Source: Bacteroidia bacterium (GTDB lineage Bacteria; Bacteroidota; Bacteroidia; B-17B0; Aurantibacillaceae). From it: a stretch of DNA of 64,000 bases. Position numbers and translations under genes: made by a program. The stretch lies in contig JAEUTO010000003.1 in the NCBI GenBank assembly GCA_016787785.1, positions 1 to 64,000 of the forward strand, given 5' to 3'. The notes under the pieces are model-generated. The model was not told the DNA's origin. It saw nothing but the letters and a program-made list of their open reading frames with translations, and did not search any database. Shown one piece after another: positions 1 through 64,000 of the stretch (positions are counted from its first letter, which is position 1; each line of letters begins with the position of its first letter).

Positions 1-1
1 C

Positions 2-133
2 TCAAAAAACTGGCATAAAGAACTTAGGGTTAAAAGGGTAGAATTTTACGCTAACTGTTTGATCTCCATGAAAGCCTTTAACTTTCTAATACGGCTAAAA
101 TCTTCAATAAAGTTCGATAATTTCAACCAGTAG
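2..133 (+). CDS. C-terminal fragment of an unrecognised protein (partial at window edge)
   Basis: A frame open from the first bases encodes 43 residues and stops at TAG 131-133. The fragment is basic and aromatic-rich (it begins SKNWHKELRVKR and ends KSSIKFDNFNQ). An intrinsic terminator on the same strand follows 19 bases later, which supports a genuine gene end rather than a chance frame. I do not recognise the family; the start lies outside the window. It belongs to the mobile-element segment that ends near 7965. Confidence 0.45.
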   Translation, partial: SKNWHKELRVKRVEFYANCLISMKAFNFLIRLKSSIKFDNFNQ

Positions 134-152
134 GGTACAAAGTAAAAAAATG

Positions 153-189
153 CCCTCAATCTTTATGGCAGTAAAGATTGAGGGTTTTT
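153..189 (+). terminator. Intrinsic terminator
   Basis: A perfect 13-bp stem (153-165 pairs with 172-184) with loop TGGCAG is followed by five T. An A-run at 144-150 precedes it, so it could also work in the other direction. It closes the partial gene ending at 133 and insulates the integrase gene at 308. Confidence 0.85.
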
Positions 190-210
190 ACGAAAAAGTA
201 TTAAGTCGTA

Positions 211-250
211 TTTTGATACGTTTTGATACAATTTTAACAAATTTAACAAT
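211..250 (+). repeat. Two pairs of 10-bp tandem repeats upstream of the integrase
   Basis: TTTTGATACG (211-220) is followed directly by TTTTGATACA (221-230), then ATTTTAACAA (231-240) and ATTTAACAAT (241-250). Both pairs repeat at about one helical turn, directly upstream of the integrase start. Integrase arm sites or an autoregulatory operator are possible; that role is inferred from position only. Confidence 0.4.
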
Positions 251-307
251 TGATTTTCCGCTTATTGGTTTTAACGTCTTTTTGTTGCTGGTCCAATCCA
301 ACAATTA

Positions 308-1438
308 ATGGCCGATTTTAAACCCCCAAAGATCCACACACATAAAAACAGCTTAAAAGTTAGGTGGTACGTTACCTATCAGTACCGGCATCCCGACACT
401 AAAGAGTTTGTCAGGTTTAGGGCATGGTTAAGCACGAAGCACAAGACCGTTGAGGACAGATTAAAAGCTATTCTTGACTTAAAGGCCTTTTATCATGAAA
501 AACTCATAAAAGGCTGGTCACCATTTCAACAAGAAGATATAAAATATACATCCCTGGTCGAGGCTTTTGAATATATTATAAAAGTTAAAAAAAGTACTTC
601 CCGGCCGCGAACATTGCAAACATATCAAAATGTGTTTTCAAATTTTAAAAAATGGTTAAACAGTAAAGGATTACAGGGCGTTAATATAGAATCTTTTAAT
701 AGTAAACAAGCAATGGCCTTTTTTGATTATTTAAAAGTTAGCCAGGGAGTCAATAACAGGACATATAACAATCATTTGCTACAACTCCGCACTTTTTACA
801 ATGAGTTAATTCAGCGTGAATACACAAATTACAATCCATTCAAAAAAATACCACGCCTACCGATTTTAGCGCCGGAAATTACACCTATTACTATTGACGA
901 ATTAAAATTATTACACGATCATTTAACTGTATGTAACCCTCAACTTTGGCTTGCTTGTCAATTTTTGTTTTATTGCTTCATTCGACCGGGTGAATTAGTC
1001 CAAATAAAACCACAACATATAGATTTAGAAAATAAAACTATTACAATATTACCAAGTATAAGTAAAAATAAAATGCAACAAGTAATTGTAATACCAGATC
1101 ACTTTTTTGAGGACCTAAAATCTTATTTGCATAATGTAAAAAAAGATTATTTTATATTCTCCACATATTTATTACCTGGATCAAAACAAATAAGATCAGA
1201 TAGAATCAGCGAGAAATTTAAAGATGAATGTAAAAAAATTGGATTAAACCATAGTTTTTACGATTTAAAACATACCGGAGCCGGAATGGCTGTAATTAAT
1301 GGAGTAAATATTCAAGATCTTAAAAACCAATTGCGGCATAAAGATCTTACTACCACAAATATTTATTTAAATAAATTTTCAAATATTGCGAGCGAAGACC
1401 TTAGAAAAAAATTCCCTAACATTAATACTCCATCATAA
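308..1438 (+). CDS. Tyrosine recombinase / integrase (atypical Bacteroidota type)
   Basis: This 376-residue protein has the layout of phage-type site-specific recombinases: an N-terminal arm-binding region, a SAM-like core-binding domain (about residues 80-185) and a C-terminal catalytic domain. Visible catalytic positions are Arg226 in FIRPGEL, lysines around 253-255, His344 in QLRHKD and the nucleophile Tyr353 in NIYL. The usual box II HxLRH is instead YDLKH (residues 318-322) followed by TGAG, so both the first His and the Arg are substituted. A KHTG signature of this kind occurs in Bacteroidota integrases, so it is likely active rather than decayed. It probably mobilises the surrounding element. 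Its att site is not identified, and whether it or the recombinase at 5502 serves the tRNA site near 7950 is unknown. Confidence 0.85.
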   Translation: MADFKPPKIHTHKNSLKVRWYVTYQYRHPDTKEFVRFRAWLSTKHKTVEDRLKAILDLKAFYHEKLIKGWSPFQQEDIKYTSLVEAFEYIIKVKKSTSRPRTLQTYQNVFSNFKKWLNSKGLQGVNIESFNSKQAMAFFDYLKVSQGVNNRTYNNHLLQLRTFYNELIQREYTNYNPFKKIPRLPILAPEITPITIDELKLLHDHLTVCNPQLWLACQFLFYCFIRPGELVQIKPQHIDLENKTITILPSISKNKMQQVIVIPDHFFEDLKSYLHNVKKDYFIFSTYLLPGSKQIRSDRISEKFKDECKKIGLNHSFYDLKHTGAGMAVINGVNIQDLKNQLRHKDLTTTNIYLNKFSNIASEDLRKKFPNINTPS

Positions 1439-1490
1439 TTTATAAACATTTTAAATTATTACCTTAATTTATTCTAATTTTACTTTATTA

Positions 1491-1699
1491 GTGAAGAAAA
1501 AAAATATTTTCAAAGTTATAATTCTTGGGTCTTTGGCAATACTATTAAGTTTGCCAATCTTTCCGATCATAGAGTTTCCCAAGAGTTTATTAATTCTGTT
1601 AATCGGTTAATAAAAAAATTTAACCATAAGCACATAGTTTTAGACTTTTCAGAAGTAAAAAAAATTTATACCACACCTATTGTTCCGGTTGCTGCATAC
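1491..1699 (+). other. Probable out-of-frame 5' part of the following STAS/ATPase gene
   Basis: The frame of the gene at 1700 stays open upstream to a TAA at 1475-1477 and encodes a plausible STAS-like segment (for example HKHIVLDFSEVKKIYTTPI) that runs straight into MDYYRDKG. This stretch has no ATG, GTG or TTG in frame. The only candidate start nearby is GTG at 1491 in another frame, followed after one Lys codon by eight A (1497-1504). One extra A, or a -1 slip on this tract, would join the GTG to the downstream frame. It may be a homopolymer error, a phase-variable tract, programmed slippage or a real decay mutation. Confidence 0.5.
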
Positions 1700-2761
1700 A
1701 TGGATTATTATAGAGATAAGGGAATTACCTTCGAAATTATAGGAGCAATTCCCTATTTAAAAAAAACTTGTTTTAATAACCCTTTACAGCCAAACGAAAA
1801 AGCAAATAATGCTAAACGTTTTTTAGATAAAGTTTGGACATTTTCTAATTCAAGAGATGTTTATAATATTACAACAGGCTTAATCGACCACCTAAGAAGA
1901 TCAACCGAATGCGAAAAAGGGGTTATAGAGTCTTGCGATTGGGGTATTAATGAAATAATGGATAATGTTATTCAACATTCCGAAGCCGAGAAAGGGTTTA
2001 TAATGGCTCAGGTTAACGAAAAAACTAAAATTTTAAATGTTACAATTTTTGACTACGGTGTTGGAATTTATAAAACTATGAAAGGTTCGAAGCCATCTCC
2101 GAGAAACGTAATTGATGCCATTTCGCTGTCAGTGCAAGAAGGGAAAAAAGGAAAAAAAAGTACCGGACAGGGAAACGGGATGTGGGGGTTATACAATATA
2201 GTAGATAATAATTCGGGTCACTTAACTATTGTTTCAGGCGAAGGAGGTATCCATTTTAGAGATAAAAAAACAAGTAATTTAAAAGATGTCCGATTTTTAA
2301 ATTACAAAAATCAAGCAACCAATATACATTTTCATATTAATTTAAATAAGGAAACCCTAATAACTGATGCTATAAAAGGTTATGTATTCGTAGACTTATA
2401 TCTAGAAAGTTTAGAAGATAACCAGGGACGATCTATTTATAAAATTCGTGAAGTTGCTTCGGGTACCGGAACAAGGGCATCGGCTGAAGAGATAAGAAAT
2501 GCGCTAATTAATATTTATACAGATACACGTAAACCGGTCATTATTGATTTTGAAGGTGTGGGAATAATTTCCTCATCTTTCGCGGATGAATTAGTCGGTA
2601 AATTAATTATAAAGCTTGGATTTTATCAATATCAGCGTATTTTTCAAATAATTAACATGAATCAGACCATACAGTCTATTTTGCATCGTTCTGTAAGTCA
2701 GCGAATTGCGCAGGAATTTTTTGGTATAGCCGATGAACCCGCAACCGATTTAAATAATTAA
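1700..2761 (+). CDS. GHKL ATPase with C-terminal STAS-like (DUF4325) domain
   Basis: Counting from ATG 1700 there are 353 residues. Residues 75-165 form a histidine-kinase-type ATPase domain: N-box EIMDNVIQHS (Asn89), G1 box DYGVGI (Asp118) and the glycine-rich lid TGQGNGMWGL (154-163). No phospho-acceptor His box is seen, so it resembles anti-sigma-factor-type ATP binding more than a sensor kinase. The C-terminal part (about 255-345, KPVIIDFEGVGIISSSFADE) matches STAS-like DUF4325 domains. The region before ATG 1700 encodes what looks like another STAS-like domain in the same frame, so the complete protein is probably longer. A regulatory partner-switching role inside the mobile element is inferred. 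Confidence 0.75.
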   Translation: MDYYRDKGITFEIIGAIPYLKKTCFNNPLQPNEKANNAKRFLDKVWTFSNSRDVYNITTGLIDHLRRSTECEKGVIESCDWGINEIMDNVIQHSEAEKGFIMAQVNEKTKILNVTIFDYGVGIYKTMKGSKPSPRNVIDAISLSVQEGKKGKKSTGQGNGMWGLYNIVDNNSGHLTIVSGEGGIHFRDKKTSNLKDVRFLNYKNQATNIHFHINLNKETLITDAIKGYVFVDLYLESLEDNQGRSIYKIREVASGTGTRASAEEIRNALINIYTDTRKPVIIDFEGVGIISSSFADELVGKLIIKLGFYQYQRIFQIINMNQTIQSILHRSVSQRIAQEFFGIADEPATDLNN

Positions 2762-2780
2762 ATAAAATAATATTCATATA

Positions 2781-2811
2781 TTTGTATTATAATTTAATGG
2801 TACTATATTTG
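2781..2811 (+). promoter_or_regulatory. Consensus Bacteroidota promoter
   Basis: TTTG (2781-2784), a 19-bp spacer and TATATTTG (2804-2811) match the Bacteroidota -33/-7 consensus TTTG and TAnnTTTG exactly. No gene of normal size follows; the promoter points at the short hairpin-terminator unit ending at 2936. Confidence 0.7.
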
Positions 2812-2816
2812 CATTG

Positions 2817-2936
2817 TTATTATAAAAAAACTGGTTATCTCAAAAAAAAATAAGTATCAATAAAAATGGAAAGAGATAGCCAAAATATGTGGCTAGTTTA
2901 AACAAATAAAACCCTGACTTTTTAGTCGGGGTTTTT
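2817..2936 (+). ncRNA. Candidate small RNA (about 120 nt) in the mobile element
   Basis: A consensus promoter and an intrinsic terminator bracket about 120 bases that hold no substantial reading frame. Inside lies a 10-bp inverted repeat (2832-2841 with 2873-2882, one G-U pair) enclosing an A-rich 31-base loop. The only reading frame starts at ATG 2866 and gives 11 codons (MERDSQNMWLV). It may be a regulatory RNA or a leader-peptide transcript. No known RNA family is recognised. Confidence 0.5.
2912..2936 (+). terminator. Intrinsic terminator of the candidate small RNA
   Basis: CCCTGACT (2912-2919), a four-T loop and AGTCGGGG (2924-2931, one G-U pair) are followed by five T. Confidence 0.8.
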
Positions 2937-3121
2937 ATATTTACTTAAGTCCAAAAATCCAGATTTATTTTAAAAATTTCGCAGAAACTTTAATCGGTGA
3001 TTTAGAAAGATCCAGGGAAACATCAATTAAACTTTATAGAAAATACAGAATTCGACCAGGTTAATACATTATCCTGTTTTAAAAACTAACTTTTCTTTAT
3101 TAATAAGCCTTGCAAGGCAAA

Positions 3122-3161
3122 AACATGCAAACATGTAAACATACAAACATGCAAACATGCA
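3122..3161 (+). repeat. Five tandem 8-bp iterons (AACATGCA type)
   Basis: Five head-to-tail octamers: AACATGCA, AACATGTA, AACATACA, AACATGCA, AACATGCA. Units 1, 4 and 5 are identical and the other two carry one change each. The core ACATGCA/ACATGT is near-palindromic, as expected for a protein-binding iteron. Confidence 0.8.
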
Positions 3162-3550
3162 AAAAAGCAGTTTCCTATATATTATATAAAATATAATAAA
3201 ATATATGATAATAAAATAAAGTAAAAAATAATAAACTAAATGATAATAAATTAAGTATAGGAAATAACCAAAGATAATTAACCCTTTACGATCCGTTTAG
3301 CAAGATAAAAAACTGATTTTAGGGGTGTGACCGGATTTTAAAATATCAAAATTGAAAATTCGCCGATTTAAGCGACTTAATATGGCCGAATGAATCAATA
3401 CTCCGCTTTTTTATTTCAAGGCAACTTAACTAAAACTAAACAGCTTTAGATTTAATTTTAAAAATGAGTGACATGGTAAAATTATAGTTTTTGATTTTTG
3501 AAAGATTAAAAAAATAATTCTGTAAAAATAAGCTACCACAATTACCACAT

Positions 3551-3743
3551 TACTACAACCGGCTAAAAGCCTTATCAAATCTATAAATCAATGTAGTAGT
3601 TATAAATTAAATATGTAGTAGCTCCCTACTATACAAGCGTATTGTAGTAGCTTGTAGTAGCTTGTAGTAAGTATAAAATTTAGTAGTTACTACAGTTAAA
3701 CGCATTAATAAAAAGGTTTACAGAGATTTGTAGTAATGTAGTA
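3551..3743. repeat. Cluster of TGTAGTA iterons on both strands
   Basis: TGTAGTA occurs at 3592, 3614, 3643, 3653, 3663, 3729 and 3737 on the plus strand, and its complement TACTACA at 3551 and 3688. The copies at 3643, 3653 and 3663 are exactly 10 bp apart, one helical turn, within the unit CTTGTAGTA(G/A). The cluster ends about 150 bp from the end of the VapE-type gene. An initiator-binding site is the likeliest explanation. Confidence 0.65.
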
Positions 3744-3882
3744 ACTATATAATAAAAATAAATAATCGGTAGTTTTTACTTTTTGATTTAATTTTAACAA
3801 TGTGATCGAAAAATAACATAACCAAATACTACTAGATCCGTAGCAGTTAAATTTATCTACACCTGCAGGATCTTACACAAAC

Positions 3883-3906
3883 AAAAAAACCGCTATATAG
3901 CGGTTT
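3883..3906 (-). terminator. Intrinsic terminator overlapping the end of the VapE-type gene
   Basis: On the minus strand AAACCGCTA and TAGCGGTTT (3898-3906 and 3887-3895) form a 9-bp stem with a TA loop, followed by seven T. The stem contains the stop codon of the gene ending at 3893. Confidence 0.8.
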
Positions 3907-5119
3907 CTGTATTTAAATAAAGCCAATACCCTTTAACAGGCGGTGAGTTTTTTTCTTTTCTCCTCGACTCCTTTTTAAATCCAAGACTAATCATTGCGGA
4001 TCCTATTTTATGTATGTTTAAATTCCTATAACGCTGGTTTATGGTTTCTAAATAGTTTAATATATCAGTAGCGGTCATAAACTTTATTTTTTCCGCGTTT
4101 TGTTCATTCGGTTTGATAAAATATTCTTTAATAATTTGCATTTCCAATGTCTGAATTTTAAATTCCTCATTATTTGTTTCAACCTCATTTAACTCTTGTT
4201 TAGTTAAATCACTATTGAAATTATTTTTATACAAATGAAAGGCCTGGGCCCAAACCTTATTAATATCTATATCTTGACTATAGCTAAAATTAATTCCTTC
4301 GATTTTAAAATTTAACCATCTTACGTTACCGGTATGATCTGTCAAGAACTCATCATTATTTGTTGTACCCATAAAACTTGCGCGGCGCGGCTCTGTTTTA
4401 GAATTTGAAGCATATGGCCGACGAATATTTACATTAACTTTTGAAATATATGTTTTTAATCTGTCCGTATCTTCTTTTCCTATGTTAGCCAATTCATCCA
4501 TATTAATAATAAAATTTTGCATGAGGGATATTTCACCGTCTTTAGTTTTAAAATCCGGATTTTCCGCGTAATAGCTTTCTAATTGTTTTGGCACTAAAAA
4601 ACGTACAAATGTGCTTTTACCATCGTTTTGCTTACCAATTAAAACAAAGATTTGCTTATTAAAGTATTTATCATCAACAGCACATTTAACAGTCCTTACA
4701 ATCCATTTCTTAAAATGTACTTTTATGTCCATTGGAGCTGCAGGGTAGTTAATATAAGATATAAGTTTTTCGATATGGTCGGTTTTTAGATCCCAGGCCG
4801 GTAATTTTTCAAAATATTTCAAAATCGGATTATAACTTTCTACAATGCTACTTTTTAAAATTTCTTTAAAATCTTTTTCTTTAAAGTAAATATTGTTTTC
4901 CCTTAAATGCACATACACATCTGAATCATTAAGAAACTTAAAATCTTTTTCCGCTTTTATTTTATACTCTATTTCGTTCCGTACAATATTATACCGAAAA
5001 TCCCAGGTTTGTAGCATATAATCACGTAAGAGAGTAAAGTTATTTTGCGGTTTTTCCGACTCCTTCGGATAATCGCTTTCAAGGGATTTTGATTTTTTTT
5101 CTTTGGCTGAATTTGGCAT
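3893..5119 (-). CDS. VapE-type (virulence-associated E family) AAA+ ATPase / replication protein
   Basis: From ATG 5119 the protein has 408 residues. The ATPase core shows Walker A GKQNDGKST (about 162-170), Walker B FIINMDEL (about 203-210) and a downstream block RRASFMGTTNNDEFL with DHTGNVRWL, the hallmark layout of VapE-family P-loop proteins. These occur in phage satellites, genomic islands and phages, where they are thought to act as replication helicases or initiators. A longer open frame to 5233 exists, but it runs through a terminator hairpin (5132-5156) and into the end of the upstream gene, so ATG 5119 is preferred. A separate primase domain is not evident. Iterons lie just beyond its 3' end. 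Confidence 0.8.
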   Translation of the reverse strand: MPNSAKEKKSKSLESDYPKESEKPQNNFTLLRDYMLQTWDFRYNIVRNEIEYKIKAEKDFKFLNDSDVYVHLRENNIYFKEKDFKEILKSSIVESYNPILKYFEKLPAWDLKTDHIEKLISYINYPAAPMDIKVHFKKWIVRTVKCAVDDKYFNKQIFVLIGKQNDGKSTFVRFLVPKQLESYYAENPDFKTKDGEISLMQNFIINMDELANIGKEDTDRLKTYISKVNVNIRRPYASNSKTEPRRASFMGTTNNDEFLTDHTGNVRWLNFKIEGINFSYSQDIDINKVWAQAFHLYKNNFNSDLTKQELNEVETNNEEFKIQTLEMQIIKEYFIKPNEQNAEKIKFMTATDILNYLETINQRYRNLNIHKIGSAMISLGFKKESRRKEKNSPPVKGYWLYLNTETAI

Positions 5120-5131
5120 ATTAAATAATTT

Positions 5132-5156
5132 AAAAAAGGCCCTGGTTAGGGGCCTT
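5132..5156 (-). terminator. Terminator or attenuator between the 103-residue gene and vapE-like gene
   Basis: Read on the minus strand, AAGGCCC (5150-5156) pairs with GGGCCTT (5136-5142) across a 7-base loop and is followed by six T (5132-5137). It sits after the stop at 5169 and 13 bases before ATG 5119, so transcription of the VapE-type gene from upstream must read through it. Confidence 0.7.
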
Positions 5157-5168
5157 ATATACTTAAGT

Positions 5169-5480
5169 TTATTTTCCGGCGTCCGGAGGCTTAGGGGTAT
5201 TGTTGTTTGTAGTTGTGAGAATAGATATTTCATTTTTTTCTACCTTATCTAAACCCTTACTCATCCGTAAAACATTTAAAAGATCAAAGAAAAAAATTGT
5301 CATAGCTTCTCTTTGGTTTCCGTGCGTTTCTTCCGAAACATTACTTTGTATCCATCCACAAAAAAACTGTTCTAAATAATTTATCGCTCCTTGATTTCCG
5401 TTCCAATCATTTAATTTAATGATCTCGTTATAAATATTTATAACATCGTCATTAGTGGGGCTTTTTGTTTTATTTTTCAT
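5169..5480 (-). CDS. Hypothetical protein, 103 residues
   Basis: This small acidic protein has no recognised domain. It contains a hydrophobic stretch FFFDLLNVL and a Thr/Asn/Pro-rich tail. It lies 21 bases downstream of the integrase gene at 5502-6428 on the same strand and so is probably cotranscribed with it. Its position between integrase and VapE-type ATPase resembles accessory genes of satellite-like elements, but no function can be assigned. Confidence 0.6.
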   Translation of the reverse strand: MKNKTKSPTNDDVINIYNEIIKLNDWNGNQGAINYLEQFFCGWIQSNVSEETHGNQREAMTIFFFDLLNVLRMSKGLDKVEKNEISILTTTNNNTPKPPDAGK

Positions 5481-5501
5481 AATAAATTTTTTAATAATTA
5501 A

Positions 5502-6428
5502 TTAAGCAATTTTAAGTCTTACCATTTCGGCCTCAATTTTTCCTTTTGACGTTTTCACATAATGGTTTCTACAAACATCATCTGTATTACCTAACATTGA
5601 GGCTATGGTATTTGTGGACCATCCTTGTTGATCCTTGTTTGTGGCAAAAGTTTTTCTACCGGTATGTGTGGTTAGATATTTTTCAATTCCCAGGATCTGA
5701 GCCATTTCCTTTATATATCGGTTATAAGCTCCATTATGTAGGTATGGAAGTTTACCTCCATATTTTTCATGGATTTTTAAAGCGTTTATAAAATCCTTGT
5801 GCCACAAAGGAACATAAAACGGTTTATTTGTTTTACCTCTAACGCTCTCTATCCACAACTGATCTAAAGAATCTTTAATTGTTTTATATGAAAATAAATC
5901 CATGTAAGACAAACCGGAAGACGTTTGAAAAGTATATAGATCCTGGGCTTTTTGGTAGACACTACTCTCCCATTTTGCCGATACCCATTTTTTCAGTTCA
6001 ACATCTTCTAGGGCTACGACTTCCTTAACTTTATCCCTCTTGGTTTTAAGAAATGAAATAGAATTGTACTTTACAAAACCTTTCGTTAAGGCGTAGTCCA
6101 TAACTCTTTTGCATTGGTTTATGTGTTTTGAGCTATGTGTAAGACCGCAAGACGAAAGATTTTTATGTAGCCAATGTCTAAAATCCTCAATTATAGCGGC
6201 GTTTAATTCTTCCGCTGTAATATTTATCATATCTACATTTTTAAGAAACGCTTCCAGGTTATCACAAAAGTTATTATACTTTGATTGAGTTTTTAGCGAA
6301 AGGCTATTTTGTAAAGCTTCTCGCTCGTTAAATTCTCGAAACAATTCTATAAAGGTTGGTTGAGTTTTACTTTTTGTTGTTGCCTCGTTGTTTTTGGGTC
6401 TCAACAAAAAATCAAATAGATTTTTCAT
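5502..6428 (-). CDS. Tyrosine recombinase / integrase, IntDOT-like active site
   Basis: This 308-residue recombinase has a SAM-like core-binding domain (about 25-125) and a catalytic domain. It keeps the box II His and Arg (His255 and Arg258 in THTGRKTFA), a Lys in RGKTNK (199) and the nucleophile Tyr290 in RNHYVK. Two positions deviate. The box I Arg is Ser174 (SSGLSYMDL), and the third His/Trp position is Asn281 (MLGNTDD). Loss of the first Arg, replaced by Ser, is documented for IntDOT of the Bacteroides element CTnDOT, so the enzyme may still be active. It is the first gene of an int, orf103, vapE-like minus-strand set. Confidence 0.85.
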   Translation of the reverse strand: MKNLFDFLLRPKNNEATTKSKTQPTFIELFREFNEREALQNSLSLKTQSKYNNFCDNLEAFLKNVDMINITAEELNAAIIEDFRHWLHKNLSSCGLTHSSKHINQCKRVMDYALTKGFVKYNSISFLKTKRDKVKEVVALEDVELKKWVSAKWESSVYQKAQDLYTFQTSSGLSYMDLFSYKTIKDSLDQLWIESVRGKTNKPFYVPLWHKDFINALKIHEKYGGKLPYLHNGAYNRYIKEMAQILGIEKYLTTHTGRKTFATNKDQQGWSTNTIASMLGNTDDVCRNHYVKTSKGKIEAEMVRLKIA

Positions 6429-6522
6429 ATATTTGTTTTTTAATTCTTAAATATTAAGGGCAACCCTGGCAGGAATTAACCCTATGTTAAAATTGATTTT
6501 CGCAGATTAGGTTTAACAAAAT

Positions 6523-6555
6523 CCCCGACACTATCATGTATGTCGGGGTTTTTTT
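6523..6555 (+). terminator. Plus-strand intrinsic terminator with no matching plus-strand gene
   Basis: CCCCGACA (6523-6530) and TGTCGGGG (6541-6548) enclose a 10-base loop and are followed by seven T. The minus strand has no T-run after the stem, so it acts for plus-strand transcripts. No plus-strand gene lies between 2761 and 7281; a short untranslated transcript from about 6440 is possible. Confidence 0.7.
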
Positions 6556-6637
6556 GTTGCCGGTATTTATTACAGTTTAAATCATGAAAGTAAAATACTG
6601 CTTTATCTTACCGGGCTTGGAAAGATTCTGTTAATTT

Positions 6638-6979
6638 TCATGGAGGCCGAGAATAGAATATATTTAAATATTTATTCATGATGTTTTTTTTCCATAATTC
6701 AATTTCAATTTCTTGATAGAATAAAAGATATTTTCTTCGTTGGCGAAGGCCAAAGAAATATTCATCCAAATATTTTTCAGCTCTTTTATAAGTGTTGTGG
6801 TTAACAAAAACACCGTGGCCCCATACTTTCCCCGTAAAAGGATCAAAAAAAGGGTCGTTATTATTAAACGGAAGGAATGTAACATACTTTAAGTTTGTTA
6901 TTCCAAATTTTTCCATTGCAAGAGAGAAGTACTCGCTTGAAGGTTGTTTTAATTGACGGTCGGGATTTGTATTTTTCAT
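6638..6979 (-). CDS. Hypothetical protein, 113 residues
   Basis: A 113-residue basic, aromatic-rich protein with no recognised domain (segments such as FFGLRQRRKYLLFYQEIEIEL). It overlaps the end of the helix-turn-helix gene at 6976 by an ATGA-type junction, indicating translational coupling. Small proteins paired with a Cro/XRE-type regulator in mobile elements are often regulatory or toxin/antitoxin partners, but nothing here decides that. Confidence 0.55.
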   Translation of the reverse strand: MKNTNPDRQLKQPSSEYFSLAMEKFGITNLKYVTFLPFNNNDPFFDPFTGKVWGHGVFVNHNTYKRAEKYLDEYFFGLRQRRKYLLFYQEIEIELWKKNIMNKYLNIFYSRPP

Positions 6980-7179
6980 CGATTAATCAAGTCGTTAATT
7001 GGCACTTTAAAAAAATCTGAAATTTTTTGCAACTCTTCAAGTGTTGCGGATTTTTCATTTCGCAAGATTTGCCCAAGTCTTTTTTGACCGATACTTAACG
7101 ATTTATAAAGTGTCGTTTCGGGTTTAAATACGAAAAGATCCGGGGCCGCTCTCAGTAATGCAATTTTTATTGTATTCAT
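6976..7179 (-). CDS. Small XRE/Cro-type helix-turn-helix regulator
   Basis: From ATG 7179 this is a 67-residue protein: the segment SIGQKRLGQILRNEKSATLE followed by LQKISDFFKVPINDLI has the two-helix pattern of Cro/C1-type regulators. A 5' extension to 7248 is open, but it would place coding sequence across the -7 promoter element at 7200-7207, so the shorter form is preferred. It is divergent from the regulator at 7281, a layout typical of lysogeny-type switches. Confidence 0.65.
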   Translation of the reverse strand: MNTIKIALLRAAPDLFVFKPETTLYKSLSIGQKRLGQILRNEKSATLEELQKISDFFKVPINDLINR

Positions 7180-7199
7180 TTTATTTAATATTTTATGTA

Positions 7200-7207
7200 C
7201 AAATATA
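7200..7207 (-). promoter_or_regulatory. -7 element for the minus-strand regulator gene
   Basis: TATATTTG read on the minus strand, 21 bases before ATG 7179. No good TTTG is seen at the -33 position, so it may need an activator or be weak. Confidence 0.4.
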
Positions 7208-7253
7208 CTATATTTTATTTTAATATGGACTATTATTATTAAATACAACGGAT

Positions 7254-7261
7254 TATATTTG
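7254..7261 (+). promoter_or_regulatory. -7 element for the plus-strand regulator gene
   Basis: TATATTTG on the plus strand, about 20 bases before the GTG start at 7281, giving a very short leader. The -33 region lacks a clear TTTG. It is divergent from the element at 7200-7207; about 45 bp between them could hold operator sites. Confidence 0.45.
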
Positions 7262-7280
7262 CTAACATATTAATTAACAA

Positions 7281-7892
7281 GTGGAAGAAAACATTAATAC
7301 TAATATTAAAAAGTATATTAAGGAACACGGCATAAACATTACGGCTTTAGCCCGAAATACTGGTTTTAGTAAACAAAATCTTATAAGAATACTTAATAGC
7401 GATGACATTAAAGTAAGTCAGGTCTATAAGATTTCTGAAGCTTTAGATAAAGACAAAAAATATTTTTTTAATATTAAATCTGAAGAAGAGAAAAAAGAAA
7501 TCGAAGCTTTATATAGTCAAGTTAAGGAAAATAACGAAAGATTAAAAAAATTGATTGTTAGTGCGGTTTACCAGTCTTATTATAATGAATCGTTGCATAT
7601 TTATGAATCGAATAAAAAAATAAGAGACAGTTTAAAATTTGAAGACTTTTTTGAATCACAATTTAAAAGTAACGAACAGAGAATAAGAGAAATTATAGGT
7701 GAAATACTTCTTTATGATATGTCTGCCCTTTTTCTAAAAAAAGGAGTAAGCCCAAAACAACTTGGTCTTTTTGATCTTTTCCATAAAGTACAAAACTATA
7801 TTTCAGATAATGTAAATTACTTATCCGAAGGGCTGAATTTAGGCGTATCAATTGATACAAAAAGTAAAAAAAACGGTTCAAATAAGAAATGA
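7281..7892 (+). CDS. Helix-turn-helix regulator with long C-terminal helical region
   Basis: The 203-residue protein starts at GTG 7281. Residues about 15-60 (INITALARNTGFSKQNLIRI, then VSQVYKISEALDK) form an XRE-type DNA-binding domain. The rest is strongly charged and predicted helical (EEEKKEIEALYSQVKENNER), possibly a coiled-coil dimerisation region, with no known effector domain recognised. It is the last gene of the mobile element, immediately before the tRNA-derived attachment sequence, and divergent from the small regulator at 6976-7179; together they look like the element's control switch. Confidence 0.65.
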   Translation: MEENINTNIKKYIKEHGINITALARNTGFSKQNLIRILNSDDIKVSQVYKISEALDKDKKYFFNIKSEEEKKEIEALYSQVKENNERLKKLIVSAVYQSYYNESLHIYESNKKIRDSLKFEDFFESQFKSNEQRIREIIGEILLYDMSALFLKKGVSPKQLGLFDLFHKVQNYISDNVNYLSEGLNLGVSIDTKSKKNGSNKK

Positions 7893-7943
7893 TACAACAA
7901 CTAAAACCCAATAAAACCAGTGTTTACAAAGGAAAACAGTTAA

Positions 7944-7964
7944 TTCAAGTCCCGTCCCGGGTAC
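7944..7964 (+). other. tRNA 3'-end fragment: element attachment site
   Basis: TTCAAGT is a tRNA T-loop, followed by CCCGT (3' strand of the T-stem) and CCCGGGT (3' strand of the acceptor stem) plus a discriminator A. The bases before it (AAAACAGTTAA) do not pair as ACGGG, so the 5' part of the tRNA is missing here. This is what integration into a tRNA 3' end leaves at the distal border. The intact tRNA copy is not in the window and should lie to the left of position 1. The tRNA isotype cannot be told. Confidence 0.7.
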
Positions 7965-7965
7965 T

Positions 7966-7994
7966 AAAGCAGAGATTTTTTCTCTGCTTTTTTT
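7966..7994 (+). terminator. Terminator of the original tRNA gene
   Basis: AAAGCAGAGA (7966-7975) pairs with TCTCTGCTTT (7981-7990) around five T and is followed by a T-run to 7994. It sits directly after the tRNA fragment, as expected for the host tRNA terminator displaced by integration. Confidence 0.85.
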
Positions 7995-8107
7995 ATTTAG
8001 TTGTTTTTACCGCTTTTGGTAGGTTTTTACAAAATCATCGTTTTTTTACCTATTGCGGTTTTTATACTAAATTATTGATTATCAATAATATAAAAACAGG
8101 CCTCTCT

Positions 8108-8138
8108 ATTGTCAATCTAAAAAAATTTTGTATCATTG
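8108..8138 (+). promoter_or_regulatory. Probable promoter of the outer-membrane protein pair
   Basis: ATTG (8108-8111), a 19-bp spacer and TATCATTG (8131-8138) each differ by one base from the Bacteroidota consensus. The leader to ATG 8202 is about 57 nt. Confidence 0.5.
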
Positions 8139-8201
8139 CATGTTAATAAAATTAAAAAGGGAAAGTTTCCCGGTTTAATTTATTTTTAAATATTTAAGAT
8201 T

Positions 8202-8879
8202 ATGAAATTTTTTAGAACATCAGTACTTTGTTTATTCTTATTATCACTAACAACTACTGTCAGTGCGCAAGGTGGAGGAAAAAAGGTATCTCCTATAACC
8301 CGTTTTTTCAAAAAAACGCCCTTCACTTTTAATTTGGGGGGACACGTTGTTGATGACGACGGTCAGCCATTTAATAATTTATTCAACGTGGGTAAATCAT
8401 GGAACTTTTTACCTTACCCTACCCGTTTAGCGGTTGACGGTTATTTTCAAAAAGGATGGAGTTTTCAAATGGAATTTGCTTATACTCAATACAAATCGGG
8501 TAAAACAATCCAAAATTCAGAAATAACGGGAACGTATACATTCTTTTCAGTTGACGGTCATGTAAAGTATGACTTAAACGAATTAATTGGAGACACGCAT
8601 TGGTTTGACCCTTATGTAATTGGTGGTTATGGGTATACAATGAGAACTGTGGCTAAAAATCACAATACCGGGACAGCGAATTTAGGTTTGGGTTTCAATA
8701 TTTGGGTGTATCAAAACCTTGGTTTTAACGCTCAAAGTGTTGCAAAATTTGCCATGCAAGAAGGAACTTCAAACTATTTACATCATTCAGTAGGTATTGT
8801 TTACAGGTTTGAATATGGAATGGGTAACCGTCCTGGTAAGTTAGGCAGACGTTACACCTTCTTAAAAACAGTAAAATAA
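8202..8879 (+). CDS. Secreted outer-membrane beta-barrel-type protein (paralogue 1)
   Basis: The 225-residue protein starts with a signal peptide (MKFFRTSVLCLFLLSLTTTV, cleavage probably after VSAQ or nearby). The mature part has alternating hydrophobic/aromatic strands and the conserved ending NLGLGFNIWVYQNLGFNAQS ... HHSVGIVYRF typical of small OmpA-like/porin-family barrels of Bacteroidota. The final strand is followed by a short basic tail. It has a same-strand paralogue 26 bases downstream sharing the same key segments (LTPYPSR/LPYPTR, GYG(Y/L)T(M/Y)R, NYLHHSVG). Function unknown; a membrane-associated role is inferred. Confidence 0.7.
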   Translation: MKFFRTSVLCLFLLSLTTTVSAQGGGKKVSPITRFFKKTPFTFNLGGHVVDDDGQPFNNLFNVGKSWNFLPYPTRLAVDGYFQKGWSFQMEFAYTQYKSGKTIQNSEITGTYTFFSVDGHVKYDLNELIGDTHWFDPYVIGGYGYTMRTVAKNHNTGTANLGLGFNIWVYQNLGFNAQSVAKFAMQEGTSNYLHHSVGIVYRFEYGMGNRPGKLGRRYTFLKTVK

Positions 8880-8905
8880 TTTCTTTCAACATTAATATAA
8901 AAAAA

Positions 8906-9532
8906 ATGAAGGCATTAAAATCAATCTCTCTTTCTCTCTTAACTTTAGCTTCAGTTTCTACTACGTCGGCACAAAGCATTGCGCAAAGGATAAAGAATAC
9001 AACTTTGGTATTTGGCTTGAGCGAACATATCATTATTGATAACGGTAAAGAGTATCAATTTAAATTTGATACAAAAAACTGGCAACTAACTCCTTATCCT
9101 AGTAGGATTACTGCTGAAGCTTATTTAAAAAAGGGCTGGAGTCTTCAAACTGAACTTGCATATACAGGTTACAAAGCTAATACAGTTGTAGATAATAATC
9201 TTCAGTTAAAAAGCAGTACTTTTTTCTCTGCAGATTTTAATATCCGTTACCATTTTGAAACGCTGTTCCTTCACCAAAGTTTTTTTGATCCATTTTTAAC
9301 GGCTGGTTATGGACTAACTTATCGTTCTGCTGTTCATGTAACTCAAAACACTACCGGAACAAACAATCTAGGTTTAGGAATGAATTTTTGGATTTATAAA
9401 GGTTTCGGCCTAAGTCTTCAAAGTGTTGGTAAATTTGCTTTAAAAGGCGGCTCCAAATCAAACTATCTTCATCATTCAGTTGGTGTAGTTTATAAATTAA
9501 AACCGCTTTCGAATAAGCCTGCTTTAAAATAA
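8906..9532 (+). CDS. Secreted outer-membrane beta-barrel-type protein (paralogue 2)
   Basis: This 208-residue paralogue of the preceding protein has a signal peptide ending near TTSAQ, the matching blocks LTPYPSRITAEAYLKKGWSL and NNLGLGMNFWIYKGFGLSLQ, and the ending NYLHHSVGVVYKL. It is probably cotranscribed with the gene at 8202 and ends before an intrinsic terminator. The pair looks like a tandem duplication that has diverged most in the loop regions between strands. Confidence 0.7.
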   Translation: MKALKSISLSLLTLASVSTTSAQSIAQRIKNTTLVFGLSEHIIIDNGKEYQFKFDTKNWQLTPYPSRITAEAYLKKGWSLQTELAYTGYKANTVVDNNLQLKSSTFFSADFNIRYHFETLFLHQSFFDPFLTAGYGLTYRSAVHVTQNTTGTNNLGLGMNFWIYKGFGLSLQSVGKFALKGGSKSNYLHHSVGVVYKLKPLSNKPALK

Positions 9533-9560
9533 GAAACCAAAACGTTCAAATAATATTAAA

Positions 9561-9587
9561 AGCCACTCCTAATTGAGTGGCTTTTTT
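9561..9587 (+). terminator. Intrinsic terminator of the barrel-protein pair
   Basis: AGCCACTC (9561-9568) and GAGTGGCT (9575-9582) with a six-base loop and a run of T; preceded by A residues. Confidence 0.85.
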
Positions 9588-9782
9588 ATTTGACACTATT
9601 TCTTTCCATCCAATATCATTAGATACAAATCAACCGTCTTTAATACGTACATATTTTAATAATTTTATTTTTCCGGGGCTTTATCCATTACGACAACTGA
9701 ACACATCTTACAATTTTATACAAGAGTAGTATGTATAAGAAGAACTTATACGTTAATTTATATTATTGAATGAGTAGAGCAT

Positions 9783-9805
9783 AAAAAAAGCCGCAAATTG
9801 CGGCT
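9783..9805 (-). terminator. Intrinsic terminator of the CUB-domain protein gene
   Basis: On the minus strand AGCCGCA (9799-9805) and TGCGGCT (9789-9795) enclose a three-base loop, followed by seven T. It lies 30 bases beyond the stop codon at 9835. The 195 bases between the two terminators (9588-9782) show no gene. Confidence 0.85.
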
Positions 9806-9834
9806 TCAGTTTATTAGTAATCAAAATAAAGTTT

Positions 9835-11811
9835 TTAATCAACCTTGATCATCTTTTGTTTTGAAACGATCTTCTTATTGCTGTCAATGCTTTCTATAAG
9901 ATAAATCCCCGCTCGTAATTCGCTGCAATTTAAATTTAGCGGTGTAACTCCAGTTCCAATATTTTGATTAATTGTTTTCACCAACTTACCAAAGGTGTCG
10001 TATACATTAATCGTTAATACAGATACAATCTTAGAATCTACTATCATTGCAAAATCTCCTTTAACAGGATTAGGATAAATTCCCGATAAAGCTATTTCAC
10101 CATCTTTTGCTCCTAACGGTAAAACATTTGTTCTTGTTTGTTGACCGTTATTTTCAAAAGAAGTAATGCGGTAATAATTTAAAGTTCCCGGCATTGTTGT
10201 TTTGTCATCAAATGTATATTTAGAAGGCAAATTGTTTGGAGTGATCTTTGCGATCTCCACAAAGTTTTCTGCATCAGATGATCTTTCAACAATATAGTTC
10301 TTAACTCCGGATTCAACTGCACTTTCCCAGGTTAATTTATTTATTCCTTCTAAACGCTCGCCATAAAAACTTTTAAAGTTTACAGGTAACACAGCACATG
10401 GTCCGCCAGGCGCAGCACAAGGCGATGTAAACCTATAAGCCGTATTTGTCATGTTCCATTGCGTTGGATAATTATGTGCCGTAGCATTTACAGGTGGTAT
10501 ATATGTGTTGCCATCAAAACTGGTCAAACCCATAATAGCTGCGCCATTATTCCAAGTAGCGCAAGTTTGTTTATTGGTAATATGTATTTCAATATTATTT
10601 GACGTTTCAAATAATTTAATTTGTCCGGTAAAGTCTTTAGATGCATTTGTATTACAAGGAGAAGAATACATTGGAACATTTAAAAAAGAGATTACAAAAC
10701 GCCTGTTGGGCGCCACACCAAGTGTAGTATAACGAATCGTTCCACCAACAGATGGGTCAATATCATGCCAAGGCCCTAAAACAGCATTTTGAGGAGTTGA
10801 TGTAGTATTATTCACCTTTGATGGAGCGGGCTGATCTATAACGTAACCTGTACCTATGCCACCAGCGGCCATTTGATTAAAATAAACATTGGGGAAACAA
10901 GGTACACCTGCAAAAACCAAAGCGCCATTAGATGCCGGGAAACCACCACCATACTGTGCGCCGGTAAAACAAAACGGGAAACCAAATAAAATTGAACTAC
11001 TGTAAAGAACATCATCTGTACTTGGCGCTAAAGTTCCTGCAAACACGTCAAAGCTATAAGGAACAACCGAAGGCACATAGGTGGAAAGATCACAGCTAGC
11101 CGCGGCACTGCCTGTACCTACTGATATTGTATTACTGAACGCGCAACTTGCGCCACAGCAAGCTCTTTTTCTAAAAAAGGTTTGGCCAATATAACTTGTA
11201 CTGGCTGAACCAGCGCCGGTTGCATTAGTTATATTTGTCCATGGTCCGGTAGCAGTTGGAGCAGATTGCCATTGCGATAAGATTCCACAACCAGCACTTG
11301 CGCCAGCAGCAGATAAGGTTACCGGTCCACCCGAAGCACAACCTGCGGTAGAAGATGAAATTGATATGACTCCAGGCGCAGGAGCTCCTGCACAAGGAGG
11401 CGCGCACGTTATAGTAGCTTGCCAGCCGGCACCAACAACTGATCCATCAGATGTAAAACGAAATGTCATGGTGTTGCCAGAAGAAACATAAGTAACCGGT
11501 CCTGCAATAATTCCAAACACGTTTGCTAGAAGGGGTGAGGCTGTGGTTGGTCCATCATATATATTTAGATCGTCGCAACAAGACTCGATATCAATATTAG
11601 CGAGCGTTATGCTCAAACATTGCCCGACAGGAGCTGTAAATGTTTTTGTGAAGTTTTCGCTATTTGCATAATTACCACCTACGTTACCGCTATCGTAAAA
11701 TAAAGACGAAGAAGGACAACCAATGGCAACATTTGTATTGTTCATTATGTAGGTTTGTGCCTTACTAAAGTAAAGTGAAAAAAGCGCAATAAGTAAATAA
11801 AAATTTTTCAT
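9835..11811 (-). CDS. T9SS-secreted protein with N-terminal CUB-like domain
   Basis: This is a 658-residue exported protein. A signal peptide (MKNFYLLIALFSLYFSKAQ) is followed by a CUB-like beta-sandwich (about 40-137, ESCCDDLNIYDGP with TMTFRFTSDGSVVGAGW), an Ig/SprB-like Cys-rich segment, a large middle region and a fibronectin-like stretch (LPVNFKSFYGE ... ITSFENNGQQ). The last 80 residues are a type A T9SS sorting domain (GIYPNPVKGDF ... LRAGIYLIE), so it is translocated by the Por machinery and probably surface-anchored or released. It follows the small secreted protein gene at 11820 by 8 bases. Adhesion or enzymatic role unknown. Confidence 0.8.
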   Translation of the reverse strand: MKNFYLLIALFSLYFSKAQTYIMNNTNVAIGCPSSSLFYDSGNVGGNYANSENFTKTFTAPVGQCLSITLANIDIESCCDDLNIYDGPTTASPLLANVFGIIAGPVTYVSSGNTMTFRFTSDGSVVGAGWQATITCAPPCAGAPAPGVISISSSTAGCASGGPVTLSAAGASAGCGILSQWQSAPTATGPWTNITNATGAGSASTSYIGQTFFRKRACCGASCAFSNTISVGTGSAAASCDLSTYVPSVVPYSFDVFAGTLAPSTDDVLYSSSILFGFPFCFTGAQYGGGFPASNGALVFAGVPCFPNVYFNQMAAGGIGTGYVIDQPAPSKVNNTTSTPQNAVLGPWHDIDPSVGGTIRYTTLGVAPNRRFVISFLNVPMYSSPCNTNASKDFTGQIKLFETSNNIEIHITNKQTCATWNNGAAIMGLTSFDGNTYIPPVNATAHNYPTQWNMTNTAYRFTSPCAAPGGPCAVLPVNFKSFYGERLEGINKLTWESAVESGVKNYIVERSSDAENFVEIAKITPNNLPSKYTFDDKTTMPGTLNYYRITSFENNGQQTRTNVLPLGAKDGEIALSGIYPNPVKGDFAMIVDSKIVSVLTINVYDTFGKLVKTINQNIGTGVTPLNLNCSELRAGIYLIESIDSNKKIVSKQKMIKVD

Positions 11812-11819
11812 TCCTTATG

Positions 11820-12200
11820 TTATTTAAGTGTAAAGCTTGTAGCGTCTTGCGCTGCTTTAATTTCCGAATAAGCAGTTGTAGTTTTGATATGAATATCTTT
11901 GTAGTTTATGAACTGGCTAACAAATTTAACCAGTTCAGCGTAACGTATAAATTTTGGATTATTAACCGTAGCCAGATCAATTAAAAGACAATTGTGCGAT
12001 TGAAAAATAAACACTGCTGTTTCAATTTGGGTTTGGTTTGCAAATTCGGCCTGTAAATTAGTTAATTGTGCGTTAGTAGCCGTTGGAATATACAAAACCA
12101 CTTTACTTTCTAAAGAATCTGATTCATAAATTTGCTCAATTTGAGACTTAGAAAAAATAGAAATAATCAAAAAAATAAGAATTAATATGTATCTATTCAT
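11820..12200 (-). CDS. Small secreted protein, 126 residues
   Basis: The protein starts with a signal peptide (MNRYILILIFLIISIFSKSQ) and has about 106 mature residues with no recognised domain. It is the first gene of a two-gene unit with the CUB/T9SS protein, sharing the promoter at 12229-12236. Three phased 9-bp repeats lie 94-143 bases upstream, suggesting specific regulation. A role with the neighbouring surface protein is likely by context only. Confidence 0.65.
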   Translation of the reverse strand: MNRYILILIFLIISIFSKSQIEQIYESDSLESKVVLYIPTATNAQLTNLQAEFANQTQIETAVFIFQSHNCLLIDLATVNNPKFIRYAELVKFVSQFINYKDIHIKTTTAYSEIKAAQDATSFTLK

Positions 12201-12228
12201 AATCTTAAATTTTAAGATGCTGGTAAAA

Positions 12229-12236
12229 CAAATTTA
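12229..12236 (-). promoter_or_regulatory. -7 element of the 11820/9835 unit
   Basis: TAAATTTG on the minus strand, about 28 bases before ATG 12200, matches TAnnTTTG. There is no TTTG at the -33 position, consistent with an activator-dependent promoter served by the upstream repeats. Confidence 0.5.
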
Positions 12237-12293
12237 ATAAAAAAAAGCGAAATTTTTGATAAAAACCGTTTTAGATCGAGTAAAACTGGTCTA

Positions 12294-12343
12294 AAATGAG
12301 TGAATTGACAGTTTAAATGAGTGAAGTACCATTTAAACGAGTG
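12294..12343 (-). repeat. Three 9-bp direct repeats with 20-21-bp periodicity (operator-like)
   Basis: On the plus strand AAATGAGTG (12294-12302), AAATGAGTG (12315-12323) and AAACGAGTG (12335-12343), that is CACTCATTT/CACTCGTTT in the direction of the downstream gene. Nine-bp repeats with a 12-bp spacer are the known arrangement of LytTR-type regulator sites such as AgrA boxes; the match here is in spacing, not in AgrA sequence. Confidence 0.55.
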
Positions 12344-12378
12344 TTCTTTGAAAAAAATGCAAAGCGTTTAAAGTAAAA

Positions 12379-14772
12379 TCAGGCTTTTGAAAATATTTTT
12401 TTCCACCATGGTTTTTGTTTTTCTTTCCCATAACCGTAGCCTCCATAACCATAACCATAACCATAGCCATAACCATAACCATAGCCTTTTTTCTGGTCGG
12501 TACCGTTCATCAAAATTGCCATGTTTGGTAATTTATTTTCTTTGTGTGCATTTTCAGGAACGTAAAGAAATTGCTTTTGTAAATAGTGCGCGCGCACAAC
12601 GTAAACAAATGAATCTGCATATTTACCTAATAGCAATGTATCTGTTACTAATCCAACGGGCGCAGTATCTACAATAATATAATCGTATGTTTTTTTAACC
12701 TCATCAAACATTTCCTTTACCCGGTCATGCATTAACAACTCTGCAGGATTAGGAGGTATAGCTCCTGAAGGCAAAAGATCAAGGCTCTCGATTTTAGGTG
12801 CTGTAAAAATAACTTGACTTAAATTAATATCAGAGTCAGAAATATAATTACTTAATCCCGTTTTATCATTTAATCCAAGATACTTTAAGATCTTAGGTGC
12901 TCTAAGATCCATACCAATTAATAATACTTTTTTTCCTGAGTTGGCGATAATGGATGCCAAATTCAGCGCTACAAACGATTTTCCTTCTTTAGCTAAGGTG
13001 GATGTAACAAAAATAGTGCGTCCTTTAGCTTTTTGAGTGTCCATTATAAAATCAACATTTGTTCTTAATAAACGAAATGCTTCTGCAATACTTGATTGAT
13101 CGCCTCGTGTTACAACAATTTTATTTTCAGATTCTACAAAAGGAATATCTCCCAAAAAAGGAACGCCAATTCTATCAATATCGCGTTTACCATGAACTTT
13201 ATTATCGAGTATATCCATTATATATATAATAATGATTGGAATTATTAAGCCCAATAAAATAGCGGTTAAATAGGTTATTTGCCTTTTTGGAGATACTTGA
13301 TAACCATTGCTGTAGGCATTATCAATTACTTTTGCATTGGCTACTGTAACAGCAAGTGCTATATTTGTTTCTTCGCGTTTTTGAAGCAGGTATAAATAAA
13401 GTGTTTCTTTGATTTGCTGCTGGCGCTGAATGATCCGATACTCGCGCTCATATTTTGGAACAGTTGCGATTTTTGAGTTAATACCTGATTCCTGTTTATT
13501 TAATTCTTTTACTTTTATTTGTAATGCATTCTGATAATTAAATAAACTTTCCTTAATGCTTTTTCTTATGCCAGCCAATTGAGCATCCAAATTTTCAATA
13601 ACCGGATTTTTTTCGCTTGAGTTCTTTAATATCCTGTTACGTTCTAAAACTACTTTGTTGTATTCTGTGATCATACCTGACACAGAAGCATCACTCAACC
13701 CTAAGTTTGCAGGTATAAGATCGCTTGGTGAGGTGTGCTGCAAAATATAATCATACATATAATCAGCCAAAACTTTTTGTGTATTTGCTTCAAGTATACC
13801 CGTTTCACTCGCACTTCCTGTTTGCAAAAATAATTTAGCTTCCGACTCAACATCTACCAATTTATGTTTCGTTTTAAAATCTTCAGCCTCCCCTTCAACA
13901 TCTGATAATTCTGATGTTATGAATTTTATCCTATCGTTAATAAAATCAGCTGTGTTTTTACTTACCTGATTCTTATCGGCAATAGCATCGGCATTGTGTT
14001 GTTTAATTAGATTGTTAACTATCGCAGCCGCCTTTTCCTTTACCGGATCTTTCAAAGAAATATTAATAACGTTAGATGACTTATTTACAGGATCGATCTT
14101 GATAGACTCCCTGTAGCTATCAACCACGGATTGCAACGGGTTTATTACAACGCGAACATCCTTTCCGATTAAGTTATTCTTTTTTAGATCTATTGGTGCG
14201 AAAAGGATCACTTTTCCAAAATCAAAGTTAAATGCTTCTCCAAAGGCATAGGTTCCTTTTAGCTTACCATTTCCATCAAGCAAATTAAATTTTTCGTTTG
14301 ATTGTATTGAAACTACGAACTCGGCGCCAATATTATAAACGGATGTGTCGCCGTTTAAAAAACGTATATTTATTGGTGCATTATCAAATTTTTCTTGCAA
14401 AATTGGTCCTTGTTCAATAAAATACTGCACATTCAATCTCAGCTCTTTTACCACCAAAGTCATTAAAGCGCGAGATTTTAAAATTTCAATTTCATTATCA
14501 ATATTACCGCTGCTTTTTAATATTCCCAGATCTTCAAAAGCCGATAGTTCTGAAATAGCGCCGCCTTTTTTATCATCTTTAATTAAGATGGAGGCTGATA
14601 CTTCATACAATGGCACCTGATAACGTAAATATACTTTTGCGATCGTAAAAGCTAAAACTACACCCAGTACAAGCCATTTCCAATGGGCAAGATACCTGTA
14701 AACAATATTAACTATATTGTTTTCAGCGTCGTTAGATTCTTCGGAAGAATATTTTGGTTGTTCGTTTTCCAT
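12379..14772 (-). CDS. Wzc-type polysaccharide co-polymerase / bacterial tyrosine kinase
   Basis: The 797-residue inner-membrane protein controls capsule or exopolysaccharide chain length and export. It has an N-terminal Wzz domain with TM1 at about 33-51, a long periplasmic coiled-coil region, TM2 (about 515-540, LLGLIIPIIIIYIMDILD) and a cytoplasmic BY-kinase domain. Kinase motifs are Walker A TSTLAKEGKS, Walker A' VLLIGMDLRAPK and Walker B YIIVDTAPVG. The tail carries nine Tyr in Gly-Tyr repeats, the autophosphorylation cluster, encoded by a hexanucleotide tandem repeat. It is last in the polysaccharide operon, 4 bases after wza. No low-molecular-weight tyrosine phosphatase gene is seen nearby. 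Confidence 0.92.
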   Translation of the reverse strand: MENEQPKYSSEESNDAENNIVNIVYRYLAHWKWLVLGVVLAFTIAKVYLRYQVPLYEVSASILIKDDKKGGAISELSAFEDLGILKSSGNIDNEIEILKSRALMTLVVKELRLNVQYFIEQGPILQEKFDNAPINIRFLNGDTSVYNIGAEFVVSIQSNEKFNLLDGNGKLKGTYAFGEAFNFDFGKVILFAPIDLKKNNLIGKDVRVVINPLQSVVDSYRESIKIDPVNKSSNVINISLKDPVKEKAAAIVNNLIKQHNADAIADKNQVSKNTADFINDRIKFITSELSDVEGEAEDFKTKHKLVDVESEAKLFLQTGSASETGILEANTQKVLADYMYDYILQHTSPSDLIPANLGLSDASVSGMITEYNKVVLERNRILKNSSEKNPVIENLDAQLAGIRKSIKESLFNYQNALQIKVKELNKQESGINSKIATVPKYEREYRIIQRQQQIKETLYLYLLQKREETNIALAVTVANAKVIDNAYSNGYQVSPKRQITYLTAILLGLIIPIIIIYIMDILDNKVHGKRDIDRIGVPFLGDIPFVESENKIVVTRGDQSSIAEAFRLLRTNVDFIMDTQKAKGRTIFVTSTLAKEGKSFVALNLASIIANSGKKVLLIGMDLRAPKILKYLGLNDKTGLSNYISDSDINLSQVIFTAPKIESLDLLPSGAIPPNPAELLMHDRVKEMFDEVKKTYDYIIVDTAPVGLVTDTLLLGKYADSFVYVVRAHYLQKQFLYVPENAHKENKLPNMAILMNGTDQKKGYGYGYGYGYGYGYGGYGYGKEKQKPWWKKIFSKA
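12445..12486 (-). repeat. Seven tandem hexanucleotides encoding the Tyr cluster of the kinase
   Basis: Seven consecutive ATAACC/ATAGCC units (plus strand), read on the minus strand as GGT TAT or GGC TAT, encode (Gly-Tyr)7; two more Gly-Tyr units follow after one Gly. Such a tract can change copy number by strand slippage without breaking the frame, altering the number of phosphorylatable Tyr. Confidence 0.85.
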
Positions 14773-14776
14773 TTTA

Positions 14777-15547
14777 TTATCTGCTTAACAGCGTTACCAT
14801 TGTAATTAACAATGAAAGCACTGATATAGCTATCCCTACATTTGATGCATTTACGACAGAGGAATTTATTTTTGCCCTGTTTGGCTGAACATATACCACG
14901 TCGTTTTGATTAAGGTAAAAAACCGGTGAAGAAAACAGTTCTTTTGAGGTTAAGTCGATGCGGGTCTCTGTTTTTTTTCCATCAACATCCCGTATAACAA
15001 GTACATTTTTTCTAACTGCGGTTATCTGAAGGTCACCCGCAATTCCCAAGGCTTCGATTAGTGTGATCCTTTCGTTTGGAATATTAAAAGTACCAGGACT
15101 TCTTACTTCACCCAAAACTGTAACTTTAAAATTTAAAATACGAATGTTTACATTTGGATTAGCAACATATACTTTTAACTTTTCTTTAATTAAATTTGTA
15201 GCTTCCATTCTGTTAAGGCCTGACACTTTTATTTTACCAATAACCGGAAAATCGATATTTCCGTCTGCATCAATTAAATACCCTGCTGGCGTTGGCATAC
15301 CCGCGGTATAACCACCAACAATATTATTATTAATAACAGTAACAGGTAAATTAAATGGCCTTACGGCATCTGCGTCAACACCCAAAACCGTAATAGATAA
15401 AAGATCATCGGTTCGCAATACAGGTGTATAATTTTTATTAAGATCTGAAGAAGAGATGCCGCCCGTACCTTGAAAGTAGATAAGATTTTTTTTTGAGGTG
15501 CAAGAGGCCAATACTATTAGAACAAAAAATAGTGATTTGATTCTCAT
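14777..15547 (-). CDS. Wza-type polysaccharide export lipoprotein
   Basis: From ATG 15547 the protein has about 256 residues with a lipoprotein signal (MRIKSLFFVLIVLASC, lipobox LAS-Cys). A polysaccharide-export (Poly_export) domain follows (RTDDLLSITVLGVDADAVRP), then an SLBB domain (VTVLGEVRSPGTF) and a C-terminal hydrophobic segment (VGIAISVLSLLITMVTLL) that probably crosses the outer membrane or anchors the protein. In-frame ATG 15565 is an alternative start but would put six extra residues before the signal peptide. It forms the outer-membrane export channel partner of the kinase encoded 4 bases downstream. Confidence 0.9.
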   Translation of the reverse strand: MRIKSLFFVLIVLASCTSKKNLIYFQGTGGISSSDLNKNYTPVLRTDDLLSITVLGVDADAVRPFNLPVTVINNNIVGGYTAGMPTPAGYLIDADGNIDFPVIGKIKVSGLNRMEATNLIKEKLKVYVANPNVNIRILNFKVTVLGEVRSPGTFNIPNERITLIEALGIAGDLQITAVRKNVLVIRDVDGKKTETRIDLTSKELFSSPVFYLNQNDVVYVQPNRAKINSSVVNASNVGIAISVLSLLITMVTLLSR

Positions 15548-15675
15548 ACTGTTAAAGACGGGCATAGTTATTTTAAACCGTTAATTTTAAGGCTTAAAGA
15601 TAGCCTTTTTTGTTGATAGTCTATGAAGATCCGCATTTTTTTAGTTTGTAACAGTTTGGTCTTAACAAAAAGCTA

Positions 15676-16710
15676 CTAGGCGCTTCTTTTACGTTTAAAA
15701 ACGATATTAAAAATTGCTTTGAAAAAATATTTTATGTCTGTTGTATACGGGTGCTTCACTTTTTCAGTCAAATACTCGCGCTCTGCCTGCAAAACACCAT
15801 CTACGCTACCTTTCCTATCCAGTGCTACGTATGGCGGAATACAACCGGGCTTTTGTTTCAGCCTTAATTCCTGAAGATCTTTTGGGATATCCTGAAAATA
15901 ACGCTCACTTATTGGCCTTACGCCAACCAATTTCAATTCGCCCTTTAATACATTTATTAATTGCGGCGTTTCATCAAACCAATAACGTCTTAAAAATTTG
16001 CCCCAGGGTGTTAATCTAAAATCATCTGCCGGTTTGCCGCTTTCTGCATAACCATTAATTTTTAAAACATAATCCTGTAAATACTCTGCATATGGGTGCA
16101 TAGTACGAAACTTATATACGCCAATCATTTTCCCGTTTTTTCCTATGCGTGGCATTTTATATAACGGGCCATAACTGGCATTCATATTAAATTCGGGTTC
16201 TTTAACTTTTTTTGCAACAATGTACATTAAACCCTTAAACGTTTGATAATCCACGATCTCAAAACCGCAACTTACCAAACGTCCCAGAGCTTCAGCTTTT
16301 GACAACAAACGGTTTCGCCCGCGGGTCAGTAAAAAATAGATCTTTTTAAAGCCCCATATTTTTGGAAATACCCGCATGAAAATAAACTCCATTGTAAAAT
16401 AAATAGAAGAGATAATTGGTATTTTTCCAACCGCCTTTCTTTCTCGGCGTGCAGTAAAAGTTTCTATACAGGCAATAAACAGGTCGTCATTATTCAATTT
16501 CGAATTAACACTTTCAAAAAATTTATTGATGTAACGAATATCATTCACGCGACTTAAATTTATGATCGCATGACATTCTGCACTATGATTTAAAATATTA
16601 AAATCATTAGTAGTAGATATTACTAAAGTATCTTTCGACTCACATTTAACATACGAAGAGAAATAATCATAAGCTTCCTCGTTTGTTTTTTTTATAATGA
16701 GTCTCTTCAT
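15676..16710 (-). CDS. Initiating sugar transferase (polyprenyl-phosphate hexose-1-phosphate transferase family)
   Basis: The C-terminal 170 residues form a bacterial sugar transferase domain: VYKFRTMHPYAEYLQ, FDETPQLINVLKGELKL and VGVRPISERY, the motifs that transfer sugar-1-phosphate to the lipid carrier and start repeat-unit assembly. The first 170 residues are unlike the multi-membrane WbaP N-terminus. They contain one hydrophobic stretch (SIYFTMEFIFMRVFPKIWGF), preceded by a region resembling part of a Rossmann-type fold. The usual short hairpin membrane segment just before the KFRTM motif is not obvious. It ends 128 bases before the wza start. Confidence 0.85.
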   Translation of the reverse strand: MKRLIIKKTNEEAYDYFSSYVKCESKDTLVISTTNDFNILNHSAECHAIINLSRVNDIRYINKFFESVNSKLNNDDLFIACIETFTARRERKAVGKIPIISSIYFTMEFIFMRVFPKIWGFKKIYFLLTRGRNRLLSKAEALGRLVSCGFEIVDYQTFKGLMYIVAKKVKEPEFNMNASYGPLYKMPRIGKNGKMIGVYKFRTMHPYAEYLQDYVLKINGYAESGKPADDFRLTPWGKFLRRYWFDETPQLINVLKGELKLVGVRPISERYFQDIPKDLQELRLKQKPGCIPPYVALDRKGSVDGVLQAEREYLTEKVKHPYTTDIKYFFKAIFNIVFKRKRSA

Positions 16711-16711
16711 G

Positions 16712-17131
16712 TTATAATTTGTTTATATCTAAACGGGTTATTATAGCAGTAACTTTTGTTTTTAAAATCGCATATAATCCAACACCTGCGATCAAACCAA
16801 GGCTGTTCGAAAACAGGTCTCTTGAGTTAAAAGCGCGGTAAGGGATAAAATATTGAACTCCTTCAGTTGCTATCACTAATACAAAACCCAAAATTAACCA
16901 TATTAAAGGGCGAAATAAAAAAAAATTGGTAGAAGCTTCTCTGGAATTGAATAAGAGAATGGTCATCCATGGCAAAAAAAGTAAAATATGAATTAAATAA
17001 TCTAACCGAAGTTGAAATACGTAAGTGCCGTTTACTGCAGACTCTTTACCATTAATAGGTAAAACGGATAAAACAAATAATAATAGTATATAACTTATTG
17101 CAATGAATTTTAAGGAAAAAATAAACTTCAT
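16712..17131 (-). CDS. VanZ-like membrane protein
   Basis: A 139-residue protein with four predicted transmembrane helices (first ISYILLLFVLSVLPI, last FSNSLGLIAGVGLYAIL) and the VanZ-type motif YFIPYRAFNSRDLFSNSLG. VanZ-family proteins are widespread in cell-envelope loci; molecular function is not established outside teicoplanin resistance. It overlaps the deacetylase gene at 17128 by an ATGA-type junction and precedes the sugar transferase by one base, so it is part of the polysaccharide operon. Confidence 0.75.
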   Translation of the reverse strand: MKFIFSLKFIAISYILLLFVLSVLPINGKESAVNGTYVFQLRLDYLIHILLFLPWMTILLFNSREASTNFFLFRPLIWLILGFVLVIATEGVQYFIPYRAFNSRDLFSNSLGLIAGVGLYAILKTKVTAIITRLDINKL

Positions 17132-17907
17132 TTTATCAATATTCTTTTTATTTGATTTTTTAAATTTTGTGCGAAAAATTCTTTATACCAAAGTAGTTTA
17201 TCGTCGGTCCATCTTTGTGGATGAAAAGTCATCATTACATTTCCGGGAAAATCTTTTTTTTCAAGATCGCTAATTATGTCAAAAGTAGAATGGTAAGAAC
17301 GACTTAAAAAATCCGGATTACTGCACGCGTTAGCATCCATTGCTTTGTCACGAACACTAACTTTAGCCCCATCCCAACGTCTGCCAGTATCTGTAAGATA
17401 AAATGTTTTGTTAAAATCAACATCGAAATAAGGCTCTGCAATAAGGCCAAGTTTCTTATAATCATATTTTTTCCAGATATCGCGGTTATCAAATTTTGAT
17501 AAAGGGCTGCCGTGCATACAAATTGTTGTTATCGGCACGATCTTCCTGAACATTTCCAGGTTCTTTACAAACTCATCATAAGCGTTATCTACGTGCCCTC
17601 TCGCAGTATCCATAGTTTCATAATGGTAGCCTATTTCATGACCCAAATTTGCCATTTCCAAAATAACTTTTTCGTCATAACTTTGCGGTATGGTTCTAAA
17701 ATAATAGGTTCCTGCAATTCCCATTTGATGTTGTATTTTTGCAAACTCTAAAGAGTTTTCCTTACGGGCATCAACATCATGACGAAGACAGATAAACTTT
17801 TTATCCTGATCGTTTTGTAAATGAAAAACGTTGTAGGGCAAAAACCCAAAACCAAAATCTTTTAGTGCTACTAATAATTTTTTATAGCTCTTAACGGTAA
17901 AATCCAC
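17128..17907 (-). CDS. Polysaccharide deacetylase-like protein (NodB fold)
   Basis: The 259-residue protein shows NodB-type motifs: CLRHDVDA (metal-binding Asp pair, residues about 43-47), HEIGYHYET (motif 2 His) and a late MTFHPQRW segment. The family removes N-acetyl or other acyl groups from sugars through a metal centre. There is no signal peptide, so it would act in the cytoplasm on lipid-linked or nucleotide-linked glycans. It is the first of two deacetylase-like genes in the cluster (the other is 28232-29212). Confidence 0.75.
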   Translation of the reverse strand: MDFTVKSYKKLLVALKDFGFGFLPYNVFHLQNDQDKKFICLRHDVDARKENSLEFAKIQHQMGIAGTYYFRTIPQSYDEKVILEMANLGHEIGYHYETMDTARGHVDNAYDEFVKNLEMFRKIVPITTICMHGSPLSKFDNRDIWKKYDYKKLGLIAEPYFDVDFNKTFYLTDTGRRWDGAKVSVRDKAMDANACSNPDFLSRSYHSTFDIISDLEKKDFPGNVMMTFHPQRWTDDKLLWYKEFFAQNLKNQIKRILIK

Positions 17908-17926
17908 TTGAAGGAAATGTTAGAAA

Positions 17927-19012
17927 TTATTTAAACTGATCCTGATGATCCTTATTTTTACGCATGGTGCTTTCACTGGAGGGATAATTTTCGACAAACC
18001 AAGTCAAAAAAGCTGTAACATTTATTTTCTCGCTTAAAAATAAATTTCTCTTGTCGTTCATTTCCTTTTTTAGATCAGGCTTTTTCAAAAGTTCTGTAAT
18101 ATGAGAAAACATTTTTTCAAATTCAACGGGTTGATATGAAAAACACAACCCGTATTTTTTCTCTAATTCGTTTGGCACTGAAAGTCCGCCGGCAAAAGTA
18201 TTGCACTTTAGAGCCATAGTACCCAAAATTGCTGCTTCGGTTGTCATGGTTTGGCTATCGCCAATAAACAGTTTCGCATAATACATTAGCGAATGTATTT
18301 TCTCCGGCGCTACCGGTAATCTATATTCTTCAAATTCAGGTTCAATCTCTTTCTCTGAAGTTATGAATATCTTACCAAATGGTTTTAAAAGTTCAATCAA
18401 TCTTTTTTTCTGATCAAAAGAAATACCTTTTTGACCAACATCGTGATGGCCTTTGAATGCAACGAATCTCAATATAAAAAAACTTGAGTTGTGGTCTAAT
18501 CCCAATTCTTCTAAGACCTTAATATTAGGTTTAAAATAATTGGGATGTAAATATGCAAGTTCGTGTATTCCGGCATAATACAAACTCTTTTTATTTTTTC
18601 GTTTGATCGAATCAGGCGTTAAAATTACATTCGCAAACGGGTGACCATACTTAACGAATAAAGGTTCTACACTGTCATCATCATCGTCAAGAACGATCGA
18701 TCTCATTTTTGATAACCTTGAAACGTGAGGTAGTGTAATAGAAGTTCCAATTCCAATTTCGATCTTATTTCTTCTTACCAGCTTTAAAACCTTTAGGTTA
18801 TATTTTATCTGATTAATTGCTTTACCAATTATAGAATCGGTTTTACTACCAATTTCAATAAAATCAAGTCCTTCTGCCTTCAACAATTTTTTTGCAACAG
18901 GTAGATCTTTAACAGTTATAAAAATTTCATGCCCTTTAGCTTTTAAACCGTTTATTGTATGCTTAAGTAAATGAACGTGTGCAGGGTGGCCTATATCAAA
19001 AAGTAATTTCAT
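17927..19012 (-). CDS. DUF354-family (GT-B-like) protein
   Basis: The 361-residue protein begins MKLLFDIGHPAHVHLLKHTI, the signature of DUF354, a family with a GT-B fold related to UDP-GlcNAc 2-epimerases and MurG-type transferases. A nucleotide-binding half is suggested by FIGDSQTMTTEAAILGT (about residues 250-266). It overlaps the FemAB-like gene at 19009 by ATGA. A glycosyltransferase role is likely but unproven. Confidence 0.75.
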   Translation of the reverse strand: MKLLFDIGHPAHVHLLKHTINGLKAKGHEIFITVKDLPVAKKLLKAEGLDFIEIGSKTDSIIGKAINQIKYNLKVLKLVRRNKIEIGIGTSITLPHVSRLSKMRSIVLDDDDDSVEPLFVKYGHPFANVILTPDSIKRKNKKSLYYAGIHELAYLHPNYFKPNIKVLEELGLDHNSSFFILRFVAFKGHHDVGQKGISFDQKKRLIELLKPFGKIFITSEKEIEPEFEEYRLPVAPEKIHSLMYYAKLFIGDSQTMTTEAAILGTMALKCNTFAGGLSVPNELEKKYGLCFSYQPVEFEKMFSHITELLKKPDLKKEMNDKRNLFLSEKINVTAFLTWFVENYPSSESTMRKNKDHQDQFK

Positions 19013-20013
19013 TTTTTAACTTTTTTAAGTATCCCTAAGCCAAACTTACCAAGCTTATATAAGTGAGGGCTGCTTATTTTAATAAAACGGCCATGTTCTA
19101 CCATCACGCCTCCAAACTCGGCTTTATAGTTGCGCACACCATATTCTTCGCCGGGTTGGCCCGCACCCATAAGATCAAGAATTTTTAGATTATTTTTTAT
19201 TCCAAATTCCATTGCTGCAATAATAGAAAGATGTGTTGGGAATATTTTTTTATGGTAATCTCTAAGCCCACAATAATACAATGTATAAATACCCTTATTG
19301 GGGTAATAAAAACAGAACGAACCGCCAATTATATTTTGGTTATGTTTTACAACAAATACTTTTCCAATTGATGATCTATACAATTTCTCGAAATAGTCAA
19401 GCGCAGGTAGCGGTAGCTTTACTCTTGTATCGTATAAATCCTTTAAGATCTTATACAGAGCAGCAACTTCGCCAACAGATGTGGCTTCTTCCACCTTTGC
19501 ACCTTCTTCATACGAAATACGGATCTCTCTTTTACGATTATATTTCATTTGTCCCAAAAGCTCTTCAAGCGTTTTATTTTGCAGATCTACCTGAAAATTT
19601 AAATAAGGCACAAAGTTCCAATGTTGACCTAAGAACGAAGATTGAAAAGATGAGTAATCATTAAAATTTCGTGTTTCAATATAAATTACTTCTTTCTTTA
19701 GTTTACTTAAAATTAATTTTAAAAGTTCGGTTAATGCTTCAGGGTCACTCTCAACTACCGGGCCACCGTAGATGATAGCCCTTCTTGAAAAATATCCTTT
19801 CAGCCCTTTTTCTTTTTGAATAGTTACAACACATAATGCTTTTAAACTATTGTCTTTTTCAACAGCAAAAATTTTTGCCGCTTGCAAAGGGATGGAATTA
19901 AAAAAATCGAAAAATTCGGGTGATTGAAAAGGAGTTGAAAATTGGTTATCCTTTAGTATAGACCGCCATTTTTCATCACTTATCTGATTTTTTTCTGAGA
20001 TACAGGTATACAA
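19009..20013 (-). CDS. FemAB-like / GNAT-fold aminoacyltransferase
   Basis: The 334-residue protein has two GNAT-like halves, with MKYNRKREIRISYEEGAKVE (about 158-177) and the C-terminal GGSFCFYYPNKGIYTLYYCG block characteristic of the FemAB/PEP-CTERM-associated family. Relatives add amino acids from aminoacyl-tRNA, or other acyl groups, to peptidoglycan or glycans. No membrane segment is seen. It lies between DUF354 and the AsnB fusion, so it may attach an amino acid or acyl group to the glycan. The acyl donor is unknown. Confidence 0.75.
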   Translation of the reverse strand: MYTCISEKNQISDEKWRSILKDNQFSTPFQSPEFFDFFNSIPLQAAKIFAVEKDNSLKALCVVTIQKEKGLKGYFSRRAIIYGGPVVESDPEALTELLKLILSKLKKEVIYIETRNFNDYSSFQSSFLGQHWNFVPYLNFQVDLQNKTLEELLGQMKYNRKREIRISYEEGAKVEEATSVGEVAALYKILKDLYDTRVKLPLPALDYFEKLYRSSIGKVFVVKHNQNIIGGSFCFYYPNKGIYTLYYCGLRDYHKKIFPTHLSIIAAMEFGIKNNLKILDLMGAGQPGEEYGVRNYKAEFGGVMVEHGRFIKISSPHLYKLGKFGLGILKKVKK

Positions 20014-20024
20014 AATGTATTGAT

Positions 20025-23000
20025 TTATTTTTTATTCCTCATTTCAGCCTGAAATATTGATTGAGGCTTGTGCAGAAATAAAAATTTGAGAAATGGTTTT
20101 GAAAAACTAAGCATTCGGCTAAATAAAAAATCGTACGAAGGATAATCTTTATAATTGTGGTTCTTTGCAACCATTATTTTTTCAAATTCTTTTGGAGTAA
20201 TATCTAATTTTTTTAAAACATATTCAAGTGTTCTTTCCAGCTCTTCTTTTTTAAAAGGTGATTCATTTAATTTATTTAATGCATCCTCTCTCGTCATTTC
20301 GCCACTCAATGTTAGAGCAGAATAGGTGATCTTACGTTTATCTATACCAAATTTAACCGGAAGCCAATACGATATGGCAAACTTAGTAAATAAATTTTCG
20401 TGATGGTGACCTCCGTAGTATTCCCAATTATAGTTCTTGATCAAAAAGTCCTGCGCATTGGTTTTGTTATAATCTAAATAATAATACGGGTATATACTTT
20501 TAATTTTTTTGAAAAAGCCGTAGTAAACTAAGTTGAAAAAGGTATAGTTGGGAAAAGTCTTTAACTTAACTTTTCCAAATTTTTTATGAATAGCTGTTAA
20601 CTGTTTGCCATCACCATAGGTCCATTCTTTTGGTTGCGAACCTTCTGTTCTAAAATCATTACCTCTTAAAACATATTTGATTCCTTCTTTAGCAGCCATC
20701 TTATATAAAATAGATTTGATGGCCAGATCGGTTGGCATATCAATCCATGGTAACCCCGAATACATGTACGATTTTAAAAGATCTTTTACTTCCTCGTAAT
20801 TTATAACATGCGTTCGCAAATCGATATCAAGTTTAGTGGTTAATTTTTGTATGTTTGAAACGGCAATTTCACTACCCCACCCATTATCTAAATAAACTGC
20901 CAACGGACGCAAATTATATTGTTTTGCTAAATGAAGTAAATATGAACTATCGGTGCCACCGCTCACGCCTATTATACAATCGTATCTTTTATTCTTACCG
21001 CCGTCTTTTATTAATTGCACCATACGTGCCCAATCTTCTTTACCTTTATCCCCTCTCGGATATGCAGAGGTTAGCGTTTGAAATAACTTAGCATAGTTTG
21101 AAATACCAGCTTCATCAAATGTTATTCCCGGCACTGTCTTATCCCACACACCAAGTTTACAAACCTGAGTTTCATTTTTTCCTTCCTTCTCAGCTACTTT
21201 GGGATCAATAAACTCTCTAAACCACAATTCTAAATGCACCCATTTCCAAATATCCTTTGATATGTTCGTTTTTCGTTCTAAATGATCCTGAAACAATTTT
21301 CGAGCAACCACCGGATCAATAATGTTCCTATTTTTAAACGAATCGCTTTTGAGTATCTCTTCAATTATTTTTTTCCACGAATCTTTTCTAAACCATTCGT
21401 CTTCTGGTGTTCCAAATCCCATTTTATCTTTCCTCACTCTTATCTTTTCTGGTAATACCCCTTTCATGGCATCTCTCAGGATAAATTTCGTCATCCCTTT
21501 TTTTATCACCAATGAACTTTTAGAAGCCAACGTTTTTTCAACTAAACGATAATCTAAAAAAGGCGCTCTTGATTCTAAGGAAAAAAACATGGAGTTCCTA
21601 TCATCCCATTTAAGTAGATGTTCTAATTTATATTCAAAGTGATCCAGAAGTGCTTCCTTTAAACTTCCCGAACCATACAAGTTACCTGCAATTGAATTGT
21701 TTTTTTGGTATTGACGGATAAATTCAGGATTCAAGAATTCTTTTTCGCTTACCCGTGTACTGGTCCTGAATTTTTTAGGGAGCATAAAATAAACGAATGT
21801 TTTAATACCAAAAAGACTACGGTGTGTTTTTAGGTAACTAATAACTTCGCTACATAATGTAATTAATTTGCCATGCATTAAAAGATCCTTAAAATAGAAC
21901 CCGAAAAAATAATGATAGCCGGCAAGCGATTCATCGGCGCCCTGCCCGCTCAAGAGAACACCAATTTTTCCCTTTGCTAACTCCATAACTTTATACTCTG
22001 CATAGGCTGAAGTAGAAGGAATTGGTTCCGCCTGAACTTTCACAAAATCAAAAACATCTTTCTGAAGATCTTCCGATTCGGGCATCGTAAAAAACATATT
22101 TTTTACAATAGGTTTAAATTCATTTATATACTCACTCTCATCTCCAATCTGACCTTTATTATAAACTGCTGAGAATGTGTTAAGCTCTTTATTTTTATTT
22201 TCGTTTAAAATTACAGAAACAATACTTGAAGAATCCAATCCTCCGCTTAAACAAACACCAACAGGTACATCGCTTCGCAAACGCAAATTTACCGACGAAC
22301 TAAAAAACTCCCTGAATTCTTCAGAGCTTTTAAATCCTTCTCTTTTAGAAACTTCCTTCTTAAGATCATACCATCGCGAGATGGTTGTTTTATTGTTCTT
22401 TATACTAATTTTGTGCCCATGCTGTAATTTTTTAACCTCTTCAAAAAACGTATCTTCGGTTTGATCTGTTCTGTTAAAAACCAAATAATCAAAAATACTT
22501 TGTTTATTGGCCTGCGGTTTTTTATCAAGAAGAGAAAGTAAAGGCGGTATCTCCGAACAAAATGCAAATTGGTTTTTAGTTTGTAAATAATAAAAAGGTT
22601 TTACACCAAAACGATCCCTAGCCGCAAATAAATTTTTGCTTTGCTTGTCGTAAATTGCAAACGCCCACATGCCGTTAAACTTATGCAAACACTCTTCGCC
22701 CCAGTAAATATAAGCATTCAATAAAACTTCCGAATCGGTTTGAGTGTTAAACGCAACCCCTAAGCTTCTTAATTCTTCTCGTAATTCAATGTAATTATAA
22801 ATTTCGCCATTAAACACCAAAACATATCTTCCATCAGAAGATTGCATTGGCTGGTGACCAGCCGACGAAAGATCAATAATACTTAAACGTACAAAACCAA
22901 AACCAAAACATTTATCAAGAAAAACACCTTCATCATCCGGACCACGGTGCTTCATAAGCGCCATCATTTTTCGGATCGAATTTTCCTCTACATTTTGCTC

Positions 23001-23033
23001 ATTAAAATTTACTATTCCCGAAATACCACACAT
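20025..23033 (-). CDS. Asparagine synthetase fused to N-acetyl-sugar amidotransferase (WbpG/PseA-like)
   Basis: This 1002-residue protein joins two enzymes. Residues 1-610 are a full glutamine-hydrolysing AsnB: Cys2 nucleophile (MCGISGIV), RGPDDEG, a PP-loop SGGLDSS (263-269) and SGQGADESLAGY. Residues about 622-1000 are an N-acetyl-sugar amidotransferase of the WbpG/PseA type with its own PP-loop SGGTDSS (691-697), GITFDEAG and LRGNDFRTEGSQPKEW. In stand-alone WbpG-type proteins two CxxC pairs bracket this start; here they read CKLG (625-628) and SNYA (645-648), so three of four Cys are gone. Stand-alone family members need a separate ammonia source. The fused Ntn glutaminase could supply ammonia to convert an acetamido group to an acetamidino group. 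Confidence 0.85.
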   Translation of the reverse strand: MCGISGIVNFNEQNVEENSIRKMMALMKHRGPDDEGVFLDKCFGFGFVRLSIIDLSSAGHQPMQSSDGRYVLVFNGEIYNYIELREELRSLGVAFNTQTDSEVLLNAYIYWGEECLHKFNGMWAFAIYDKQSKNLFAARDRFGVKPFYYLQTKNQFAFCSEIPPLLSLLDKKPQANKQSIFDYLVFNRTDQTEDTFFEEVKKLQHGHKISIKNNKTTISRWYDLKKEVSKREGFKSSEEFREFFSSSVNLRLRSDVPVGVCLSGGLDSSSIVSVILNENKNKELNTFSAVYNKGQIGDESEYINEFKPIVKNMFFTMPESEDLQKDVFDFVKVQAEPIPSTSAYAEYKVMELAKGKIGVLLSGQGADESLAGYHYFFGFYFKDLLMHGKLITLCSEVISYLKTHRSLFGIKTFVYFMLPKKFRTSTRVSEKEFLNPEFIRQYQKNNSIAGNLYGSGSLKEALLDHFEYKLEHLLKWDDRNSMFFSLESRAPFLDYRLVEKTLASKSSLVIKKGMTKFILRDAMKGVLPEKIRVRKDKMGFGTPEDEWFRKDSWKKIIEEILKSDSFKNRNIIDPVVARKLFQDHLERKTNISKDIWKWVHLELWFREFIDPKVAEKEGKNETQVCKLGVWDKTVPGITFDEAGISNYAKLFQTLTSAYPRGDKGKEDWARMVQLIKDGGKNKRYDCIIGVSGGTDSSYLLHLAKQYNLRPLAVYLDNGWGSEIAVSNIQKLTTKLDIDLRTHVINYEEVKDLLKSYMYSGLPWIDMPTDLAIKSILYKMAAKEGIKYVLRGNDFRTEGSQPKEWTYGDGKQLTAIHKKFGKVKLKTFPNYTFFNLVYYGFFKKIKSIYPYYYLDYNKTNAQDFLIKNYNWEYYGGHHHENLFTKFAISYWLPVKFGIDKRKITYSALTLSGEMTREDALNKLNESPFKKEELERTLEYVLKKLDITPKEFEKIMVAKNHNYKDYPSYDFLFSRMLSFSKPFLKFLFLHKPQSIFQAEMRNKK

Positions 23034-23054
23034 TTATTTTCGTTTCTTCAAAAA

Positions 23055-24224
23055 TTATTTTTTTAATACTTTCTCGTACAATTCTTCTAATTCCTTTTCT
23101 TTTGCCGGAAGATCAAGATTTTTTACTGCATAGGCTTGGCCAGCTGCCCCAATGGCTCGCCTTAATTCTTTGCCTTGAATTAAACTAATAATTGCCAAGG
23201 CCAATTCATCTTCGTTATGCTCCTTTACTAAAAGGCCTGTATTTCCAGACTCTATGATATAAGGAATACCCGCGTGATACGTAGATATAACAGGTAAACC
23301 TGCCGACATAGCCTCAATGATCGTACCAGGAATACCTTCTTTGTCGCCATTTGGAGCTATTACACTCGGGTGAACAAAAACATCCGCTTTTCTATATTCA
23401 TCCATCATTTGCTCTGAAGCATATTTAACAGCGCCAACAAATGTTACAAATTCTTTAATTTCGTTATCAAAGACAAATTTCTTTAGTTCTGCGTCAAGCT
23501 CACCACTGCCCGCAATTCGAAGTTCAAAATTTACAATTCCTTTCTCGATAATTTTTTTGATGCTCTTTAGTAAAAATATATGTCCCTTTTGAGGTACTAA
23601 AGTTGATAGATTTAAAAGTATAACTTTTTTATTTTCTGAATCTATTTTATCGTAATAAAATTTCTTGCAATCAGTGCCATAATAATGAACAATGATTCTG
23701 TTTTCTTTGCATCCGGCGGCAACCAGATCTTTTTCCATATCCGGACTCATGGCAAAAACAGCTGAACAATATCTAAAAACTCGCTCTTTTAAAAATCTTT
23801 TGCCATAACCTAACAAAAAAGAAGGAAAGGAAGAGCAGTCGTAACCATAAAATGATACAACAAACGGAACCGGCAATTTTTTTGTAAGTGGATAATATAT
23901 GCCACAGTCGGTGCCATAATGAAAGTGGCAGATACTTATTTCGTTTTCCTTAATAAAATCAAGGATCTCATCTACATGTTTATTTGATAATGTTTTAATG
24001 GTTTTAAAACGAAGCTTGTCAAAAAAAGATTCGCTTAAACTAAGATCTAAATACTTATATTTATTAATATCGAAATCGGCAAAAGTTTCGCTCTTGTTCT
24101 TTGAAGAACTTTTTCTGAACGCAATTAGGGGCTCAAAGATTTGATGATTGGTAATTTGATTTAATATAAATGAAGCTTTTAGCTGATCTTTTTTTCTCAC
24201 AAAATGTAAAACCCTTTTTTTCAT
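23055..24224 (-). CDS. Glycosyltransferase family 4
   Basis: From ATG 24224 the protein has 389 residues. It has the GT-B layout with the nucleotide-sugar half carrying LLNLSTLVPQKGH, RIAGSGELDAE and EGIPGTIIEAMSAGLPVI, including the EX7E-type motif of retaining GT4 enzymes. An upstream in-frame start at 24257 would overlap the preceding gene by 36 bases; ATG 24224 forms a classic ATGA junction with its stop, so it is preferred. It transfers a sugar to the growing repeat unit; donor unknown. Confidence 0.85.
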   Translation of the reverse strand: MKKRVLHFVRKKDQLKASFILNQITNHQIFEPLIAFRKSSSKNKSETFADFDINKYKYLDLSLSESFFDKLRFKTIKTLSNKHVDEILDFIKENEISICHFHYGTDCGIYYPLTKKLPVPFVVSFYGYDCSSFPSFLLGYGKRFLKERVFRYCSAVFAMSPDMEKDLVAAGCKENRIIVHYYGTDCKKFYYDKIDSENKKVILLNLSTLVPQKGHIFLLKSIKKIIEKGIVNFELRIAGSGELDAELKKFVFDNEIKEFVTFVGAVKYASEQMMDEYRKADVFVHPSVIAPNGDKEGIPGTIIEAMSAGLPVISTYHAGIPYIIESGNTGLLVKEHNEDELALAIISLIQGKELRRAIGAAGQAYAVKNLDLPAKEKELEELYEKVLKK

Positions 24225-26038
24225 TTTCTTTGTAATACTTTTTGTTCTGAACACCAAATTAAAATACTGAAAAAACTATTAAAAGCCTGATTGTATTCGC
24301 TTTTATTATATTTTATTAAATGTTCTTCGATATCTTTGGGTCTGCATATCTTTTCATCTAATTCGATAGCATTTCCTATCTCCTTAAAAAAAATCGCACT
24401 CCATGAACGACTGTCAAAATCGGGCGGGGCTTTTTTGTTGTTTTTCCGGCGCTTATAAAAATAATAAGGAATTAAAGCTTTCCTATGATCTAAATTATAA
24501 TTTGGCGGATAACCTCTATCCACATTAATCTCTCCAATTGCCGGATAAAATTTCTTGATTATTAGAGATTGTAATTTTCTGTTGCCTCTGCGTAATAAAA
24601 CTGAATTTTTGAACGCGTTCTTATAAACATTTAAATGAGTTGTCGAAAAAATATATTTCAAAAGATCAAGGTCGTAAAACGGACTTAAATTCTCGGTATA
24701 GTATCTTTCAAGGTGCATTTGGTTACCATAAAAATGCGGAAAACCAACGGTGATAAGATCCTTCATATAATACATCCACGCAAACTTCTCGTGTTTGTAC
24801 TTTTGGATCAGGCTTCTTCTCTTTTCTATATGCTCAGCTAACTCATTAACGATTTCGGGAGTTAAAAAAATTTCCGGGTTCATAAATTTTACACCAGGGT
24901 TTTCGGAAATAAATTTAGGAATATCCAGCGCCTTCTGATCATACATTACATTGTAATAATTTTCGTTTATGTAATCTGTTTTTTGATGAACCGGAGCAAA
25001 AACTTCACCACCGATCAGGCCTGTAATAATATATCGCGAACTTTGCGCGATTTTTTTTGCAGCATAAACATAATTGGCCCGTTCGAAAATAGAAATGCCA
25101 TCTGATAAATTAACAACCGCCCTTGCACTTTCTGTATAGTCGCCCTCAAACTCAGCATCTAAATTAATTGGTGTATAGTTGACATTTAATTTTTTTGACA
25201 CGTTTAACGGAACGGTAGTGTTTTCACCGCCGCTCTTGCCAAAGCTATAGGTTTTAAATTTAATTTTATTCTTAAGTAAAACGGCCACATTTGCCCGCCC
25301 ATCAAAACCACCTGTTAGCGATGCTGAAATATGTTCTGAAACACCAGCGCGCTGAAGTACCGAATGCTCAAACAAGTTTAAAAATTTTGCCTCGTCAAAT
25401 TTCTCTAAATTCCCCGTTACCGAGAAAAGTTCTGTAACTTCAAAATAAGAATTAACATTTAAAGCCGAATTGGTGTAATTTAAGATACCTCCTTGTTCAA
25501 GCATGTAAACATCTTTTATAAAAGTACAATTGCTTATCGGATAGTTAAAAATGATCTTCTCCAGAACTGTGCAATAGTTAATTTGAAAATCGACTTCTTT
25601 AAAGTCGTTTAAATTTGTTGAAATATAGAAATACTCTCTATTTTTTTTATAGTAAATGTATTTTAACCCCAGTTGATCTTTTAAAATAAAAAAAGTGGCA
25701 TTTGATTTAGAATAAACCAGAATTATGAAATTTCCTTTCAATTTATCGCTAAATCCTCGGCCCTCTTTTAAATAAAGATCTAAAATTTCGTCGGCATTTA
25801 TTGATCGTATCTGTTTTGAAACTGCGAGTTGATAGTATGTTTTTCCAGAAACAAAAATTACATATTGTTCGCTCTCAAAAAAATCATGCTTTTCCCCTTT
25901 ATACCTAATTCCATTTATTGTAATATTTTTGTCGGTATACGTTATATCTTCATGAAGGTCTGGGTTATAAAATTTCCTGGAAGTTGGCTTAACCAAAAAA
26001 TCTGAAGACTGATCATTTGAAAGATTTATTTCAAACAT
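24221..26038 (-). CDS. Degenerate asparagine-synthetase-like protein
   Basis: The 605-residue protein has the overall two-domain layout of class B asparagine synthetases, but both active sites are altered. The N-terminus is MFEINLS instead of MCGI, so no Cys nucleophile for glutamine hydrolysis exists, and the PP-loop is LTGGFDGRANVAV instead of SGGLDSS. The synthetase-like domain (about 225-590) is otherwise recognisable (IITGLIGGEVFAP, ENLSPFYDLDLL). Such AsnB-like proteins are common in glycan and peptide modification clusters, where they may use another amine donor or act as adenylating/amidating enzymes. It sits next to a complete AsnB fusion. Confidence 0.75.
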   Translation of the reverse strand: MFEINLSNDQSSDFLVKPTSRKFYNPDLHEDITYTDKNITINGIRYKGEKHDFFESEQYVIFVSGKTYYQLAVSKQIRSINADEILDLYLKEGRGFSDKLKGNFIILVYSKSNATFFILKDQLGLKYIYYKKNREYFYISTNLNDFKEVDFQINYCTVLEKIIFNYPISNCTFIKDVYMLEQGGILNYTNSALNVNSYFEVTELFSVTGNLEKFDEAKFLNLFEHSVLQRAGVSEHISASLTGGFDGRANVAVLLKNKIKFKTYSFGKSGGENTTVPLNVSKKLNVNYTPINLDAEFEGDYTESARAVVNLSDGISIFERANYVYAAKKIAQSSRYIITGLIGGEVFAPVHQKTDYINENYYNVMYDQKALDIPKFISENPGVKFMNPEIFLTPEIVNELAEHIEKRRSLIQKYKHEKFAWMYYMKDLITVGFPHFYGNQMHLERYYTENLSPFYDLDLLKYIFSTTHLNVYKNAFKNSVLLRRGNRKLQSLIIKKFYPAIGEINVDRGYPPNYNLDHRKALIPYYFYKRRKNNKKAPPDFDSRSWSAIFFKEIGNAIELDEKICRPKDIEEHLIKYNKSEYNQAFNSFFSILIWCSEQKVLQRK

Positions 26039-27042
26039 TACTTATTGCTGCTCGCTTTTTGAATAAAATCGGCTTGTATTTTTGAAACGAACAAGTTTAT
26101 GTTACCTGCAATGTGAGGCGTAATTATTACATTTTTTAATTTGTAAAATGGGCTGGACGAAGAAAGCGGTTCCTGCGCAAACACATCTAAAACTGCACCG
26201 CCGATCATTTCAGTGCTTAGGGCTTTTAGCAATTCCTTTTCATTAACGATCTCGCCGCGACTAATATTTATTAAGTATTTATTCTTTCCAAGTACTTTCA
26301 ACTCATTAATACCTACAAGGTTTTTTGTTTCCTCGGTAAGAGGTAATGCAATAATTAAAACATCAATTAATTTCAAAAAAGCGTTAAGGTCTTCTATGGT
26401 AAACCACTGATCGATATTGTTGAAGGAGTGATCAATAATTCTGTCGCACCCTATTACCTCGCAACTGTTTTGTTTAAAATAATCTGCAACAGCCCGGCCA
26501 ACATTACCTAAACCTAAAATTCCAATTTTTTCGGAAGAAATCGGTTTAAAATCATTGGTTAAAATCTCTTTCTGTTCCCAACGCTTTTCATATTGATGCG
26601 TAAAAGAAAACTGAAGATTTCTTCTTATTAAAACTGCCATTGAAAAACAGTACTCTGCGATAGCCATTTTAGAATATGCTGGGGGCTTTTCAATTTGATA
26701 ATTTGCGGGTATTTTTCGATCATTTAAAAATTCGAGGCCAATTAAAGGAAAATAAAGCAGTTTAGGTTTCGAATCGGTTGCTTGGTTTAGCTTACTATAA
26801 CCAAATAAAAAGCAAACATCCGCTTCGGCAAAATGCTTCGAGAAGTCCAATTTACCGGACGAAAAAACTACATCCCAATCTTTGACTTCATTTGAGTATT
26901 TGCCTGAAAACAGTTTCGTCCAACTTTCATTCGAAAAATATTGATTAACGGCAATCAATACTTTTTTACCTCCATTATTTTTCCAGCGGCTGGTTTTAAA
27001 GGACGCGAGTTTATTTAAACCTTTATGAATTTTACTTTTCAA
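26038..27042 (-). CDS. D-isomer-specific 2-hydroxyacid dehydrogenase
   Basis: The 334-residue protein carries the NAD-binding signature KIGILGLGNVGRAVADYF (about 173-190) and the family catalytic set: Arg in NISRGEIVNE, Glu in FAQEPL and His in ITPHIAGN. The enzymes interconvert 2-keto acids and D-2-hydroxy acids. In this cluster it may make a D-hydroxy acid used as a glycan substituent; the adjacent ATP-grasp gene (27045) could activate it. That coupling is inference. It shares one base with the AsnB-like gene (26038). Confidence 0.85.
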   Translation of the reverse strand: MKSKIHKGLNKLASFKTSRWKNNGGKKVLIAVNQYFSNESWTKLFSGKYSNEVKDWDVVFSSGKLDFSKHFAEADVCFLFGYSKLNQATDSKPKLLYFPLIGLEFLNDRKIPANYQIEKPPAYSKMAIAEYCFSMAVLIRRNLQFSFTHQYEKRWEQKEILTNDFKPISSEKIGILGLGNVGRAVADYFKQNSCEVIGCDRIIDHSFNNIDQWFTIEDLNAFLKLIDVLIIALPLTEETKNLVGINELKVLGKNKYLINISRGEIVNEKELLKALSTEMIGGAVLDVFAQEPLSSSSPFYKLKNVIITPHIAGNINLFVSKIQADFIQKASSNK

Positions 27043-27044
27043 TT

Positions 27045-28232
27045 TTATTTTATGATTCTTTTAATAATAAACCAAGGCGCCTTAATTAATTTCCAGCCAA
27101 ACCCAATTTCGTAAAATGCCGGTAGTGGATCGGCCCAGGTAAAATCCGAATAGGTTTTCTTACCGCGTAAGGATCTTCTCCACTCAAAAAATGTAAGTCC
27201 TTCTTTACGGTATTTTAGATACGATTCAAGATCCATATAACGATTGATCCATTTTACACCTGATTTAAAATTATTTGCCGGCGTTACTTTTTCGTTTAAT
27301 ACGTCGAGGTAATTCAAGTACGGAAAATTAACCCCACAAAAGGTGGAAAGATAGTTTTGTTGCCAGTACCTCGGATTTATCTCAATTAATTTTAGCTGTT
27401 TATCCCGTTCGTCTCTTTTAAATTCGGCAGATCCTATTCCTGTGAAATTTATATTTTTGAATAATTTACGTCCTAGTTCTAATAGCTCATCATCAATCAC
27501 GCTTTCAACAGAAGCGCCTACACCAAAATGAATTGGGTTTTGCCGGATCTTTTTAAGCGTAAATTCGCCAAGGGTTTTACCGTCTTTTGAGATATAAGCG
27601 CAGTATTTAAAATGATTGCTGTCATTACCAGTTATAACCTCCTGCACAACAATAGGAACATTTTTGTATAAAATTTGATTTGCTTTTTCTTCGAACTCGG
27701 TTTTACTATTTACTAGAAAACCTTTAATAGTGCCGCTTATTTTTTCGCGCCATGAATTTACTTCTAATCCTTTTATAAAAATAGGATAGCTTAACGTTTC
27801 ACTAAGATCCGCGGTAAGCATTTCTTTGCTTTTTATAACCAGCGTTTTTGGTAAGACTATACCTGCTTTATCTGCCAGGCAATATTGCTCGTATTTATCG
27901 GATATTTTTTGTAAGAGACTATGCTCGGGTAAATTAAATAAAAAATATTTGCTTAAAACATTCCTGTTTTTTGAAAAGCACATCAAAAAGTCATCCGAAG
28001 TAAAAAAAACAGGTTTCTTTTGCTGGTCGCCGGAAAAAACCGAATCAACCCAATTTAGAAATTCAGCTTCTTCGTTTAATGGATGTGGGCAAATTTTAGG
28101 ATCAACATATTTAGAATACCAGGCAATATCTTTTTTAAAATCTATTCCAATTACACTAATTTTATTTTGCCCAAGACTTCTTATTACTCCAAGTCCGGTT
28201 TCAAACAATCCAAATACAACGGCTTTTTGCAT
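27045..28232 (-). CDS. ATP-grasp domain protein (carboxylate-amine ligase-like)
   Basis: From ATG 28232 the protein has 395 residues. It has a pre-ATP-grasp domain (AVVFGLFETGLGVIRSLG), and an ATP-grasp core with IPIVVQEVITGNDSNHFKY and the metal-binding LIEINPRYWQQ. The fold resembles carbamoyl-phosphate-synthase-type ATP-grasp enzymes that join a carboxylate to an amine. The start overlaps the stop of the deacetylase gene in a TAATG junction. The extension to 28250 is possible but less likely. Substrates are unknown; an amide or aminoacyl decoration on the polysaccharide is possible. Confidence 0.75.
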   Translation of the reverse strand: MQKAVVFGLFETGLGVIRSLGQNKISVIGIDFKKDIAWYSKYVDPKICPHPLNEEAEFLNWVDSVFSGDQQKKPVFFTSDDFLMCFSKNRNVLSKYFLFNLPEHSLLQKISDKYEQYCLADKAGIVLPKTLVIKSKEMLTADLSETLSYPIFIKGLEVNSWREKISGTIKGFLVNSKTEFEEKANQILYKNVPIVVQEVITGNDSNHFKYCAYISKDGKTLGEFTLKKIRQNPIHFGVGASVESVIDDELLELGRKLFKNINFTGIGSAEFKRDERDKQLKLIEINPRYWQQNYLSTFCGVNFPYLNYLDVLNEKVTPANNFKSGVKWINRYMDLESYLKYRKEGLTFFEWRRSLRGKKTYSDFTWADPLPAFYEIGFGWKLIKAPWFIIKRIIK

Positions 28233-29212
28233 TAATTCTTTTCTAACCAATTTATGTATTCGCTATGCGTAGTTACCCATATTTTGTCGCGATTCTGATC
28301 AATGAATTTAAATAACTCCGGCCAAACCTGATCAATGATTTCCGAATCAAATGATGGATGAAACCAAAGCACACAAACCGTATTTGATCTTATAGCACGT
28401 TGTATTATGGTCTTGTATCTGTGAATATGATAATTAATGCTCCATTTTTTTTTGTAAACAAATTCATCTGCCTGCTCAAACTCCCACAAACCGTTTGCGT
28501 GTTTTTTTGGATAGGTTAATACATTACGATAATCTGTTCTGAAATTTGTAAAACCTTCTTTTGCCAGTGTATCTAAATTGCCAATTGTATGACCCGGATG
28601 AACAAAAGACTTTAACTCCAAATTAATTTCCTGTGCTAGTTTTTTACATTCTTCTAATTCTTTTTGCATTAATTCAGGAGAACAGATCCCATCCCTACAA
28701 TCGATATGTGAAAATGTGTGGCATCCGATCTCATGTTTAATTTTTGAATCGAGAATAAGTTTTATCAGATCAGGACAATACCAGTTTGGCGCTTCTGCAT
28801 AATTAGAACAGGGATCATTTTCGAACCAGTCTTTCCCTTCAAACTTCCAAAAATCATTCTCGAAATGTTTTAAACGGGGTAAATTGCCGTGAGGCAGTCC
28901 GTTTTCTTTTTTGCATTGCTCTAAAAAAAGATGCCCAACAGTAGCCCAGGTAATTGGAATATTATATTTCTCGCAAAGCTTCGTGATCTTAGGCAAATTC
29001 TCTCTCTCTAACTTTGCCTTACTTAAGGCCAACTGCAAAGGGTCAGCAACTGCTTTTGAATATCGCCATGCCCAGGCCAATTCAAAATCTGCCGAAATTA
29101 AGAGTACTGTTTTATAGTGTTTTGGGATAAATTTTTCCGGATCTGCTTTTTTTTCGATCACCGGATTTAGCCCAAGCTCAAATTTAATTTTTGATGCCAG
29201 ATTCCTGATCAT
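28232..29212 (-). CDS. Polysaccharide deacetylase family protein (second copy)
   Basis: The 326-residue NodB-fold protein shows VLLISADFELAWAWRY (a variant of motif 1), HEIGCHTFSHID (metal-binding His pair, motif 2) and WFHPSFDSE. Relatives deacetylate amino sugars. No signal peptide is visible, so it probably acts on the inner face of the membrane. It differs in length and motif 1 from the deacetylase at 17128. Confidence 0.75.
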   Translation of the reverse strand: MIRNLASKIKFELGLNPVIEKKADPEKFIPKHYKTVLLISADFELAWAWRYSKAVADPLQLALSKAKLERENLPKITKLCEKYNIPITWATVGHLFLEQCKKENGLPHGNLPRLKHFENDFWKFEGKDWFENDPCSNYAEAPNWYCPDLIKLILDSKIKHEIGCHTFSHIDCRDGICSPELMQKELEECKKLAQEINLELKSFVHPGHTIGNLDTLAKEGFTNFRTDYRNVLTYPKKHANGLWEFEQADEFVYKKKWSINYHIHRYKTIIQRAIRSNTVCVLWFHPSFDSEIIDQVWPELFKFIDQNRDKIWVTTHSEYINWLEKN

Positions 29213-30303
29213 TTTATTTCCGCGTAGATCTTTTCGATCTCTTTAAAATGGTTTTCGCGACTGAATTTTTTTTGACAGTGCTCTTTTGAGTGCAAACTCA
29301 TTGCCGCTCTTATGCCGGAATTATTGGTAAGCAGAAAAATCTTTTCAAAAAATTCTTCTTTAGACGTTACAATAAATCCGGATCTTTCATTAACCACAAT
29401 TTCATTATTTCCACCAACATTAAAAGCAACAATGGGCAAACTCATCATTCCTGCATCTATCATGGCAATGGATAAACACTCTTCCGAACTGGGATTAACA
29501 AACAAATTAAAATTTTTGTAATAAGCCTGAACGTCTGTTTGAAATCCATGAATTAAAAAAAAATCGGATAAAAATCGGTCTTTCACTAATTTTTTAATTT
29601 CCTGAAGTGTTTCGCCGTCGCCAACGATTTGGATGTTAAACGCAACGCTTTTTTTCTTTATTAAATACTCCGCCAGCTCTATTAAGTAATCTACTCTTTT
29701 TAAATTTATGACTCTACCCACATATCCAATTTGGACTTTAGTTTCCGTTCTTTGCTTTTCGTCACTACTTTCGATCTCGCTATGGTTATATAATATACCA
29801 AGCTTTTTTGGCGGAAAATTCAAATAATCAAAATGCTTTGCAAGGTCGTGATTAACAAAAAGTATTTTTTTTAATTTTCGAAACCGTGAAAAAAATCGAA
29901 ATGCGATCTTCGATTTAATAGGAATATCATTTTCCTGTGAGTGAAAATGCCAAATCACTGAAACATTACAGTGTCTTGACGCTAAGCAAGAAATGATCAT
30001 GGGTGCAAATAAAGAAGCGTGAAGGATCTCAATATTTTTTTCCTTTATTAAAACTCCTAATTTTTTTGCAGTCGATAAGTATCCTTTTTTTTCTAGAATA
30101 ATAAAATTTACCTTTTTGGATATTAACTCTTGTAATGGACCATTTTCAAAAGTAAAAAGAAAAACATTCCTGCTCTCTGACAAAAGATTTGCATCTAAAA
30201 CCGCTTGCTTTTCTGCACCACCAATTGATAAAGAGCTTATAAATACCGCAACGTTCAATTTGATCGATAAATATTTATGAGTTGATCGCTGATCTTTTCC
30301 CAA
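29209..30303 (-). CDS. Glycosyltransferase family 4
   Basis: The protein (364 residues from ATG 30303) has the GT-B pattern: N-terminal VAVFISSLSIGGAEKQAV, central QIGYVGRVINLKRVDYL, IVGDGETLQEIKKL, and the donor-site block NPSSEECLSIAMIDAGM. The first 15 residues before LNVAVFISS are atypical and overlap the upstream gene by 49 bases. A TTG at 30258 that overlaps the upstream TGA stop is a good alternative start and would begin exactly at the first beta strand. Which start is used is open. Confidence 0.85.
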   Translation of the reverse strand: MGKDQRSTHKYLSIKLNVAVFISSLSIGGAEKQAVLDANLLSESRNVFLFTFENGPLQELISKKVNFIILEKKGYLSTAKKLGVLIKEKNIEILHASLFAPMIISCLASRHCNVSVIWHFHSQENDIPIKSKIAFRFFSRFRKLKKILFVNHDLAKHFDYLNFPPKKLGILYNHSEIESSDEKQRTETKVQIGYVGRVINLKRVDYLIELAEYLIKKKSVAFNIQIVGDGETLQEIKKLVKDRFLSDFFLIHGFQTDVQAYYKNFNLFVNPSSEECLSIAMIDAGMMSLPIVAFNVGGNNEIVVNERSGFIVTSKEEFFEKIFLLTNNSGIRAAMSLHSKEHCQKKFSRENHFKEIEKIYAEIK

Positions 30304-31406
30304 TTAAACCCAAGTTCATTTAAGGTAACCGGTATCTGTTCCTTCATTCTTTCTTGCAAACCCTGTTCTTCTATAGTGCGCAACATTGCTTTGGCAAGCG
30401 CTTCTGCGTTTGCAGGAATTACCAATAAACCATTTTTTCCGTTTACAATAACATCTCTAAAACCACCTATATCTGACGCTATTACGGGCACGCCCAAGCT
30501 AAGGGCGGTTGTAGCTACACCGCTTTGTGTTGCGTCAACGTACGGACAAATTGCAAATTTAGATGCTACTACAAGTTCAACGAGTTTTTCAGTCTCAATA
30601 AATTCGTTGATAATTTTTACATTCTTTAATTTAGAAAATTCTTTGAGTGTTTCAGAACTTCCTGAACCCGCAATGCATAACTCCGTTAAGGGGTATTTTT
30701 GACTTACAATTTTAAAAGCGTTCAGTAAAAACTGTAGGCCTTTGTATTCAGAAATTCTTCCAAAAAAAATGAAAGAAAAAATTTTTCGGGTTTCTTTTTT
30801 ATTAATCGATCTTAAATAATCAAGAGTAGCAAAAGGTATAAATGAAATTTGTTTTTGTTTAGAATGTTGAAAGAACCAGTTAAGATCCGTCTTGTTCTGA
30901 ACGATCAAATGATCACAGTATTCTGTACGTTTTTTTTCCAGCAATTCCGATAATCCCAACCGTGAGCCTTCACCCGTATGCGGATTGTGGTCGTGCAGTG
31001 TTACAATTAATTTTTTTCGTCTCGATATCCAACGGTCCCAAATGAATAATCCCGCGCCGGAAACGTGGATAACATCTTTTGACTTCGCATATTTTGAAAT
31101 GAGCAAATTACTTTTAAAGGTATTTATACTAAACAATTTAAAAGTGGGATACATGAAGACCTTTATACAGTTAATTGCTTCTCCTAAATATTCTTTAATA
31201 AAAAATGGCACCTGGCTTTTTATTTCCTCGTTTGAAAGGAAGCCCACCGTATTTACAGAATTTGGAAAATGAAAAACACTTTCACCAGGCCTGGCAGATT
31301 GAAAAGCAAATACAAATTCGATGTCGACTTTTTTGTTGAATAAATGCTTTACCAGGGGTAAAGTTACATCAACGTGACCGAAAGAAAAGTAGACGATTTT
31401 TTTCAA
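30255..31406 (-). CDS. Glycosyltransferase family 4
   Basis: A 383-residue GT-B glycosyltransferase. Identifying segments are IVYFSFGHVDVTLPLVKHL at the N-terminus, FSFIFFGRISEYKGLQFLL, LCIAGSGSSETL and SGVATTALSLGVPVIASD near the donor site, where the usual first Glu of EX7E is not obvious. It overlaps the GT2 gene at 31403 by ATGA. The sugar donor cannot be read from sequence. Confidence 0.85.
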   Translation of the reverse strand: MKKIVYFSFGHVDVTLPLVKHLFNKKVDIEFVFAFQSARPGESVFHFPNSVNTVGFLSNEEIKSQVPFFIKEYLGEAINCIKVFMYPTFKLFSINTFKSNLLISKYAKSKDVIHVSGAGLFIWDRWISRRKKLIVTLHDHNPHTGEGSRLGLSELLEKKRTEYCDHLIVQNKTDLNWFFQHSKQKQISFIPFATLDYLRSINKKETRKIFSFIFFGRISEYKGLQFLLNAFKIVSQKYPLTELCIAGSGSSETLKEFSKLKNVKIINEFIETEKLVELVVASKFAICPYVDATQSGVATTALSLGVPVIASDIGGFRDVIVNGKNGLLVIPANAEALAKAMLRTIEEQGLQERMKEQIPVTLNELGFNWEKISDQLINIYRSN

Positions 31407-32335
31407 AAGAAATGACGAAAGGTGAGCTTTTTATTTTTTATACCCCACATAATGCCACTTAAAAAGCCACGCCACGTGGCAAAAGAAACAGAGGGTCTCA
31501 GTTGTTTTAAAGTAACAAGTGAGCTTCTAAAGACTCCTGTTTTAAAATGTTTCCAAAAATATTTCCTGAAAAATTCAGGTGACTTGTGTTTTAAAATTAC
31601 CAGCATTGGATTTCTTGCATCATAATAAGCTTTAAATGCAGAATTTTTACCAATTGTCATACTTTCCTTATGCCATATCTTGGCAAATGGCGTAAACATA
31701 ATTTTATATCCTAATTTTTTGGCTCTTGCCTGCCAGTCATACTCTTCTCCCTGAAAGGCAAAAGTTGTATCATAGCCACCGGTTTGTAAATACATTTTTC
31801 TGTTTACCAAAGTAAAAATATCATCAGCAAAGATCCTTTCTTCAATTTTATCAAATTGGCCCGAATCTACTGTGCGTCCCCCAATATGATCGCCATTCCA
31901 AAAAATCGGGTGCTCCTGCTTGCCAACCGTTTGAAGCGTATCTGGTTTATCGAAATAATAAACTTTACCAGTTGTAAAACCGATCATGGAATCTGTTTCT
32001 GCTACTTTAACCAGTTCAGAAATAACGTGTTTGTCTACTTTCACATCGTTATTCGTTACAAGTACATAATCTGCTTTTTCTTTATTAAATGCGTAATCCA
32101 GCCCAAAATTAAAACCTCCGGAGTATTTTAGATTTTTTTCGGTGCGAAGAACATAAACACCGCGCCAATTTTCATTAACGTAGTCAAGAGTTCCATCGGT
32201 AGATCCATTATCAATTACTACTACATTAAAATTAGCGTAATCGTTTTCAAGGTAAGAAGTAACGCTATCGTCCAATAGCTTTTTTCCATTATAAGAAAGA
32301 ATAAGAACGAGTACTTTTGGGGCTGGCTTATTCAT
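31403..32335 (-). CDS. Glycosyltransferase family 2
   Basis: The 310-residue GT-A enzyme shows KVLVLILSYNGKKLLDDSV, VIDNGSTDGTLDYV, YVLVTNNDVKVD (the metal-binding DxD position appears as NND) and a GEEYDWQARAKKLGYKI segment resembling rhamnosyltransferase-type ED-Y motifs. The C-terminal region is basic and amphipathic, suggesting membrane association. It starts 3 bases after the acetyltransferase gene. Confidence 0.88.
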   Translation of the reverse strand: MNKPAPKVLVLILSYNGKKLLDDSVTSYLENDYANFNVVVIDNGSTDGTLDYVNENWRGVYVLRTEKNLKYSGGFNFGLDYAFNKEKADYVLVTNNDVKVDKHVISELVKVAETDSMIGFTTGKVYYFDKPDTLQTVGKQEHPIFWNGDHIGGRTVDSGQFDKIEERIFADDIFTLVNRKMYLQTGGYDTTFAFQGEEYDWQARAKKLGYKIMFTPFAKIWHKESMTIGKNSAFKAYYDARNPMLVILKHKSPEFFRKYFWKHFKTGVFRSSLVTLKQLRPSVSFATWRGFLSGIMWGIKNKKLTFRHFF

Positions 32336-32338
32336 TTG

Positions 32339-32830
32339 TTACTTTGCTAATTTTTGTTTGCTACGCATATAAGCAATTAATTCTTCTTTGTTTTTAAAAC
32401 CTCTAAGTTTTTTTGCTGGATTACCGGCATAAATGGAGTAGTCATCTACATCTTTTGTAACAACAGCCCCTGCACCAATTACAGAATATTCTCCAATAGT
32501 AACGCCGCCTACAATAGTTGCATTTGTTCCTATAGATACGCCTCTTTTAACAAGGGTTTTAAGATATTCTACTTTTGTGCCAACAATTGGATAAAGATCG
32601 TTTGTAAACATGGCACCATGCCCTATAAATACATCATCTTCCAGTGTAACCGAATCGCATAAAAAAGAGTGGCTCTCAATTATGCAATTCTTTCCAATTG
32701 CTGTATTTCTTGTAATCTCTACAAATGGGCCAACAAAACTGTTATCCCCAATAATACAGCCAAAAATATTTACCTGATCTTTGTTATAGATCCGTACATT
32801 TTTTCCAAGTTGTACATCACTGTCTATCAT
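32339..32830 (-). CDS. Left-handed beta-helix N-acyltransferase (WbpD/QdtC-like)
   Basis: The 163-residue protein consists of hexapeptide repeats (IIGDNSFVGPFVEI, IGKNCIIESHSF, VFIGHGAMFTND, TIVGGVTIGEY, VIGAGAVVTKDV), which form a trimeric left-handed beta-helix acyltransferase. The pattern with GHGAMFTND and the YAGNPAKKLRGF ending matches sugar N-acetyltransferases of the WbpD/QdtC/FdtC group, which acylate amino groups installed by an aminotransferase such as the one encoded directly upstream (32827). Four-base overlap. Confidence 0.82.
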   Translation of the reverse strand: MIDSDVQLGKNVRIYNKDQVNIFGCIIGDNSFVGPFVEITRNTAIGKNCIIESHSFLCDSVTLEDDVFIGHGAMFTNDLYPIVGTKVEYLKTLVKRGVSIGTNATIVGGVTIGEYSVIGAGAVVTKDVDDYSIYAGNPAKKLRGFKNKEELIAYMRSKQKLAK

Positions 32831-33924
32831 AACATAAATTTATTTGTAACAGAAATTACTTCTTCCTGCAATTCATTTTGAAGTTCTGGATAAAAAGTTA
32901 AAGCAATAACCTTGTCGCTTAAACTCTCTGCAATTGGAAAATCACCTTTTTTGTATCCTAAAAAACGGGTTGCTTCCTGCATATGTAAAGGCATTAAGTA
33001 ATAAATATTTGTTTGAATCTTTCTTTCATCCATATATTCTATAAATTTTTTTCTGTCGCTCTTAAACTTAGAAACGAACACATGATAATTTGAATAAATG
33101 CCTTCTTCTATAACCTGGTGCTCAAAAAGATCAGTTCTTAATTGGCTGATGTATTTTTTTGCGATCAGGTTGCGTTTATGATTCATTTCATCAAGATGCG
33201 TTAACTTCACTCTTAAGATCGCCGCCTGTAATTCATCTAACCTGCTATTTATGCCATTTATCTTTATATGGTTGTAATCTGTCATTCCATACATGCGTAA
33301 AAGTCGCAGTTTTTCATTTATTTCAGCATTTTTGGTTACTATCATTCCGCCATCACCAATCGCTCCAAGATTTTTTGTTGGATAAAAACTAAACACGCCA
33401 ATATCCCCCATTGATCCGGATTGATGCTCTCCAAGTTTACTTCCGTGTGACTGAGAAGCATCTTCAATAATTGGCATATCTTTTCCGACAATTTCACGTA
33501 GTTTAAAAATATCAACAACGTTTCCAAAAAGATGTACCGGCATTACCGCTTTTGTTTTTTGTGTTATTGCAGCTTTGATCTTGTCAAGATCAATAAGGAA
33601 AGTATCTTCTTTTACATCAACAAATACAGGCGTTGCCCCTGAATCAATAATTGCAGATACTGTTGGTATTGCGGTAAAAGGGGTTGTAATTACTTCATCA
33701 CCTTTTCCAATTCCCAACGCCATTAACGAAAGGGTTAAGCCATCGGTTGCGTTTGCAACGCCAACCGAAAAATCGACACCAATATATTTTGCGAATTCTT
33801 TTTCAAAAGCATTTACCTCAGTCGCATTTGTATATCTGCCCGAAACAAGGACACGCTGCATTGCTTCATCAATCTCTTTTTTGTACAACTCATACTGTGG
33901 TACCAGGTCACATCTCCAGATCAT
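32827..33924 (-). CDS. DegT/DnrJ/EryC1-family sugar aminotransferase (QdtB/FdtB-like)
   Basis: The 365-residue PLP enzyme has SVGVANATDGLTLSLMALGI, GDEVITTPFTAIPTV, IIEDASQSHGS and the PLP-binding Lys in FYPTKNLGAIGDGG. The subfamily resembles QdtB/FdtB-type 3-aminotransferases of nucleotide-linked 3-keto-6-deoxy sugars. With the acyltransferase at 32339, the SDR at 33921, the dehydratase at 34861 and the nucleotidyltransferase at 35851 it forms a likely amino-sugar pathway. The nucleotide carrier is not certain. Confidence 0.85.
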   Translation of the reverse strand: MIWRCDLVPQYELYKKEIDEAMQRVLVSGRYTNATEVNAFEKEFAKYIGVDFSVGVANATDGLTLSLMALGIGKGDEVITTPFTAIPTVSAIIDSGATPVFVDVKEDTFLIDLDKIKAAITQKTKAVMPVHLFGNVVDIFKLREIVGKDMPIIEDASQSHGSKLGEHQSGSMGDIGVFSFYPTKNLGAIGDGGMIVTKNAEINEKLRLLRMYGMTDYNHIKINGINSRLDELQAAILRVKLTHLDEMNHKRNLIAKKYISQLRTDLFEHQVIEEGIYSNYHVFVSKFKSDRKKFIEYMDERKIQTNIYYLMPLHMQEATRFLGYKKGDFPIAESLSDKVIALTFYPELQNELQEEVISVTNKFML

Positions 33925-34868
33925 TTTTTTATTTTATAGGATTTAATTGTTTCTTTTAAAGCGGAAGAAAGATCTGTTATAGAGTATTCCCCATATTCAG
34001 ATCGTATCAAGTTATCGTTTAATGGTTTGCCCCCAAAATCTATGCTTTTAATGTGCTCGGGAATATCCTTAACTACGCAACTTCCGTTTTTACATACTGT
34101 AATTATTTCTTCAGCTAAATTTTTAATTGTAACAGAAGTGCCATTTATATTATATGCATTAAAGCCGTCTTTAATACCTTTATTAATAATATTTTCTGTT
34201 ATAACACTAAGATCTTTCGCGTATAAGACCGACCTTTTCCTTTGCTCTCCATAAACTTCAATTACTTTACCTTCTATTGCATCTTTTATCATTGTGGCAA
34301 TAAGCCCTAGATCATCTCCTTCGAACTTTTGATTAAGGCCAAAACAATTTGGGATCCTTAAAGAAGTAACTGCAAACCCTTTTGCTTTTGAAAAAAATCG
34401 GTAATGATTTTCTGCGGTAACTTTATGTATGCCCTGAATGTCGATAGGAACAAAGGCTGTAGTTTCAAGAATTTCTTGCTCTTTAACCGCACCGTACTGC
34501 CCTGAAGAGCCAAAGAAAATTATTCTATTTTTTTTTGTAAAATATTCTATAGCTTTTAAATGCGATTGCACGTTAAGTTTTAGATCGTAAGCCGGGTCTT
34601 TAATTGCGGCCAGGTGTGATGTCCAGGCCATACAATCGATTATTATTTCATGTTCAGAAATTATTGAAGCTATTTCCGGAATTTCTTCAATAGGATTTTT
34701 TATTACCTGTAAATTTTTATGCGCGCTCAAATTCGTCAGGCTTCCACCCGATCTATCCATTAAACCATCAATTACCGTTACCTGATAGTTCTTTTCTAAA
34801 AGCAAGGCAACAATATTGCTTCCAATAAAACCTGCCCCTCCTAATACTAATATTTTCTTATCAGACAT
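33921..34868 (-). CDS. Extended SDR (NAD-dependent epimerase/dehydratase) with altered active-site Tyr
   Basis: The 315-residue protein has the Rossmann signature LVLGGAGFIGSN and a Ser-containing FFGSSGQYGA stretch. The YxxxK motif, expected before VTAE, reads QGIHK: the catalytic Tyr is replaced by Gln, while the Lys is kept. It may be an inactive or non-redox homologue, or use another acid/base. It overlaps both neighbours (4 bases with the aminotransferase, 8 with the LegB-like gene), so it is tightly coupled to that pathway. Confidence 0.8.
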   Translation of the reverse strand: MSDKKILVLGGAGFIGSNIVALLLEKNYQVTVIDGLMDRSGGSLTNLSAHKNLQVIKNPIEEIPEIASIISEHEIIIDCMAWTSHLAAIKDPAYDLKLNVQSHLKAIEYFTKKNRIIFFGSSGQYGAVKEQEILETTAFVPIDIQGIHKVTAENHYRFFSKAKGFAVTSLRIPNCFGLNQKFEGDDLGLIATMIKDAIEGKVIEVYGEQRKRSVLYAKDLSVITENIINKGIKDGFNAYNINGTSVTIKNLAEEIITVCKNGSCVVKDIPEHIKSIDFGGKPLNDNLIRSEYGEYSITDLSSALKETIKSYKIKK

Positions 34869-35844
34869 TATAGATATTCTTGTATGCTTTATTGTTATCC
34901 GCGTGCTTAAACCAAGCTATAGTTTCGCTCAATCCTTTTTCCAACGTAAATTCTGGTTTCCAGTTTGTTTTGGAGGTTAATAATGTGTTATCTCCTAACA
35001 ACCTTTCTACTTCACTATTGGAAGGACGTAAGCGAATTTCATCCGTTTCGACTTTTGCTTTTGGATTAATTAAGGCAATTATTTTTTTCACAAGATCGCC
35101 CATTGAAATTTCGTTGCCGGTTGCAATATTTACATCCATACCAATAAGTTCATCGCACTGAGCTATTTTAAAAAATCCATTCACTGTATCTTTTACGTAT
35201 AGTAAATCTCGTGTTGGCGTTAATGAACCGAGTTTTATTATTTCATTTCCACTTACCAATTGCGAAATAATTGTAGGAATAATTGCTCTTGCTGATTGGC
35301 GGGGACCGTAAGTATTAAATGGACGAACAATAACTGCAGGCAAATTAAAACTCCTTACAAAAGAATCCGTTAAAGCATCGGCAGCGATTTTTGTTGCTGA
35401 ATAAGGTGACTGTCCCTGACGAGGATGTTTTTCGTTGATAGGAACGTATTGTGCAGTCCCGTAAACTTCAGAGGTGGATGTAACGATCACTTTTTTTGTT
35501 CCCAGTTCACGTGCTGCCTGTAACACGTTTAAAGTTCCCCTAATGTTTGTATCTACATATGATTCAGGAGAGTGATAACTATAGGGAATGGCAATTAGCG
35601 CGGCCAAATGATAAACGATATCAATATTTTCCATTGCTTTTTTAACACCATAAGGTTCGCGAATATCGCCGGTAAAAACTTCTATCATTTTTAATTTTTC
35701 TGCGGGCAATGTATCTAACCATCCCCACGAATTAAAAGAGTTATACAAAACAAAAGCTTTTACTTTAAAACCCTCATCTAGTAATTTCTCAACCAAATGA
35801 CTTCCTATAAATCCTTCAGCGCCGGTAACAAGTACATTTTTCAT
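34861..35844 (-). CDS. NAD-dependent sugar-nucleotide 4,6-dehydratase (LegB-like)
   Basis: The 327-residue extended SDR shows VTGAEGFIGSHLVEKL, VTSTSEVYG, the active YSATK and IVRPFNTYGPRQSARAII. The combination with YNSFNSWGWLDTLP and IPYSYHSPESYVDTN is that of the LegB group, 4,6-dehydratases known from legionaminic acid pathways. No neuB-type synthase is present here, so a full legionaminic pathway is unlikely; a 4-keto-6-deoxy intermediate for the downstream aminotransferase is more plausible. Confidence 0.82.
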   Translation of the reverse strand: MKNVLVTGAEGFIGSHLVEKLLDEGFKVKAFVLYNSFNSWGWLDTLPAEKLKMIEVFTGDIREPYGVKKAMENIDIVYHLAALIAIPYSYHSPESYVDTNIRGTLNVLQAARELGTKKVIVTSTSEVYGTAQYVPINEKHPRQGQSPYSATKIAADALTDSFVRSFNLPAVIVRPFNTYGPRQSARAIIPTIISQLVSGNEIIKLGSLTPTRDLLYVKDTVNGFFKIAQCDELIGMDVNIATGNEISMGDLVKKIIALINPKAKVETDEIRLRPSNSEVERLLGDNTLLTSKTNWKPEFTLEKGLSETIAWFKHADNNKAYKNIYNV

Positions 35845-35850
35845 TTTCTT

Positions 35851-36543
35851 TTAATTATTGTGATTTTTAAATTCCTCCTGAGCCTTTTCGTAATCGGCAA
35901 TACGTCCAATGTCTAACCAATATTCTGATATTTCGTACTTAGCTACCTGATTGTTTGTTGAGAGCAAAGCAGAGATCAATTTATCCATTCCAAAATATGT
36001 ATTATCAGGAATAAAATTGAATATTCCGGGTTTCATAATATAGATTCCTGCAAGGATAAAATTTACAAGGTCTGGTTTCTCTTGAATACTTGTTACATAA
36101 TCACCGTTAAACAAAATGTTTCCAAATTCGAAAGGTGTTATCAATTTTTTGATACTTATAGTTAAATGAGAGTTATTGTTTAAAGCAAAATTATACAGTT
36201 TACTAAAATCAACCGTACACAGCACATCTCCATTCATCACAAGAAAAGGTTCAGTAAGATCCTGCTTTAATAATGTTAAAGGGCCAGCAGTACCCAAGGG
36301 TATGTCTTCTTTGCTAATTGTTAACTTAACGCCGTATTTACTTCCGTCGCCAAAAAAATTACTTATGTAATCGGATTTATAATTGGTAGCGAGAATGATC
36401 TCATCAAAACCATGCTTTTTTAAATTTTCTATTTGAATTTCTAAAACTGCTTTTTCTCCTATTGGCAGTAAAGGTTTTGGAATTGCTTCCGTAAAAGGTT
36501 TTAATCTCGACCCAAGACCACCTGCTAAAATTATTGCTTTCAT
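35851..36543 (-). CDS. Sugar-1-phosphate nucleotidyltransferase
   Basis: The 230-residue protein has the nucleotidyltransferase signature LAGGLGSRLKPFTEAIPKPL and the metal-binding Asp in VMNGDVLCTVDF. Its size fits the short form (such as HddC or mannose-1-phosphate guanylyltransferase-like) rather than full RmlA. It should make the NDP-sugar used by the LegB-like dehydratase 7 bases downstream. Which nucleotide (GTP, UTP, dTTP) is unclear. Confidence 0.85.
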   Translation of the reverse strand: MKAIILAGGLGSRLKPFTEAIPKPLLPIGEKAVLEIQIENLKKHGFDEIILATNYKSDYISNFFGDGSKYGVKLTISKEDIPLGTAGPLTLLKQDLTEPFLVMNGDVLCTVDFSKLYNFALNNNSHLTISIKKLITPFEFGNILFNGDYVTSIQEKPDLVNFILAGIYIMKPGIFNFIPDNTYFGMDKLISALLSTNNQVAKYEISEYWLDIGRIADYEKAQEEFKNHNN

Positions 36544-36547
36544 ATTT

Positions 36548-37066
36548 TTATTTCCTCTTTTTTATTAATTTGGCGGGCACCCCTCCCATTATTGAGAATT
36601 CTTCAACAACGCCATCTGTAACTACTGCATTTGCCGCAATTATACTCCCGGTTTTTATTGTTGTTCCACCTAATACCACGCAATTAAATCCAAACCAAAC
36701 ATCGTTTTCAATTATTATCGGCGAAAAACCGAGTCCTTGCAAACGCATTGGCGTTTCTGTATTTTCGAAATGATGCGTGCTTGTTACAATTTTGGTGCCG
36801 CCGCCTATTAGAACATCATTACCGATAGAAAGGCCTTTGCCCCCAACCAAAACACAGCCCTGCATTATATTTACATTGTTTCCAAGACTGATCTCAGCCG
36901 GAAATTTAATTATGACGTTGTCGTGAATTACAACTCCTTTTCCCATTTCTTTTAAAAACGGGCTATATAATAAACGTCTTAAAAAAATTCCCAACTTAAA
37001 AGGAAAGTATTTTAAAACAGCTTGAAAAAAATAAAACACTCTATGCATTATATCTATTTTCAGCAA
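36548..37066 (-). CDS. Hexapeptide-repeat acyltransferase (WcaF/NodL-type)
   Basis: The 172-residue left-handed beta-helix protein has repeats ISLGNNVNIMQGC, LSIGNDVLIGGGTKIV, VWFGFNCVVLGGTTI and a SIMGGVPAKLIKKRK ending. The N-terminal basic/hydrophobic segment suggests membrane proximity. It probably O-acetylates a sugar of the repeat unit. Its start overlaps the end of the glycosyltransferase gene (37041) by 26 bases. Confidence 0.8.
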   Translation of the reverse strand: MLKIDIMHRVFYFFQAVLKYFPFKLGIFLRRLLYSPFLKEMGKGVVIHDNVIIKFPAEISLGNNVNIMQGCVLVGGKGLSIGNDVLIGGGTKIVTSTHHFENTETPMRLQGLGFSPIIIENDVWFGFNCVVLGGTTIKTGSIIAANAVVTDGVVEEFSIMGGVPAKLIKKRK

Positions 37067-38315
37067 TCAGGTCTTGATATATTAAAACCATTTCTTTTGA
37101 GTTTTCAATTATATCAAAATACTTTTTTGCAATATCTCGTATCTGCCCTGAGACGATATCTTTTCGTTGTATCTCTTTTGCTAACAATTCGTCTAACCTA
37201 TCGAAGTCTTTAATTTCTGAGCCAATAATCTCACGTTCACTATTAGTGCCGTTAAAATGTTTGATATTTGGACTAATTACACGTATGTTATAGGCCAAGG
37301 CTTCTATGGGTGCAATTCCAAAACCGCCAAAATCCTGAATCTTCTTATCTTTAATTGGTAATACGTAAAGATCCGACATATTAAAAAAAACATCTAGTTC
37401 CGAATCATTCCTTAAAATAACTGTAGCGCCGGCATCAATTGCCATTTGATAATACTCATCATTTTTATAACACCCTACCAGAAGTAAGTGGGCTTGAGGA
37501 ATACGTTTTTTTACTTTTAAAAATGCTTGGATTAATAAATTTGCATTTTTTGTTGCGTTTAATCTTCCAATATATAAAATTACTTTAGCATCATCATTGA
37601 TCTTATAAAGTTGTCGTGTTTCGCTCTTAGTTTGCTTTGATCTATAGATATCGAAATTGATGCCATTTAAAAAAAATTTACATTTTAAATTTAGAGTTCT
37701 TTCTATAAATTCTTCTTCCACCTTCGATGCAGTTAAAAAAAGATTACAATATTTTAGTGCTTTCAATTCCCTTTTCCACAAAAGATATTTAAAAGGCTTT
37801 ACATATGGTTTTGCGCTTTTAATATCATAATAACCAAACCACGCTCCTAATTGTTGAATGATTATTTTACAGGAAACTGGTTTTAAATTTATAAGTAAGT
37901 AATTTATAAGCGAATCGTGGGCGCCATAAAAATGTACGATACACTCTGAATTGTTTCTTTCTTTTTTTAATTCTTCCAGCATGAGTGGCGAACTCATGAA
38001 TTCTCCCACTTTTGGAATTTTTGATGTTTTTGAAGGAAAAACTTTGTGCTCAACTCCCTCGACATTCAACGAAAACACAGAATCTATTACTGAACCATAA
38101 GGGCGCCAACATTCCATTTGTATATTTGGTGAGGCTGCCTTTATATATCCTCCCCAATGGTGATGCCAGTCTTGTTTAAAAAAGCCTATCCAATAAGGTT
38201 CCGTTGAAAGCTTTATAAATTCCGTTTTTGGAAATTCTTTTATGTACTCTTCCGGATCCTTATATCTATGGATGATCTCTTGCGGTAAATGTGTTAATAT
38301 ATTTATAACCTTCAA
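37041..38315 (-). CDS. Glycosyltransferase family 4-like
   Basis: The 424-residue protein has the donor half of a GT-B enzyme: VILYIGRLNATKNANLLIQA, HLLLVGCYKNDEYYQ and DFGGFGIAPIEALAYNIRVI, where the first Glu of EX7E is replaced by Gly. The N-terminal half is less conserved. It begins 39 bases after the flippase gene start. The acceptor and donor are unknown. Confidence 0.82.
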   Translation of the reverse strand: MKVINILTHLPQEIIHRYKDPEEYIKEFPKTEFIKLSTEPYWIGFFKQDWHHHWGGYIKAASPNIQMECWRPYGSVIDSVFSLNVEGVEHKVFPSKTSKIPKVGEFMSSPLMLEELKKERNNSECIVHFYGAHDSLINYLLINLKPVSCKIIIQQLGAWFGYYDIKSAKPYVKPFKYLLWKRELKALKYCNLFLTASKVEEEFIERTLNLKCKFFLNGINFDIYRSKQTKSETRQLYKINDDAKVILYIGRLNATKNANLLIQAFLKVKKRIPQAHLLLVGCYKNDEYYQMAIDAGATVILRNDSELDVFFNMSDLYVLPIKDKKIQDFGGFGIAPIEALAYNIRVISPNIKHFNGTNSEREIIGSEIKDFDRLDELLAKEIQRKDIVSGQIRDIAKKYFDIIENSKEMVLIYQDLIAENRYNA

Positions 38316-38353
38316 AACCTGGATTAATTATTTATTATGTTTGAAGCGTGCAT

Positions 38354-39850
38354 TTAATTCTGCTTTAACTCTGATCTAACGTATTGAAGGCTCGCTTTAG
38401 GACTTAGTAACTGGAATAATATTGTAATGTCGGATCGTTTTAACAAGCCGAACAAAACATATAGAACATAAATTGAAATTAGAAATAAAGGAAAAAAAAC
38501 AAACGAACTAATATATTTTGAGAAACCATCCAAACTAGGAATTAGCAAATAATAAGAAACGCCATAAAGGATAACCCAAAATAGGATAAATTTAAATTGT
38601 TCTTTTATGAACTGTACATTGATCTTTCTCCAGGCAAAATAATAATAGGCAAGAAACAAAAATAAGTTCATCACAACCTGCGTTATTGCCAAAGCTACGC
38701 CTCCCATATTCATAAGTTTTGGATGAATACATACTAAAAGAGTGATTGAGAACACAAAGAAATTAACAAAGTATATTCTTGATGAAAGCCAAAACAAACC
38801 TAAAGCACTTATTACATTAGCATAAGGCATTCCCCAAATTATAAAAAAAGAAGAAAAAACCAGTAGCGAGAACATAGGAGCAGAAGCTGCATAACGGGAA
38901 CTTAATAATGTTACCATTATTGGATGCGCAAATAGCGAAAGTCCCATAATAATTGGTAAAATAAATATAAATATAAAACGCTCGAACTGAAATATCTTTG
39001 TGGCTACCTGTTGAGTGTCTTTTTTGGCAAGCAACGAGGAAAATATAGGAAAGAATAAAGTTCCGATAGTATTGCCTAATAAAATAAGCATACCACCAAT
39101 GCTAAAAGCGGCAGAGTAATAACCTATTTGTTTTGTATCACCAAAGTATTCTAAAATAATTTTATCAGAATAGGTCATTAATGATTGAACAATTACAATA
39201 CTTAAGATCGGATAGGCAATAAGTAAATACTTTTTCGCAAGCGAGGTGTCGAACTTTCCAAAATTTAATTTCCGCAAAAGAAAATAAGCATAAGGTATAA
39301 CAACAAGGCAACTTACTAAATTGGTTAAAGCCAGTGCAACCACACCCATACTTAGTGCAACAACTATTATTCTTAAAGCGCTATAAAGTATTGATCGCAA
39401 AAATTCAGGTGCATTTGCTTTTACTTGTTCTGTTTTGGCATCAAAAACAGTTTGGCTGAATATAAAAAAATTACCAATTGAAACTGTTATTAGTGTAATG
39501 CAAATAACAATAAACATTCTTGGATTTTCAAATTGATGTCCAAACAGATATTTTTGAATTGCTAAATAAACCATCACGCCAATTGAAAAACAAACAACAG
39601 AGATGATCTGGAGCACAGCATATGTTTTTAAACAATCTGCTTCGTTCTGCCCTTCAGAAACTAATTTCACGTGCGCAGGCCCAAAAAGACTTGTTATAAA
39701 AGAAAATATAGAAACAAAAGCAGTAGCATAACCAATTGTACCAACTACTTCAGGTCCTGCAAGTCTCGCAACAACTATTCCGGTAACCGCTGTAATTAAG
39801 GCAATCCCTAATTTAGCTCCAAAAGCCAGTATAAATTTTTGTTTAAGCAA
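38354..39850 (-). CDS. wzx: Wzx-type polysaccharide flippase (MOP/PST superfamily)
   Basis: The 498-residue integral membrane protein has about 12-14 hydrophobic helices starting AFGAKLGIALITAVTGIVVA and the family-typical early segment ARLAGPEVVGTIGYATAFV. It moves lipid-linked repeat units across the inner membrane. Its stop overlaps the start region of the adjacent polymerase candidate (39843-39850), as usual for paired wzx and wzy genes. Confidence 0.88.
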   Translation of the reverse strand: MLKQKFILAFGAKLGIALITAVTGIVVARLAGPEVVGTIGYATAFVSIFSFITSLFGPAHVKLVSEGQNEADCLKTYAVLQIISVVCFSIGVMVYLAIQKYLFGHQFENPRMFIVICITLITVSIGNFFIFSQTVFDAKTEQVKANAPEFLRSILYSALRIIVVALSMGVVALALTNLVSCLVVIPYAYFLLRKLNFGKFDTSLAKKYLLIAYPILSIVIVQSLMTYSDKIILEYFGDTKQIGYYSAAFSIGGMLILLGNTIGTLFFPIFSSLLAKKDTQQVATKIFQFERFIFIFILPIIMGLSLFAHPIMVTLLSSRYAASAPMFSLLVFSSFFIIWGMPYANVISALGLFWLSSRIYFVNFFVFSITLLVCIHPKLMNMGGVALAITQVVMNLFLFLAYYYFAWRKINVQFIKEQFKFILFWVILYGVSYYLLIPSLDGFSKYISSFVFFPLFLISIYVLYVLFGLLKRSDITILFQLLSPKASLQYVRSELKQN

Positions 39851-41288
39851 GTTTCCTGTTTTGCGTTGATGTGTAGCGATAAATAATTGAGATTACCACA
39901 AGCACGTAGGCCTGGATAAAAAACCGAGTATCATACACTACATTAAACCCGATGGTTTGAGAACCTGTATTAATAACAAAAAGAATTATCAAACCTATTA
40001 ATGCTGTTGAAGTAAGTTTCTGTTTATCATTCACATTAACAAGTATCCCTTTGATGATGATCCGCAAAAACAAAAACAAAAAAGCCAAGATGCCGATAAC
40101 GCCAACATTCAATAGTAAATTGTGATACCCAACATGAAAATCCTGATGCTCTCGGTGTAGATCACTAAATGCAGCACCAAACACCCAAGTACTTTGATTA
40201 AATGCAGCCATTACTTTTGGAGCCCGTTGATCAATTCTTAAAAGCGTTCCACCCGCGGTAAAGTCGCCCTCTATAACTTTATTGATAGTAACGATCCTGG
40301 TTGCTGCAGCCTCAATTTGCCTGCTAATGGATGGAATGTAAAAACTAACGCAGATAACTATAAAAATCCCGACTAAACTTCGGTATAAGATCTTTGATAT
40401 TTCGTTTCTGGACAAAAATAAAAAAACTATGTAACCAATAACAAATGCCAAAAACCAACTTCTTGTACCGGTCATAAAAATAGAAACGAAACTTATCAAA
40501 TTTATTGTCCAAAGGTAATTGATATTGAAAGCCTTTGCTTTTAACCGTATCATTAATAACGAACCCGAAAAACAAATAAATAAAATACTCACCAATTCAA
40601 TTGGTCTTTCTATTTCACCTTCACCAAAAACATTAAATACCCCCTGAGTAATCTCAATGTTTGGCTTAACTAAATGCACTATTTGAAATCCGTTGGCCAA
40701 GCTAAACACTTGCAGAATAACGGCAATAAAGGCAAATGGAAAAATAAGTTTTAAAAAACGAATAAGTTTATCCAGATCAGGAATTATGTAGAACATTGAA
40801 TAGAATAAGGTTAGATTGATAACAATTTTAATTACTTCGTTAACGGCTTTAAAACTCATGCCAATGAAAGGAGAAATACTAACCAACAAAATAAAAAGGA
40901 GCACAAGCGTATTAAGTTCTTGTGCAAAAAAAACAGGTTTTTTATTTGACCTGTACTCTGATTTTAATTTTATTTTTAGAAGGAATAATATTAGATACAG
41001 TTCATAAATCGTAAAGGCAAACCCTAATAAAATGGTATAAATGGGCAGCCTAAAGGCATCATCACGTTTACCCCCGGAAAACAAACCGCCGGGTTGATCT
41101 ATCAGGATTAAAAAAAAAGCGAGCCAGAAATAATCTTTTTTACTTTTCCAGGCAAATGGTAAAACAGCTAGAAACAAAAATTTATTTACAGGTGCCGGCA
41201 CAAAATACACTAAAAATACTGCGCCAACAATATAAACAAATAGTTCAAAAAATTCGTTTTGCTTCTTAGATGATACCGCTATCCCCAT
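39843..41288 (-). CDS. wzy: O-antigen polymerase/ligase-type membrane protein (Wzy candidate)
   Basis: The 481-residue polytopic protein has about 12 membrane segments and a large periplasmic loop (about residues 315-380, RQIEAAATRIVTINKVIEGD ... HREHQDFHVGYHNLLLNVG), with GTRSWFLAFVIGYI preceding it. This is the layout of Wzy_C/O-antigen ligase family proteins. Placement beside the flippase supports Wzy, the repeat-unit polymerase; sequence alone cannot exclude a ligase. Confidence 0.82.
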   Translation of the reverse strand: MGIAVSSKKQNEFFELFVYIVGAVFLVYFVPAPVNKFLFLAVLPFAWKSKKDYFWLAFFLILIDQPGGLFSGGKRDDAFRLPIYTILLGFAFTIYELYLILFLLKIKLKSEYRSNKKPVFFAQELNTLVLLFILLVSISPFIGMSFKAVNEVIKIVINLTLFYSMFYIIPDLDKLIRFLKLIFPFAFIAVILQVFSLANGFQIVHLVKPNIEITQGVFNVFGEGEIERPIELVSILFICFSGSLLMIRLKAKAFNINYLWTINLISFVSIFMTGTRSWFLAFVIGYIVFLFLSRNEISKILYRSLVGIFIVICVSFYIPSISRQIEAAATRIVTINKVIEGDFTAGGTLLRIDQRAPKVMAAFNQSTWVFGAAFSDLHREHQDFHVGYHNLLLNVGVIGILAFLFLFLRIIIKGILVNVNDKQKLTSTALIGLIILFVINTGSQTIGFNVVYDTRFFIQAYVLVVISIIYRYTSTQNRKLA

Positions 41289-41289
41289 T

Positions 41290-41859
41290 TCAGGCTTTTA
41301 TGATATCTTTTATTTTTTTTGCGGGAACTCCAAAATTGATTGTGTTCTTCATTACATCTTTTGTAACTAAGCTCTTGGCGCCAATAACCGCACTTTCGTT
41401 GATTGTAACACCTTTTAAAATTGTAACATCGGCACCAATATAACAGTTATCATGGATTAAAATATCTTTATAACTGGCCGGAAAAACGGTGTTAAGATCT
41501 GATCTTGAAATATCCTGATGGGTAATAAAAGTTGTTTGCATAGAAATAACCACATTGTTCTTAATTATCACTTTGCCTCTCAGATCAAAAAAACAATTTT
41601 TACCTATATGACAATTATCACCAATTACCAGGTTTGAAAAATTCGTGCAATTATGAAATACTATGGGGGTTTCTATATCATTATTTTTTCCAATAACAGC
41701 ACCGTTAGCTTTTAAAATTGAAATTGCCGAGTCCTTATTCATCGTCATAAATAATAAGGTAGCATTCTCAAATCCTGAAAAAAATTTCCGAATAAAAAAC
41801 CGAAACCTATCTCTGATCTGTATTAGTTTATTGACGCTATTTTTTATTCCTAAGCCCAC
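41290..41859 (-). CDS. Hexapeptide-repeat acyltransferase
   Basis: The 189-residue protein has a basic N-terminus and left-handed beta-helix repeats (NLVIGDNCHIGKNC, VIIKNNVVISMQT, CYIGADVTILKGVTI, AVIGAKSLVTKDV) with the closing NFGVPAKKIKDI. It likely acetylates a sugar hydroxyl or amine. It starts 17 bases after the methyltransferase gene. Confidence 0.8.
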   Translation of the reverse strand: MGLGIKNSVNKLIQIRDRFRFFIRKFFSGFENATLLFMTMNKDSAISILKANGAVIGKNNDIETPIVFHNCTNFSNLVIGDNCHIGKNCFFDLRGKVIIKNNVVISMQTTFITHQDISRSDLNTVFPASYKDILIHDNCYIGADVTILKGVTINESAVIGAKSLVTKDVMKNTINFGVPAKKIKDIIKA

Positions 41860-41876
41860 TATTATTAATACTTTGT

Positions 41877-42986
41877 TTATTCGGTTCTTTTACGCCACAC
41901 GGGCGAAATATGATTGGCGCATAATTCCATATTGATCTTGGGGTCAACAAGTAACTCTGGTGACACATTCTTATCAAATCCGTAATTTTCAAATATTGGA
42001 TCAATCGTGTATTTTTTTCCGCTGATGGCACAAGTACGTTCGCCCGAGAGTTTTTCGGGATCAATTTCATATTTGCCGGCATAAGCTACCTTTTTATTTT
42101 TTAAATAAAGTTTTGCCTGCTCGGTGTTTTGATATGCTTTAGAAATAGGCACGTCATATGTATCTAACGAATCCGGTGTTGCGGTTAATTCACCACTTAA
42201 AAAACAATGCATGACAGGTGCTTTTTTTACGGAAATTGTAATTGACTGTGCACCGTAATTTTTAAACCAGGTATTTTCAAAAGCGTTGGCAAACCAATAG
42301 GCAAATTTTCCTTTTTTCAAATTTGCTCCGGTAAAATTACCGATCTCGCAAAAAGGATAGATAAGATCGCAGCCTTCGGCTCTTGAAACGTAAAAGCCCT
42401 GGCTTTCGATAAATTTTTTTAATTGATCGGGTGTATATTCATATTGAAAAAAATCACCTCTATCAACTTTCTTTCCTATTAGTTTTTTTACTAATTCCTT
42501 AATGCTTCTTTTGAAATATCTGTATCGTAGTAAAAAGGATATATTTGGCGTGGTAATTATTGCCACACCTCCCGGACGTAATGCCCTATATGCTTCGGCA
42601 ATTGGCTTTTGTGGACCTTCAATAAAATGTTCAACTACACCTAAAGAAATATAGCCGCTTAACGAATTAGTTTCATAAGGCAGATCAAGAATATCTCCTT
42701 TTAAAAAAACAGCCTTTGGTTCAATATGATCTTTTGCTTCTTCAAGTTTTTTTATTACTTCATCCGAAAAGTCAATTCCTTCAATATCTATTCCTAATCG
42801 TCGCAAATAAAAAACATATCTTCCAACCCCGCAGCCCCCTTCGATCGTTTTACCGAACCGTGGAACATACTTTGTTATCCATTGACGGCCGCCATAAAAA
42901 TCCCACATCTTTATTTCAGAGTTAGGAGTAACGCCTCCCCACCAGTTATCCCAAACTGTTGATTTTTGGCCAAGGCTATTTTTCAT
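41877..42986 (-). CDS. SAM-dependent methyltransferase with extra C-terminal domain
   Basis: From ATG 42986 the protein has 369 residues. A class I methyltransferase domain is shown by TIEGGCGVGRYVFYLRRLG (motif I), IEGIDFSD (motif II) and YISLGVVEHFIEGPQ, followed by ALRPGG. The last 130 residues are additional and contain Cys-bearing segments (ERTCAISGKKYTI, MELCANHISP) whose role I cannot assign. The ORF is open to 43031, but an ATG at 42986 overlaps the preceding gene by only 11 bases. It probably methylates a sugar of the CDP-linked pathway. Confidence 0.8.
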   Translation of the reverse strand: MKNSLGQKSTVWDNWWGGVTPNSEIKMWDFYGGRQWITKYVPRFGKTIEGGCGVGRYVFYLRRLGIDIEGIDFSDEVIKKLEEAKDHIEPKAVFLKGDILDLPYETNSLSGYISLGVVEHFIEGPQKPIAEAYRALRPGGVAIITTPNISFLLRYRYFKRSIKELVKKLIGKKVDRGDFFQYEYTPDQLKKFIESQGFYVSRAEGCDLIYPFCEIGNFTGANLKKGKFAYWFANAFENTWFKNYGAQSITISVKKAPVMHCFLSGELTATPDSLDTYDVPISKAYQNTEQAKLYLKNKKVAYAGKYEIDPEKLSGERTCAISGKKYTIDPIFENYGFDKNVSPELLVDPKINMELCANHISPVWRKRTE

Positions 42987-44112
42987 TGCAAAATAATTTA
43001 ATGTGTTCAAGAATATAATCCACTTCTTCAAATGTCAGATCAGCATGTAAAGGCAGCGTAATAAATTTATTTGCTTCGTTTTCGATATAAGCACAATCTT
43101 TTGCAAACGGTTTAAATAAAGGTTGAACGCTAAGTGGTGTATAATGGCAACCGGTTGCAATACCTTTGCTTTTTAAATACAACATCAGATCGTCTCGTTG
43201 CTCTGATCTTATACCAAACATTTGATAATGATAATTTTCAGGTTCAAAAGGTAATAATGCTTTTACATTTTGGATATTTTTAATGCCATCTAAGTATCTT
43301 CTGATTATTTTTGCGCGCTTTTCATTAAAGGTTGGCAGTTTTTTTAATTGAGCCAAACCAATTGCAGCTGCAAGATCATTCATGTTGTATTTATAACCCA
43401 GCACATTTAATTCGTAAAACCAATGTAGTGCATCTTTATTTGCGGTTGTATACGCTTGCGCTGTCTTCCAATTATCTTTATCGATCCCTACCCAACGCAT
43501 GGCTTTACTATCTTTAAAAAGTTTCGGCTCGTTGGTTACCATCATGCCGCCATCGCCAGTTGTCATTAATTTTTTTTCTTCAAAAGAATAACATCCAATA
43601 TCTCCCCAGGTGCCAAGAATTTTTCCTTTATAGTTTGCACCTGCGGTATGAGCGCAGTCTTCAATAACTTTTAAATTACGTTCTTTTGCCCAAGGCACTA
43701 ATTTTTCCATTGGAACGGGGTGCCCTGCGTAGTGCACAGGAATTACGGCAACACAATCTTTGTCATATTTTTTATTCAGGTCCTCCAGATCCATACCTAA
43801 CGTAACAGGATCAGAGTCGATGAAAACAGGAACAAGCCTATTGTAAAGAACTGCCGATGCAGTTGCTGAAAATGTTAAAGATGGCACCAATACTTTTTTT
43901 CCTTCGGGAAAATTAAATGCTGCTAATGCTAAGTGCAATGCTGCTGTTGCAGAGTTTAAACCAATTGCCATTTCAGCTCCAACAAATTCGGCCCACTGTT
44001 TTTCAAATTCACTTACATTTGGTCCCAGACCAACCCATGAGCGCTCAAAGGCTTCTCTAATATTCTGCAATTCTTCTTCGCCTAATGAAGGTTTAAATAA
44101 TCTTATGTTCAT
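42976..44112 (-). CDS. DegT/DnrJ/EryC1-family sugar aminotransferase
   Basis: The 378-residue PLP enzyme has LNSATAALHLALAAFNF, VIEDCAHTAGA and the Schiff-base Lys in CYSFEEKKLMTTGDGGMMV. It keeps this Lys, so it is an aminotransferase rather than an RfbH-type 3-dehydrase, which has His there and an iron-sulfur cluster. With rfbF, rfbG and the 3,5-epimerase homologue it would give a CDP-linked amino-6-deoxy sugar. It overlaps the epimerase gene by 4 bases. Confidence 0.85.
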   Translation of the reverse strand: MNIRLFKPSLGEEELQNIREAFERSWVGLGPNVSEFEKQWAEFVGAEMAIGLNSATAALHLALAAFNFPEGKKVLVPSLTFSATASAVLYNRLVPVFIDSDPVTLGMDLEDLNKKYDKDCVAVIPVHYAGHPVPMEKLVPWAKERNLKVIEDCAHTAGANYKGKILGTWGDIGCYSFEEKKLMTTGDGGMMVTNEPKLFKDSKAMRWVGIDKDNWKTAQAYTTANKDALHWFYELNVLGYKYNMNDLAAAIGLAQLKKLPTFNEKRAKIIRRYLDGIKNIQNVKALLPFEPENYHYQMFGIRSEQRDDLMLYLKSKGIATGCHYTPLSVQPLFKPFAKDCAYIENEANKFITLPLHADLTFEEVDYILEHIKLFCNEK

Positions 44113-44669
44113 AGTTTAACTGCATTGTGTTTATTAATAAATTCTTTTAAAGTTAAATTCAAATTATCTTTTTCTGATAATGTTGGTGTTTGTGTTGGCC
44201 AATTTATTTTAAGATCCTCATCCTTCCATATCAATCCCAATTCGTGTGGTTTTGAATACACATTATCCACTTTATAAACCACCTCGCTAATTTCAGTGAG
44301 CGTGCAAAAACCATGAGCAAAACCCCTTGGTATAAATATCATTTTTTTATTTTCCTCACTTAATTCTATTGCATCCCATTGTCCAAAAGAACTCGAGTTT
44401 TCCCTCAGATCAACAAACACATCTAAAATAGCACCTTTGATACACCGTACTAATTTTGTTTCGGAAAATGGGGGAAGTTGAAAATGCAAACCTCTAATAG
44501 TATTTTTCTTCTCGGTACGTGAGTGATTTTCCTGCATCCATTTTAAATTCATTCCTTGCTTTGAAAAAAGAACATCATCATATGTTCTCATAAAAAAACC
44601 ACGCTCATCCTTTATTGGATTTAACGTTATCTCAAAAACGCCATTTAATTTGCGTTCTTTAATTTCCAT
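44109..44669 (-). CDS. dTDP-4-dehydrorhamnose 3,5-epimerase family protein
   Basis: The 186-residue cupin shows the RmlC signature DERGFFMRTYDD, ENHSRTEKKNTIRGLHFQLP (with the catalytic His), IFIPRGFAHGFCTL and VVYKVDNVYSK (Tyr). In this context its substrate would be a CDP-4-keto-6-deoxyhexose from rfbG rather than the dTDP sugar. No rmlA, rmlB or rmlD homologues are adjacent. It overlaps rfbG by 25 bases. Confidence 0.85.
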   Translation of the reverse strand: MEIKERKLNGVFEITLNPIKDERGFFMRTYDDVLFSKQGMNLKWMQENHSRTEKKNTIRGLHFQLPPFSETKLVRCIKGAILDVFVDLRENSSSFGQWDAIELSEENKKMIFIPRGFAHGFCTLTEISEVVYKVDNVYSKPHELGLIWKDEDLKINWPTQTPTLSEKDNLNLTLKEFINKHNAVKL

Positions 44670-45721
44670 TGCTGTTCATAAAATTTTATTTGCAACTGCG
44701 TTAACTCCAATACGTTTTCATGGGCAGCAGCTTTGTACCAATCTGTAGTTAACTTTACACACTGATCAAAACTTAAGACCGGCTTCCATTTTAATTTATT
44801 AACCGCCTTAGTAATATCCAACATTAATAAGTTTGCTTCATGCAGTTGTCCTGGTTTTGAAATATCAACCCACTTTCCTTTTTCAAAATTTTCAATTATT
44901 TTTTCTACCACTAATTGAACGGGGTATACTTCATCGATGTTAGGGCCAAAATTCCATCCTTCGGAAAACGCTCTCTTATTTTGAATTAATTCCGAACCTA
45001 ATTTCAGATATCCACTCAAAGGTTCAAGAACATGTTGCCAAGGCCTTATAGATCCGGGGTTCCTTAACTCAATATTTTTATTATTTGCTATTGCTCTAAT
45101 AATGTCGGGAACAAGTCTATTGTCTGACCAATCTCCTCCGCCAATTACATTACCGGCTCTAGCAGAGGCGATGTTACAATCAGTATCACCCGAAAAAAAA
45201 GATCTGCGATAAGAACTAATAATTAATTCGGCTGCTCCTTTACTTGCGCTATATGGATCATGGCCACCCATTGGCTCATCTTCCGTATAGCCCTTTAGCG
45301 TTTCTTTATTCTCATAACATTTGTCGGTGGTAATAATAACTGCTGATTTAACGGAAGGTGTTTGTTTAATTGCCTCTAAAACATTTACAGTTCCCATTAC
45401 ATTTGTCTCAAAAGTTGAAACAGGATCATTATAACTTTTTATGACAAGGGCTTGTGCAGCTAAATGAAAAACGACCTCGGGTTTTTCTTTTTCAAAAACT
45501 TTTTTCAGTTCATTCAGGTCACAAATATTTCCACGATGATCAATTATCTGATCGGAAATTTTTGACGCTTCGAAAATTCCATTTTTATGATCAGGATCAA
45601 GAGAAAATCCTATCACATCCGCGCCGATCATTTTAAGCCATATACTTAACCAGGTTCCTTTAAAACCTGTGTGCCCGGTAACTAAAACTTTTTTGCCTTT
45701 ATAGCTATTTAAGAAATCCAT
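44645..45721 (-). CDS. rfbG: CDP-glucose 4,6-dehydratase
   Basis: From ATG 45721 the protein has 358 residues. The extended SDR shows KVLVTGHTGFKGTWLSIWL, the hallmark of RfbG, AVIITTDKCYENKE and the YSASK active site, and VIGGGDWSDNRLVPDIIRA. It converts CDP-glucose to CDP-4-keto-6-deoxyglucose. It begins 2 bases after the rfbF stop. A longer in-frame start at 45757 would run into rfbF. Confidence 0.92.
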   Translation of the reverse strand: MDFLNSYKGKKVLVTGHTGFKGTWLSIWLKMIGADVIGFSLDPDHKNGIFEASKISDQIIDHRGNICDLNELKKVFEKEKPEVVFHLAAQALVIKSYNDPVSTFETNVMGTVNVLEAIKQTPSVKSAVIITTDKCYENKETLKGYTEDEPMGGHDPYSASKGAAELIISSYRRSFFSGDTDCNIASARAGNVIGGGDWSDNRLVPDIIRAIANNKNIELRNPGSIRPWQHVLEPLSGYLKLGSELIQNKRAFSEGWNFGPNIDEVYPVQLVVEKIIENFEKGKWVDISKPGQLHEANLLMLDITKAVNKLKWKPVLSFDQCVKLTTDWYKAAAHENVLELTQLQIKFYEQQWKLKNAN

Positions 45722-45723
45722 TT

Positions 45724-46503
45724 TTACCAGATCTTCCAGATAGGATCTTCTTTCCACATCTTTTCAAGCAATTGATTATCTCTAAAAGTATCCATGCACT
45801 GCCAAAAATCCTTATGCTTGTAAACAGACAACTGACTTTTTGCAACCAATCCATCAATAGGTTCGTTCTCTATTGTACACGATACGTCATCTGGAATAAG
45901 ACTCAAAAATTCTTTTTTAAATACAAAGTAACCGCCGTTTATTGGCGCCTGCGATTCAACATCTTTTAATTGTTGTTTAAATTTAAATACCACATCGCCT
46001 TTAATTACCAGATCGCCAAAACGAGACGGTGGATAAACACCTGTTACTGTTCCGATTGTATTTTTCTCAGAATGGAATTTTACCAACTCAGCAATATTTA
46101 CATTACTAACCGCATCACCGTAAGTAAGCATAAAATTATCTTCCGTAATATATCTGGCACATTGTTTTACTCTGTAACCCGTCATTGTTTCTGCCCCTGT
46201 CTCAACCAAAGTAACTTTCCAGTCTTCTGAAATATTATTTGAATGAACTTCCACATTTCCATTTTTCGAAAGATCAACAGTAAAGTCGGAATTGTATTTA
46301 TTATAATTCAAAAAATAATCTCGTATTACATTTCCTTTGTAACCTAAGGCAAGAACAAATTCCTTATAACCAAAATGCGCATAGTGTTTCATAATGTGCC
46401 ACAGTATTGGTTTGCCTCCAATTTCTACCATTGGTTTTGGCTTGTACTCGGTTTCTTCTCTTAACCTTGTGCCCATTCCACCGCATAATATTATAACTTT
46501 CAT
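45724..46503 (-). CDS. rfbF: Glucose-1-phosphate cytidylyltransferase
   Basis: The 259-residue protein carries the RfbF signature ILCGGMGTRLREETEYKPKP, WHIMKHYAHFGYKEFVLALG, and MLTYGDAVSNVN with the metal-binding Asp. It makes CDP-glucose from CTP and glucose-1-phosphate, the substrate of the neighbouring rfbG. Length and motifs match the family closely. Confidence 0.93.
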   Translation of the reverse strand: MKVIILCGGMGTRLREETEYKPKPMVEIGGKPILWHIMKHYAHFGYKEFVLALGYKGNVIRDYFLNYNKYNSDFTVDLSKNGNVEVHSNNISEDWKVTLVETGAETMTGYRVKQCARYITEDNFMLTYGDAVSNVNIAELVKFHSEKNTIGTVTGVYPPSRFGDLVIKGDVVFKFKQQLKDVESQAPINGGYFVFKKEFLSLIPDDVSCTIENEPIDGLVAKSQLSVYKHKDFWQCMDTFRDNQLLEKMWKEDPIWKIW

Positions 46504-46519
46504 ATTTTTTTATTAATTT

Positions 46520-47509
46520 TTATTTCAAATTTTTCCAATACCAATCAACAGCTTCCTTTAAACCAGTGTCTAATGTATGAGACGGTTTGTACCCAAGTAA
46601 TGTTTCCGCCTTTTCGATGGATGCAAGCGAATGAGGAATATCACCAAGACGTGCAGAACCATGTATGACTTGTATTTTAGCAATTTCCGGATCATATTCG
46701 CTCAAATATTTTTTTAATAATCTTGTCATCCAATTCAGATCGGCCCGCTCGCCCACAGCAGTATTAAATACCTGACACTTTGCTTCGGGATTTGTTGTGG
46801 TAGCGGCTAAATGATTCATTTGAATCACATTATCAATATAAGTAAAATCGCGCGAGTTGGTGCCATCACCATTTATTTTCGGGCTTTCATGCGCCATTAA
46901 CTGCATGGTAAATTTTGGGATCACCGCCGCGTAAGCGCCGTTAGGATCCTGCCTACGACCATATACGTTAAAGTAGCGAAGCCCAATGCAATCCAAACCA
47001 TAATTTAAACCAAACACGTGCGCATATAACTCATTTACATACTTTGTAACTGCGTATGGTGATAATGGCTTGCCAATAACATCTTCCAGTTTAGGCAACG
47101 CTTCAGAATCTCCATACGTACTCGAGCTTGCCGCATAGATAACTCTTTTAACTTTTGCATCACGTGCTGCCACCAAAACATTTAAAAATCCACCAACATT
47201 AACTTCATTGGTTGTGATGGGATCATTTAAACTTCGTGGCACTGAACCTAATGCAGCTTGCTGCAAAACGATCTGCACACCATCAACAGCTTTTTTACAA
47301 TCATTAAGATCGCGTATATCGCCTTTTAATAAAGTAAAATTTTTATTCTCTAAAAATGATTGAATGTTTTCCATCCTGCCCGTCGAAAAATTATCTAAAC
47401 AAATTACTTCATTTGCATGTTGTAATAAATGTTCGCACAAATTGGAGCCGATAAATCCGGCTCCGCCGGTTACCAAAACTCTGGAGTTAGTTATTTTTGT
47501 ATATGACAT
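46520..47509 (-). CDS. UDP-N-acetylhexosamine 4-epimerase-type SDR (WbpP/TviC-like)
   Basis: The 329-residue extended SDR has RVLVTGGAGFIGSNLCEHLL, the diagnostic QQAALGSVPRSLNDP, AASSSTYGDS, the active YAVTK and the FNVYGRRQDPNGAYAAVIP block. These are typical of the WbpP/TviC/WbgU group that interconverts UDP-GlcNAc and UDP-GalNAc, or the corresponding uronic acids. It is the first gene of the long minus-strand polysaccharide cluster. Confidence 0.85.
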   Translation of the reverse strand: MSYTKITNSRVLVTGGAGFIGSNLCEHLLQHANEVICLDNFSTGRMENIQSFLENKNFTLLKGDIRDLNDCKKAVDGVQIVLQQAALGSVPRSLNDPITTNEVNVGGFLNVLVAARDAKVKRVIYAASSSTYGDSEALPKLEDVIGKPLSPYAVTKYVNELYAHVFGLNYGLDCIGLRYFNVYGRRQDPNGAYAAVIPKFTMQLMAHESPKINGDGTNSRDFTYIDNVIQMNHLAATTTNPEAKCQVFNTAVGERADLNWMTRLLKKYLSEYDPEIAKIQVIHGSARLGDIPHSLASIEKAETLLGYKPSHTLDTGLKEAVDWYWKNLK

Positions 47510-47940
47510 ATAAAATCAAATTAAGCTGTTATAGTATAATCAATGAGTATTTAAAATTTTAACATATTAGGCCATTTTTTACATTTTAAATTTGCATATA
47601 TTTAACAATCAGATAGTTATAACGGTAATAGCTTCGCCTCCTCAGTCACAGGGTAGCTAAGGAGGCAAAACTCATCGAAAGCGTTAAAATTAGCATAATT
47701 TCTCTAAGTTTTTGGGGTATTTTTCTCTAAAATCAGTGGTTTTATTAAAAAAAATTAGTGCATAACATTTTAAATTTTAGGTTTCAATATCATCAATTTA
47801 TGGCTTATTTACCTGTTAATGATAAGCGATTTTTTTGACCCACGAATAGGTAACATTGCCGAGTTTGAATAAAAAAACAACTGTGCGGGTTTTTTTGAAT
47901 TCTCTAAAAAAACAAAAAATTCACACATAATTAAAAATAA
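47510..47940. other. Divergent control region between polysaccharide operon and clc gene, with a hairpin
   Basis: About 430 bases with no gene. A 7-bp perfect inverted repeat GCCTCCT (47636-47642) and AGGAGGC (47660-47666) with a 17-base loop lies about 130 bases before the operon start, possibly in its leader. No consensus promoter with both elements is found for either side. The rest is AT-rich. Confidence 0.4.
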
Positions 47941-49722
47941 ATGAGGTTTTTACTAAGTATTTTTTTCAGGGCCAACCGATTAATTGTTTTGATCCAACAA
48001 AAATTAACCACAAAACAATTTGTTATTTTTAGCGCAATTTTAATTGGCTTAACAGCTGGTTTAGCCGCTGTTTTTTTAAAATTATTAGTGCACTGGCTTC
48101 TTGGGGGCATCGAAGTTATTTCCTCAAACAAACAATGGATCATCGCCGCCTTTCCAATAATTGGTATAAGTTTGTGTGTCATCTTTATACATTATATAAA
48201 TGGCAATAAACTCGGAAAAGGCCTTGCCAATATTATTTACGCCATTGCTAAAAAATCAAGTATCCTTCCAAAAGATCAAACTTATAGCCACATTATCTCA
48301 AGCGGTCTAACGGTTGGCTTTGGCGGATCTTCAGGCCTTGAATCGCCCATTGTTACTACCGGTTCGGCTATAGGCTCAAATTTTGGAAAAACCTACAAAC
48401 TCACTTATAAAGAGCGTACTTTACTTTTAGCATGCGGTGCGGCTGCAGGTATTGCTGGTGCTTTTAACACACCTATTGCCGGTGTTTTATTTGCGCTGGA
48501 AGTGTTATTGGTTGAGGCAAACATTTCCGCGTTTATTCCAATTTTAATTGCGTCAGCCTCCGGAGCGTTATGCTCCAAAGTAATTCTGAAAGAAGATCTG
48601 CTTTTACAGTTTAAATTACAAGAACCTTTTAATTATTATAATGTACCTTTTTATATTTTACTTGGTTGCCTGGCAGGTGTAGTATCCTTTTATTATTCTA
48701 AAACTTTTATGGCCACCGAAAATTACTTTAAAAAATTTGAGACCAATAAGGTCTTAAAAGTACTTGTTGGAGGTATTGGCTTGTATGTGCTTATTTTACT
48801 GGTACCCCCGCTTTTTGGTGAAGGCTACAAAAGCATTAAGCTCCTTTCAAATTTAAATACCGATTCTGTTTTTAGTAACTCCATTTTGTTCAACGGCCAG
48901 GTATCAAAACCCGTTATCTATCTTTTGCTGCTAGTTGTTATTCTATTAAAACCAATTGCAACCGGCTTTACATTGGGTAGCGGTGGCAATGGCGGTAATT
49001 TTGCACCCTCCCTTTTTGTTGGTGCTTTTACCGGCTTTCTTTTTTCTTCAATAATTACCGACCTGGGGTTTAAATTACCAATAAGTAATTTTACAATTGT
49101 AGCAATGGCGGGAGTTTTAAGTGGCATTTTTCATGCACCATTAACTGGTATTTTTATTATAGCGGAGGTGACCGGCGGTTATGAACTAATTATTCCTCTT
49201 ATGATCGTATCTGCTCTAAGCTATGCTGTGTCAAAATACTTTATGCCTTTAAATATTGATATGCTTAAATTATCGAAGAAAGAAAAAATTATTGTTACAA
49301 ATACCGATTCATATTTACTTAGCAATATAGAAGTTTCCAAGCTTGTTGAGTACGATTTTTCGCAAATACCGGTTAACATTAAATTAAGAAAATTAGTGGA
49401 ACTTATCTCTACCTCTAAGCGTAATATTTTTCCGGTGGTTAATAAAGACGGGCATTTAAAGGGTTTAATTACGATTGATGATATAAGAGAAATTATGTTT
49501 AAGCAGGAACTGTACGATGTGATAACCGTAAAAGAGCTAATGCACGAACCCACCTGTATAATTACTGAAAAAGACGATATTACCTCTGCAATGAAACGTT
49601 TTGACGAATCGCACCTCTGGAATATACCTGTTGTATTTAACGGAAAATTTGAAGGCTTCATCTCCAAATCTTCTATCCTTGAAAAATACAGGGAAGTACT
49701 TATTAATACTTCCTTAGAGTGA
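47941..49722 (+). CDS. CLC-family chloride channel/transporter with CBS domain pair
   Basis: The 593-residue membrane protein has the CLC fold: GGSSGLESPIV (gating Glu134), ACGAAAGIAGAFNTPIAGVLFALE and GSGGNGGNFAPSLFVGAFTG. The position of the intracellular proton Glu (E203 in the E. coli exchanger) falls on Val188, directly after Glu187 in LFALEVLL; eukaryotic CLC channels also have Val there. The C-terminal 140 residues form two CBS domains (LISTSKRNIFPVVNKDGHL and AMKRFDESHLWNIPVV). It is the only plus-strand gene between the polysaccharide cluster and 60719. Confidence 0.88.
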   Translation: MRFLLSIFFRANRLIVLIQQKLTTKQFVIFSAILIGLTAGLAAVFLKLLVHWLLGGIEVISSNKQWIIAAFPIIGISLCVIFIHYINGNKLGKGLANIIYAIAKKSSILPKDQTYSHIISSGLTVGFGGSSGLESPIVTTGSAIGSNFGKTYKLTYKERTLLLACGAAAGIAGAFNTPIAGVLFALEVLLVEANISAFIPILIASASGALCSKVILKEDLLLQFKLQEPFNYYNVPFYILLGCLAGVVSFYYSKTFMATENYFKKFETNKVLKVLVGGIGLYVLILLVPPLFGEGYKSIKLLSNLNTDSVFSNSILFNGQVSKPVIYLLLLVVILLKPIATGFTLGSGGNGGNFAPSLFVGAFTGFLFSSIITDLGFKLPISNFTIVAMAGVLSGIFHAPLTGIFIIAEVTGGYELIIPLMIVSALSYAVSKYFMPLNIDMLKLSKKEKIIVTNTDSYLLSNIEVSKLVEYDFSQIPVNIKLRKLVELISTSKRNIFPVVNKDGHLKGLITIDDIREIMFKQELYDVITVKELMHEPTCIITEKDDITSAMKRFDESHLWNIPVVFNGKFEGFISKSSILEKYREVLINTSLE

Positions 49723-49744
49723 TTTATCCCCCAGATCAAAAAAA

Positions 49745-49771
49745 ATCCGCGCTGTTATTCACAACGCGGAT
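49745..49771 (-). terminator. Intrinsic terminator of T9SS paralogue 3
   Basis: ATCCGCG (49765-49771 on the minus strand) pairs with CGCGGAT (49745-49751) and is followed by a T-rich stretch. It lies 22 bases past the stop at 49793 and shortly after the convergent clc gene end, so it may serve both. Confidence 0.65.
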
Positions 49772-49792
49772 CTTTAAGAAAAATTATTTTTG

Positions 49793-51952
49793 TTATTGAA
49801 CTACTAATTTTTTAGTGCTTGATGCATTTCCAACTTTAATATTTACCATGTAAATACCAGTTGATAATCCGGTAAGGTCAACATTAATGCTATTCTCACC
49901 TACTTGCCCCTGTGTTTTGCTACTTTTTACAGTTTGCCCAATCGCATTTAAAACAGCGATATCAACACTTAAATTGTCTTTAAGACCAATTACCAATGTT
50001 GCATTGTTTGAAGCTGGGTTTGGATAAATAAAACTGTTACCAACACTTGTTTGTGCTTGAGAAATACCAGTAGTAATTGAAGAAAACGAGTAAGATAATT
50101 TACCTTGTTGATACCATGTTGTATTATTTAATAATGGATCGAAAGGATTACTGTTAGTTACAGTGTATGGCGTTTGAATATCAACCGTATTACTTACAAC
50201 CGATGCAGCACCTGTTGTTGGCGACATATAATATAACGTAGCGCGGCTTGACACATTTGGATTATTTGTGCCTGTACCTGCAGCAACTTTACTTACATTA
50301 ATTTCTGTTGGTGAAATAGTGTAAGGAGCAGTACCAGAACTTACAGCCATACAACGTGCTTTAATGTTTGGCAAACTGTTGTAATTTCTTGCACCGTTTG
50401 TAAAGTTAGTGTCAGATTCTGACCAAGAAAAAGTAACATATTGTCCATCCGGTGTACGACCTAATTGAATACGTTGGCCGCAGTTGTCAACTTTCACAGG
50501 TTCTGAAGTAGAACTTGCATTCCATGGGTTTTCGTTAAAACCGGGTTGCCCTGTTGTACCACTCGCTGCTTCAGAAGATAATGAATCAACCGTTTTTACC
50601 ATCCAGGCAGCTGTACCATCGCCAATAAAATCATATAAGTACGGACGGTTACCCGGAGTATGTCCCCAAGCGTAAAGATCAACGTTCTTAGTGAATTGAG
50701 AATAATAAGTCAATGAATCATTATGATTCGACGCAGCGCTTCTAAATGTTGCACCAATATGTAATTTGTTATTAGCATCAACTGTGGCATCATAATCAAT
50801 AAAATAAGGAACAGCAATATTTGTATTTGCGTTTACTGTTGCAATATGATCTAACAAAGGAGCCATTGCAGGCGCGTTAAAATCTATACCTGTAAGTTGC
50901 GCCCAGCTAACCCCCGAATTAGTTGTTTTGTAAACAATTGGTTGGTAACCTTTATTTGAATTTACTGCAGTTGAAACTGCACCTAACATTACAACATAAC
51001 CAACAGTGCCTGATTCGTTCCATACCATTTGAGGAGCAGAACCAAGTGCTTTTCCACCGGCTGTAGTAATTATCGTTGCAGGAACAATTGAATCAGATGT
51101 CCATGTAAAAGCACCTGCGTTAAAAGCTCCCTTTACAACTGCAACACCTCTCATAGTAGAAAGACCTGTGTTATCGTTTTGAATTAATCCTAATGAACGG
51201 ATCATACCATCGTCGGTATAAGTAAAACCTTGACGTGACCACCCGTGTGGTCCTAAATTTGGAGGATAACTTGGTAAAGTAAATGACAACATTTGTTGCG
51301 CATTTGGAGCGCCACTTGCGGTATTATTAAATGCGTTCAATTGTTTACTTGCATAAAAATTACCTGTCCATGTAGAACCTGCAACCGTTGGACCAGATCC
51401 AACTATGTAAGCGCTGCCAATACTTGAATTTCCAACAGGACTATAAACGCCACCTTGCGGATAACGTCCCCAATTGGTTGCATCTGCCCAAATACAAGTA
51501 CTGTCCCATGTTGTACCCCAGTTTGTACTGATCTCAGCAACTATTGCACCACTTTGCGCAGTAGCAGGAAGTGCAGGAAGTGCAGTATAACTTGCGCTCT
51601 TTCTGTGTACAAAAGAAACAGAGTTAACATTATTGTTGTATTGTAATGGTCTTGATTGTGTAACCAACATACCTGCAATATTCATCGATCCGCAAAGTAA
51701 TTTCCAACTAATAGTTGATGGCGGCATTGCAATTGAAGATTCTTCGCTAGTCTTGCTGGTCTGGTCTTGTAAAGTTTCAACGCCTTTATTTGTTGCAGGT
51801 GAAGATACCCTTATAGGATCATTCATAAACTTATCTGCAACGTTTTGAGCCATGTTTGCAATTGCGGTAGGCTTTTGCCTTATGCGGCCATTTTGTGGGT
51901 AAGCGCTTACTGCTGCTAATAATGCTGTACCGATTAATAATTGTTTTTTCAT
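49793..51952 (-). CDS. T9SS-secreted protein, tandem paralogue 3
   Basis: From ATG 51952 the protein has 719 residues. It shares with the next two genes an N-terminal MKKQLLIGTALLAAVSAYPQ signal, blocks such as TTNWGTTWDST, GNRPYLYDFIGDGTAAW and YVTFSWSESDTNFTNGARNY, and a C-terminal type A sorting domain (FIYPNPASNNATL ... GIYMVNIKVGNASS). Asp-box-like TTNSGVSWAQL segments suggest a beta-propeller-like core. The open frame extends to 52042, but the upstream 30 residues lie before the signal peptide. Confidence 0.8.
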   Translation of the reverse strand: MKKQLLIGTALLAAVSAYPQNGRIRQKPTAIANMAQNVADKFMNDPIRVSSPATNKGVETLQDQTSKTSEESSIAMPPSTISWKLLCGSMNIAGMLVTQSRPLQYNNNVNSVSFVHRKSASYTALPALPATAQSGAIVAEISTNWGTTWDSTCIWADATNWGRYPQGGVYSPVGNSSIGSAYIVGSGPTVAGSTWTGNFYASKQLNAFNNTASGAPNAQQMLSFTLPSYPPNLGPHGWSRQGFTYTDDGMIRSLGLIQNDNTGLSTMRGVAVVKGAFNAGAFTWTSDSIVPATIITTAGGKALGSAPQMVWNESGTVGYVVMLGAVSTAVNSNKGYQPIVYKTTNSGVSWAQLTGIDFNAPAMAPLLDHIATVNANTNIAVPYFIDYDATVDANNKLHIGATFRSAASNHNDSLTYYSQFTKNVDLYAWGHTPGNRPYLYDFIGDGTAAWMVKTVDSLSSEAASGTTGQPGFNENPWNASSTSEPVKVDNCGQRIQLGRTPDGQYVTFSWSESDTNFTNGARNYNSLPNIKARCMAVSSGTAPYTISPTEINVSKVAAGTGTNNPNVSSRATLYYMSPTTGAASVVSNTVDIQTPYTVTNSNPFDPLLNNTTWYQQGKLSYSFSSITTGISQAQTSVGNSFIYPNPASNNATLVIGLKDNLSVDIAVLNAIGQTVKSSKTQGQVGENSINVDLTGLSTGIYMVNIKVGNASSTKKLVVQ

Positions 51953-52022
51953 TGTTTTTGTTTTTTGTAGCGAAATGAACTTACATTCCTTTTGCCTGGT
52001 TTTGGGTATTCTATTAAAAAAA

Positions 52023-52050
52023 AGGCCGTATTGTTTTTCCAATACGACCT
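52023..52050 (-). terminator. Intrinsic terminator of T9SS paralogue 2
   Basis: On the minus strand AGGTCGTATTG (52040-52050) pairs with CAATACGGCCT (52023-52033), one G-U pair, loop of six, followed by eight T. Confidence 0.85.
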
Positions 52051-52064
52051 TTTAATTTTTTTTA

Positions 52065-54176
52065 TTATTGAACTACTAGTTTTTTTGTACTGCTTGCATT
52101 TCCAACTTTAATATTTACCATGTAAATACCGGTTGATAATCCTCCAAGATCAATATTGATGTTATTCTCACCAACTTGCCCTTGCGCCTTATTGGTTTTT
52201 ACAATCTGGCCAATTGTATTTAAAACAGTAATATCAACATTAGAATTGTCTTTAAGATCAATTGCCAGTACCGCATTACCAGAAGCAGGATTTGGATAAA
52301 CAACACTATTGCTTGCGCTGTTTAAAGCATTCTCAGCAACACCTACTGAACCAAAATTAAGATCTGCAGACATGTACCAGTGTTGTGGTGCAGTTTGTGT
52401 ATATGGATTACCGTTTGTAACTGTAATAGGCATAGTCAGTCTTGGACCTAACGGGCCGATAGCGGTTGTTGCTGATGTTGGTGACGTAAAATGATACATC
52501 GCGCGGCTGGCAACATTCGGATTTGATCCTGTAGCGGGTTTTGTAACGTTTATCTCAACAGGATGTAATGAGTTACCGGCTACCGAATAGCAACGCGCTT
52601 TTACGTTTGGAATATTATTCCATTTTTTTCCGCCGTTTGTAAAATTAGAATCCGATTCTGCCCAGTTATAAATCACATATTGTCCATCAGATGAGCGGCT
52701 TAATTGTAAACGTGCATCTATCCTGCATTTGTTTCCACTTGCGTCAACGTCCCAAGGGTTATCAGCAAAGCCATAACCGGTTGAAAGACCCGCAGGACCC
52801 TCGCTTGACATTGAATCTACTGTTAAGCAGGTCCATGCAGCTGTACCATCGCCTCTAAAATCATATAGGTAAGGGCGTTGGCCCGGCACATGCGGCCACC
52901 TGTAATTTTCTCCTTGAATAAGATAAGTGCTAATATAAGCAAGTGAATCCGGGTGATCGATCGAACTCGGAATGATAGAAGTAAAAATATGTAATTTATT
53001 GTTTGCATCTACAGCAACATCCATTCCTTCGATCCAGTTAAAGAATGGTATCACTTTAGTTTTTACACCAAAGCTATCGGCAGAATCAAGTGGTGCTAAA
53101 ACATTATTAAACGCACCGCTGTTAAAATCAATACCAGGTAATAAACTCCATGAAGTACCGCTGTTTGTAGTTTTGTAAACAATTGGTTGATATCCTTTAT
53201 TTGAACCTGTTGCACCTGCTCTTGCACCAATAATCACAACGTATCCGGTTGTGCCGCTTTCGTTCCAGGCCATCATTGGGCGTGACACCCATTCTTCATC
53301 ACCACTGTTTGTATTTACAAGCGTTGGCGGGTTAATTTGGGTTCCAGCCCAGTTAAATACGCCGGCATTAAAACTTCCAGTAACAACCATCACTGCTGTA
53401 TCGCTTGCAACAGATTCATCGGTAATTCCACCAATGGTTCTAACTTTTCCATCATCTGTAGACGTAAAACAATAAGCAGCAAAATCATGTCTGTTCAAGT
53501 TCGGAGCAAATGGTCCTGTTTTTGACATCCATTGCATTTCGTTTGGAACTGTGGTAATGGTGTTGCTGTAATTTGCAGAACCCATTTGCCTGCTTGCATA
53601 ATAGTTGCCCAACCAACCTGTGGCTGCACCTGTTGTAGGCCCTTGTGCAATAACGTAAGCATTGTTAACATTAGTGTTTCCCGGAGGATTGTACATACCA
53701 CCTTGCGGGTAACGGCCCCATTCTGTATTGTTAGACCATAGTACGGTACTATCCCAGGTGGTACCCCAATTGGTTGTGATCATACCAACTATAACACCAC
53801 TTGTTGCTGTGCTTACCGGTGTAGGTGTTACAGGATAAGTTTTATTCATACGATGAATAAAAGAAACAGTATTTAATTCATCGTTATATTGTAATGGATT
53901 ACCATAAGAAATTGTTGAATTTAAAATGTTACCAGATCCTGAGATCTTTGCCCAGGTATTAATAGCACTGGTTTTTGACGCACTGGTTGCTTCAACAGGC
54001 GCTTCGGTAATTTGCGGCATTGCGCTACGTGAGCTGGTTGTTTCTTCCGCAAATTTTAACTCTGCAATCAGTTGGGTATTTTGTATACCAGATGGTTTTG
54101 GCCTCAGTTTGCCATTTTGTGGGAAGGCACTTATTACTGCTAATAATGCTGACCCGAGTAGTAATTGTTTTTTCAT
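52065..54176 (-). CDS. T9SS-secreted protein, tandem paralogue 2
   Basis: The 703-residue member has the same plan: signal MKKQLLLGSALLAVISAFPQ, a propeller-like middle with TTNWGTTWDSTVLW and TTNSGTSWSLLPGIDFN, RPYLYDFRGDGTAAW, YNWAESDSNFTNGGKKW, and the sorting domain VVYPNPASGNAVL ... GIYMVNIKV. It is the most diverged of the three in the middle (for example HFTSPTSATTAIG). Its last 80 codons are nearly the same as those of its neighbours. Confidence 0.8.
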   Translation of the reverse strand: MKKQLLLGSALLAVISAFPQNGKLRPKPSGIQNTQLIAELKFAEETTSSRSAMPQITEAPVEATSASKTSAINTWAKISGSGNILNSTISYGNPLQYNDELNTVSFIHRMNKTYPVTPTPVSTATSGVIVGMITTNWGTTWDSTVLWSNNTEWGRYPQGGMYNPPGNTNVNNAYVIAQGPTTGAATGWLGNYYASRQMGSANYSNTITTVPNEMQWMSKTGPFAPNLNRHDFAAYCFTSTDDGKVRTIGGITDESVASDTAVMVVTGSFNAGVFNWAGTQINPPTLVNTNSGDEEWVSRPMMAWNESGTTGYVVIIGARAGATGSNKGYQPIVYKTTNSGTSWSLLPGIDFNSGAFNNVLAPLDSADSFGVKTKVIPFFNWIEGMDVAVDANNKLHIFTSIIPSSIDHPDSLAYISTYLIQGENYRWPHVPGQRPYLYDFRGDGTAAWTCLTVDSMSSEGPAGLSTGYGFADNPWDVDASGNKCRIDARLQLSRSSDGQYVIYNWAESDSNFTNGGKKWNNIPNVKARCYSVAGNSLHPVEINVTKPATGSNPNVASRAMYHFTSPTSATTAIGPLGPRLTMPITVTNGNPYTQTAPQHWYMSADLNFGSVGVAENALNSASNSVVYPNPASGNAVLAIDLKDNSNVDITVLNTIGQIVKTNKAQGQVGENNINIDLGGLSTGIYMVNIKVGNASSTKKLVVQ

Positions 54177-54350
54177 GGTATTGTGATTTAGATGTTTTAA
54201 AAATTTAAGAACGTTTTATGTTAATTCTAATAAGCAATTTATTAAATTAAAATGAATTAATTCAATTAAATTAGAACAATAAAAATAGGGTTTTTGTGTA
54301 ATTGGAGATTACTTAAGCTAAGTTACAAAATAAATTTAATAAAACCTAAT

Positions 54351-54385
54351 AAAAAAACCCGCACTGTTATACAGCGCGGGTTTTT
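54351..54385 (-). terminator. Intrinsic terminator of T9SS paralogue 1
   Basis: AAACCCGC (54355-54362) pairs with GCGGGTTT (54376-54383), with an inner CTGT-TAT-ACAG helix, and a T-run on the minus strand (A-run 54351-54357). Also T-rich on the plus side, so it may be bidirectional. Confidence 0.85.
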
Positions 54386-54409
54386 AATTTCCCTGTCAGA
54401 AAAAATTAA

Positions 54410-56551
54410 TTATTGTACTACTAATTTCTTAGTACTTGTAGCATTACCAACTTTAACATTTACCATGTAAATACCAGTTGATAAACCTGTAAGATCAATA
54501 TTGATGCCATTAGCACCAGCTTGTCCTAGAGTTCTGCTAGTTTTAACAACTTGTCCAATTGTGTTTAATACAACAACATCAACAGTTGAATTATCTTTTA
54601 GATCAATTGATAAAACAGCGTTGTTAGAAGCAGGGTTAGGATAAATAACCGAGTTGCTTGCGCTGTTTGAATTCTCAGCAACACCATTAACTGTAGTTGT
54701 AATTGATGAGAAAGCGTAAGATAATTTACCACTTTGATACCATGTAGTATTGTTAGTTAATTGAGCAAATGGATTACTGTTAGTTATTACTAATGGCGTA
54801 TTAATATCAACTGTATTACCAGATACTGCAGCAGAACCTGTTACAGGAGACATGTAGTGCATAGTAGCGCGGTTAGCAACATTTGTATTTGGCGTACCAG
54901 TTCCTGAAGCAACTTTTGTTACGTTAATTTCAGTTGGTGATACTTGATACATGTTTGTTCCAGAACCGATAGCCATACAACGTGTTTTGATGTTTGGAAT
55001 AGAGTTGTATTTTCTTCCACCGTTTGTAAAGTTAGTGTCAGATTCTACCCATGCAAAAGTAATGTATTGTCCATCAGGAGTACGACCTAATTGAATACGG
55101 TGATCAACGTTGTTAGTTTTAGAACCACTTGTTCCAGTTGGATCCCAAGGATTTTCATTGAAACCTGGATCTCCAGATGAAGCGCCAGCTTGTTCAGAAG
55201 AAATTGAATCTACAGTTACAAAAGACCATGGACCTGTTCCATCACCAATAAAATCATATAGGTAAGGACGGTTACCCGGCGTGTGACCCCAACGGTAAAG
55301 TTCGCCACCATTTGAGAATTGTTGTAAGAAATTTAATGAATCAAGGTGAATTGAAGAGTGACTGAACATAACCGCACCTAAGTGTAATTTACCGTTCGCG
55401 TCAACTGTCATATCCCAATCAGAAAAGAAAGGAGATGCTTTTGTAGTATCAGCATTTAAAGTAGCTAAATGATCAATGATTGGTTTCATAGCAACGCTAT
55501 TAAAATCAATTCCTGGTAATAATGACCAAGAAGTTCCGCTATTAGTGGTTTTATAAATAATAGGGTGTTGACCAATGTTTTGGCTGGTTGCACCAGCTAA
55601 AGAACCAAGCGTTGCAAAGTAACCAATTGTTCCTGCTTCGTTCCAAGCCATTTGAGGGGCAAAACCTAAAACTTTATCACCTGAAGTCGGCTCAATTGCA
55701 GCCGGTGGAATAATAGTATCAGTTGACCATGTGAAAGTTCCTGCGTTGAAAACACCTTTTGCAATTGCATAACCTCTTAAGGCAGCAAGTGTAGTGTTAT
55801 CTGCTTGTAATAATGCAGCAGAACGAACAACACCATCATCAGTTGAACTGAAAGAACAACGTGACCAACCATGGTTAGTTACAGGTCCTGTTTGAGCAAA
55901 TGGAAACATTTGTTGAGCATTAGGAGCAGCATCAGCAGTAGTATTGAACGCGTTCAGTTTTTTGCTCGCGTAAAAATTTCCTGAGAACGTTGAACCCGCA
56001 ACTGTAGGACCAGTTCCTACAATGTATGCGTTAGCTAAAGTTGTATTTCCTGTTGGATTGTAGATACCACCATGTGGGTAACGACCCCAATCAGTACCGT
56101 TAGACCAGATACAAGTACTGTCCCAGGTTGAACCCCAGTTAGTACTTACCATACCTACGATAACGCCACTTTGCGCTGTTGCAGGAATAGCAGGAGTTGA
56201 TTGGTATGTAGCGCTTTTTCTATGAATATAAGAAACTGCATTTAATTCATTGTTATATTGCAAAGGTTGAGTTTCACTTAACAACATACCATAAATGTTC
56301 ATTGAACCGGTTAATAAATTCCAAGTAATGGTAGATGGAGGCATGCTTGCAGATCTCTCTGACTCAGTAGCATTTAAAACAGCACCAGTTAATGGCTTTA
56401 ATGTTGTTACAGCATTAGCTGGTTCCATTGCAAACTTTGCCGCAATTTGGCTGGCAATATTACCAACGCTTACAGGCTTTTGTTTTGCACTTTGTGGAAA
56501 GACACTTATTGCTGCTAATAAGGCCGAACCAAGTAGTAATTGTTTTTTCAT
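54410..56551 (-). CDS. T9SS-secreted protein, tandem paralogue 1
   Basis: The 713-residue protein shares with the paralogue at 49793 long identical stretches (MPPSTITWNLL/MPPSTISWKLL, GNRPYLYDFIGDG, QLGRTPDGQY, YNSIPNIK/YNSLPNIK). Signal MKKQLLLGSALLAAISVFPQ; sorting domain VIYPNPASNNAVL ... LVVQ. It has a consensus promoter with a leader of about 155 nt. The three genes form a tandem family of probable surface or secreted beta-propeller-like proteins of unknown activity. Confidence 0.82.
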   Translation of the reverse strand: MKKQLLLGSALLAAISVFPQSAKQKPVSVGNIASQIAAKFAMEPANAVTTLKPLTGAVLNATESERSASMPPSTITWNLLTGSMNIYGMLLSETQPLQYNNELNAVSYIHRKSATYQSTPAIPATAQSGVIVGMVSTNWGSTWDSTCIWSNGTDWGRYPHGGIYNPTGNTTLANAYIVGTGPTVAGSTFSGNFYASKKLNAFNTTADAAPNAQQMFPFAQTGPVTNHGWSRCSFSSTDDGVVRSAALLQADNTTLAALRGYAIAKGVFNAGTFTWSTDTIIPPAAIEPTSGDKVLGFAPQMAWNEAGTIGYFATLGSLAGATSQNIGQHPIIYKTTNSGTSWSLLPGIDFNSVAMKPIIDHLATLNADTTKASPFFSDWDMTVDANGKLHLGAVMFSHSSIHLDSLNFLQQFSNGGELYRWGHTPGNRPYLYDFIGDGTGPWSFVTVDSISSEQAGASSGDPGFNENPWDPTGTSGSKTNNVDHRIQLGRTPDGQYITFAWVESDTNFTNGGRKYNSIPNIKTRCMAIGSGTNMYQVSPTEINVTKVASGTGTPNTNVANRATMHYMSPVTGSAAVSGNTVDINTPLVITNSNPFAQLTNNTTWYQSGKLSYAFSSITTTVNGVAENSNSASNSVIYPNPASNNAVLSIDLKDNSTVDVVVLNTIGQVVKTSRTLGQAGANGINIDLTGLSTGIYMVNVKVGNATSTKKLVVQ

Positions 56552-56711
56552 GTTTATTTGGTTTTAGGTATTTAAAATTTAAATTGTTTAAATAAATTAA
56601 TTCAAAGGGCTAAAATAGGAAAATGGTCAATTTAAACCAAATTTAATTTGACTAAATCATTAAATTTAACACTCAAAAAAGGGATTTTGTTTAGATGTTG
56701 AGATCTGTAAT

Positions 56712-56742
56712 CAAATTTACAAAAAAAACTGATTATTACAAA
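56712..56742 (-). promoter_or_regulatory. Consensus promoter of T9SS paralogue 1
   Basis: On the minus strand TTTG (56739-56742), a 19-bp spacer and TAAATTTG (56712-56719) match the Bacteroidota consensus exactly. The predicted leader to ATG 56551 is about 155 nt. Confidence 0.7.
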
Positions 56743-56756
56743 TTATATCATAAAAA

Positions 56757-56784
56757 AAGCCGCTAATTTCTTAGCGGCTTTTTT
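56757..56784 (-). terminator. Intrinsic terminator of the HU gene
   Basis: AAGCCGCTAA (56757-56766) and TTAGCGGCTT (56771-56780) with a TTTC loop; T-runs on both sides make it bidirectional. It lies about 20 bases past the HU stop. Confidence 0.85.
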
Positions 56785-56802
56785 GTTTAATTGCTTAAGC
56801 AA

Positions 56803-57084
56803 TTATTTTCCTTTGTTAACTGAACCAGCAAGATCTGAACCAGCTTTAAATTTTACTACTTTTTTAGCAGCAATTTTAATTTCTTTACCAGTTTGAGGAT
56901 TACGACCAGTACGAGCAGCACGTTTAGCTACTGTAAAAGAACCGAAACCTACTAAACCAATACGATCACCTTTTTTTAAAGCTTTGTGAATAGCTTCGAT
57001 TGTAGAATCTAAAGCACGACCAGCGTCAGCTTTTGTTAATTTTGAACCTGATGCAATTGCATCAATTAATTCTGCTTTGTTCAT
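56803..57084 (-). CDS. HU-type DNA-binding protein
   Basis: A 93-residue HU/IHF-family protein: [18 protein letters not shown] at the N-terminus, [20 protein letters not shown] with the DNA-bending Arg-Asn-Pro tip and the [14 protein letters not shown]-terminus. The length is typical. It condenses and bends chromosomal DNA. A near-consensus promoter lies upstream and a terminator downstream, so it is a single-gene unit. Confidence 0.95.
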
Positions 57085-57127
57085 TTTTTTTGTTTTTAGG
57101 GTTAAACAATTAATTAAAATTATAATA

Positions 57128-57158
57128 CAAATTTATACGTAAAACCGTATTTGTCAAG
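57128..57158 (-). promoter_or_regulatory. Promoter of the HU gene
   Basis: On the minus strand CTTG (57155-57158), a 19-bp spacer and TAAATTTG (57128-57135); one mismatch in the -33 element. Confidence 0.6.
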
Positions 57159-57285
57159 CGTTTTGCAAAAAAAAGCGGCTGTTTTGTTGATAAATCGGCA
57201 TTTTGTTAATAAATATGGCTTGAAACCTGCTTTAATACAGGGTTTATGAGATTTTACAAAGTCTTTTTGTTGTTTTACAGGCCTT

Positions 57286-57303
57286 AAAAGGGCTACTAGC
57301 CCT
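57286..57303 (-). terminator. Weak intrinsic terminator after fmt
   Basis: AGGGCT/AGCCCT six-bp stem (57289-57294 with 57298-57303) with an AGT loop and four T on the minus strand. Short T-tract, so only moderately convincing. Confidence 0.45.
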
Positions 57304-57329
57304 GTGTTTTATACCAGTTAACCGATTCG

Positions 57330-58292
57330 TTAAAGAAACATAGCCTTATCCTTTATGGTAAAGCCTCTCAAAAATTCGGCAATGGTCATTCTTTTTTTTC
57401 CCTGAAGTTGGAGATCTGTAATTTCAACCAAGCCATCTTCGCAATAAACTTTTAAAAAAGTTTTATTGTCGGTAAGCAGCGAACCGTTAGGATGAAAAGG
57501 TTCGCATGGTTCAAATTTTGAATTAAATATTTTTATCATCATCACTACGTCATCGCCATTCTTTAAACGTGCGTATGCCGTGGGATAAGGCGATAAACCT
57601 CTTATACGATTATTTATTTCAATTGCCGGTTTTTCCCAATCTATCAAACAATCGTCTTTAAATATTTTGGGCGCGTGGCATACTAAACTCTCATCTTGTA
57701 ATAAAAAATCCGGTTCTACTCCACTCTCAAAACTCTTTTGCAGGGCTTCAGCGGTCTTTACAATAAGGCTAGCGCCAACAACCATCAAATTGTCATGTAA
57801 CTCGCCGGCTGTTGTTGTTGTTTCGATTTTTACTTTTTCCCTGAATAAAATATTACCGGTATCTATCTCATGTTTTAATTTAAAGGTTGTAACACCGCTT
57901 TCTTTTTCGCCGTTAATAATGGCCCAGTTAATTGGCGCTGCACCTCTGTATTTTGGCAACAAGGATGCATGTAAATTATAGGTGCCCATTTTTGGCATGT
58001 TCCACACTATTTCGGGTAACATTCTAAAAGCTACAACAAATTGAAGGTCGGCTTTTAGTTCTTTTAATTCTGTAATAAAATATTCGTCTTTTAATTTCTC
58101 CGGCTGCAAAAGCTTTAAATTGTGTTCAAGCGCATATTTTTTAATGGCAGATTGCTGCACCTGCTGACCCCGGCCCGCAGGTTTATCGGGTACTGTAACC
58201 ACTCCAACAACCGTGTAATTATTTTTAATTAAGGCGTCTAGACTTGCTACCGCAAACTCCGGTGTTCCCATAAAAACGATACGCATTTTCAT
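57330..58292 (-). CDS. fmt: Methionyl-tRNA formyltransferase
   Basis: The 320-residue enzyme formylates initiator Met-tRNA. Visible signatures are RIVFMGTPEFAVASLDALI, VVTVPDKPAGRG and the formyl-transfer core NLHASLLPKYRGAAPINWAI with the catalytic Asn and His, and a C-terminal OB-like domain (LKVYCEDGLVEITDLQLQGK). An alternative start at the second Met (58286) is possible and closer to the family consensus. It stands alone between the HU and PKD genes. Confidence 0.95.
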   Translation of the reverse strand: MKMRIVFMGTPEFAVASLDALIKNNYTVVGVVTVPDKPAGRGQQVQQSAIKKYALEHNLKLLQPEKLKDEYFITELKELKADLQFVVAFRMLPEIVWNMPKMGTYNLHASLLPKYRGAAPINWAIINGEKESGVTTFKLKHEIDTGNILFREKVKIETTTTAGELHDNLMVVGASLIVKTAEALQKSFESGVEPDFLLQDESLVCHAPKIFKDDCLIDWEKPAIEINNRIRGLSPYPTAYARLKNGDDVVMMIKIFNSKFEPCEPFHPNGSLLTDNKTFLKVYCEDGLVEITDLQLQGKKRMTIAEFLRGFTIKDKAMFL

Positions 58293-58375
58293 TTTTTAAT
58301 TCAACGCTTATTTATAACGCACGTAAAAATAACAAACATTTACTTCTTTTGTTTTTTAATTTATAAGCATAAAAA

Positions 58376-58398
58376 AAGGGCCTCATAATGAGGCCCTT
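58376..58398 (-). terminator. Intrinsic terminator of the PKD/Asp-box protein gene
   Basis: AAGGGCCTCA (58376-58385) and TGAGGCCCTT (58389-58398) with a three-base loop and seven T on the minus strand. Confidence 0.88.
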
Positions 58399-58422
58399 CT
58401 CTTTATAAAAAATTAAAAATGA

Positions 58423-60609
58423 TTACTCAATAATAATTTTCTTGGTAATTTTATTTCCATTGCTTTCGAATGTAATAAAATAAATACCTTTTGATTGAGT
58501 TGATAGATCAACATTTTTAGAGTTGTTAAATTTACCTGAAACAACAGTAGATCCTAAAATATTAGTTACAGTGAAGTTAATGTTATCGTTTGTTACTGAA
58601 TTAGAAACACTAAATACACCTGTACTAGGATTTGGATAAACATTGATAAATGCTAATGCGCCTGAGTTCTCATGAACACCTGCACAAGGATCAACGTTAA
58701 TTGTTTGAGTTGTTACTGCTGTACCAGAAATGTTACCTGCAGTTAAAGTAATAGTATAAATACCTGCAGCAGTAAATGAAATTGACGGAGCTGGCGCAGT
58801 TGGATTTGAGAATTGCGTTGAGTTCGCAGGGCTCGCAGTCCAAGTATAACTAATTGGCGTAATACCAGAAGTAGTTGTATTTGCAGTATTAACAGTGTTT
58901 GTTGTTACACAAGTAATAGCCGGTACTGTAAATGAAACAGTAGGAGGACAAGGAGCAACAGTTACTGTGTGAACTACTGTATTTGTTCCTGAAGCATTTG
59001 AAGCTAATAAGGTAATAGAGTAAGTACCAGCAGTAGCAAATGTAAATGACGGAGCGCTAGCCACCGCGTTTGAAATTGAAACACCAGTAGTTGGGTTTGT
59101 TGACCAGTTGTAAGTTGGTGCAGGTGCACCGGTTGATGTGTTACTTACAGTATAAGTTACTTTAGCACAAGCACTAGCAGCACTTGTAAAAGCAGCCGTT
59201 GGTGCAGTACAAGCCTGAACTAACACAACCTGAGTTGCTACGTTAGTACCTGTAGCATTTACAGCTGTTAACGTAATTGTATAAGATTGTGCAGTTGCAA
59301 AAGTTACTGTAGGATTTGTTGCAGTAGGATTAGAAAAAACTGCTGCAGGAGAAGATGACCAAGAATAAGTTGGAGCAGGACTTCCTGTAGAAGTGTTATT
59401 TAATACTGTAGAACCTGTTGATAAACATAATACCGGAGGAGCACTGAATGCTGCTGTTGGAGCAGCAGGGCTGTTGATTGCCGGACCAGAATATTTGTAG
59501 ATACCACCAATACCCGGAGTTGTTGGATCGCTGAATCCACCAGCCCAACCTGTAGTGTTGTTTACAAAGTCAACTGTTAAGTACTGAATTGTAGTTGAAC
59601 CCCAATCTGTCCAGTTTACACCTTGGTTTGATGAATAAGAAATAATTTGGTTAGTAGTTCCAGCGCCACAAGATGCATATTGCGAAGTACCTGGAATTGC
59701 ACCCATATTATTTAAACCTAAATTTGGATCTTGTGCAGGAATTAACGTCCATGTAGCACCACCATCAGTTGTATTATATTGTGCTAAAGTTTGTGAAGCA
59801 TCAAATAACCAAGCATAACCATTTAAAGGTGTAGTGAAAGCGATCTCATTGATACCCACAGAAGACGGATCTAAGGTACTTACATTCCAGGTTTGACCAG
59901 CATCGGTAGAACGGAAGATACGACCTTCGTTAGTACCAAACCAAATGTTACTAGAACCTAATTTAGTGTAAACACCTGTTAATCCAAATTCATTTGCAGA
60001 TGATGGATTAGGTATGTTAGCACCGGGAATTAAAGACCAAGTGTTACCTCCATCAGTAGTTCTCCAGATCTCATATTCGTTACCAGTACCAGGGTTTGGA
60101 TCACCCATAGTGATACCAATTAATGGTGTACCAAAAGTAACAATGTTACAGAATGATGCAGCATTAGTATACATACCTGTAGCAGTCATATTTTGCCAAG
60201 TAGTACCACCATTTGTAGTTCTGTGTATAGCACCTTTATTTTGACCTGCTTTTAAGTATGAAGCAACCCAACATGTATTGGCGTCAACACCTTCTAAGCT
60301 CGCAATTTTAAATGAATTGGTATCTCCAATAACAGGAGTAACCGTACTTTGATAAATGTTACCAGAGGCCCAAGATGTTCCACCATTGATAGTTCTTGTA
60401 AACCAACTGTAATTTCTGCTAGTGTTACCGGCAGTTCCATCATAACCATGAGCCCAAACCACGTTCGCATCAACTGCACTAAGCAATCTAACACCGGTTG
60501 AAACCTTTGGCCATGCAGCATTTTGAGTTATCGACCAACTGGCACTTGCCTGGCCAACTGCAGAACTCACTGCAAGAGCTCCGAAAATTGAAAGTAATGT
60601 TTTTTTCAT
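58423..60609 (-). CDS. T9SS-secreted protein with Asp-box propeller and three PKD-like domains
   Basis: The 728-residue exported protein has a signal peptide (MKKTLLSIFGALAVSSAVGQ). The N-terminal 370 residues contain six Asp-box/BNR-type motifs (TINGGTSW, TTNGGTTW, TTDGGNTW, STDAGQTW, TTDGGATW, SSNQGVNW) and so form a sialidase-like or photosystem II stability-factor-like beta-propeller. Three PKD-like repeats follow (TYSWSSSP, TYNWSTNP, SYTWTASP each with a YTITL/YSITL strand). The sorting domain reads INVYPNPSTGVF ... GIYFITFESNGNKITKKI. No enzyme active site is evident; adhesion or glycan binding is possible. Confidence 0.85.
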   Translation of the reverse strand: MKKTLLSIFGALAVSSAVGQASASWSITQNAAWPKVSTGVRLLSAVDANVVWAHGYDGTAGNTSRNYSWFTRTINGGTSWASGNIYQSTVTPVIGDTNSFKIASLEGVDANTCWVASYLKAGQNKGAIHRTTNGGTTWQNMTATGMYTNAASFCNIVTFGTPLIGITMGDPNPGTGNEYEIWRTTDGGNTWSLIPGANIPNPSSANEFGLTGVYTKLGSSNIWFGTNEGRIFRSTDAGQTWNVSTLDPSSVGINEIAFTTPLNGYAWLFDASQTLAQYNTTDGGATWTLIPAQDPNLGLNNMGAIPGTSQYASCGAGTTNQIISYSSNQGVNWTDWGSTTIQYLTVDFVNNTTGWAGGFSDPTTPGIGGIYKYSGPAINSPAAPTAAFSAPPVLCLSTGSTVLNNTSTGSPAPTYSWSSSPAAVFSNPTATNPTVTFATAQSYTITLTAVNATGTNVATQVVLVQACTAPTAAFTSAASACAKVTYTVSNTSTGAPAPTYNWSTNPTTGVSISNAVASAPSFTFATAGTYSITLLASNASGTNTVVHTVTVAPCPPTVSFTVPAITCVTTNTVNTANTTTSGITPISYTWTASPANSTQFSNPTAPAPSISFTAAGIYTITLTAGNISGTAVTTQTINVDPCAGVHENSGALAFINVYPNPSTGVFSVSNSVTNDNINFTVTNILGSTVVSGKFNNSKNVDLSTQSKGIYFITFESNGNKITKKIIIE

Positions 60610-60718
60610 GTTTTAATTTTTTATTTAAGGATTAAAGATAGATAAAAAAAATTAAACTATTTTAATAAAATTTTGGTTTTAACACTTGGCCAAAAATCAT
60701 ACCTTTACCGCAATTAAA

Positions 60719-61729
60719 ATGATCAATACAGATTTAGTTATAGTAGGGGCCGGACCAGTAGGGTTATTCGCCATTTTTGAAGCAGGTTTATTAAAAATGC
60801 GTTGCCATTTAGTGGATTATTTACCCCAGGTTGGTGGCCAATTGTCTGAAATTTACCCAAAAAAACCAATTTACGATATTCCCGGCTTTCCAAGTATTCT
60901 TGCACAAGAGCTGGTAGAAAATTTAATGAAACAAGGCGAACCTTTTAAACCGGGTTTTACTTTAGGCGAACGTATTGAAAAACTAGAGAAACGTGCCGAA
61001 GCAGATTTTTTACTGACTACAAATATGGGCACGCAAATACAGGCCAAGGTAGTTGTAATTGCAGGCGGATTGGGTTGTTTTGAGCCGCGCAAACCCGAAA
61101 TTACCGGTTTAGAAAAATTTGAGAATGGAAAAGGGGTTAATTATATGATCCTTGATCCTGAAAAATATCGCAATAAAAAAATGATAATTGCCGGCGGCGG
61201 CGACAGTGCGCTGGATTGGGCTATTTTTTTGAGCGAGGTTTGTAGCGAATTAACACTAGTGCACCGGAGCGAAAGCTTTAGAGGCGCGCCTGACAGTGTT
61301 GCGAAAGTAATGGCGCTCAATGCTTCAGGAAAAATAAAATTATTATTGAACACCAATATTTTATCAGTTTCGGGTAATGATCATCTTGAAGCTGTAGAAT
61401 TAATAAACGCAAAAACTCAGGAAAAAAATACAATTGCAACCGATCATTTAATTCCTCTATTTGGTCTTAGCCCGAAATTAGGACCTATTGAAAATTGGGG
61501 CTTGAATCTCGACAAAAATGCAATTGAAGTAAATACGGATGATTATAGCACTAACGTTCCGGGTATTTACGCAATTGGTGATATTAATACCTATAAAAAC
61601 AAATTAAAACTGATCCTTTGTGGTTTTCACGAAGCAGCTTTAATGAGTCACAGCGCTTATAAATACATGAACCCGGGGGTTAAATACACCATGAAATACA
61701 CCACCGTTCAAGGCGTACACGAATTTTAA
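60719..61729 (+). CDS. Thioredoxin-reductase-like ferredoxin/flavodoxin-NADP reductase
   Basis: From ATG 60719 the protein has 336 residues with two dinucleotide-binding folds: VIVGAGPVGLFAIFEAGLL (FAD) and MIIAGGGDSALDWAIFL (NADPH), and the closing GIYAIGDINTYKNKLKLILC with HEAALMSHSAYKY. It lacks the CxxC of thioredoxin reductase and fits type 2 ferredoxin-NADP reductases (for example YumC-like). A TTG at 60686 opens the frame earlier but adds 11 residues before the Rossmann strand. The next gene starts one base after its stop. Confidence 0.88.
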   Translation: MINTDLVIVGAGPVGLFAIFEAGLLKMRCHLVDYLPQVGGQLSEIYPKKPIYDIPGFPSILAQELVENLMKQGEPFKPGFTLGERIEKLEKRAEADFLLTTNMGTQIQAKVVVIAGGLGCFEPRKPEITGLEKFENGKGVNYMILDPEKYRNKKMIIAGGGDSALDWAIFLSEVCSELTLVHRSESFRGAPDSVAKVMALNASGKIKLLLNTNILSVSGNDHLEAVELINAKTQEKNTIATDHLIPLFGLSPKLGPIENWGLNLDKNAIEVNTDDYSTNVPGIYAIGDINTYKNKLKLILCGFHEAALMSHSAYKYMNPGVKYTMKYTTVQGVHEF

Positions 61730-61730
61730 T

Positions 61731-62381
61731 TTGGAAGCCTTAAAAATATTTTTAGCCATTGTTGCGTTTTCAAGTCCGCTTTTCTTGCTAATTTATTTTG
61801 CCATTCGTTACCAAAATAAAACTTTTGTGAGATCTTGGGATAATGTTTTTGATCTGTTTTCAAAAAATCAAATCAGTATTAAAACACCAATGCCTTCTAA
61901 CAAAAAAAACTTACTTGCGTTAACAGGTAGTTTTAATCAAAAGGTCATTCAGGTTAACACCTATTATGTTGGGTCGGGTAAGAACCGGACAATAGTTACC
62001 CGGATGGATATTTTTTTAGATAACGGTCAATTAGCTGAATTTAGCTTATATAAAGAAACGATATTCTCTAAGTTAGGAGAGTTGTTAGGTTCAGTAGATA
62101 TTAAAACAGGAAATGCAGAGTTTGACAAAACCTTTAGATTAAAATCAAAAAACGAAACGGAAACTCAAAAAATATTTAACGACGAGGTGATTAATCATTG
62201 CCAAAACGTTAAGAAAGATTTTACCGGAACGATTTTAAGTAAAGAAAATAAACTTTCTTTTTTTATGAATGGCTTACCTGGCAATAAAATGCAACTTTTG
62301 CATTTTAACTGCTTGTTATCGATCGTGCTATTGTTAACTAAACACAGTAGTAAACCCTCAGGGCACAGCCCAAAAAATTAG
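61731..62381 (+). CDS. Hypothetical membrane-anchored protein, 216 residues
   Basis: The gene starts at TTG 61731, one base after the reductase stop, so it is probably translationally coupled to it. An N-terminal membrane helix (IFLAIVAFSSPLFLLIYFAI) precedes a soluble domain of about 150 residues with alternating strands (VIQVNTYYVGSG, TIVTRMDIFLDNG). A second hydrophobic stretch (LLHFNCLLSIVLLL) lies near the C-terminus. No known family is recognised. Confidence 0.6.
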   Translation: MEALKIFLAIVAFSSPLFLLIYFAIRYQNKTFVRSWDNVFDLFSKNQISIKTPMPSNKKNLLALTGSFNQKVIQVNTYYVGSGKNRTIVTRMDIFLDNGQLAEFSLYKETIFSKLGELLGSVDIKTGNAEFDKTFRLKSKNETETQKIFNDEVINHCQNVKKDFTGTILSKENKLSFFMNGLPGNKMQLLHFNCLLSIVLLLTKHSSKPSGHSPKN

Positions 62382-62387
62382 CATTTT

Positions 62388-63395
62388 TTACTTTGTATTT
62401 AGATCTCTTCTTTGTAAAACAAAATTACCGATCTCACTCTGCTTTATCTTTTGCGCACCAAACTTCTCACACCAATATTGCGCTAAATATTCTTGTTCTG
62501 TTTGTCCGGGGGTGGGAATTAGAAATATTCTTTTCTTATTTAAGAGATAAAGATCCATTAGTGTACTGTAACCACTTCTACAAATAACTGTATCAGCGTT
62601 TAAAATTATTTTTTTTAATTCGCTATCGAATGCAAAATTAAAAACGCTGATATTTTTATTTACGGCATGAAATTCAGTGTCAGAACCTCTTACCAAAATA
62701 ATTTTTTTTGACGAATCTTTAAATTTTTCGATTAATTTATTTTCTAAAATAGTTCGTTGAGGCTCAACGCCGGAAAGCAAAATTAAAAGATCATATTTTT
62801 CCAGTTCAGAAGAATTTATTTCTATTTCCGCTAACGCGCTTTTTGGTCCGATATACTCTACCGGAATTTTAATTTCTTCTGAATCGCTTAACTTACCTGA
62901 CAAGCGCTCGTTATCATTTTTATGATCGGGTACCCAAACTTTATCAAATTGATGAATAAATTCTTTATTTTTTTTATTGGCCAGGCCTAAAAAAAGTGGC
63001 GACTTTACATTTAGTTGATGCGTAATAAAAATACTTTCTACATTTTTATCGTATAGGCCAAAACGATTGTCACTTATCACAAGATCTACCTTATGTTCAG
63101 CAATTATTTGTTTTAATATTTTTTTTTCTTCATTAATTACCGCATTTATTTTTGGCCACTGTAGCAAAATTTTTACCCAAACCGGTAAGTTATTTGAGTA
63201 CTTAATATTATACGAAGGCAAATTTATTTTTTGCAGCTCGGGGAAATCTTTATCAAAAAAATTTCGGTTTAAAGTAGTGGTGCCGATAATAACTTTGTTG
63301 TTCGCACATAATTCTTTAATGATGGGAACGCAGCGCGTGGCGTGGCCTAAGCCCCAATCGAGCGGAGAAATAAATATGGTCTTATTTGAGATCAA
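62388..63395 (-). CDS. MurG-like glycosyltransferase (Glyco_trans_1_3 type)
   Basis: The 335-residue GT-B protein begins TIFISPLDWGLGHATRCVPI, a motif close to UDP-glycosyltransferase/MurG families, and has the donor half LLILLSGVEPQRTILENK and ADTVICRSGYSTLMDLYLL. The start is TTG 63395, directly after the T-run of the upstream gene's terminator. No membrane segment is seen. The acceptor is unknown and it is not part of the main polysaccharide cluster. Confidence 0.78.
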   Translation of the reverse strand: MISNKTIFISPLDWGLGHATRCVPIIKELCANNKVIIGTTTLNRNFFDKDFPELQKINLPSYNIKYSNNLPVWVKILLQWPKINAVINEEKKILKQIIAEHKVDLVISDNRFGLYDKNVESIFITHQLNVKSPLFLGLANKKNKEFIHQFDKVWVPDHKNDNERLSGKLSDSEEIKIPVEYIGPKSALAEIEINSSELEKYDLLILLSGVEPQRTILENKLIEKFKDSSKKIILVRGSDTEFHAVNKNISVFNFAFDSELKKIILNADTVICRSGYSTLMDLYLLNKKRIFLIPTPGQTEQEYLAQYWCEKFGAQKIKQSEIGNFVLQRRDLNTK

Positions 63396-63423
63396 AAAAA
63401 ATGCTTATCCTAAGATAAGCATT
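63393..63423 (-). terminator. Intrinsic terminator of the DUF1801 gene
   Basis: On the minus strand AATGCTTATC (63414-63423) pairs with GATAAGCATT (63400-63409), CTAA/TTAG loop, followed by eight T. It abuts the TTG start of the downstream gene, so that gene may depend on read-through or an internal promoter. Confidence 0.82.
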
Positions 63424-63438
63424 TTATTATTTAACGAA

Positions 63439-63897
63439 TTATTGTTTTTTTAGATGGCTTTCGTAGATCTCGATCCATTTTTCCGGAGTTATTTTCGCTG
63501 CCAATTCTCCAATTAACTTGTTGGGAATTTGATCGGGCTTCTTGAAACGGATACAACTTTTACCCATATCTAATTTTGCTTTGGAATGTTTTGGATATTC
63601 ATCGGTAAACCATTTCAATAATTTTGGACTGCCATAAATGCCCATATGATATAAAGCAATAAAATTCTTTTGAGACGCTATGCTCATGAAACCCAGTGGT
63701 AACGAGGGGTCGCAATGATAGCCTGCAGGATACATAGAAAGGGGGACAACGTATCCCACCACGCCATATGCCATACATTCTTTAAAACCTTTTGGTAAAT
63801 TTTTAAGAATTACTTTTCTTAACTCATTCATAGGAGCCCTCCTGTCTTCAGGAAGCTCCTTAAAATAATCGTCAACAGTTTTTGCTTTTGACTGCAT
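63439..63897 (-). CDS. DUF1801-family protein
   Basis: The 152-residue protein begins with a KTVDDYFKELPEDRRAPM helix and has KECMAYGVVGYVVPLSMYP and SIASQKNFIALYHMGIYGSP, matching DUF1801 (YdhG/YdeI-like, SufE-unrelated) small cytoplasmic proteins. Function is unknown in the family, with suggested roles in metal or stress response. It lies 12 bases downstream of gyrB. Confidence 0.75.
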   Translation of the reverse strand: MQSKAKTVDDYFKELPEDRRAPMNELRKVILKNLPKGFKECMAYGVVGYVVPLSMYPAGYHCDPSLPLGFMSIASQKNFIALYHMGIYGSPKLLKWFTDEYPKHSKAKLDMGKSCIRFKKPDQIPNKLIGELAAKITPEKWIEIYESHLKKQ

Positions 63898-63909
63898 ACT
63901 TAAAATTAA

Positions 63910-64000
63910 TTACGCATCAATTTTTGCGTACTTGGCATTTTTTTCGATAAAATCTCTGCGTGGCGGAACCTCATCACCCATTAACATACTAAAAACGCGA
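63910..64000 (-). CDS. gyrB: DNA gyrase subunit B, C-terminal end (partial)
   Basis: The window ends inside this gene. The last 29 residues read RVFSMLMGDEVPPRRDFIEK followed by NAKYAKIDA and a TAA stop (63910-63912). The LMGDEVPPRR...IEKNA block is the conserved C-terminus of GyrB (TOPRIM-distal tail) and differs from ParE. Only about 30 codons are visible, so nothing can be said about the rest. Confidence 0.9.
   Translation of the reverse strand, partial: RVFSMLMGDEVPPRRDFIEKNAKYAKIDA

Follow-up and report, generated by a model that had tools for sequence, protein, structure and literature searches.

One gene in a polysaccharide locus of a Bacteroidia bacterium appears to join an asparagine synthetase to a sugar amidotransferase. 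Is this a genuine enzyme, and from where would its second half draw ammonia? The gene lies in the 64,000-nucleotide stretch of DNA analysed here (the window), which is part of contig C7 of genome G000; other genomes carry G-numbers, and the stretches fetched from genomes carry L-numbers. A sequence-only reading had described a polypeptide of 1002 residues at 20025-23033, and ORF calling and translation bore this out. The minus strand of 20025..23033 holds a single ORF of 1002 codons that starts with ATG, and the plus strand is rich in stops. Across the join between the two halves, only the coding frame is open.

Domain organization of the fusion protein

We found that residues 1-610 form a complete asparagine synthetase (AsnB) and residues 625-1002 (20028..21161, minus strand, as for all features of this gene) a complete N-acetyl sugar amidotransferase (NASAT) of the WbuX/WbpG type. 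Both halves scored above curated cut-offs: TIGR01536 (asparagine synthase) gave 460.3 bits over residues 2-540 against 267.1, and TIGR03573 (WbuX) 239.8 bits over residues 623-954 against 203.2. TIGR03108, the WbpS-type/XrtA amidotransferase family, gave 378.8 against 816.9, which places the protein outside that family. The AsnB half consists of a class II (Ntn) glutaminase domain (about residues 1-225; 22359..23033; PF13537 and PF13522) and a synthetase domain (about residues 226-610; 21204..22358; PF00733, 222.2 bits). The motifs named by the sequence-only reading were found where it had put them, namely Cys2, the AsnB PP-loop SGGLDSS at residues 263-269 (22227-22247) and SGGTDSS at residues 691-697 (20943-20963), which is the NASAT PP-loop SGGxDS. 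C2, R49, N75, E77 and D100, which we take to be the glutaminase residues that matter, are all present.

The two domains are separated by 10-14 residues. In an alignment with separate homologues (A1; L067, L068, L070 and L071), the AsnB proteins stop at the position of residue 610 and the NASAT proteins begin near 621, and the linker was set at residues 611-624 (21162..21203). An AlphaFold2 model of the full chain, built from the nine rows of the same alignment, reached a pLDDT of 53.9 (below 50 at residues 611-623) and a pTM of 0.39, too poor to reveal a tunnel or how the domains are arranged.

The synthetase half is conserved as well. We compared 25 positions in active-site motifs among AsnB clade 1 (11 rows, one of them truncated), clade 2 (five) and the other NASAT-adjacent AsnBs (six), and they differ only at 266, 364 and 366. 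The AsnB synthetase of the fused, adjacent and four-gene forms is therefore probably active, to judge from these motifs. The GEG motif of Escherichia coli AsnB, whose glutamate has a role in that enzyme, reads GQG in the window protein. All 11 clade 1 rows and all six of the other NASAT-adjacent AsnBs have Gln at this position, all five clade 2 rows have His, and Gln is also common there among the remaining AsnBs; our literature search found no open-licence paper on asparagine synthetase Glu-348. The substitution is a weak hint that the AsnB half may make a product other than asparagine.

Two other kinds of AsnB were noticed. Seven rows (L091:9251, L096:2179, L098:15280, L100:5454, L103:11465, L104:4385 and L105:10397), from stretches with a HisH/HisF-linked CxxC NASAT, carry Cys instead of Glu in the NGE motif of the glutaminase, together with GTGGDE, and the NASAT-adjacent AsnBs differ from them. 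The window itself encodes at 24221-26038 (minus strand) an AsnB-like protein that lacks the catalytic N-terminal Cys and whose PP-loop is replaced by TGGFDGR; it has homologues in L075 and L083.

Related fusions and their origins

The sequence-only reading had called the fusion natural and had suggested a search for the same architecture in protein databases. A search of other genomes found it in G034, G030 and, built from other subfamilies, G798. The first two are at least two further fusions of the window type among 87 genomes of the family: the G034 protein has 1004 aa, with 59% identity over residues 1-1002, and the G030 protein 879 aa, with 62% identity over residues 121-1000 and a contig end inside the gene. 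The linkers of the three proteins differ in both sequence and length.

The G798 fusion (L200:7015-10092, minus strand) belongs to another family of the class and encodes 1025 aa. It scored 412.9 bits with TIGR01536 and 259.4 bits with TIGR03573, has all four knuckle cysteines and showed no HisH or HisF match in the 16 kb around it. It came from a class sample of 395 genomes, in which several long NASAT frames appeared among the matches listed; one of the 12 that were fetched carries AsnB, and the other 11 have different N-terminal parts (the long frames of G523 and G483 lie outside the 12). Since the best two, up to nine or up to five candidates per genome were scored, depending on the search, and the match lists were cut, the fusions counted here are a minimum.

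NASATs also follow N-terminal parts of about 320-450 aa in L081:6505-8604(+), L083:7384-9483(-), L201:4871-7270(-), L202:6735-9125(-), L203, L209 and L210. The part in L081 is a GT4 glycosyltransferase by Pfam, those of L083, L201 and L202 appear similar on inspection, and the frames of L203, L209 and L210 were judged from length only. Seven proteins of 608-681 aa join an Ntn glutaminase to a divergent NASAT with CxxC knuckles and thus have one glutaminase and one PP-loop domain (L074:4944-6989(-), L082:3514-5340(-), L084:5326-7152(-), L087:11282-13291(+), L196:6043-7869(-), L197:5941-7959(-) and L198:5337-7169(+)). Their glutaminase was assigned by similarity to L087, with L074 and L087 scanned by Pfam, and those of L082, L084 and L087 share their stretch with a zinc-less NASAT.

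In phylogenetic trees, the AsnB half of G798 fell in a set of five rows (support 100), the other four being AsnB genes that have a CxxC NASAT within 0-4 bp. The NASAT half joined L079, which is AsnB-adjacent, and L184 in a set of three (support 99). The AsnB of L079 stands elsewhere in the AsnB tree, so the two halves of G798 also have different kin. By this kinship the G798 fusion, built from different AsnB and NASAT subfamilies, clearly originated apart from the window type, which gives at least two origins of fusion.

Among the three window-type fusions the halves tell different histories. The window NASAT half groups with the HisH/HisF-linked L071 (90/84) and L087 (89/89), and the G034 and G030 NASAT halves form a sister pair (100/100). 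A single fused clade was rejected for the NASAT half (AU p 0.029) and for the AsnB half (AU p 0.034), in tests that each compare two trees and with p values only moderately below 0.05. Pairwise identities gave a mosaic pattern: the AsnB halves are 67-70% identical between the window and G030 and 55-58% between G034 and G030, and the NASAT halves 71% between G034 and G030 and 55-57% between the window and these two. Taken with the modest p values, this means either separate fusions or a later exchange of halves among the three.

Separate-gene relatives

Relatives of the two halves also occur as separate genes. L067 has a HisH-like ORF, HisF, NASAT and AsnB, each as its own gene, and L068, L069, L070 and L071 have the order AsnB, HisH, HisF, NASAT, again all separate; L069, with the layout of L068, was excluded from trees and counts. 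In G083 (L077) the AsnB and NASAT genes overlap by one base, with no HisH or HisF in the stretch. The AsnB clade of the window is present in G058 and G008 (L075, L076) with no NASAT in the stretch, and G459, G276, G148 and G274 (L087-L090) hold close NASAT relatives together with HisH/HisF and no close AsnB. These layouts indicate that AsnB and NASAT, as enzymes of related loci, can exist apart.

The zinc knuckle was probably lost before fusion

The sequence-only reading had described the zinc cysteines of the NASAT half as eroded in company with the fusion. Its description of the knuckles was right. Where most of the family has CxxC...CxxC, residues 625-648 (21090..21161) have C625-K-L-G628 and S645-N-Y-A648, so three of the four cysteines of the tetracysteine zinc motif are missing and C625 is kept. 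The supposed link with fusion did not hold, since the loss of the second and third cysteines is fixed in a NASAT clade of 17 members that includes HisH/HisF-linked genes. In an alignment of 84 of the 98 tree rows (the 14 omitted being seven Ntn-fused and seven divergent CxxC proteins), the second knuckle position is Gly and the third Ser in 17/17 clade members, and the fourth is Ala in ten and Cys in four. The other 67 rows have Cys at the second position in 63 cases and at the third in 65. The clade had a support of 99 in one tree and 95/98 in another, and its sister is the CxxC protein of L067.

The first knuckle cysteine is invariant (84/84) and may have another role. Zinc-less knuckles occur with HisH/HisF in L087-L090, L068, L070 and L071, and we therefore rejected the idea that zinc loss followed fusion or the loss of HisH/HisF. 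The loss is an old trait of the 17-member clade; most likely it preceded fusion, and it is unconnected with where the ammonia comes from. In a crystal structure of a Legionella NASAT the zinc lies at the edge of the pocket, and the authors describe the tetracysteine motif as a characteristic family feature (PMC10607449). The existence of the zinc-less clade suggests that the zinc site is dispensable in some NASAT-like enzymes.

HisH/HisF and the source of ammonia

As the sequence-only reading had implied, no separate HisH/HisF partner was seen with the fusion: among the matches listed for G000, five of HisF type and four of HisH type, none lies on contig C7. A HisH/HisF pair of this genome is at C15:183522-184822, outside the window contig. 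To place this in context, we found 95 NASAT genes in 35 genomes picked for holding relatives, and 87 of them were used in a Fisher test after seven Ntn-fused genes and one 194-aa fragment were dropped. HisH/HisF is the usual partner but not a universal one, being absent within 4 kb of 52 of the 87. An AsnB was fused or lay within 100 bp in 12 of these 52, compared with two of the 35 NASATs that have at least one of HisH and HisF (p 0.038, kinship ignored); in both of the latter it is HisF alone within 4 kb. Distances are bounded by the fetched stretches and by contig ends (G030, L082).

Ten of the 14 zinc-less NASATs in the 35 genomes have no HisH/HisF nearby. Of these ten, four are fused to an AsnB or adjacent to one. 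Another three, in L084-L086, stand alone, although L084 also has, 858 bp away, an AsnB from a different clade. The last three, in L081-L083, have a long extension at the N-terminus, which Pfam identifies as GT4 in L081; that of L082 is cut by a contig end. Thus six of the ten have no fused or adjacent AsnB, and the absence of HisH/HisF does not require AsnB. A rule that AsnB always replaces HisH/HisF was likewise rejected, because both are present in L067-L071, where AsnB need not feed the NASAT. In the open-licence literature we found no paper that traces the delivery of ammonia to sugar amidotransferases.

The fusion lies in a polysaccharide cluster

The genes around the fusion encode Wzc- and Wza-type proteins, a sugar-phosphate transferase, glycosyltransferases, a flippase, an aminotransferase and acyltransferases. 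These calls come from family scans, mostly below curated cut-offs, and from reading the sequences; the LegB-type NAD-dependent 4,6-dehydratase (34861..35844, minus strand; TIGR04180, 490 bits) is above its cut-off of 475. The gene content fits a cluster for a polysaccharide that contains amino sugars. Together with an aminotransferase (32827-33924; best TIGR03588, 220 bits, below the cut-off of 423.5) and a hexapeptide acyltransferase (32339-32830), the dehydratase could supply an N-acetylated amino sugar. A uronate dehydrogenase, which would point to a uronamide, was found nowhere in the window, and the two PF03721 (UDP-sugar dehydrogenase) matches of the genome are on C10. Next to the cluster, a protein at 9835-11811 (minus strand) carries a secretion-system C-terminal sorting domain (PF18962) and a CUB domain.

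Three minus-strand genes follow the fusion. A FemAB-like acyltransferase adjoins it (19009..20013; PF02388, 41.1 bits), with homologues within 6 kb of four of the 17 clade NASATs. A deacetylase-like protein (17128..17907), named from its sequence, matched no Pfam or NCBIfam family and has homologues within 6 kb of six of the 17. Between them lies a DUF354 gene (17927..19012; PF04007, 58 bits). DUF354 genes were found within 6 kb of all 17 zinc-less clade members, compared with eight of 77 CxxC NASATs and none of four others, and six of those eight are located in loci of zinc-less clade members.

A proposed shared glutaminase and its alternatives

We see an even chance that the fusion is a bifunctional sugar-amidating enzyme of polysaccharide assembly, which would carry out two amidations with the AsnB glutaminase in place of HisH/HisF. 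The AsnB half would hydrolyse glutamine and use the ammonia to convert an adenylated carboxylate to an amide; the carboxylate would most likely belong to a sugar or a sugar substituent, as in WbpS. The NASAT half would use ATP to activate an N-acetyl group and convert it to an acetamidino group. In the four-gene relatives a separate HisH/HisF pair accompanies the NASAT. The locus of the fused form has none, and there the AsnB glutaminase, tethered by a short linker, would most likely feed both synthetase sites. The shared ammonia, the substrates and the acetamidino chemistry are what we infer here. A more tentative proposal is that the fusion represents a new type of glycan amidotransferase that evolved repeatedly. 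A single class II glutaminase would supply both ATP-pyrophosphatase synthetases of the chain and take over from HisH/HisF, the enzyme would place a carboxamide as well as an acetamidino group on one saccharide, and its NASAT half would act without the zinc knuckle regarded as defining the family.

An artefact of sequencing or assembly that joined two neighbouring genes, which the sequence-only reading had named as a way for its claim to fail, is barely conceivable. In its favour, separate overlapping genes exist in G083, but two more genomes have the same architecture with different linkers, and G798 has a fusion of other subfamilies; the G034 and G030 proteins exclude such an error for practical purposes. 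Separate homologous genes, also named there as grounds for doubt, do exist (the overlapping pair of L077; L067-L071). Given the fused forms in other genomes, they look like the unfused state and do not prove an error. The same reading had left the choice between a self-sufficient amidine synthase and dual amidation. We consider it improbable that AsnB is purely an ammonia donor with an idle synthetase domain. A shared glutaminase is plausible, and the seven Ntn-NASAT fusions (with a Pfam glutaminase in the two scanned) have just such a layout of a glutaminase and one PP-loop domain. However, the synthetase motifs of AsnB are as conserved as the glutaminase ones, suggesting an active synthetase, and the same AsnB clade occurs without NASAT in L075 and L076, which favours dual amidation.

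Dual amidation might also proceed without any sharing of ammonia. Each half would then act on its own group of a shared glycan, and they would be fused merely for co-expression or proximity, with the NASAT taking ammonia from HisH/HisF elsewhere or from the free pool. The HisH/HisF pair on C15 might act in trans, zinc-less NASATs with neither partner exist (L085, L086), and NASAT also occurs joined to a GT4 glycosyltransferase, a fusion that does not serve to supply ammonia. Nevertheless, AsnB coupling is commoner where HisH/HisF is missing, and a separate AsnB-NASAT fusion of other subfamilies (G798) again has no HisH/HisF match in its 16 kb. We regard this alternative as rather unlikely.

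Comparison with known systems

AsnB-NASAT is a real domain architecture that arose more than once from families that are themselves known, and it is undescribed in the open-licence literature searched. The abstract openings covered there described no such fusion, and the available part of a paper on archaeal fusion proteins (PMC11237513) held nothing on it. According to the one structural study found, little is known of how sugar amidotransferases work (PMC10607449). A natural one-chain form that evolved more than once offers a tractable enzyme in which to follow the ammonia source and to see whether two amidations are coupled.

The AsnB half has the domain order, catalytic Cys and PP-loop of E. 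coli asparagine synthetase B (PDB 1CT9), and differs from it in having GQG for GEG and an extra NASAT domain. In the Tannerella forsythia O-glycan cluster, as in the window, an AsnB (Tanf_01265) is found among glycan genes, and its authors proposed that it helps in acetamidino formation; unlike the window fusion it has 605 aa, too short for a NASAT domain (PMC6120980). A Sphingomonas cluster holds an exosortase-associated amidotransferase alongside WbuX, HisF and HisH genes (PMC11340318). WbpS of Porphyromonas gingivalis (PGN_1234) is an AsnB-like amidotransferase that forms a uronamide in a surface-glycan pathway with a putative acyltransferase (VimA) and a deacetylase (VimE), as the fusion is adjoined by FemAB-like and deacetylase-like genes. 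It is a separate gene, whereas the window protein is a fusion, and the two are likened from their descriptions; the same source assigns WbpS of Pseudomonas aeruginosa to TIGR03108 (PMC7468200). With the Legionella enzyme LpNASAT (PDB 8WEX), WbpG of P. aeruginosa O5 and WbuX of E. coli O145, as PMC10607449 describes them, the window protein shares the NASAT family by profile score, the SGGxDS PP-loop and a polysaccharide locus. It differs from them in lacking three of the four zinc cysteines, in having no HisH/HisF in its locus and in being fused to AsnB.
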